A stretch of DNA of 26,422 nt from a virus. The position numbers were made by a program, and so were the translations under genes. The stretch spans positions 1 through 26,422 of the IMG/VR virus record IMGVR_UViG_3300025141_013414; one strand, 5' to 3'. Of this stretch, positions 1-26,422 are shown piece by piece. The notes beneath the pieces are model-generated. The model was not told where the DNA came from, did not search any database, and saw only the letters and a program-made list of their open reading frames with translations. Each line of letters begins with the position of its first letter. Within the stretch, counting starts at the first letter, position 1.

Positions 1-99
1 GCTGCGTTTGGTGTTAATGGTTGGGTTGATTTTTATGCGTCTGGTTCTGATGCCACAACTTCGACACTAATTAAAGGGATAAAGGTAACATTGTATTAA
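1..99 (+). CDS. C-terminal end of a probable virion/tail protein (partial)
   Basis: Frame 1 is open from the first base to a TAA at 97-99 and gives 32 residues beginning AAFGVNGWVDFYASGSDATT. The start lies outside the window. The Gly/Ser/Thr/aromatic composition resembles the C-terminal beta-rich ends of phage tail or appendage proteins, and the next three genes have similar composition. No specific family can be named from so short a piece. The stop is followed by 35 bases holding the ribosome binding site of the next gene. Confidence 0.6.
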   Translation, partial: AAFGVNGWVDFYASGSDATTSTLIKGIKVTLY

Positions 100-134
100 T
101 AAATACTATTTAATGTGAGAAGGAAATTAAAAAA

Positions 135-362
135 ATGATGACATGGACAGAAATCAACTCTTTTTTGTTGCAAAATAAAAATTCAGTCTCAGTAGCAATT
201 ACAACTGCTCGAATTGTTGACGGTGATACCTCAATTAAGTGGAAAATCGGAATAACAAAATTACTTCCTCAAGGTTTTGAATACTTGGGAACTGAAACCC
301 AAGCAAATATCCAAAGAGGTCTTTCAAATTTAATCACCACGCATAGTGGAACAATAGGATAA
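135..362 (+). CDS. Small hypothetical protein in the virion-appendage block
   Basis: This 75-residue protein is preceded by a purine-rich Shine-Dalgarno sequence (GAGAAGGA at about 117-124). It starts with two Met codons (MMTWTEINSF) and shows no signal peptide, membrane segment or catalytic motif. Its alternating polar and hydrophobic segments suggest a mostly beta fold. It lies between the end of one appendage-type protein and the 366-residue protein beginning at 367, with only 4 bases before the latter, so it probably shares their transcript. A role as a small virion or tail accessory protein is inferred from position only. I do not recognise the family. Confidence 0.6.
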   Translation: MMTWTEINSFLLQNKNSVSVAITTARIVDGDTSIKWKIGITKLLPQGFEYLGTETQANIQRGLSNLITTHSGTIG

Positions 363-366
363 AAAA

Positions 367-1467
367 ATGGCAACAGAAAAATCTTGGCAGTGTATACAAA
401 ATATAGCGGTATCCAGCGTGGACGACGCCACAACCGGCGCAAATTGGATGTATCAATTTTATAATTTTTTGAGTGGGGGCGCAGGTAGTACCACAGCCGC
501 GTGGGAAGTGCTTTCGGCATCTAATGGTGTCACCACTGGTGGGTCAACCTTCATCTCAGGTACAGGAGATTTCATTTGGAGCACTGGCGACCGTTCGTGG
601 TTTACTATGAGGAAAAACATTTTGCCTGTTACTGGTGGTGTTACTCGTTATATATGGTTAACGGTAGATTTGGTGTACGCTGATACTACAGACGCCTATT
701 GGATTTTTGATTATACTGAACCAAATTTTGGGAGTATAGCTAAAGACTCGCGACCAGCAGAAACCGCTTTGGCGTATGAAAAGCAATCACAATATAGACT
801 TGCCTATGATGCGGGGAATACTACTTATTTTCATGGAACTATCGATCTTACTGGTAGTTTTGTGTCTGTTACCTCACAAAATAATGTAAGCTACCCCAAT
901 TATCATGGCAGTATAGGATGTTTTCGAGTGGAAACTCCTCGTTCTGCCAGTATTGATCCTTTTCCAGTGATGGTGAGAGTTGCTTGGGACACGGATGCTA
1001 ATCGGCAAGGCGCATGGACATATGGTGAGAATGGACAGGTTTCAACCAACTCGACGAATACGATTTGCGATTCAGGCTATGGTTTAAACAATGGATGGGG
1101 CGATGCTGGCGGACAGGGATTTTGGTCCGTCGCTGGTGCGGTGGATCTCACAAATGGAAATTATGCTTCTTTTCTCAGCTATGGTGGCGCTTACAGTACG
1201 GGCAACAGCTTTTTCTGTGATGCGAACGTCGGTGGTTCGGTCATCGATGGTACTTGGCCATTACTCGCCGGATATGTGGCCGAATTGAGGTCGAGTACAT
1301 CAACTGTTATTAGAGGAAGAATTCCAGATGTTCACCCCGGTGGTTGCAAAAACGATTACGGATTTTCTGGAATGACGCTACCCGCTACAGGCACACCAAC
1401 GCACTGCGCGGTTGGAAGTTGGTGGCTTCCTTTTACAGCTTCATTATTGCCTGGAGAAACCACTTAA
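367..1467 (+). CDS. Probable virion appendage/tail-associated protein
   Basis: The 366-residue protein starts at an ATG just after AGGA at 356-359. It is rich in Gly, Ser, Thr, Trp and Tyr, has no signal peptide or membrane segment, and ends in a Trp-rich stretch (VGSWWLPFTASLLPG). That composition is common in beta-rich phage structural proteins exposed on the virion. Its DNA is visibly more GC-rich than most of the window (many GGC, GGT and ACC codons and runs such as GTGGGGGC near 475-480), which suggests a separate history, as is common for host-recognition modules. The neighbours at 1-99 and 1480-1809 have similar composition, so these may form one appendage module. The exact role is not known. 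Confidence 0.6.
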   Translation: MATEKSWQCIQNIAVSSVDDATTGANWMYQFYNFLSGGAGSTTAAWEVLSASNGVTTGGSTFISGTGDFIWSTGDRSWFTMRKNILPVTGGVTRYIWLTVDLVYADTTDAYWIFDYTEPNFGSIAKDSRPAETALAYEKQSQYRLAYDAGNTTYFHGTIDLTGSFVSVTSQNNVSYPNYHGSIGCFRVETPRSASIDPFPVMVRVAWDTDANRQGAWTYGENGQVSTNSTNTICDSGYGLNNGWGDAGGQGFWSVAGAVDLTNGNYASFLSYGGAYSTGNSFFCDANVGGSVIDGTWPLLAGYVAELRSSTSTVIRGRIPDVHPGGCKNDYGFSGMTLPATGTPTHCAVGSWWLPFTASLLPGETT

Positions 1468-1479
1468 AGTTGATTTAAA

Positions 1480-1809
1480 ATGGGTGCATCAGGTTCAATT
1501 AATTATTCGGTTTCCAGCGGTTCTTATTATCAAGCGGTTTCTGCTAATCCAAATATGGTAAAAAGAGGCGGCAATTGGTATAAAAAAGACACTCTTAATT
1601 ATGAAAAACCCACTATCACTACCACTAACACCGTTACAGAATCCTTAACTGTCAAATATTACCAACGAGTTTTTGATGCAGGTTTGTCGGTTTATTGTTA
1701 TTATACAAAAACAAGCATTGATGCCACTCCGTCATCAGGGGAAACATCGCCAAATTATACCGGCGCAATCTCAGACCATTCAGTAGTTAAAATCTTAGAG
1801 ATTTATTAA
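1480..1809 (+). CDS. Hypothetical Ser/Thr/Tyr-rich protein, likely virion-associated
   Basis: This 109-residue protein starts MGASGSINYSVSSGSYYQAV, 12 bases after the stop of the preceding appendage gene. The upstream bases (GTTGATTTAAA) contain no good Shine-Dalgarno sequence, so translation may be coupled to the upstream gene. It is dominated by Ser, Thr, Tyr and Asn with alternating hydrophobic residues, suggesting a beta fold. There is no transmembrane segment or catalytic motif. A promoter begins shortly after its end at 1849, so this gene probably closes the appendage transcription unit. I do not recognise the family. Confidence 0.6.
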   Translation: MGASGSINYSVSSGSYYQAVSANPNMVKRGGNWYKKDTLNYEKPTITTTNTVTESLTVKYYQRVFDAGLSVYCYYTKTSIDATPSSGETSPNYTGAISDHSVVKILEIY

Positions 1810-1848
1810 TTATTGCACTTTTGACAATAAATTAATCATTTTTGAAGC

Positions 1849-1877
1849 TTGACTTTCTGTGATCCGTATGTCATAAT
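1849..1877 (+). promoter_or_regulatory. Sigma70-type promoter with extended -10
   Basis: TTGACT (1849-1854) and CATAAT (1872-1877) are separated by 17 bases, and a TG at 1869-1870 one base before the -10 makes an extended -10. It lies in the gap between the appendage block and the gene starting at 1904, which places the predicted start of transcription near 1884. This suggests a host-type promoter driving the small-gene run from 1904. Confidence 0.7.
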
Positions 1878-1903
1878 ATGGTTATCACTATTGGAGGTGT
1901 AGG

Positions 1904-2362
1904 TTGTCAAAAGCACAAAAAAAGTTTAAACAAAAGATCTTTCAACATGGTTTGGACACATTAGTCGAATGGGTTAATAATAAAAATTATAATGTTGAGT
2001 TTGATTATTGTATTCGAGATGAATTTCGACCGGCAGAAAAAACAATAGCAGTAAATACGCGCCAAGGAATTGAAAATAGGTTGTATACTTTAATGCATGA
2101 ATGCGGACACCTTCTTTTACAGGTGAATGAAAAAAGGTATGAAAAAAGATACCCTTCTTCTGCCAAAATGAGTTATTGTAACAGTAATGTGAAACTCGAA
2201 AGGTCGCCAAAGTATAAAATAGACATCTTGTCTGAAGAATTGGATGCTTGGAGGAAAGGTAAAGATTTAGCTAATCGTTTGGACATTTATTATAATGAAG
2301 AAAATTATTATAATGTGATGTCAAAGTGTGTCTATTCCTATGTTAAAGATTTAGCAAAATAA
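1904..2362 (+). CDS. Zincin-like metalloprotease (HECGH)
   Basis: The 152-residue protein starts at a TTG preceded by GGAGGT at 1893-1898. It carries HECGH at residues 65-69 within a hydrophobic helix (LMHECGHLLL), matching the HExxH zinc-binding and catalytic motif. Glu111/Glu112 in SEELDAW is about 43 residues further on, where a third zinc ligand is expected in ImmA/IrrE-like and related gluzincins. There is no signal peptide, so a cytoplasmic or virion-internal site is likely. It is the first gene after the promoter at 1849. Its stop overlaps the next start by one base (TAATG), indicating coupling. The substrate is unknown. Two other unrelated zincin-like genes occur in the window (2870 and 9401). 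Confidence 0.65.
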   Translation: MSKAQKKFKQKIFQHGLDTLVEWVNNKNYNVEFDYCIRDEFRPAEKTIAVNTRQGIENRLYTLMHECGHLLLQVNEKRYEKRYPSSAKMSYCNSNVKLERSPKYKIDILSEELDAWRKGKDLANRLDIYYNEENYYNVMSKCVYSYVKDLAK

Positions 2363-2598
2363 TGAATGGCGAACAAGAAAATTTATTTGATGCTCACTTG
2401 TTGTCAATGTTTAAAGTGGGCGATTTAGTCTCGTGGAAACACTTAGCTAAACAAGATAAAGAATACGGAATAATTCAGGAAATCTATTATGAACGAAAGG
2501 GAATTAACCGTAAATTTGTTTTTGCTAAAGTTGTAAAAGTGAATGGAACCTATGAACCATTTAATTTATCTTATTTGACAAATGAAACAAAAGAATAA
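2362..2598 (+). CDS. Small hypothetical protein with an SH3-like segment
   Basis: This 78-residue protein starts at an ATG overlapping the previous stop (TAATG). From about residue 17 it has the pattern FKVGDLVSW, GIIQEIYYERKG and FVFAKVVKVNG. These are alternating beta strands with a leading VGDLV turn, as in small SH3-like or KOW-like barrels of many phage proteins. No catalytic residues are evident. Tight coupling to the zincin upstream suggests co-expression, but a functional link is inference. The fold assignment is by pattern only. Confidence 0.6.
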   Translation: MNGEQENLFDAHLLSMFKVGDLVSWKHLAKQDKEYGIIQEIYYERKGINRKFVFAKVVKVNGTYEPFNLSYLTNETKE

Positions 2599-2609
2599 GG
2601 ATTAGCTTT

Positions 2610-2831
2610 ATGTTCCCACTAGTTAATAATATGGAAGATCGTAAAAATCCCTGGGACGATGTTCCTGTTGAAGTTTTGATTGAATTTGAGCGCGAAAAGC
2701 TTCAAAAACAAAAACAAGACCAAGAAAGACCAAGACTTCATTTGCCGGTTTTGCCCTATAATCCAGTCGAAGAAGACAACAACTCAGACGACCCTTCCGA
2801 AGAACACAAAATAGTTATACAATTATTTTAA
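2610..2831 (+). CDS. Small acidic/Pro-containing hypothetical phage protein
   Basis: This 73-residue protein uses the ATG at 2610, which has AAGG (2597-2600) at a good distance. An in-frame ATG at 2631 would give MEDRKNPWDDVPVEVLIEFE and is a plausible alternative. The core NPWDDVP..VLIEFEREK, then a charged helix, then RPRLHLPVLPY is a pattern I associate with small proteins of large marine phages, of unknown function. The C terminus is acidic and ends in a short hydrophobic strand (HKIVIQLF). No enzyme motif is visible. Confidence 0.55.
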   Translation: MFPLVNNMEDRKNPWDDVPVEVLIEFEREKLQKQKQDQERPRLHLPVLPYNPVEEDNNSDDPSEEHKIVIQLF

Positions 2832-2869
2832 AGTAGGTTTTAGTCAAACAAAACTAATTATTTAAAGTT

Positions 2870-3889
2870 ATGAGCTTTTCTCGCAAAATGCAAGATTATC
2901 AAGAACTCTTTAAAAGTTTGTATGATGAATCACGATCCAAATTAGGTTTCGAACCTCATCCAAAGATTTGTTTAATAAAGAGTAAAAAAAATTCTGACAA
3001 TCCTCTTGGCAAAACAGCATTTTACAATCCAGCAGATTTCAAAATTGCAATTTATTCGCAGGGCCGTCACATTAAAGACATTCTGCGCTCTTTGTCCCAT
3101 GAACTTGTTCATCACGCCCAAAATTGTAGGGGCGATTTTAACGGTGGTGCAGCCACAGTTGAAGGTTATGCACAAAATGATGATCATTTAAGAGAAATGG
3201 AAAGAGAAGCTTATGAAACGGGTAACATGATTTTTAGAGATTGGGAAGATAAATTGAAATCTAAGGGTGGAACCCCACTATTTATTAATACAGACCAAAC
3301 ACCGGACACAAATAGTGTAGTAGGTGAAAAATTGGTAGAGGGAGATAAAATGAAGAAGAAAATTAATGAATCTCATTTAAGAGACATTATTCAGGGAGTT
3401 ATTAGAGAAATGTTTAATGATGATTTATCCGAAGGGACCATCGAAGACATGGAGAAGGATAATACTGAAGTTTCTGCGAAGATAGCAGGTGCTGATGATC
3501 AAAGTATTTCAGTCACAGAAGAAGGTCGGCTTAAGGGAGATCCTTCAGATGATCCCACTGGCGGCGTTATACAAGAAGATAGCGGCGAGGCCGAGGCATG
3601 GGATGAATGGAAAAATGAACATGCCGATGATAATCACATTAAAGAAATGGAAAATCATTTACGATCTTTAAAAGATGATCGAGATTATGAAGAAGATAAA
3701 TCTGAAGATGATCACGACAAGTATGAAGATGAAGGTGATGACGACATAAATGAAGAAGTTGAAGAAATCGAAGAGAACGAAGAAGTCGAAGAGATCAAAG
3801 AATCGTTTTCTCCAAGTCGCAATAAAATTCGAGCGACACAACGCTCTGAACTTAATGAAAGATTGACCAAACTTTGGGCAAAGAAATAA
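2870..3889 (+). CDS. Zincin-like domain fused to an acidic coiled-coil tail (possible two-product gene)
   Basis: This 339-residue protein has two unlike parts. Residues 1-160 contain SHELVHHAQNCRGDF with HELVH at 77-81 (HExxH) and a downstream REMEREAYETGN segment near 108-118 that could supply the third zinc ligand, so this looks like a small metalloprotease. Residues 161-339 begin MKKKINESHLRDIIQGVIREMF and become extremely acidic (runs of Glu/Asp near 270-315), ending in a basic tail. Met161 (3350-3352) is preceded by AGGGAG at 3339-3344, so a second in-frame product of 179 residues is likely or possible. The main ATG has no clear Shine-Dalgarno sequence. Peptidase activity is inferred from the motif alone. 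Confidence 0.65.
   Translation: MSFSRKMQDYQELFKSLYDESRSKLGFEPHPKICLIKSKKNSDNPLGKTAFYNPADFKIAIYSQGRHIKDILRSLSHELVHHAQNCRGDFNGGAATVEGYAQNDDHLREMEREAYETGNMIFRDWEDKLKSKGGTPLFINTDQTPDTNSVVGEKLVEGDKMKKKINESHLRDIIQGVIREMFNDDLSEGTIEDMEKDNTEVSAKIAGADDQSISVTEEGRLKGDPSDDPTGGVIQEDSGEAEAWDEWKNEHADDNHIKEMENHLRSLKDDRDYEEDKSEDDHDKYEDEGDDDINEEVEEIEENEEVEEIKESFSPSRNKIRATQRSELNERLTKLWAKK
3350..3889 (+). CDS. Possible internal-start product: acidic protein with N-terminal LRxII helix
   Basis: An ATG at 3350-3352, in frame with the larger gene starting at 2870, has AGGGAG five bases upstream. It would give a 179-residue protein starting MKKKINESHLRDIIQGVIRE. That start resembles the N terminus of the gene at 6111 (MKLTKTKLQQIIKEELNTAL), which supports it as a natural protein start. 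The remainder is highly acidic with probable coiled coil and a basic C terminus. It could be a free scaffold-like or internal virion protein. It is equally possible that only the long fusion is made. Confidence 0.4.
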   Translation: MKKKINESHLRDIIQGVIREMFNDDLSEGTIEDMEKDNTEVSAKIAGADDQSISVTEEGRLKGDPSDDPTGGVIQEDSGEAEAWDEWKNEHADDNHIKEMENHLRSLKDDRDYEEDKSEDDHDKYEDEGDDDINEEVEEIEENEEVEEIKESFSPSRNKIRATQRSELNERLTKLWAKK

Positions 3890-3902
3890 GGAGATAGAAA
3901 TA

Positions 3903-4055
3903 ATGGCTAAAAAACGAAGAATGAGGAAAACTGGACAATTCGGACCCGCACCCGTAGTTGAGGAAGCTGCGCCTGTTGTTGTTCCGCCAGAACCAAAAAA
4001 AGAAGTTAAAAAGGTTAAAAAGAAGAAAACTTTCTTTTCCAGAGATGATGGTTAA
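3903..4055 (+). CDS. Short basic, Pro/Lys-rich protein (50 residues)
   Basis: This short frame starts at an ATG preceded by AAGGAGAT near 3888-3895 and stops at TAA 4053-4055, sharing its last base with the next ATG (TAATG). The product begins MAKKRRMRKTGQFGPAPVVE, has a Pro/Val/Glu middle and a lysine-rich stretch, and ends TFFSRDDG. It resembles small basic, Pro-rich phage proteins of unknown function and could bind nucleic acid or an acidic partner such as its neighbours. The good ribosome site and exact overlap with the next gene support it as real. Confidence 0.6.
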   Translation: MAKKRRMRKTGQFGPAPVVEEAAPVVVPPEPKKEVKKVKKKKTFFSRDDG

Positions 4056-4312
4056 TGAAATACAGTTTAAATAAAATTACTAAAAATTTTATTTTAAACG
4101 AAGGCCAACTTCCAACTATTGATAGTTGGATTCAGGCACTTTCGGAGAATATTAATTCTTTTCGCCCCCGCGCTCTTTATGAAAAAAGGAGAATAGAGGT
4201 GATGAAGCAACAATTGTCCGAATTACGTCGTATGTCACGGCGAATGACTTCTAAAATTAGTGTTTTGGAAGAAGAATTGAAAATAATCAAGGAAGATAGA
4301 CAAAGTGAATAA
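4055..4312 (+). CDS. Small helical/coiled-coil protein
   Basis: This 85-residue protein starts at an ATG overlapping the preceding stop by one base. The N-terminal segment MKYSLNKITKNFILNEGQLP is followed by PTIDSWIQALSENINSFRPR. A long charged helix from about residue 45 to the end (QQLSELRRMSRRMTSKISVL) has heptad-like leucines and isoleucines suggesting a coiled coil. There is no signal peptide or catalytic motif. The next gene starts at a GTG inside its last codons, so these genes look translationally coupled. Function unknown; a small structural or assembly role is possible. Confidence 0.55.
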   Translation: MKYSLNKITKNFILNEGQLPTIDSWIQALSENINSFRPRALYEKRRIEVMKQQLSELRRMSRRMTSKISVLEEELKIIKEDRQSE

Positions 4313-5213
4313 GCAAGACGAGAATTTAGAAGAAATGAGTGCGATGTCTACTGGTGCTGTTGCCGGTCCCTCGGGTAAAGCTCCAGACTCTAATAATAAT
4401 GACTATTATATAAGTCGCGCAGACTTTTTAGAAGAACTCAAATTGCGTGAGATTGTTCAAGAATGTATTTCTGAAATTCATAAAGAAAAGACAATTCTTA
4501 AACAAACTAAACTAAATGAAGAACTCAAATTGCGTTCAATTTTAAAAAAACTTATAATTGAAGCAAAAAAAGACATTGAAGATGTTCCACACGAGTCCAC
4601 AGCGATTAACCTTTTGGAAGAACTATTAAAACAGGTTTTACCAAATTTAGAGATTGGATTTAAAACTCTAACAACAAGCAGTGAACAAAGAAATTCATTT
4701 CGTGCCCATATCATTAATGCAGTTGATACTGCTTTAAGAACCGAAGACATAAATCGGCAAGGTGGAGTTGCTGCCACTGAAGAAGACATTTTAAACTTAG
4801 ACGAATCTGAAGAAATCGAAGAAGTTGAAATAAAAGTGGCTGATGATCCGCTTTCTGACGAAGATAAGTTTATTGATATCGAAGACACTCCACCAGAGGA
4901 AGAAGAAGACACCTTTGGAATTGAAGGTCAAGACGAAACAGGAAAAGCTATGGCAAAAAGGTCTTTTGATAACATTGAGAAAAACATTGTAGAAACCTAT
5001 GACGTTTTAGACAACCCTAAAGATCAAGATGTGTTTAAGGAATATCTTATTACAAACTTAAAGCTTTATTTTGATAAATGGGAGAAAGAACTTGGAGCAG
5101 TTAGCGAACCTACTACTGATGAGTATGAAAAAGAGAAAGCAAGTATCGAAACTGCTGAAGTCCCTGGAGAAGAACCAGAGCCGGAAGCACTTGACACAGA
5201 CCTTTCTCTCTGA
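4305..5213 (+). CDS. Acidic phage protein with a duplicated EELKLR helix
   Basis: This 302-residue protein is assigned to GTG 4305, which overlaps the upstream stop and follows GGAAGA. An ATG at 4335 (MSAMSTGAVAGPSG) is an alternative. After a Gly/Ser segment, two related helices, FLEELKLREIVQECISEIH and LNEELKLRSILKKLIIEAK, lie 29 codons apart with an 18-base identical DNA core. An acidic middle (DDPLSDEDKF, TPPEEEEDTFG) and a helical C-terminal part (ALNLKLYFDKW-like segment near residues 245-260) follow. No enzyme motif is visible. The composition is like scaffold or core proteins of large phages, but that is inference. Confidence 0.6.
   Translation: MNKQDENLEEMSAMSTGAVAGPSGKAPDSNNNDYYISRADFLEELKLREIVQECISEIHKEKTILKQTKLNEELKLRSILKKLIIEAKKDIEDVPHESTAINLLEELLKQVLPNLEIGFKTLTTSSEQRNSFRAHIINAVDTALRTEDINRQGGVAATEEDILNLDESEEIEEVEIKVADDPLSDEDKFIDIEDTPPEEEEDTFGIEGQDETGKAMAKRSFDNIEKNIVETYDVLDNPKDQDVFKEYLITNLKLYFDKWEKELGAVSEPTTDEYEKEKASIETAEVPGEEPEPEALDTDLSL
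4431..4535 (+). repeat. In-frame 29-codon internal duplication with an 18-bp perfect direct repeat
   Basis: GAAGAACTCAAATTGCGT occurs at 4431-4448 and again at 4518-4535. The 87-base offset is a multiple of three. Both copies encode EELKLR followed by an Ile/Leu-rich amphipathic helix. This is a tandem duplication inside the acidic protein gene, with the flanking codons already diverged. Confidence 0.75.
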
Positions 5214-5220
5214 GGCATAC

Positions 5221-5499
5221 ATGCGATTTGAAAAAATTGGAACTGAAATCGGCAAACTTGTTGATAAAAAAAACGAAGCTTACGGAAGCTCTTTCGAAAA
5301 GTCTGAACAAATTTTAAAAGTTTTATACCCAAATGGTATAGAACCATGCCAGTACCAAGACATGCTGGCGATCACTCGAATTTTAGACAAATTGTTTAGA
5401 ATTTCTACTCGTAAAGACGCTTTTGGAGAGTCACCCTTTAAAGACATAGCTGGTTATGGTATATTAGGTGTGGCTAATGACGACACCGAAAAAGAATAA
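5221..5499 (+). CDS. DUF1599/Nmad1-like small helical protein
   Basis: The chosen ATG at 5221 follows TGAGG at 5211-5215, just after the previous stop, and gives 92 residues. The frame stays open upstream to 5071, but that part overlaps the previous gene and has no ribosome site. Key features are KKNEAYGSSFEKSEQILKVL, LYPNGIEPCQYQDMLAITRI, then LDKLFRIS, then ESPFKDIAGYGIL. This helical arrangement is that of the nucleotide-modification-associated (DUF1599) and related phage families, which resemble all-alpha NTP-binding proteins. If correct, it may act on nucleotides or nucleotide modification. The assignment rests on remembered family patterns. The next gene begins inside its 3' end. Confidence 0.55.
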   Translation: MRFEKIGTEIGKLVDKKNEAYGSSFEKSEQILKVLYPNGIEPCQYQDMLAITRILDKLFRISTRKDAFGESPFKDIAGYGILGVANDDTEKE

Positions 5500-5842
5500 C
5501 GGCAAAAATCGTTACTATTCATTATCAAAAAAATTAAAAAGAGAGAATAGATCCAGCGAGGAATTTGAGATTTTATTAAATAATCTTTCTTTAGAAGAGG
5601 TTATTGGTTTAAAATTAGAATTAGCTTCCAGGTTTGGCCTAAATGGGAAACTTTATGGGCTTCCAATTTGGAATTCAATCAGAGTTATTGTTAAGGATGC
5701 GGTATTAAAATTTGCAGTTTCAGCCACACGTTCGAAGAAAGAAGCCGCCCGCTTTTTGGGCTTAAATGAAAAAACATTCTTGCTTTTAGCAAGAAAGCAT
5801 AAAATAGATAGTTATTTTCAAGATGAGGTTGACAAGGAGTAG
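5477..5842 (+). CDS. Fis/HTH-type DNA-binding protein
   Basis: The ATG at 5477, with AGGTG at 5467-5470, gives 121 residues and overlaps the previous gene by 23 bases. A GTG at 5468 is a less likely start. A basic N terminus (KLKRENRSSEEFEILLNN) is followed by an IGLKLELASRFGL helix. A C-terminal helix-turn-helix of the Fis/NtrC type (SKKEAARFLGLNEKTFLLL) sits around residues 89-107, with the typical AA-x-LG-hydrophobic turn. It probably binds DNA as a regulator or nucleoid-type factor. A promoter -35 lies in its last codons, so it sits just upstream of the tRNA/tmRNA transcription units it might control (inference). Confidence 0.6.
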   Translation: MTTPKKNNGKNRYYSLSKKLKRENRSSEEFEILLNNLSLEEVIGLKLELASRFGLNGKLYGLPIWNSIRVIVKDAVLKFAVSATRSKKEAARFLGLNEKTFLLLARKHKIDSYFQDEVDKE

Positions 5843-5857
5843 AAATTAAGGTATTAT
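5829..5857 (+). promoter_or_regulatory. Sigma70 promoter upstream of the leader RNA and tRNA-Gly
   Basis: A perfect TTGACA (5829-5834) and TATTAT (5852-5857) are 17 bases apart. An overlapping TATAAT at 5855-5860 has a 20-base spacer. The -35 lies in the last codons of the HTH gene. The predicted start near 5862-5866 coincides with the first base of a long-range stem, so the transcript would begin with a structured leader. Confidence 0.75.
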
Positions 5858-5861
5858 AATT

Positions 5862-5973
5862 CAACGCTTAGAACTTAGCAAGATAAAAAAGATTTATAAG
5901 TATAACTATCCTTCAATGACTCCAATGAAGTTAATGAATTGAGTCTAGCGTTGTTGTTGTGAATAATCAACAA
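5862..5973 (+). ncRNA. Candidate structured leader RNA upstream of tRNA-Gly
   Basis: CAACGCT (5862-5868) pairs perfectly with AGCGTTG (5947-5953). With one bulged T (5869) the stem continues as AGA/TCT to 10 pairs. Inside it, GACTC (5918-5922) pairs with GAGTC (5941-5945), or alternatively CTTCA (5911-5915) pairs with TGAAG (5926-5930). A separate hairpin TTGTTG/CAACAA (5954-5959/5968-5973) follows. No reading frame with a ribosome site was found in this 147-base gap. The closing stem starts at the predicted transcription start. It may be a small RNA or simply a pre-tRNA leader. Confidence 0.35.
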
Positions 5974-5989
5974 TCTTGCGAAGTTTTCT

Positions 5990-6062
5990 GCGAATGTAGC
6001 TCAACTGGCAGAGTGTCAGCCTTCCAAGCTGAACGTTGTGGGTTCGAACCCCATCATTCGCT
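5990..6062 (+). tRNA. tRNA-Gly (anticodon UCC)
   Basis: A full cloverleaf is visible. The acceptor stem GCGAATG/CATTCGC (5990-5996 and 6055-6061) is perfect. The D stem is GCTC/GAGT, and the anticodon stem TCAGC/GCTGA closes the loop CTTCCAA with anticodon TCC at 6023-6025. The T arm GTGGG-TTCGAAC-CCCAT spans 6038-6054. The base at 6062 is T, the usual discriminator of bacterial tRNA-Gly. CCA is not encoded (TCTTT follows), so it must be added. It would read GGA and GGG, which suits the Gly codon use of this AT-rich genome. Confidence 0.93.
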
Positions 6063-6110
6063 TCTTTTGTTTAATAAGTAACTATTTATTGTAAATCACA
6101 GGAGATTTAT

Positions 6111-6536
6111 ATGAAACTTACAAAAACAAAGCTACAACAAATTATTAAGGAAGAATTAAATACCGCTCTCAAAGAATATGGAATCGGTGGTCCATTTCGT
6201 GTTGACAGTGGTCGTGGTGGGATTTCTGATTCAGAAACTCCAGAAGAATTTGTAAAACATATATATCGTTATTTAGATGATTGGAGTAAATGGTATCAAG
6301 AAAGCGGCAATCCCCGTGACGAAAGAGCATTGATAAATCAATTAGATTCGAGGACGTTGCGGAATATTCTTAATACTGGTGGCATGTTAGCCAATCCAAC
6401 CGGGTTTGACCCACGCCCAGCAGCAGGAATGGGACCAGCACTTCATAAGTTTATGTCTAGGGTGGACCCTAAACTGCAAAAGGATCGAGATGTCCAAAGT
6501 GTTGAACAAACAACTTTTCGAAAACTTGATCATTAA
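6111..6536 (+). CDS. Hypothetical protein with N-terminal KLxxIIKEEL helix
   Basis: This 141-residue protein has a strong Shine-Dalgarno sequence (CAGGAG at about 6099-6104) and begins MKLTKTKLQQIIKEELNTAL. This amphipathic N-terminal helix recurs in other proteins of the window (Met161 of the gene at 2870; the repeats in the gene at 4305). It is followed by a Gly-rich linker (YGIGGPFRVDSGRGG) and a helical domain. No catalytic motif or membrane segment is visible. It follows tRNA-Gly by 48 bases and precedes the tmRNA promoter, so it probably shares the transcript from the promoter at 5829. The helix may be a sorting or interaction tag (inference). Function unknown. Confidence 0.65.
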   Translation: MKLTKTKLQQIIKEELNTALKEYGIGGPFRVDSGRGGISDSETPEEFVKHIYRYLDDWSKWYQESGNPRDERALINQLDSRTLRNILNTGGMLANPTGFDPRPAAGMGPALHKFMSRVDPKLQKDRDVQSVEQTTFRKLDH

Positions 6537-6547
6537 ATTAATTCCCC

Positions 6548-6576
6548 TTCACATTCCAAAAAAAATCTGCTATAAT
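6548..6576 (+). promoter_or_regulatory. Near-consensus sigma70 promoter of the tmRNA
   Basis: TTCACA (6548-6553) and a perfect TATAAT (6571-6576) are 17 bases apart. The predicted transcription start (about 6583) lies 5-8 bases before the mature 5' end of the tmRNA at 6590. That is consistent with a short leader removed by RNase P. It lies in the 53-base gap after the preceding gene and is among the strongest promoters in the window. Confidence 0.85.
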
Positions 6577-6636
6577 ACTTATACACTACGGGGGTGAACT
6601 GGATTCGACTGGGTGTCGAGATAGATTTGTGCAAGG

Positions 6637-6663
6637 GTGTATAAGCAAACACTAAAAGGCTTA
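6637..6663 (+). other. tmRNA pseudoknot PK1
   Basis: GTGT (6637-6640) pairs with ACAC (6649-6652), and TAAGC (6642-6646) pairs with GCTTA (6659-6663). The crossing arrangement is an H-type pseudoknot. It ends 12 bases before the resume codon at 6676, the spacing expected for PK1, which is needed for tag translation in characterised tmRNAs. Confidence 0.8.
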
Positions 6664-6675
6664 AAACAAATAACT

Positions 6676-6711
6676 GCTAACGATAATGTTGCATTAACTT
6701 TGGCTGCGTAA
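6676..6711 (+). CDS. tmRNA proteolysis-tag reading frame (ANDNVALTLAA)
   Basis: The resume codon GCT at 6676 opens a frame reading ANDNVALTLAA and ending with TAA at 6709-6711. The start AND and the end LAA match bacterial ssrA tags (E. coli ANDENYALAA). The upstream bases AAATAACT correspond to the conserved element before the resume codon. With the alanine carried on the tmRNA the full tag would be 12 residues. The terminal LAA is the ClpXP recognition end in known systems, so tagged proteins should be degraded by host proteases. Confidence 0.9.
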   Translation, partial: ANDNVALTLAA

Positions 6712-6717
6712 GCAAAC

Positions 6718-6766
6718 AAAGCGGGGTTTTTACGGTTTTTCCTTGTTACCCAATAAACCGTGCTTT
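6718..6766 (+). other. tmRNA pseudoknot downstream of the tag (PK2-like)
   Basis: An outer AAAGC/GCTTT stem (6718-6722 with 6762-6766) encloses crossing helices GGGT/ACCC (6724-6727 with 6748-6751) and ACGGTTT/AAACCGT (6732-6738 with 6755-6761). It starts 6 bases after the tag stop. It is the only pseudoknot found between the tag and the embedded gene. The usual PK3 and PK4 are not visible. Confidence 0.7.
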
Positions 6767-6798
6767 AAATTAACACACAGACAGAGAGGAGAAATACT

Positions 6799-6990
6799 AT
6801 GTCAGAGAATAACAATAGAAACGGATACGAAATTAGGCAAGGATTGCTACAGCAAGCCCAACGAATTGTAGAGCAGAACGCTCATATGCAATTTGAAACA
6901 AGCGGCAAAAAAAATTGGACGCCTGTTACTTCTGAACAAGTTATTAAAGTTGCAGAAGAACTTAATTCTTTCGTCCAAAAGAAAGATTAA
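6799..6990 (+). CDS. 63-residue phage protein encoded inside the tmRNA
   Basis: The ATG at 6799 has a strong Shine-Dalgarno sequence (GAGAGGAG, with AGGAG at 6787-6791 and a 7-base spacer). The product begins MSENNNRNGYEIRQGLLQQA, followed by QRIVEQNAHMQFE, then a TPVTSEQVIKVAEELNSFV helix and a lysine-rich end. The NRNGYEIR..LL.QA start matches, from memory, a small-protein family common in T4-like and marine phages whose function is unknown. The protein is helical, soluble and without a signal peptide. It lies wholly between the PK2-like knot and the 3' P2 strand of the tmRNA. The stop at 6988-6990 is only 7 bases before that strand (6998), so a terminating ribosome would occlude P2. It has no separate promoter that I can see and is presumably read from the tmRNA promoter. 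Confidence 0.85.
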   Translation: MSENNNRNGYEIRQGLLQQAQRIVEQNAHMQFETSGKKNWTPVTSEQVIKVAEELNSFVQKKD

Positions 6991-7057
6991 AGTTTAACCT
7001 TGTATATCACAAACTGTTAAAACATTTAGGACGCGGGTTCGATTCCCGCCACCTCCA

Positions 7058-7918
7058 TTAAATATTGATCAGATCAATGATGAGCTTAAATTGTTTATAA
7101 TTTTTTAATAGTCGATTCATCGCAGATCGAAGTGTCATGTAGATCTGGGTATTTGTTGTTGCCATACAAAGATTTTCAAATCCTCTATAAGCTGAGTGTG
7201 TTGCTCCAACAACTTCTCCATAACTGTTTAAAATAGGAGAACCAGAAGATCCTCCTTTTGTTGGTATTGAAAAGGCATAGGATGTTCTTCTACCATTTCG
7301 CATTTTCATTGGTCCCAAATAAAATCCCTCAAATAATGGAATCATTTTTGAAGACCAAACGCCCATTGGTGCAGCGATGTTATAGTATTTCTCACCAATT
7401 AGTGGTGGATTTTTTGAAATTATTAATTCTGGAAGAGGAATTTTAGCAGATCCTAGAATACAAATGTCAGTTTTTAGATCAAATTTGAGCGGAATAGACG
7501 CATAGGTTCTTCCCTTATAATCACTTAAGATAAAAGAATTCCTTTCCTTAAACTTCCAGTCAGGATCTCGTGCATTAAAATCGGGGATAAAATAATTTAT
7601 TTGCTTTCCCACCATAAAAGAGCAAACATGTGCTGATGTTGCCACAAGAGTTATTTCTCTGTCGTGGCCAACAATAAATCCAGAAGCAGACGATCTTAAA
7701 TCAAGTTCATATTCTTCAGATCGAGCATAGTCGGGAGCAGTTGATGTTTTGGTAACAACAATGTTTTTGTAAACATCAATTTTTATAAAAGATCTCCTTT
7801 TATCTCTGAAAAGATCTCCTGGGCCGAAAAGATAAGAACTGTTAACACAAGATGAACATCCAACAAGTGTTATGAACATCATGGTTGATAAAATAAGTTT
7901 TGCGACCGCATCTTTCAA
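7058..7918 (-). CDS. Lipoprotein trypsin-like serine protease
   Basis: The product has 286 residues from a TTG (AGGAG lies 13 bases upstream, slightly far). The N terminus is a lipoprotein signal: a basic start, a hydrophobic segment (VAKLILSTMMFITLVGC) and a lipobox LVGC with Cys21. The body is a chymotrypsin-fold serine protease: His97 in TSAHVC, Asp151 in LKTDICIL and Ser225 in KGGSSGSPIL form the expected triad with trypsin/HtrA-type spacing. No PDZ domain follows. It should be lipid-anchored in the host envelope, facing the periplasm. It is the only convincing minus-strand gene, and its stop codon abuts the last base of the tmRNA. Possible roles are host-envelope remodelling, exclusion of other phages or protein processing (inference). 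Confidence 0.8.
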   Translation of the reverse strand: MKDAVAKLILSTMMFITLVGCSSCVNSSYLFGPGDLFRDKRRSFIKIDVYKNIVVTKTSTAPDYARSEEYELDLRSSASGFIVGHDREITLVATSAHVCSFMVGKQINYFIPDFNARDPDWKFKERNSFILSDYKGRTYASIPLKFDLKTDICILGSAKIPLPELIISKNPPLIGEKYYNIAAPMGVWSSKMIPLFEGFYLGPMKMRNGRRTSYAFSIPTKGGSSGSPILNSYGEVVGATHSAYRGFENLCMATTNTQIYMTLRSAMNRLLKNYKQFKLIIDLINI

Positions 7919-8023
7919 ATTACAAAAGTGTCTCCTATAAAGTAACTATAATGAGAAAACTCAAAACACCCGCCTATTTATTATTGAGCCTGTGGCTGAC
8001 ACTAATTCAAATAGAAGGATTTT

Positions 8024-9349
8024 ATGGCAAAAAAGTTTTATGTTTTAGATACAAGCGTGTATCTTACAGATTATCGTGCAATTTTCTCTTATAGTAATAA
8101 CGACATTATCATTCCTTTAGTTGTTTTAGAAGAACTAGATAATTGTAAAAAAAGACCAAATGGTGTCGGAGTAAATGCTAGAAGCATTATTAGAACATTA
8201 GACGAATTAAGAGAAAAGGGCAATTTTCAAAAAGGAATTAGAATTCGAAAAGGATTGGGTCTTTGTTTTACGAAAGCACCAGACTTATCAGAGCTTCCAG
8301 CAGGCTTTTCTCCCACAGTTGCAGACCACCAAATTATTGCAACAGCCTTAACAATTAAAAAAGAATTTCCTGGACGAAAGGTTATTGTTGCTTCCAACGA
8401 CATAAATTTAAGAATTAAATGTGATGCTGTTGGTTTAAACGCTGAAGGGTACAAGTCAGAAAAGGTTATTAAAACTGCACACGAGCTTTATAGTGGATTT
8501 GCGAAAGTTTTAGTAGATGATCAGATTATTGATAGATTTTATGCAGGAGAACAAATCTTTTTATCTGATGCTGTTGATGGAAAGCCTGAATTATATGCCA
8601 ATCAATTTGTGATGTTAGTTTCTTCTTCCAATGAAAAGAAAACCGCAATTACAAGATTTGTCGATACTCTTTCACCATTTAAAAAAATCCCAGATCGAAA
8701 AGAAGAAGATGGTTGGGGTATAAGTCCTAAGAATAAAGAACAAAATTTTGCCCTTGATCTTCTTTTGGATCCTGAGATTCCTATTGTTTCTTTAATTGGA
8801 AAAGCTGGAAGTGGAAAAACTTTGTGTGCTCTTGCTGCTGGGTTACAACAAGTCATGGGCGAGGATTCTCCTTATAATCGCATGATTGTTTCAAGACCCA
8901 TTATGCCAATGGGTAAAGATTTAGGATATTTGCCTGGAACAATGGAAGAAAAAATGGCTCCTTGGCTTGCGCCAATTCAGGATAATCTGAGATTTCTATT
9001 TGGTGATGATAATTTGATGTTGACTCAATACATGCAAAAAAAGATTATTGAAATAGAAGCATTAACTTATATAAGAGGAAGATCAATTCAGAAAGCTTAC
9101 ATTATTATTGATGAGTGTCAAAATTTAACACGACATGAAATTAAAACTATTTTAACTCGTGTTGGGCATGGAAGTAAGATTGTTTTGACTGGAGATATTG
9201 AACAAATTGATAATGTTAATATAGATGAAACCTCTAATGGTTTAACTTATGCAATTGAAAAACTCAAACCTTATGATATTACAGGTCACATTACATTCTT
9301 GAAGGGAGAGCGGTCTAAAGTAGCAACTTTGACATCTAAAGTTCTTTAA
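8024..9349 (+). CDS. phoH: PIN-PhoH fusion ATPase (YlaK/PhoH2-like)
   Basis: The 441-residue protein has an N-terminal PIN domain (residues 1 to about 150: FYVLDTSVYL with Asp9, VVLEELDN, VADHQIIA with Asp101, VIVASNDINL with Asp126), giving the usual acidic nuclease site. A PhoH ATPase domain follows (about 235-441), with Walker A GKAGSGKT at 259-266, Walker B IIIDECQN at 360-367 and VLTGDIEQID downstream. PIN-PhoH proteins are described as ATP-dependent RNA-unwinding ribonucleases, and phoH is a common auxiliary gene of marine phages, usually without a PIN domain. A GGA-rich ribosome site (AGAAGGAT) precedes the ATG. It is divergent from the protease gene across a 105-base gap. Confidence 0.9.
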   Translation: MAKKFYVLDTSVYLTDYRAIFSYSNNDIIIPLVVLEELDNCKKRPNGVGVNARSIIRTLDELREKGNFQKGIRIRKGLGLCFTKAPDLSELPAGFSPTVADHQIIATALTIKKEFPGRKVIVASNDINLRIKCDAVGLNAEGYKSEKVIKTAHELYSGFAKVLVDDQIIDRFYAGEQIFLSDAVDGKPELYANQFVMLVSSSNEKKTAITRFVDTLSPFKKIPDRKEEDGWGISPKNKEQNFALDLLLDPEIPIVSLIGKAGSGKTLCALAAGLQQVMGEDSPYNRMIVSRPIMPMGKDLGYLPGTMEEKMAPWLAPIQDNLRFLFGDDNLMLTQYMQKKIIEIEALTYIRGRSIQKAYIIIDECQNLTRHEIKTILTRVGHGSKIVLTGDIEQIDNVNIDETSNGLTYAIEKLKPYDITGHITFLKGERSKVATLTSKVL

Positions 9350-9371
9350 TTTTAAAATGACTTATGAAATA

Positions 9372-9380
9372 TGATACAAT
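9372..9380 (+). promoter_or_regulatory. Extended -10 promoter with short leader
   Basis: TGATACAAT has a TG one base before TACAAT (9375-9380), an extended -10. The -35 position (about 9352-9357, TTAAAA) is weak. Transcription would begin near 9387, leaving only about 14 bases before the ATG at 9401, with no Shine-Dalgarno sequence in them. Confidence 0.45.
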
Positions 9381-9400
9381 AAAATTGTAAATTTCAAATT

Positions 9401-10090
9401 ATGAAAGAATACATAAAAGAAACTTCAAGAAAGAAGAAAGAATATTATCTTTATAACGTTCCGATTCACATTATACATCCATTTCTTGATCACATTAATA
9501 TTGATGAAGTAATAGAAGAAGTGAAGAAATCAATTCCTTATAAATTTGTTCAAGGTCTTGATGTGATTTACATTGGAGAATTTCCAGAACTTGATGCTAG
9601 AAAGATTTCAGCCATGTTTATAGATGGTGCAATTTATCTGTCATCTTTTAATGATTTCCCAGAAGTAAGTGAAGAAATAATTATTAAAGACATCATTCAT
9701 GAATTAGCTCATATGCTTGAAGATAGATTTGGTTCAGAAATCTATAGTGATGGAAGAATTTTTAATGAATACAATGGAAAGAAAAAACGCTTAGTGTCTA
9801 TGTTAAGGGCAAGTGGATTATCTTTTTCAGGTATGGGTTCTCTATTCTTTTCAGAAGATCGTGTTGATGAATTGGATGATTTTCTATTAAAACAACTTGG
9901 ATATGACAAATTGTCTCTTATGACTGCTGGGTTATTTTTATCTCCGTATTCTGTAACTTCAATACGTGAATACTTTGCTAATGGATTTGAAGAATTCGTA
10001 AGAGGCGAAGCAGACTATTTAAAAGAAATTAATCCTATTTTATTTGATAAAATAAAGGAATTATTTACAAAAGGAGAAGAAAATGGTTGA
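9401..10090 (+). CDS. Zincin metalloprotease-like protein (HELAH)
   Basis: This 229-residue protein contains DIIHELAHMLEDRFG with HELAH at 100-104 (HExxH). Much later, SIREYFANGFEEFVRG near residues 190-205 matches the E-Y-F-A pattern that supplies the third zinc ligand in anthrax-lethal-factor-like (ATLF) and related peptidases. There is no signal peptide, so it is probably cytoplasmic or packaged in the virion. The ATG at 9401 has no Shine-Dalgarno sequence; an extended -10 lies just upstream. Its last bases overlap the next gene's ATG by 8 bases. The substrate is unknown. Confidence 0.7.
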   Translation: MKEYIKETSRKKKEYYLYNVPIHIIHPFLDHINIDEVIEEVKKSIPYKFVQGLDVIYIGEFPELDARKISAMFIDGAIYLSSFNDFPEVSEEIIIKDIIHELAHMLEDRFGSEIYSDGRIFNEYNGKKKRLVSMLRASGLSFSGMGSLFFSEDRVDELDDFLLKQLGYDKLSLMTAGLFLSPYSVTSIREYFANGFEEFVRGEADYLKEINPILFDKIKELFTKGEENG

Positions 10091-10376
10091 ATATGAAATT
10101 AAACAAGAGAAAGACAAAATAACAGTTAATGTAAAACTTAAGAAAAGAGATGGAAGGGATCCTCTCACCTGTGTTACCACCAATACTGTTTTAAAATATT
10201 TAAATGAGCAAAAGATTAACTTAAAGGGGTATAGTTTACCCGACTATACAGCACAAACCCTTAATAACGAATCTGGACCTTGGGAAAGAACATTAATTTT
10301 TACTAAAGATACACTTGACAAACCCAAGAAAAGTGTGGTATCCTCTAGTACAACTAAGAAGGTAAAAGCTGAATAG
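10083..10376 (+). CDS. Hypothetical basic protein
   Basis: The 97-residue protein starts inside the end of the zincin gene with AGGAGAAGAA just upstream, a good ribosome site. The first half (VEYEIKQEKDKITVNVKLKK) looks like two beta strands. The middle contains DPLTCVTTNTVLKYLNEQ, and the end is rich in Lys, Ser and Thr (KKSVVSSSTTKKVKAE). No catalytic or membrane motif is visible. The overlap implies co-translation with the zincin, so it may be a partner or substrate of it (inference). Not recognised. Confidence 0.6.
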   Translation: MVEYEIKQEKDKITVNVKLKKRDGRDPLTCVTTNTVLKYLNEQKINLKGYSLPDYTAQTLNNESGPWERTLIFTKDTLDKPKKSVVSSSTTKKVKAE

Positions 10377-10407
10377 TTTTTATCACTTGTTGATTAGAGA
10401 GGAATAG

Positions 10408-11175
10408 ATGCCACACATTTCATTTAGTGAATTAAAAAATTGGGATTTTTGCCCCTTTTATCATAAATTAACTTATGTTGATAGAATTAAACTTTTCCAA
10501 GGAAATGTTTATACTGCATTTGGAACAGCCCTCCATGAAACTTGCGAGAAGCTGTCACTTAATGAAAATACAGATTATGAAACAGTTTTTAAACATTCTT
10601 TTAAAGATGAACTTAACAAACTGAAAGAAATTCCTGAAGAACATGCCCCAATGATTCGTGAAATGAAGGAACAGGGTCTTGAATTGGCATCAATGATTTT
10701 AATGTCTTTAAAGATTAAGTTTCCTGGTTATAAAGTTTTTTCAGCAGAAGAAAAAATAATCGAATCAATTGAAGACATGCCAGACGATTATGACTACAAA
10801 GGTTTTTTAGATTTAGTCATTCAAACTCCTGATGGTAAGTATCATATTATTGATTGGAAATCATGTTCGTGGGGTTGGGACATGCAAAGAAGAACAGATA
10901 AAATTACCACCTATCAGTTGACCTATTATAAAAAGTTCTTTTGCAAAAAACATAACATAGAGCCACAGAAAGTGGAAACCTATTTCGGATTATTGAAGCG
11001 AACAGCCAAAAAAGACAAGGTAGAAATCTTCAGAGTTTCCAGTGGTGAAAGAAAAATTAATAATGCATTAAAAATCTTAAACAAAGCCGTGTATAATATC
11101 TCCAAAGGCAATCATCCAAAGAATCGCTTAAGTTGTAAAAAGTGTGAATTTGACAAAACACAATGGTGCCCATAA
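10408..11175 (+). CDS. PD-(D/E)XK nuclease, RecB/Cas4-like
   Basis: The 255-residue protein starts at an ATG after AGAGAGGAATAG. The core nuclease motifs are TALHETCE (His43), the AEEK segment (near 113-116), GFLDLV (Asp135) and IIDWKS (Asp149, Lys151), followed by TYQLTYY (Gln170), as in RecB-family nucleases. Cys15 (DFCPFYHK) together with Cys243, Cys246 and Cys254 (SCKKCEF..WCP) matches the one-plus-three cysteine pattern that holds a [4Fe-4S] cluster in Cas4 and AddB. It probably degrades or trims DNA during replication or recombination. No CRISPR array or other cas gene is present, so it is a phage DNA-metabolism enzyme rather than an adaptation protein. Confidence 0.8.
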   Translation: MPHISFSELKNWDFCPFYHKLTYVDRIKLFQGNVYTAFGTALHETCEKLSLNENTDYETVFKHSFKDELNKLKEIPEEHAPMIREMKEQGLELASMILMSLKIKFPGYKVFSAEEKIIESIEDMPDDYDYKGFLDLVIQTPDGKYHIIDWKSCSWGWDMQRRTDKITTYQLTYYKKFFCKKHNIEPQKVETYFGLLKRTAKKDKVEIFRVSSGERKINNALKILNKAVYNISKGNHPKNRLSCKKCEFDKTQWCP

Positions 11176-11184
11176 GGAGAATAG

Positions 11185-12513
11185 GTGTCCGATAAGAAAA
11201 TAAAAATTTTAACAATCTCAGATCATCCACTATCACCATCTGGAGTTGGAACACAAACAAAGTATTTTATTGTTGAGTTGTTAAAAACTGGTAAATTTGA
11301 GTTTGTAAGTCTCGGCGGTGCAATCAAACACGAAAACTACCAACCCGTAAAAGTCGAAGAATTTAAAGATGATTGGATAATCTATCCCATTGATGGATAT
11401 GGAAATCCAGAAATGCTTCGCTCTATTCTTAGATCTTCAAAACCAGACATTTTGTGGTTTATGACAGATCCTCGTTTTTATCCTTGGCTTTGGCAAATGG
11501 AAAACGAGATTCGTTCACTTGTTCCTATGGTTTATTATCATGTTTGGGACAATTTCCCCTATCCCGATTTTAATAAATGTTGGTATGATTCAAATGATGC
11601 AGTCGTAACTATTTCAAAATTAACATCGAATTTGGTTCAAACAGTATCACCCGCAGTGAAAGAAAAGTATATTCCTCACGCTGTTCCTTCTCAACTCTTT
11701 AATCCTTTACCGGCAGATAAAAGAAAAGAGTTCAGAAAAGAGAACTTTGGATTTAACGATGATGATTATTTAATTTTTTGGAATAGTAGAAATGCAAGGC
11801 GCAAACAAAGTGGCTCTTTAGTATTCTGGTATGCGGATTTCTTGACACAATTTAAGAAGAAGTACAAAGATAGAAAAGTTACTTTATTAATGCATACAGA
11901 AGCAAAAGATCCTAATGGACAAGACTTACACGCTATTGCTCAAAAGCTTGGTTTTAAAGAGAAAGAATTTTTAATTTCTGGTGTAAAGATCGACGCCCCG
12001 CACTTGTCTGCCATGTATAGTGCCGCAGATGTAACTTTGGGAATTTCAGATGCTGAAGGCTTCGGACTATCTACATTCGAATCAATGGCTTGTGAGACTC
12101 CAATTATTGTTACAATGACTGGCGGGCTCCAAGAACAAGTAACAAAAACTGATAAAGTTAGTCTTGAATCTACTCTTAAGAGAAACAAGAAGAACAAGGC
12201 CATTACAATCTATGAAAATGGAATTGGATTGGAACCTGCTTCTAAAGCAATTATTGGAAGTCAAGAAGTTCCTTATATCTATGAAGATCGGTTATCTGGA
12301 AAATCAGTCTCAGATTCTCTTATGAAGATGTATGAACTTGGACAAGAAGAGCGAAAGAAAATGGGAGAATCAGGAAGAAAGCATGTGGAAGAAAATTATG
12401 GTTTTGAAGCATTCGCATCTGATTGGTCAAATTTTATGACAGAAATTCACGATGAATGTGGATCGTGGGATACACGAAAAAATTATAAATCTTGGGAGCT
12501 TATAGAAGTATGA
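11185..12513 (+). CDS. Family 4-type glycosyltransferase
   Basis: The 442-residue protein starts at GTG 11185 with AAGGAG at 11174-11179. It has a GT-B layout: an N-terminal half beginning KIKILTISDHPLSPSGVGTQ and a C-terminal half containing the sugar-nucleotide site SDAEGFGLSTFESMACETPI near residues 289-308, the E-x7-E motif of GT4 enzymes. It should transfer a sugar from a nucleotide-sugar donor, retaining configuration. It opens the glycan locus, and its stop overlaps the next ATG (ATGA). Donor and acceptor are unknown. Confidence 0.8.
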   Translation: MSDKKIKILTISDHPLSPSGVGTQTKYFIVELLKTGKFEFVSLGGAIKHENYQPVKVEEFKDDWIIYPIDGYGNPEMLRSILRSSKPDILWFMTDPRFYPWLWQMENEIRSLVPMVYYHVWDNFPYPDFNKCWYDSNDAVVTISKLTSNLVQTVSPAVKEKYIPHAVPSQLFNPLPADKRKEFRKENFGFNDDDYLIFWNSRNARRKQSGSLVFWYADFLTQFKKKYKDRKVTLLMHTEAKDPNGQDLHAIAQKLGFKEKEFLISGVKIDAPHLSAMYSAADVTLGISDAEGFGLSTFESMACETPIIVTMTGGLQEQVTKTDKVSLESTLKRNKKNKAITIYENGIGLEPASKAIIGSQEVPYIYEDRLSGKSVSDSLMKMYELGQEERKKMGESGRKHVEENYGFEAFASDWSNFMTEIHDECGSWDTRKNYKSWELIEV

Positions 12514-13826
12514 AAAAAGTATTAGTTATTGGACCGGCGCTAACGCAAAGCGGTTATGGAGAACACACACGTTTTGTGCTTCGCTCTCTAAGATCACGTC
12601 CTGAGTTATTTGATGTTTATCTCGTTAGTCTTAACTGGGGCCAAACTGGTTGGATTTGGGAAGATAACGAAGAACGCCAATGGATTGATCAGTTATTGGG
12701 CAAAACAATTGGATATACTCAACAAGGTGGTAAATTTGATTTGTGTTTGCATGTCACAATACCAGGAGAATGGCAAAGAAATCCAAACGCGCAAAAAACT
12801 ATTGGTATAACAGCAGGTACAGAATCTACCAAAATTTCTCCACAATGGTTTGAGAAATGCGCCACACAAGTCGATCAAATGATTGTGATCTCACAACACA
12901 CTAAATTTGCTTTTGTGAATACAGTTGTAGAAGCGAATAATGGGACTTCACCAGAACCAGTGAAGGTTAAACTATTAGAAGCAAAGCCAGGTTTAAAAAT
13001 TGATGTAGTCGGATATCCAGTTAGAGAATTCGAGAAAGTAGATCTAGATTTAAAGCTAAAGCATAAATTTAATTTTTTGACTGTTGGGACATGGATTCCA
13101 CGAAAAAACATGGAAAATACTATCAAATGGTTTGTTGAAGAATTCCACGATAAAGAAGTTGGCCTTATTATTAAAACTTCTTTAGCGAAGAACTGTATTC
13201 AAGATCGAATGGCTACTCAACAAAGGTTGAGTGAGCTTTTAACCAATTATAAAGATCGAACTTGTAGTGTTCATCTGTTGCATGGTGATCTCACAGATCA
13301 AGAAATGCATTCTTTGTATTTACACCCAAAAGTTAAGGTATTGTTAAGTTTATCGCACGGAGAAGGTTATGGTTTACCAATTTTCGAAGCTGCCTATAGC
13401 GGCTTACCAGTAATCGCTCCCGATTGGGGCGGACCTGTTGATTATTTGTATGTTCCTGATACTTCCCACCAGCCTTCAACGAAGGGTAGCATGACTCAGC
13501 AACAAAGAGCACCCAAGGCGAAACCAATGTTTAATTCGGTTTCCTATGAAATCAAGCCAGTTCAAAAAGAGGCTGTTTGGGCTACTGTTATCGAGGCTGA
13601 TTCTCAATGGTGTTTTCCGATAGAATGGCATTGTAAAAAGGTTATGCGAAAAGTTTTTAATAATTATGGAACAGCAAAATCAAAGGCAAAAAAACTGAAA
13701 TCCCATCTTTTAGAAACACATGCACAAGATAAGATGTATGATAAATTTGTCAACAGTGTTCACGATGCGAAAGAATTCAGTGTTGAGAATTGGCTAGACG
13801 AGTTAAGTGTTGAGTCATTCGGATGA
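12510..13826 (+). CDS. Family 4-type glycosyltransferase
   Basis: The 438-residue protein is assigned to ATG 12510, which overlaps the upstream stop as ATGA. The frame also opens at a TTG at 12492 inside the previous gene. It begins MKKVLVIGPALTQSGYGEHT. Its C-terminal half has HGEGYGLPIFEAAYSGLPVI with an E-x7-E motif and a TVGTWIPRKN segment (GT4-type, R and K for the phosphates). An unusual Gln/Lys/Pro-rich insert follows the active site (near residues 317-345). Its stop lies inside a 15-base hairpin (13822-13836), and the next gene starts within its last codons. Confidence 0.8.
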   Translation: MKKVLVIGPALTQSGYGEHTRFVLRSLRSRPELFDVYLVSLNWGQTGWIWEDNEERQWIDQLLGKTIGYTQQGGKFDLCLHVTIPGEWQRNPNAQKTIGITAGTESTKISPQWFEKCATQVDQMIVISQHTKFAFVNTVVEANNGTSPEPVKVKLLEAKPGLKIDVVGYPVREFEKVDLDLKLKHKFNFLTVGTWIPRKNMENTIKWFVEEFHDKEVGLIIKTSLAKNCIQDRMATQQRLSELLTNYKDRTCSVHLLHGDLTDQEMHSLYLHPKVKVLLSLSHGEGYGLPIFEAAYSGLPVIAPDWGGPVDYLYVPDTSHQPSTKGSMTQQQRAPKAKPMFNSVSYEIKPVQKEAVWATVIEADSQWCFPIEWHCKKVMRKVFNNYGTAKSKAKKLKSHLLETHAQDKMYDKFVNSVHDAKEFSVENWLDELSVESFG

Positions 13827-14664
13827 TAAAATCATCTTTATGGCAGATTTTTTTGTAGAAGATGGTTTGCTTGGTGGTGGTGAATTAAATAATCACGAAT
13901 TCTGTAATTTAGTTACTAAAACAACCCAACCACTTATAAAGATTAAATGTAGCCATGTTACAGAACAATTTCTTTATGACAATCGCTCATCAAGTTTTAT
14001 TGTTTCAAATTTTGTGCAATTAAATCCTAGATTTCGAGATCTATTAACACAATACTGTAATTATGTAATTTATGAACATGATCACAAGTATTTAAAAACC
14101 AGAAACCCCGCCGATTATAAAGATTATATTGCACCGAAAGATCAAATCATTAACTATGATTTTTATAAATACGCAAAAGCGGTATTTTGTCAAAGCGAAT
14201 TTCATAAGCAGATTGTAGAGAAGAACTTGTCATTAGACAACATCGTTAGTCTGGGCGGGAATCTTTGGTCTGATGAAAGTTTAAGTCTTTTAGAAAAACT
14301 GGCCGATAAGCCCAAAGAGGATAAGTTTTCAATTATGCAAAGTGATAATTGGCATAAGAATACAGCAGACGCAGTTAGGTTTTGCAAAATTAAAGAATTG
14401 GATTTTGAACTTATCCCTTCATGTTCAAATGAAGAATTTTTAAACAGATTAACAAACAATGATAAATTTGTGTTTCTTCCTAAAACACCAGAAACACTGT
14501 CGCGCATAATTGTGGAAGCAAGAATGGCAGGCATGTCTGTTACGACGAATAATAATGTCGGAGCCTCAAAAGAGGAATGGTTTAAGTTAAAGGGAAAAGA
14601 GTTGATTGAAAAAATGAGGGATAAAAAACCTGAAATCCTTACAAAAGTATTGGAGGTGTTTTAA
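13807..14664 (+). CDS. Glycosyltransferase-like protein (GT-B)
   Basis: The 285-residue product is given from GTG 13807, inside the previous gene. A TTG at 13810 is equally possible. The first in-frame ATG (13840) would remove the beta strand KIIFMADFF, so it is unlikely. Features are GGGELNNHEF near the N terminus, a CQSEFHKQIV segment typical of GT-B enzymes, and TPETLSRIIVEARMAGMSV, a GT4-like donor-site helix with Glu. It is short for GT4 (usually 350-400 residues), so it may be a reduced enzyme. It is probably co-translated with its neighbours. Confidence 0.6.
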   Translation: MLSHSDDKIIFMADFFVEDGLLGGGELNNHEFCNLVTKTTQPLIKIKCSHVTEQFLYDNRSSSFIVSNFVQLNPRFRDLLTQYCNYVIYEHDHKYLKTRNPADYKDYIAPKDQIINYDFYKYAKAVFCQSEFHKQIVEKNLSLDNIVSLGGNLWSDESLSLLEKLADKPKEDKFSIMQSDNWHKNTADAVRFCKIKELDFELIPSCSNEEFLNRLTNNDKFVFLPKTPETLSRIIVEARMAGMSVTTNNNVGASKEEWFKLKGKELIEKMRDKKPEILTKVLEVF

Positions 14665-15588
14665 ATGAAAATTCTTTTAACTTTGAATAAAACACTCAGG
14701 AGAGGAACCAAGGACATTGAAGATGGTGGCTATAAAAACGTTTACTTACCCCTAAAAGACCTGGAACATGATGTTTATTTTTACGATACTGTAAATCCAG
14801 AAGAAAAAAGTTTTTCAAAAATTATAGAATCCTTTAAGCCCGACTTAATTTTTTGTTGTATGACCGGAAATCCCCAAATGACTCCTTTTGAGCCTTGGGA
14901 AGAAATAAGACAAGAAACAGAATCTGGTAGAACAAAGACATTTAATTGGTTTTGTGACGACACTTGGCGATTTAAAAGTTTTTCTAGTAAAACGTGTCAC
15001 TATTTTAATGTTTGTTCAACACCAGAACCCAGTTATATTGACAATTTTAAGCAAGTTGGCTATGACAAGATTATTTTAGGTGCATGGCACTCCAATAAGA
15101 ATTATCATCCGTTCATAGAATTTCGTGATAAGACATTAGAGTCTTCTTTTGTTGGAAGAATGGATCCATTAAGAACTCCCTATGTTGAAATGCTGAAGAA
15201 CTATAAAGTCCCAATGGTTCAAATCACAAATGTTAATTATGAAGAATTAATGATGGCTTATTCTAACTCGAAAATTGGATTAAATTTTAGCGTGAACCCT
15301 AATGATCCTGAATTTAAAACACAAATGAAGGCAAGAATGTTTGAAATACCTGGGGCAAACAGTTTATTACTAACCGAACACCATGATGGAATCGAAAATT
15401 TCTTTGAAATTAATAAAGAAATAGTAACTTGGAAGTCGGGACAGGAATTACTAGAGAAGATACAATTTCTTATAAAAAATCCGAAAATTGTAGAACAAAT
15501 AAGCACTCGTGGGCATAATAGGTTCCTTAAAGAACACCAGTCTCACGCCCGCTTAGAAAAGGTCTTAGAAGAAATTAATAAGTTATGA
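14665..15588 (+). CDS. CgeB-like glycosyltransferase
   Basis: This 307-residue protein has GGAGG at 14652-14656 inside the upstream gene and starts directly after that gene's stop. It starts MKILLTLNKTLRRGTKDIED; a KPDLIFCCM strand, FVGRMDPLRTPYVEML and SKIGLNFSVNPND lead to RMFEIPGANSLLLTEHHDGIENFFE. That layout is typical of CgeB/DUF3880-type glycosyltransferases, where the Glu in RMFEIPG contacts the donor. The next gene overlaps as ATGA. Sugar and acceptor are unknown; the context is glycan assembly. Confidence 0.7.
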   Translation: MKILLTLNKTLRRGTKDIEDGGYKNVYLPLKDLEHDVYFYDTVNPEEKSFSKIIESFKPDLIFCCMTGNPQMTPFEPWEEIRQETESGRTKTFNWFCDDTWRFKSFSSKTCHYFNVCSTPEPSYIDNFKQVGYDKIILGAWHSNKNYHPFIEFRDKTLESSFVGRMDPLRTPYVEMLKNYKVPMVQITNVNYEELMMAYSNSKIGLNFSVNPNDPEFKTQMKARMFEIPGANSLLLTEHHDGIENFFEINKEIVTWKSGQELLEKIQFLIKNPKIVEQISTRGHNRFLKEHQSHARLEKVLEEINKL

Positions 15589-16481
15589 GAGTTTATATTA
15601 AGAACCATAGTTCTCATGCGGGCCATTGGATTTATAATAAGGGGTATGTTGGTGGTTGGGAATCAAAGGGTTATGAAACCATTTTATATAACTCTTTATC
15701 TGAAATAGATGATTCTGATTATTATTTGATGTCTGTAGATTCTGATATCAATTTACAAAATTTACATGTTATTAAAAATTCTATCAAGTCTTTTGTTTAT
15801 GCACAGCCAAACAGTTTTCCTGAACCATGGGGAAGACATCCAAACTTTAAATGCTTATGCGCGGATAATGTTATCGATTCTTTAAACTCAATAGATAATT
15901 GTAAATTGTGGTCTTTTGGAGACAATGCTAAATTTCATAATAAATGGAAATCTGTTGATAGAATTTTGTTGGCCTTTGATTCAGTAAATTATAAAGATTT
16001 GAGAAAAGGTGAATATGTTTACGATGTATGCTTTATTGGCGGCTGGGCCAATAATGGATTCAATGAAAAGAAAAGAATAATGTTAGAGCATTTTGCTGAA
16101 TTGCATAATTCAGGACTAAAGTGTGGTATTTTTATAAACAAAAATTTAACGCATGAACAGGAGAACCAAGTTCTATCAAATAGTAAAGTGGCCCTCAACA
16201 TACACGATGCTTATCAGAGAGTTCTTGGGCTTGATTCGAATGAGAGAACTTTTAAATCTTTAGGCTTGACAGGGGCGTTGGTATGTGATAACATTACTCA
16301 AGTTAAAGATACATTCCCAAGTTTAGAACTTTATGAAAGCCCGAAACAAATGATTGAATTAATAAAACATTATGTTGAAACACCCTCAGATGAATTGGAA
16401 GAAATTAAGAAAAAGAATAGGGAATTGATTAATAATGAACACACATACATTAAAAGAGTGGAGCAGTTAACGAGTTTATAG
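15585..16481 (+). CDS. CgeB-like glycosyltransferase, divergent
   Basis: The 298-residue protein starts at an ATG overlapping the previous stop (ATGA). It begins MRVYIKNHSSHAGHWIYNKG. DVCFIGGWANNGFNEKKRI and SKVALNIHDAYQRVLGLDSN are followed by ERTFKSLGLTGALVCDNITQ. This order parallels that of the preceding CgeB-like gene, so both may descend from one ancestor. No signal peptide or membrane segment is visible. Its stop is followed by an 80-base gap with a possible gene stub (16481-16537). Confidence 0.6.
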   Translation: MRVYIKNHSSHAGHWIYNKGYVGGWESKGYETILYNSLSEIDDSDYYLMSVDSDINLQNLHVIKNSIKSFVYAQPNSFPEPWGRHPNFKCLCADNVIDSLNSIDNCKLWSFGDNAKFHNKWKSVDRILLAFDSVNYKDLRKGEYVYDVCFIGGWANNGFNEKKRIMLEHFAELHNSGLKCGIFINKNLTHEQENQVLSNSKVALNIHDAYQRVLGLDSNERTFKSLGLTGALVCDNITQVKDTFPSLELYESPKQMIELIKHYVETPSDELEEIKKKNRELINNEHTYIKRVEQLTSL

Positions 16482-16537
16482 TGATTTATGTCATTGTCAT
16501 GAATGATCACAATTTAAACAGTGAAGATTGGAAATAA
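16481..16537 (+). pseudogene. Possible 18-codon gene stub
   Basis: A GTG overlapping the previous stop opens an 18-residue frame (MIYVIVMNDHNLNSEDWK) ending at TAA 16535-16537. The first residues look like the initial beta strand of a Rossmann or GT domain, so it could be a relic of a deleted gene. It is too short to test. A weak hairpin (TCATT/AATGA, 16491-16495 with 16502-16506) overlaps it, without a T tract. Confidence 0.2.
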
Positions 16538-16561
16538 ATAATCATCTCAAAAAGGGAAATA

Positions 16562-17296
16562 ATGAAAGTAGCACTGATTATACCATGTTTTAACTCAATC
16601 AAATATGTTGATGAGTGCATAAAGTCAGCTTTATCACAAAATTATGATAATGTAGAGGTACACGCTTATGATAATGAAAGTACCGATGGAACTTATGAAA
16701 GATTATTAGAAATACAATCAAATAATCCTAAATTAAATGTCCATCACATAAAAAACATTTACCCGAATTCCTATTGGGAAATTATTGAACACTCTTTTCA
16801 AAATTTAGATGCAGATTATTTTACTTTTCTTGCTTCTGATGATTACATAGATGCAGATTATGTGTCTAATTGTGTTGAAGTCATTTCTTACAATCCCAAT
16901 AAGATTAAATGCATTCAAAGTCCTATGATCGGTTTCAACAATGATAATAGTTCCCAAAGTTCACTTTCCCATAGTTATAAAAATTTAAAAGATTTTAAAT
17001 CATTGTGTATAATAAAAAGTCCAGTTAATACCCCCACTGTTTTTTTTCATAAAGATTTATTTCCATTTTTAAAGACAGAAGCCTTAAATGCTAACAATTT
17101 ATCATTATGTGGGGTAGAAGATTATGACATATATTGTTCTTTAGCTGATAATGAAATTTTTATTTATCCTATACCCAAATTTATGGGTTATTATTATAGA
17201 TGGCATCCAGATCAATGTACTTGGAAAGTTCATAAATTAAATTTAAATTATGATAAGGTAATACAAAATTATTGGAAAAATAAATGGGGCTTGTAA
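16562..17296 (+). CDS. Family 2 glycosyltransferase (GT-A)
   Basis: The 244-residue protein is preceded by AAAGGGAAATA. It has the GT2 hallmarks: VALIIPCFNSIKYVDECIKS at the start, VEVHAYDNESTDGTYERLLE (Asp37 for the nucleotide), and FLASDDYIDADY, where Asp93-Asp94 is the metal-binding DxD-like site. A late VEDYDIYCSLA segment is at the expected place for the catalytic base. It is of normal size for single-domain GT2 enzymes and lacks membrane helices, so it should be cytoplasmic. It would act with the other transferases in glycan assembly. Confidence 0.85.
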   Translation: MKVALIIPCFNSIKYVDECIKSALSQNYDNVEVHAYDNESTDGTYERLLEIQSNNPKLNVHHIKNIYPNSYWEIIEHSFQNLDADYFTFLASDDYIDADYVSNCVEVISYNPNKIKCIQSPMIGFNNDNSSQSSLSHSYKNLKDFKSLCIIKSPVNTPTVFFHKDLFPFLKTEALNANNLSLCGVEDYDIYCSLADNEIFIYPIPKFMGYYYRWHPDQCTWKVHKLNLNYDKVIQNYWKNKWGL

Positions 17297-17324
17297 AAAA
17301 AAGTTCTAATACAAGGAGAAGAAA

Positions 17325-18134
17325 ATGAATAGTTATGAAACAAAAATGGCCTATATTTTATCACAACTTGTGGACAAAAATGGTGTGGTTGGTATAAAAA
17401 CCTCTTTTGAAGACGAAGGAGCAACATTTAATGAGGTTATAAGGTTAAAAGAGATTTCCAACCAATCAAATACTAAAATCAATTTAAAAATTGGCGGCCC
17501 CGAGGCAATCAGAGACATAAAAGATTCATTAGTAATCGGAGTTAAAGGTTTAGTGGCTCCTATGGTAGAGTCTGCATTTGGTTTGAAAAAGTTTATTGAT
17601 GCTGTTAATAAAAACATTGTTGGTCCTTGTGCTAGAGATAGTTTGAATTTGGCAATAAATGTAGAAACTATAACTGCTATAAATAATTTAGATCAAATTC
17701 TAGAATCGGAATGTATAGACCAGTTGTATGGAATTACTATTGGTCGTAGTGATTTAATTGCATCTATGGGTTTTGAAAAAAGGAGAATTAATGACGAAGA
17801 AGTTTATAAAATTGTTTCTGATGCGTTTAGGAAAGTTAAAAAGAATGGATTAAAAGCTATCATGGGTGGCGGAATTGATATACAGTCTTATGACTTTGTT
17901 AAAGAACTTCACAAAGAAGGTTTACTTGACCGCATTGAAACAAGATACGTTATGTTTGATCTTTCAAAATGCATTTCTCAGTTTGAAAATAATTTATTAA
18001 AAGCACAAGAATTTGAGCTTAATTGGTTAAACAATAAAAGACAGATTTACGGCCAAAGATCGACAATAGAAGAATCTAGAATAGAAATGATAGGTAAAAG
18101 AATTAAAGAATCCTTTGAAAAAGTTGGTAAATAA
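17325..18134 (+). CDS. HpcH/HpaI-type aldolase
   Basis: The 269-residue protein has AAGGAGAAG just before its ATG. It is a TIM-barrel-type sequence with the family marks NLKIGGPEAIRDI, GLVAPMVESAFGLKKF (catalytic/metal region), INVETITAINNL and ITIGRSDLIASMG. These match the HpcH/HpaI aldolase/citrate-lyase beta family, which makes or breaks C-C bonds of pyruvate- or acyl-containing substrates with a divalent metal. In this locus it may make or use a keto-acid precursor for the sugar branch made by the ThDP enzyme (inference). Its stop is followed at once by a relic of the ThDP gene start. Phosphoenolpyruvate mutase was considered, but its signature is absent. Confidence 0.75.
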   Translation: MNSYETKMAYILSQLVDKNGVVGIKTSFEDEGATFNEVIRLKEISNQSNTKINLKIGGPEAIRDIKDSLVIGVKGLVAPMVESAFGLKKFIDAVNKNIVGPCARDSLNLAINVETITAINNLDQILESECIDQLYGITIGRSDLIASMGFEKRRINDEEVYKIVSDAFRKVKKNGLKAIMGGGIDIQSYDFVKELHKEGLLDRIETRYVMFDLSKCISQFENNLLKAQEFELNWLNNKRQIYGQRSTIEESRIEMIGKRIKESFEKVGK

Positions 18135-18139
18135 GAAAA

Positions 18140-18205
18140 ATGCTAGCATCAAAATACATCGCACGTTTTATTACAAATAAAAAAATTATCTGTTGGAGGG
18201 AATGA
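18140..18205 (+). pseudogene. Relic of the 5' end of the ThDP-enzyme gene
   Basis: A 21-codon frame reads MLASKYIARFITNKKIICWRE. Its first 16 residues match the start of the ThDP enzyme at 18611 (MLLADYVANFIANKKI) at about ten positions. The DNA shares CAAATAAAAAAATT at the same register, after which the resemblance stops. The HAD gene's ribosome site GGAGGG (18195-18200) follows the break. It looks like a remnant left when the HAD gene was inserted or duplicated in front of the ThDP gene. Confidence 0.55.
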
Positions 18206-18206
18206 A

Positions 18207-18608
18207 GTGGAAACTGGTGAATTTATTGAGTTTATCGATAGTGCTGAAAAAAATACTTTAGCTATTGATTTTGATGGTGTTATTCATAACAACAATAAAG
18301 GCTTTTATGATGGAACAGTCTATGGAGAACCCATAGTTGGCTCTTTAGAGGCTATCAAAGATCTAGCGAACGATTATAAAATTATAATTTATACTTGTAA
18401 AGCAAACCCTGATAGACCCCTTGTGAACAACAAAACCGGAGTTGAATTAGTTTGGGAATGGTTAAAAAAGTATCAAATAGATTCTTGTGTTCTTGATGTA
18501 ACATTTGAAAAGCCAAATGCTTTAGCCTACATTGATGATAAAGCCATAAGATTTGAATCTTGGGATGACACAAAAGAAGTTCTAAAATTAAATAAGCTTG
18601 TGAGGTAA
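18207..18608 (+). CDS. HAD-superfamily phosphatase-like protein
   Basis: The 133-residue protein starts at GTG 18207 with GGAGGG at 18195-18200. Motif I is AIDFDGVIH (nucleophile Asp21 and acid Asp23), motif II is IIYTCKA (Thr63), motif III includes Lys102 in FEKPNA, and motif IV is AYIDDKA (Asp110, Asp111). All HAD phosphatase elements are present in a compact, cap-less form. It may dephosphorylate a sugar or keto-acid phosphate made in this operon (inference). It lies between the relic and the intact ThDP gene. Confidence 0.8.
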   Translation: METGEFIEFIDSAEKNTLAIDFDGVIHNNNKGFYDGTVYGEPIVGSLEAIKDLANDYKIIIYTCKANPDRPLVNNKTGVELVWEWLKKYQIDSCVLDVTFEKPNALAYIDDKAIRFESWDDTKEVLKLNKLVR

Positions 18609-18610
18609 AT

Positions 18611-20332
18611 GTGTTATTGGCAGATTATGTTGCAAATTTCATTGCAAATAAAAAAATTGATACCGTTTTTAGCATACCAGGTGGTGGTTGTATCTTTTTA
18701 AATGATGCTTTTGCTAGAAAATCTGACATACAAATGGTGGCAAATCATCATGAACAAGGTTGCGCTCTTGCCGCCGAAGGTTATGCAAGAATTTCACAAA
18801 AACCAGGAGTTTGCCTTTTAACCTCTGGTCCTGGCGGCTCCAATGCTTGGACTGGAACGCTGTGTTCTTATCAAGATAGTGTTCCTGTAATAGTGATAAG
18901 TGGAAATGTTAATAGAAACTTAACTACAAACTATACTAAATTAAAAATGAGACAATTAGGAGATCAAGAGTTTGATACCGTTAAAACTGTTTCTAATTTT
19001 ACAAAATTTGCGGTGCAAGTAAATGATCCAAATAAAATAAAATTTTATTTAGAAAAAGCCTATCATTTAGCAATTTCAGGTAGACCAGGCCCAGTTTGGA
19101 TTGATATTCCACTAGACATACAAAAAAAAGAAATAGATGTAGATACATTAATCGGTTTTGTGCCCCCATCAGAAAAGTATCAGGAATTAAATTTAGATTT
19201 AATTTGCAATAAAATACTTAACAGTAAAAAACCTTTAATTGTTGTAGGTAATGGCGTAAGGTTAAGCGATTCTGTTAAAATTTTAGAAAGAATCATAGAT
19301 AAACATAAGATACCTGTTATCACTTCCTTAAACGGCAGTGATTCATTTTCAAACGAAAATGAAAATTATTTTGGAAGGTTTGGGATTTTAGGCCAAATTG
19401 CAGCAAATAAAATTCTTCAAAAATCTGATTTTGTATTATCTTTGGGAAGTCGATTGTATGTTAGACAAACAGGTTATAATTTTAAAAATTTTGCCAAAAA
19501 TGCCTTTAAAGTATATGTAGACATAGATAAGGCTGAATTAGAAAAGCCAACTCTTTATCCTGATTTAAAAATAAACTCTGATGTTAATTACTTTCTGGCT
19601 AAATTAGAAAATAAAATACCATTATTGTCGATTAATTCTTGGAAAAAAGAATGTAAAAAAATTTTAGATGACAATTCGACTGTATTGAATCGCCACAGGA
19701 CTGCTAATCCCTTAAGTATTTATGGCGTAATAGATAAGTTAAATGGGTATATGAAAAATAATTTACCAGTCGTTCTATCAAATGGTTCGGCAAATGTTGT
19801 TGCTATGCAGGTGTTGATGCTAAAGAAAGAACAAAGACTTTTCACCAATAAAGCAACAGCACCAATGGGTTATGGTATGCCTGCTGCTATTGGAGCTTAT
19901 TATGGGTGCAAAAAAACTATTTTATGCCTAGAGGGGGATGGAAGCTTTCATATGAACATTCAGGAACTACAAGTAATCTCTCAAAACAAATTACCCATCA
20001 AATTAATTGTTTTCAATAACGATGGCTATTTGTCTATAAAGATAACCCAAAAAAATTATTGTAAAGGCAACTTGTCCTTATCCAATCCTTCAAGCGGCTT
20101 AACATTACCTAAATACTCAAAAATTGCTCACGCTTATGGAATCCCTTACAGATCAGTAAAAAACCACAAAGAACTTAAAAAAGTGTTGGATGATACCTTT
20201 TCTAATACCGGCCCCGAAATAATAGAGATTTTTGTTGACCCAGATGAATACCACGAACCAAAGGTGATGGCAAAATTAGACGATAATGGAAATTTTATAC
20301 CTGGCAATCTGGAAGATATAAGTTGGTTATGA
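18611..20332 (+). CDS. ThDP-dependent enzyme, acetolactate-synthase-like
   Basis: The 573-residue protein starts at GTG 18611 with TGAGGT just before. It has three domains like acetolactate synthase: the PYR domain contains NHHEQGCALAAEGYAR with the catalytic Glu48, the middle domain covers about 190-340, and the PP domain contains GDG at 442-444 and NND at 469-471 (Mg-ThDP site). Family members decarboxylate pyruvate and add the two-carbon unit to a carbonyl. With the RfbH-type dehydrase downstream, it resembles the Yersinia enzyme YerE, which adds a two-carbon branch to a 3,6-dideoxy-4-keto sugar. Acetolactate synthesis is the alternative, but no other branched-chain amino acid genes are present. 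Its stop overlaps the next start. Confidence 0.75.
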   Translation: MLLADYVANFIANKKIDTVFSIPGGGCIFLNDAFARKSDIQMVANHHEQGCALAAEGYARISQKPGVCLLTSGPGGSNAWTGTLCSYQDSVPVIVISGNVNRNLTTNYTKLKMRQLGDQEFDTVKTVSNFTKFAVQVNDPNKIKFYLEKAYHLAISGRPGPVWIDIPLDIQKKEIDVDTLIGFVPPSEKYQELNLDLICNKILNSKKPLIVVGNGVRLSDSVKILERIIDKHKIPVITSLNGSDSFSNENENYFGRFGILGQIAANKILQKSDFVLSLGSRLYVRQTGYNFKNFAKNAFKVYVDIDKAELEKPTLYPDLKINSDVNYFLAKLENKIPLLSINSWKKECKKILDDNSTVLNRHRTANPLSIYGVIDKLNGYMKNNLPVVLSNGSANVVAMQVLMLKKEQRLFTNKATAPMGYGMPAAIGAYYGCKKTILCLEGDGSFHMNIQELQVISQNKLPIKLIVFNNDGYLSIKITQKNYCKGNLSLSNPSSGLTLPKYSKIAHAYGIPYRSVKNHKELKKVLDDTFSNTGPEIIEIFVDPDEYHEPKVMAKLDDNGNFIPGNLEDISWL

Positions 20333-21180
20333 AAATTTTATTAACTGGTGCCAATGGATTTATTGGCTCAACATTTAAAAATTATGCTATCGCAAATAAG
20401 GAAGATATAGACTTTATTTGCTCTACCAGAAACTTTCTCAATCCGCTAGATTATGATTCATTGGAAGAATTATTTTCTACTGAAAAAATCGACTTTATTA
20501 TTCATACTGCGGTTGATGGTGGCCGTCGAAATAAAATAGAAGACGCTAGTGTTTTTTATAATAATTTGTTGATGTTTGAAAATTTAATGAAATTTTCTAA
20601 TAAGGTGAAGGGTCTATTATTTTTTGGTAGTGGTGCTGAATTTGATCGTTTTCAACACGTAAGCAACGTGAGTCAAGCCGATTTTGGAACCCACATTCCT
20701 AATGATTATTATGGTTTTTCAAAATATGTAATGGCAAAAAGAATTTCTAATTTTACAAATGCTATAAATCTCAGAATTTTTAACTGTTTTGGAGAATTAG
20801 AAAAAGAAGATAGAATGATAAAGTCAAACATTCGAAATTGTCTTCAAGGTTTACCACTTATTATTCATCAAGACAGAAAAATGGATTTTTTTTATGCTGA
20901 AGATGCGTGCCGAGTTATTTCTTTTTTAATTAATAACTGGGACGATTCTTTGCCGCAACATATTAACCTGTCTTATTCCAACAAAGTCACTTTGTTTAAG
21001 ATTGCGACTTTAATAAATAATTTATTTTCTTTTAAATGCGAGATTAAAGTAGAAAAGCCTGGTTTTGAAAAAGATTATTATGGCTGCTCTCAAGCACTAG
21101 AAACGCTCGGAATAGAATTAATAGGGTTAAAAGGCGGTCTTCAAAAAATGTATCAAAGTTTAAGTCCGCAAAAACTTTAA
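20329..21180 (+). CDS. NAD(P)-dependent epimerase/dehydratase-family oxidoreductase
   Basis: The 283-residue protein starts at ATG 20329, overlapping the ThDP gene's stop; an upstream start at 20323 is less likely. It has a Rossmann fold with LLTGANGFIG (Gly-rich loop 7-13), FFGSGAEF as the Ser/Thr strand and YYGFSK (Tyr128, Lys132) as the catalytic pair. It is an extended short-chain dehydrogenase. In this context it could reduce a keto group of the branched sugar, as YerF does in yersiniose synthesis (inference), or epimerise it. It is followed by a 32-base gap with an extended -10 promoter. Confidence 0.75.
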   Translation: MKILLTGANGFIGSTFKNYAIANKEDIDFICSTRNFLNPLDYDSLEELFSTEKIDFIIHTAVDGGRRNKIEDASVFYNNLLMFENLMKFSNKVKGLLFFGSGAEFDRFQHVSNVSQADFGTHIPNDYYGFSKYVMAKRISNFTNAINLRIFNCFGELEKEDRMIKSNIRNCLQGLPLIIHQDRKMDFFYAEDACRVISFLINNWDDSLPQHINLSYSNKVTLFKIATLINNLFSFKCEIKVEKPGFEKDYYGCSQALETLGIELIGLKGGLQKMYQSLSPQKL

Positions 21181-21195
21181 ATCAGTTAGTAAGAG

Positions 21196-21204
21196 TGGTA
21201 TAAT
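21196..21204 (+). promoter_or_regulatory. Extended -10 promoter, nearly leaderless
   Basis: TGGTATAAT is a perfect extended -10 (TG, one base, TATAAT at 21199-21204) in the 32-base gap between two sugar genes. The -35 region is poor. The predicted start (about 21211) is 2 bases before the ATG at 21213, and the gap contains no Shine-Dalgarno sequence, so the message may be nearly leaderless. Confidence 0.5.
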
Positions 21205-21212
21205 CTATAAAA

Positions 21213-22553
21213 ATGATTGACACAAAATTAGAAAACATTTTATCTTTAGTGGAAGAATACATTGAGGAAAAGCGACAGAACGAGTCTTGGAATCCTGGCG
21301 AGGATTGGGTTTCCTATTCCGGCCCACACTTTGACAAGAATGAATATCGCGAAGCTATAAAATCTCTTTTGAGCGAATGGCTTATTTTTGGAAAAGATTC
21401 TAATTTATTTGAAATGGCGTTCCCAAGACATCTTGGGATGAAGTATGGTTGTCTTGTAAACTCTGGAAGTTCAGCCAATTTATTAATGATGGCTGCTACA
21501 AAATCCAAAAAAGGATTTGCTCTTCCAGAGGGTTCAAAAATTATAACTCCGGTTGTTGGTTTTCCAACAACAATTAATCCAATTATTCAGCTAGGATTCA
21601 AGCCAGTTTTCGTTGATGTAACATTACCTGATTTGAATTTGGACTTGAATCAAGTTGAAGAATTGGTTAAGAATGATCCTGAAATCAGAGCCATAACTTT
21701 TGCTCATGTTTTGGGCAATCCTCCAGATATGGATAGATTAATGAAAATCGTTAGAGAAAACCATCTTATTTTCTTGGAAGACTCGTGTGATGCTCTTGGT
21801 TCAACCTATAGGGACAAAAAACTAGGCTCTTTTGGCGATATTTCAACATGTTCTTTCTTTCCGGCACATCATATGACAATGGGCGAAGGTGGATTTGTTG
21901 CCACAAATAATAAGAAAATTAGAAAGGCTGTGTCCAGCCTGAGAGATTGGGGTCGCGCCTGTTATTGTAATACAATGAAACCAGGAAACGTTGTGGACGG
22001 AACTGCTTGCGGCAATCGATTTAAGAATTGGCTCCCAGGGCTAAAAGAAGCAGTCTATGATCATCGTTATGTTTTTGACGATATTGGTTTTAATTTAAAA
22101 CCTCTTGATCTCCAGGCATCTATGGGATTAGAACAACTTAAAAAATTACCTGAAATGGATCATGCAAGAAAGTTTAATTTTCTTAAATTAAATGAGGTTT
22201 TTAAACCCTATGAAAAGTATTTTCATTTGCCAAAAGCAACTCCAGATTCTGATCCTTGCTGGTTTGCCTATTTGATGACAGTTAAAAAAGATGCGCCTTT
22301 TAAAAAGCAAGACATCATTTCTCATCTTGAAGGCAAAAAAATTCAAACTCGTTCATTCTTTGCTGGCAATATTCTAACACATCCAGGCTATTACCACATG
22401 GCTTCTGATTACGGAGATCTAGATGAGATGTTCCCTGTTGCCCAACAAGTAACAACCAACTCTTTCTTTTTGGGGACTTTTATCGGAATCACAGATGATA
22501 AAATTAGATACATCAAAAAATCAGTAGATGAGTTTTTCGAAGGCATTAAGTGA
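21213..22553 (+). CDS. RfbH/E1-type sugar 3-dehydrase
   Basis: The 446-residue protein is of the DegT/DnrJ/EryC1 (AHBA synthase) family. At the PLP-lysine position it has His219-His220 in SFFPAHHMTMGEGG. His at this place is the mark of CDP-4-keto-6-deoxyglucose-3-dehydrases (E1/AscC, RfbH, ColD-like), which remove the 3-hydroxyl instead of transaminating. Cys192, Cys250 and Cys252 (WGRACYC), with Cys266 (GTACGNRF), fit the [2Fe-2S] ligands of E1/RfbH. The enzyme would need PMP and an iron-sulfur reductase, which I do not see here. It should give a 3,6-dideoxy-4-keto sugar. The gene after it starts as GTGA. Confidence 0.85.
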   Translation: MIDTKLENILSLVEEYIEEKRQNESWNPGEDWVSYSGPHFDKNEYREAIKSLLSEWLIFGKDSNLFEMAFPRHLGMKYGCLVNSGSSANLLMMAATKSKKGFALPEGSKIITPVVGFPTTINPIIQLGFKPVFVDVTLPDLNLDLNQVEELVKNDPEIRAITFAHVLGNPPDMDRLMKIVRENHLIFLEDSCDALGSTYRDKKLGSFGDISTCSFFPAHHMTMGEGGFVATNNKKIRKAVSSLRDWGRACYCNTMKPGNVVDGTACGNRFKNWLPGLKEAVYDHRYVFDDIGFNLKPLDLQASMGLEQLKKLPEMDHARKFNFLKLNEVFKPYEKYFHLPKATPDSDPCWFAYLMTVKKDAPFKKQDIISHLEGKKIQTRSFFAGNILTHPGYYHMASDYGDLDEMFPVAQQVTTNSFFLGTFIGITDDKIRYIKKSVDEFFEGIK

Positions 22554-23500
22554 AGATAGTTTATGTAACAGGTTGTTTGGGATTTATGGGCTCCTATTTT
22601 ACTCGCCAAGCACTTAATCGAGGTTGGCACGTTAGAGGCGTTGATAAAATGACTTATGCCTCAAATAACGAACTGTTAAAAGAATTTAAAAATTATCCCA
22701 ACTTTGCTTTTGATAAATGCGACATCAAAAATTTAAATAATCTTTATGACTGCGATTATGTAGTAAACTTTGCCGCAGAATCTCATGTTGGTAATAGTAT
22801 TGTGAATAGCGACAAGTTTATAGAAAGTAATATAAACGGTGTTAAAAATCTCTTAGAAAACGTTAGAATTAAACCTGTAAATTGTAACGACAGACCAATT
22901 TTGTTTCACATTAGCACAGACGAAGTTTATGGTGACATTATCGAGGGATCTCATACAGAAAACGATCTTCTAAGGCCCAGCAATCCCTATTCTGCGTCTA
23001 AAGCTGCCGCCGACATGTTAATTCATGCCTGGTCACGAACCTATGAAATCAAATACATTATTTTGCGTCCCACGAACAACTATGGAATCGGCCAATATCC
23101 TGAAAAGCTAATTCCTCTTTCAATTAAAAATTTGATGAGAGGAAAAAAGATTAGATTACATAACGGCGGAACGCCAACACGAAATTGGCTTCATGCGAGC
23201 GATACTGCCAATGCTGTGATGACAATAATAGATTCAGGGAAAGTGAATGAGATTTATAATGTTGCTGGCGGTTTTGAACAGAAAAACATTGACACTGTGA
23301 AGAAAATTATCAAAGCCTTCAAAGAAACTTTAGACAATTGGGAAAATTATGTAGATTTTTCAGTTGTGCGAGAAGGTCAAGATCTACGTTATGCGTTAGA
23401 TGATTCTAAATTGCGTAAATTGGGTTGGAAGACCGAGAAGATTTTTGATGAAGAAATTTCATCTATTGTCAGACATCATAAAACTAACTATGTATGGTAA
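22550..23500 (+). CDS. Nucleotide-sugar 4,6-dehydratase (RmlB-like)
   Basis: The 316-residue protein starts at a GTG overlapping the previous stop (GTGA). VYVTGCLGFMGS (NAD loop), STDEVYGDI (Thr123, Asp124, Glu125: the dehydratase triad) and NPYSASKAAADMLIHAW (Tyr147, Lys151) follow the RmlB pattern, and a PTNNYGIGQYPEKLIPL segment lies in the sugar-binding half. It should form a 4-keto-6-deoxy sugar nucleotide. The TDEVYG motif is like dTDP-glucose enzymes, whereas CDP-glucose enzymes usually have TDKCYE, so the nucleotide is uncertain. It would feed the 3-dehydrase upstream. Confidence 0.85.
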   Translation: MKIVYVTGCLGFMGSYFTRQALNRGWHVRGVDKMTYASNNELLKEFKNYPNFAFDKCDIKNLNNLYDCDYVVNFAAESHVGNSIVNSDKFIESNINGVKNLLENVRIKPVNCNDRPILFHISTDEVYGDIIEGSHTENDLLRPSNPYSASKAAADMLIHAWSRTYEIKYIILRPTNNYGIGQYPEKLIPLSIKNLMRGKKIRLHNGGTPTRNWLHASDTANAVMTIIDSGKVNEIYNVAGGFEQKNIDTVKKIIKAFKETLDNWENYVDFSVVREGQDLRYALDDSKLRKLGWKTEKIFDEEISSIVRHHKTNYVW

Positions 23501-23512
23501 AGGGAGAAAAAA

Positions 23513-25276
23513 ATGAAAATCTTACTAACTTGCACCTCTGTTGATGATGCCCACCGAACTGAAACTGATCATGATAGTCATTATCCTCTGGGTTTGGCAT
23601 ATTTACATTCTTATTTAAACAAGCATCAACCTCAACATGAAATTGAAACACATTTTTTAAATAATGTTAATTGGGAGATCTGTATAAACAAGCTTAGAGA
23701 GGAGATGAAATCTTTTCAACCAGATGTTGTTGGCATTTCAATGATGACCCACAGTCGTAGAAGTGCTTTTAAATTTATTGATTATCTTACTAAAAATTAT
23801 CCTAAAGTTAAAATTGTTTTAGGCGGCATTCATCCAACTATCATGTGGAAACAGATAGTAAATAAATATAGAAATTCTGTTATTGTAATTGGGGAAGGTG
23901 AAATTACTTTCGGAGAGTTAATTGAATGTTATGAAAAAAACTTGCCAATTGATAAAATTGGTGGCATCGTTTATTATGATGGAGAAAAGGTTTTTCATAC
24001 TGGTGAGCGTGGTCTTATTGACGACTTAGATATTTTACCACCACCCAAACATGATATCTTTTTATTTAATGGTAAGACAGTAGCCAATCTTCTCACTTCA
24101 AGAGGGTGTCCTTTTAAATGCAATTTTTGTGTTTTAGATCACGTTTCACTTAAAAAAGTTCGTTATCGTTCTCCTAGTGATATTTGTGATGAAGTTGAAC
24201 AGATTTTAGAAATGTGCCCATCGGTACAAATAATTTGGTTACACGATGATGCATTTATGATTAATAAGAAACTTACAGTGGCAATTTGTGATGAAATAAT
24301 CCGTCGCGGAATTAAAACCACTTTCACTTGTAGTGCAAGATTTAGGCCAATTTCTAGAGATCTTGTTAAAAAAATGGAAGAAGCAGGGTTTACTCATGTT
24401 TTATTTGGCCTTGAAAGCGGGGCCAATGAAGTTATGAAGGGGATGCGTAAAGGTATCAATAAAAATCACATTAGATACGCGGTTTCATTACTCGCAGAAA
24501 GCAATATTAAGACGACAGCATTTTTGATTGCAGGATTACCTGGCGAATCTGAAGAAACTATAAAAGAGACAATTGATTTTGTGCAAGAGTTGCAATCAAT
24601 AAATTATTTGTATTATGATGACATGGGTATTTGTGGAATTTATCCGGGGGCTGAAGTGTTTGACATCGCTAAAGAAAAGAAAATGATGATACCCGGTTAT
24701 GGGCCAATTGATGATGATTACTGGTTGACACAAGGAGAAGTACCTGTTTACGAGGCGGAAAACACCGAAGCACAACTATTAGAATGGAAGGAACAAATTA
24801 GAGATGGGATAGCTTTTAACAGGATGAGACAAAACCCCCAACACTTTTTAAAGCAAAGAAAATTATTGCCCTCCGTTATTAAATGGAGCTGGCAACAAAA
24901 TTGGTTATTAAAACCGATGGTTGAACAAATTATAAACCAGTATAATCTTTTGCCTGAAGTTATTCATAAATTTTTTACTAATCGTCGGCGCGAAGTAATT
25001 TTAAAGATTTCTTCTATTGTTGAAAAAACATTTATGACTGAACTTATGAAAACAATGACAATTGAAGAAAAGCAAAATTTTATAAGTGATTATAGAAAAC
25101 AGCTTGAAGAAGATAATAAGACATTAGAGAGATGGAAAACATCTAAAATCCCAGCTACTGATGAATATATTAAACCTGTTGGTGAAAAAGTTGATAAACT
25201 TATACAGATGTCCGAATCCGCAGCAAGAAAAGAGGCTCAGAAAAAAGCTAACCCTAGATTGAGTGTATTGGCATAA
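23513..25276 (+). CDS. B12-binding-domain radical SAM enzyme
   Basis: The 587-residue protein follows AGGGAG. The N-terminal 160 residues are a B12-binding-type Rossmann domain (YPLGLAYLHSYL, VGISMMTHSRRSAF, IVLGGIHPT, VIGEGE). A radical SAM core begins at about 190 with SRGCPFKCNFC, whose Cys199, Cys203 and Cys206 hold the [4Fe-4S] cluster. GLESG, AFLIAGLPGESEETI and a long helical, charged C terminus (about 400-587) follow. This architecture covers methyltransferases and many oxidative or cyclising enzymes, so the reaction is not predictable. In this locus it could methylate or rearrange a sugar (inference). It is cytoplasmic. Confidence 0.85.
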   Translation: MKILLTCTSVDDAHRTETDHDSHYPLGLAYLHSYLNKHQPQHEIETHFLNNVNWEICINKLREEMKSFQPDVVGISMMTHSRRSAFKFIDYLTKNYPKVKIVLGGIHPTIMWKQIVNKYRNSVIVIGEGEITFGELIECYEKNLPIDKIGGIVYYDGEKVFHTGERGLIDDLDILPPPKHDIFLFNGKTVANLLTSRGCPFKCNFCVLDHVSLKKVRYRSPSDICDEVEQILEMCPSVQIIWLHDDAFMINKKLTVAICDEIIRRGIKTTFTCSARFRPISRDLVKKMEEAGFTHVLFGLESGANEVMKGMRKGINKNHIRYAVSLLAESNIKTTAFLIAGLPGESEETIKETIDFVQELQSINYLYYDDMGICGIYPGAEVFDIAKEKKMMIPGYGPIDDDYWLTQGEVPVYEAENTEAQLLEWKEQIRDGIAFNRMRQNPQHFLKQRKLLPSVIKWSWQQNWLLKPMVEQIINQYNLLPEVIHKFFTNRRREVILKISSIVEKTFMTELMKTMTIEEKQNFISDYRKQLEEDNKTLERWKTSKIPATDEYIKPVGEKVDKLIQMSESAARKEAQKKANPRLSVLA

Positions 25277-25302
25277 AATTGAATGTTATAAAAGAGAATT
25301 AA

Positions 25303-26325
25303 ATGAAAATTGGTTGCCTAATTTATTTTTATGGAAAGAGATACGAAAAACTCGGCCCCTGCGCGTTGGAAAGTTTTAAAATTTTTCACCCAGATGTAAC
25401 ATTATTTTATATTAATGAAACTAATCAAAACGATTATGATTCCACCAAACTTATAAATAATTATGGTCAAGGAATTTATAAGTACATGCTTGCTTATGAG
25501 ATAATGATAAAACATAAGTGCGATAAAATGATTATTTTAGGTGGGGATACAATAACATGCTCTAGATTGGATGAGTTTATAGATAACAATGAAGACGATG
25601 TGCTTGTTACTTTGTCCTATCCATTCGGTATAACGTATCCGTTTAAGAGTGGAGATCGAATGGGGGGTGTTCCAACACCTATGATATCCTATAGAAAAGC
25701 AGATAAAATTTTTGAAGAGCATTTTCATTTTAATTCGGATGTGGCGTGTTTTAATAATTCGGAAGCATTAAAAAAAGTGGTTTCGTGTTCCGTTGCTCAC
25801 CAAGAAGCTCACAACGTTCTTTGTGTTAACAGAAACATTTTCTTCGCATTAAATAATCAGTTAAATAATCTTGGATTCGAATCTCTAACCCCAGATTATT
25901 ATGCAGAAAATGCAGGCATTAATTTATTGAGCACTATTAGTCACAATAATCAAATTCAATCAGATGTAACTGCATGGACCAACTCTGATTGGAATTTTAA
26001 AATCAAATGTGTCGATGGTCCATATGAACTAAGTGATGTTGTTTATAATGCTAGATCAAAGGGGAATTTATGTGCGGGTCCAGGCGAAAAACCGTGGGGG
26101 CCTTTTATAAATAGATGGAAAGTCGATCAGGGAAAACTTTATGATTCTGAAGGTAAACAAATAAAGATTTATCATTATTGTGAAGGTTTTGGTTCTATTA
26201 GTGATGAAGAATTTAAAGAATTAGTAAATAAATACATTTTTGACTGGTTTAACGAGGATACAAAAAAGTTCTTTAAAGAACATTGTGCTTGCGGCGATTT
26301 TTTTGAAAAGGAATTTTCTATTTAA
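25303..26325 (+). CDS. Probable GT-A-fold glycosyltransferase-like protein
   Basis: This 340-residue protein begins MKIGCLIYFYGKRYEKLGPC. An N-terminal strand, ALESFKIFHPDVTLFYIN, and KYMLAYEIMIK precede MIILGGDTITCSRLDEF, where Asp82 and neighbours could be the metal site, as in GT8-like enzymes. EKPWGPF and YHYCEGFG occur in the C-terminal half. No signal peptide or membrane segment is visible. The GT assignment is from fold pattern and context only. A short hypothetical-type spacer (26 bases) precedes it, and the next gene starts at a TTG right after its stop. Confidence 0.5.
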   Translation: MKIGCLIYFYGKRYEKLGPCALESFKIFHPDVTLFYINETNQNDYDSTKLINNYGQGIYKYMLAYEIMIKHKCDKMIILGGDTITCSRLDEFIDNNEDDVLVTLSYPFGITYPFKSGDRMGGVPTPMISYRKADKIFEEHFHFNSDVACFNNSEALKKVVSCSVAHQEAHNVLCVNRNIFFALNNQLNNLGFESLTPDYYAENAGINLLSTISHNNQIQSDVTAWTNSDWNFKIKCVDGPYELSDVVYNARSKGNLCAGPGEKPWGPFINRWKVDQGKLYDSEGKQIKIYHYCEGFGSISDEEFKELVNKYIFDWFNEDTKKFFKEHCACGDFFEKEFSI

Positions 26326-26422
26326 TTGAATGTTCTTGTCACAGGCGGTACTGGCTTTGTTGGAAAAGCTCTCCAAAAACAAAATCCAAATTGGTATTAT
26401 TTATCATCTCGTGATTGTGATT
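26326..26422 (+). CDS. NAD-dependent epimerase/dehydratase-family protein (5' part)
   Basis: A TTG just after the previous stop opens a frame that runs off the window: MNVLVTGGTGFVGKALQKQN and further residues (32 codons visible). The TGGTGFVG loop is the NAD(P)-binding signature of extended short-chain dehydrogenases. It would be another sugar-nucleotide enzyme of the locus. The start codon is inferred from the position of the Gly-rich loop. Confidence 0.65.
   Translation, partial: MNVLVTGGTGFVGKALQKQNPNWYYLSSRDCD

Follow-up and report, generated by a model that had tools for sequence, protein, structure and literature searches.

The window analyzed here, a virus record of 26,422 bases, carries a PhoH-like gene, one tRNA gene and several glycosyltransferase genes; a trypsin-like peptidase gene lies on the opposite strand (7058-7918, -). 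It includes a sugar operon with the order glycosyltransferase, HpcH/HpaI aldolase, a short stub, HAD, ThDP enzyme, epimerase-like gene, RfbH-like gene, 4,6-dehydratase-like gene and B12-radical SAM gene (Table 1). The product of the HAD gene has no Pfam match, and its label was taken over from the first-pass annotation, in agreement with existing annotations. The ThDP protein has GDG at residues 442-444 and NN at residues 469-470.

Table 1. Features of the sugar operon and of the stub between its aldolase and HAD genes.
Feature	Coordinates	Strand	Evidence
HpcH/HpaI-type aldolase gene, 269 aa	17325..18134	+	Pfam PF03328 6.9e-12; viral relatives up to 57% identity
Very likely relic of ThDP-gene start (16 codons matching 18611-18658)	18140..18187	+	direct comparison, shuffles, repeat D1, family profile
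Open frame that contains the relic: 21 codons plus TGA, with 1 nt left before the HAD start	18140..18205	+	sequence
GGAGGG, probable ribosome site for HAD	18195..18200	+	sequence
Small HAD-like hydrolase gene, 133 aa, GTG start	18207..18608	+	PHROG phrog_1238 2.6e-17; viral relatives 38-66%
ThDP-dependent YerE/JanthE-like decarboxylase-carboligase gene, 573 aa, complete	18611..20332	+	three TPP_enzyme Pfam domains; best solved relative 8rph
NAD-dependent epimerase/reductase gene, after ThDP in many relatives	20323..21180	+	PF01370 4e-27; gene order
RfbH-type 3-dehydrase gene	21213..22553	+	NF011936 455.9 bits, above cut-off 423
Nucleotide-sugar 4,6-dehydratase gene	22550..23500	+	TIGR01181 306.3 bits, below cut-off 365.1; PF16363
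B12-binding radical SAM gene, after the sugar genes	23513-25276
340-residue protein	25303-26325		no Pfam/PHROG/NCBIfam match at E 0.001

Among solved structures the ThDP protein matches 8rph best (2.5e-103; next, 2e-79), which is JanthE, a YerE-like enzyme according to parts of PMC12188165. Like the YerE, ErwE and JanthE operons, to which this closest structure also points, the operon has an RfbH-type 3-dehydrase, a 4,6-dehydratase and a reductase-like gene as neighbors. It differs from them in that the ThDP gene is found on a virus record and is preceded by an aldolase and HAD, and in that the activity of its product is predicted from sequence; moreover, passages of PMC12247030 and PMC12188165 give CDG for JanthE where the window's protein has GDG. 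YerE-like enzymes make branched sugars of lipopolysaccharide, as set out in sections of the review PMC12247030, which also describe a donor preference of ErwE for compounds such as 4-hydroxy-2-oxo acids. The position of an aldolase beside a YerE-like enzyme would be sensible as donor supply: the aldolase is predicted to provide a 4-hydroxy-2-oxo acid, which the ThDP enzyme would add to a keto-deoxysugar. The ThDP gene has a deoxysugar gene context, comprising an RfbH-like gene above its cut-off, a dehydratase-like gene below its cut-off, and epimerase genes. The operon looks like one for a C-branched deoxysugar, and it probably makes a branched surface sugar.

The stub is an open frame with ATG at 18140 and TGA at 18203-18205 (translation MLASKYIARFITNKKIICWRE, followed by the stop), as the first-pass annotation had placed and translated it. 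That annotation had also noted a resemblance to the start of the ThDP gene with DNA common to both, and the comparison bears this out. The ThDP gene begins with GTG at 18611, and its protein with MLLADYVANFIANKKI; positions 18140-18187 and 18611-18658 are identical at 33 of 48 bases and 10 of 16 residues, in register, with a BLOSUM62 sum of 52 and an exact common run of 14 nt, CAAATAAAAAAATT. None of 300,000 shuffles of the stub peptide reached this score (best 43), placing the similarity far above chance, nor did any of 100,000 random-codon peptides (best 34); 33 identical bases were reached by 1 of 300,000 random-codon DNAs. When all 21,902 stop-free 16-mers from the six frames of the window were ranked, the ThDP start itself came first, the stub second with 52, and the third scored 31. 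A repeat finder returned the same pair as the longest direct repeat within 17300-20400 (38 nt, 76%, 471 apart). Only 2 of the 15 differences between the two sequences fall at codon position 2. The likeness ends at 18187, ahead of GGAGGG and of the GTG of the HAD gene, consistent with the earlier remark that the match stops just before the HAD ribosome site; the rest of the ThDP gene is absent after the stub, and the HAD gene follows instead.

We also scored the stub on a profile of ThDP starts built without the window. It obtained 16.0, against 24-38 for the profile's own member starts, a range that refers to the starts used to build the profile and not left out one by one. Over 1.91 million segments, the best score outside ThDP genes, other than that of the stub, was 15.9, from an unrelated segment of locus L222 that appears nucleotidyltransferase-like by eye (viral loci are denoted by L and a number). 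Taken alone, this score would be no proof of homology; the argument is carried by position, by register and by the direct comparison, with the profile as support. Judged from these sequence comparisons, the stub is very likely a relic, namely a 5' remnant, of a ThDP gene start.

Comparison with other alleles bears on which ThDP gene the stub came from. The stub shares 32 of 48 bases with the ThDP start of L163 and 32 with that of L040, whereas the present start of the window shares 29 and 31, respectively; L039 is nearer to the present start (31/48) than to the stub (29/48). Mean identity to 85 family starts is 24.1 of 48 for the stub and 24.6 for the present start. The serine at residue 4 is kept in the stub and in 71 of 81 related starts and is absent from the present ThDP start; at another site, where 77 of the 81 have Asp, the stub has Lys. 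We simulated the decay of the present start to 15 differences, and the clade similarity of the stub was reached in 29 of 20,000 runs and its family mean in 116 of 20,000. The stub as a simple decayed copy of the present start is thus disfavored by the simulation (an older copy is compatible with it), and since simulated decay so rarely matches its similarities, a different allele, or the same gene in an older state, is the probable source of the stub. The two parts of the stub differ in this respect. Its first 26 bases match the window's own ThDP start at only 13 positions and other alleles at up to 18, while its last 22 bases are closest to the window's own start, with 20 identical versus at most 17 for others. 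This second part points the other way and may be the mark of a joint or of a later exchange.

Relatives of the three genes were collected from viral contigs. HAD relatives were first found in 23 viral loci, and among these 23 records 4 had a ThDP relative and 2 an aldolase relative. Exact-peptide scans of viral contigs with ThDP or aldolase gave no relative, while alignments later found many: we used the best 80 of 207 ThDP loci, 49 aldolase loci, and the best 80 of 128 HAD loci, together with 39 loci of the window's own ThDP clade, about half of which were also in the other sets. A genome scan gave two Lachnospiraceae loci at 29-30%. ThDP matches among phages (best 40 of 55 records) and plasmids (best 30 of 1,623) reached at most 32% identity, and those with names were mostly acetolactate synthases. 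No aldolase relative was matched in phages; 12 plasmid records had one at 28-36%, and the one plasmid aldolase region that was read had no ThDP neighbor.

The first-pass annotation proposed a search for related loci in which the aldolase is directly followed by the ThDP gene. We found none: an HpcH/HpaI aldolase is the direct upstream neighbor in 0 of 91 distinct ThDP genes (samples being the best 80 matches per scan; split or partial ThDP genes, namely L007, L164 and short matches, were left out of the count). The neighbors recorded are DHQ-synthase-like (34), HAD (21), 4,6-dehydratase (7), HMGL-like (5), epimerase (1), RfbH (1), other (17) and unrecognised (5). Of the 17 others, 15 were inspected (L088 and L089 fall outside these, and L102 gave no frame), and 11 are NeuB-like by eye, with ELANNH or EMANNH, three of them confirmed by Pfam. 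Examples of HMGL-like or NeuB-like genes directly before ThDP are L083:294-1319, L093:2973-4004, L069:2924-3997 and L158:5740-6783. It is as if different C-C-bond enzymes were interchangeable in the slot before ThDP.

Seen from the aldolase side, 12 of 50 genes counted, that of the window included, are directly followed by HAD; in 33 ThDP lies 1.6-2.3 kb further on, and the other 5 lack both HAD and ThDP downstream in the examined stretch. Six of the long gaps were read: five contain an SDR and a DHQ-synthase-like gene (one with an extra gene), e.g. L128:4798-6473, and the sixth, L158, has an SDR, a small gene and a NeuB-like gene. In L128 and similar loci the SDR and DHQ-synthase-like pair occupies the place of HAD between the HpcH/HpaI aldolase and ThDP. 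A derivation of the stub from the 1.6 kb aldolase-ThDP block of many relatives was dropped, as the genes there start differently in the loci read. In L007 (3263-5022) the ThDP gene is split into two frames, and an FMN-dependent dehydrogenase gene lies between HAD and ThDP.

Viral cassettes with the same aldolase-HAD-ThDP order and homologous proteins (L005, L006, L163, L167 and others) differ from the window in that their aldolase and HAD abut or overlap, with no stub. Between aldolase and HAD, all 11 other records (L164, with broken frames, among them) have a spacing of -8 to +1, and the window has +72, a stretch that holds the stub. HAD and ThDP overlap in 19 of 20 other adjacent pairs, by 14 nt in nine, 20 in four and 4 in six, compared to +2 in the window; the exception is L005, with a gap of +1. 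These overlaps are counted from the start codon nearest the aligned start. With the position that aligns to the window's first codon as reference (not a start codon in 10 of the records), the six overlaps of 4 nt become -1 or +2 and the four of 20 nt become -14. The joint ahead of the window's HAD is unique in the sample; the one behind it, though uncommon, has a counterpart of the same kind in L005. The joints of L163 and L167, whose ThDP groups with that of the window, are tight. Since a tightly packed aldolase-HAD-ThDP order is a common layout in related phages, HAD is no stranger in the slot between the two other genes.

The trees give a mixed picture. The ThDP of the window groups with L039, L163 and L167 (SH-aLRT 100, quick tree). 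Its HAD groups in the smaller tree with L080, L083 and L085 (98/94), where HAD sits before an epimerase gene, and in an 81-row tree with seven others (100/99), five of this HAD-before-epimerase layout plus L198 and L250. L026 and HAD matches running through a stop, L005 among them, were left out of the careful HAD trees. In the smaller tree the AU test rejects a grouping of the window's HAD with L163 and L167 (p 0.0195), as well as a single clade of the ten HADs from aldolase-HAD-ThDP loci (p 0.0138); in the 81-row tree, which has few columns and a bootstrap that had not settled, the grouping with L163 and L167 is not rejected (p 0.098). By bit score the nearest HADs are those of the epimerase layout (163-170 vs 152-155); in identity an aldolase-HAD-ThDP record (L074/L202) ranks first, at 66% over 107 residues. 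With this mixed support, the HAD of the window appears to have its main affinity to HADs from other contexts. A tree of 42 aldolases (L075, L099, L100, L163 and L167 left out), in which weak forks are frequent, requires at least 6 changes of downstream partner between HAD and the longer block; the window's aldolase lies on a long branch, and its placement is unsure. Members of the window's ThDP clade have another type of aldolase, those of L163 and L167 being distant from it.

Because of the joint before HAD and the HAD trees, we favor an entry of HAD between aldolase and ThDP. Our preferred reading, which we hold tentatively and at somewhat less than an even chance, is that 18140-18187 is the leftover of a ThDP 5' end that once stood directly after the aldolase, and that HAD entered at this start by recombination. 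From the stub and its joint we infer an ancestral order in which 5 nt would have separated the aldolase stop from the ThDP start. Bringing its own ribosome site, a HAD gene would then have entered at the ThDP start by recombination in this phage lineage, through insertion with a duplicated start or through template switching, leaving the first 16 codons upstream of HAD and a full ThDP gene after it. The relic would have drifted later, or would come from a slightly different allele. The first-pass annotation had described an aldolase-ThDP pair split by insertion of HAD, with a stub left behind. The relic, the odd joints (+72 and +2) and the fact that five of the seven HADs grouped with that of the window precede an epimerase gene agree with that description; the absence of a direct pair among the 91 ThDP genes and the frequency of HAD in the slot do not, nor can the split have been a clean one. 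As a complete ThDP start now follows HAD, the locus must either have undergone duplication of this start or have acquired a second ThDP allele. Consistent with insertion, other C-C-bond enzymes, HMGL-like (5) and NeuB-like (11), do directly precede ThDP in relatives.

Cassette replacement would explain much of the same evidence. A recipient with an aldolase directly followed by an older ThDP allele would have received a ready HAD-ThDP block, with the left joint 48 nt inside the old ThDP gene, so that HAD and ThDP arrived together and the stub comes from a different allele. This agrees with the first 26 bases of the stub being nearer to other alleles than to its own ThDP, with the repeated change of the aldolase's downstream partner on a tree whose forks are often weak, and with an aldolase unlike that of the window's ThDP clade. 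We nevertheless consider it unlikely, though a serious contender: HAD-ThDP blocks overlap in nearly all other records and the window's does not, its HAD falls outside the HADs of such blocks (one test allows it), and the last 22 bases of the stub are closest to its own ThDP. Another possibility, which we regard as rather improbable, is that HAD never moved and that a ThDP 5' end was copied into the existing aldolase-HAD gap of an aldolase-HAD-ThDP operon. Aldolase and HAD are adjacent in 11 other records, and they are fused into one 377-residue frame in L250:2751-3884 (the same in L248), for which there is no ThDP match in the examined stretch; aldolase and HAD may thus be earlier partners, given the common order and this fusion with a HAD of the window's group. 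The HAD grouping and the missing HAD-ThDP overlap are left unexplained by such a copy, which would need to be of old date or derived from a different allele, the stub being no simple decayed copy of the present start. Against the insertion reading, stub and ThDP start differ at 15 of 48 bases, so that a past identity of the pair can only be presumed. The missing overlap in L005, and the fact that an aldolase-HAD-ThDP record has the HAD most identical to that of the window, make insertion less likely and raise the odds of replacement and of copying into the gap.

The stub might instead serve as a leader. Ribosomes coming off the aldolase gene would re-initiate at 18140 and translate 21 codons, terminating 1 nt ahead of HAD, which would keep the two genes coupled in translation. 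Its ATG lies 5 nt past the aldolase stop and its TGA 1 nt before the GTG, the same genes abut or overlap in relatives, and a first in-frame stop within the last 9 nt, as near to HAD as here, occurred in 800 of 20,000 shuffles. However, HAD has its own GGAGGG, and the open frame is unremarkable, as simulated decay left the 16 codons open in 10,739 of 20,000 copies. One exact degenerate peptide pattern, which misses looser relatives, matched three stretches in viral contigs: a true ThDP start (L188) and two short frames without related genes, so that outside ThDP genes only the latter two resemble the peptide. A leader-peptide role is possible but weakly supported, and as an explanation of the stub we consider it very improbable. 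Least probable of all is that the similarity is due to chance or to a mis-joined metagenome contig. The profile does score an unrelated segment almost as high as the stub, and the record comes from a public collection of virus contigs; yet the direct comparison stands far above shuffles and stays in register from the start codon to codon 16, and the exact common run is only 14 nt, which is short for an assembly join.

Gene remnants or scars at recombination joints occur in phage and bacterial surface-sugar operons. The stub resembles such scars in being a short 5' gene piece beside a rearranged neighbor, with the operon otherwise intact; it differs in that the gene is still intact one gene on, so that HAD lies between two imperfect direct repeats, the remnant and the gene. 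The scar suggests a gene order rebuilt by recombination, and such a scar is an ordinary kind of genomic leftover. Among the matches listed, literature searches gave nothing on point for phage-borne sugar cassettes, and no match for gene-start scars of this kind. The relic records one step in the rebuilding of phage sugar operons and shows the position of the joint. A more speculative and doubtful extension is that exchange is favored at or near the start of the ThDP gene and that the stub is a scar of it: phages would repeatedly swap the block ahead of a YerE-like branching enzyme and thereby vary the side chain of a branched surface sugar, the leftover now acting as a short translated bridge between aldolase and HAD. 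The blocks swapped would comprise an HpcH/HpaI aldolase together with either HAD or the SDR and DHQ-synthase-like genes, as well as HMGL-like and NeuB-like genes. By eye, GGTAAAT occurs close to the end of both the aldolase and the HAD gene, a possible microhomology. The wider pattern, with ThDP kept and the upstream C-C-bond module exchanged, would offer a way to test how phages diversify the branched sugars that they may attach to host surfaces or modify there.
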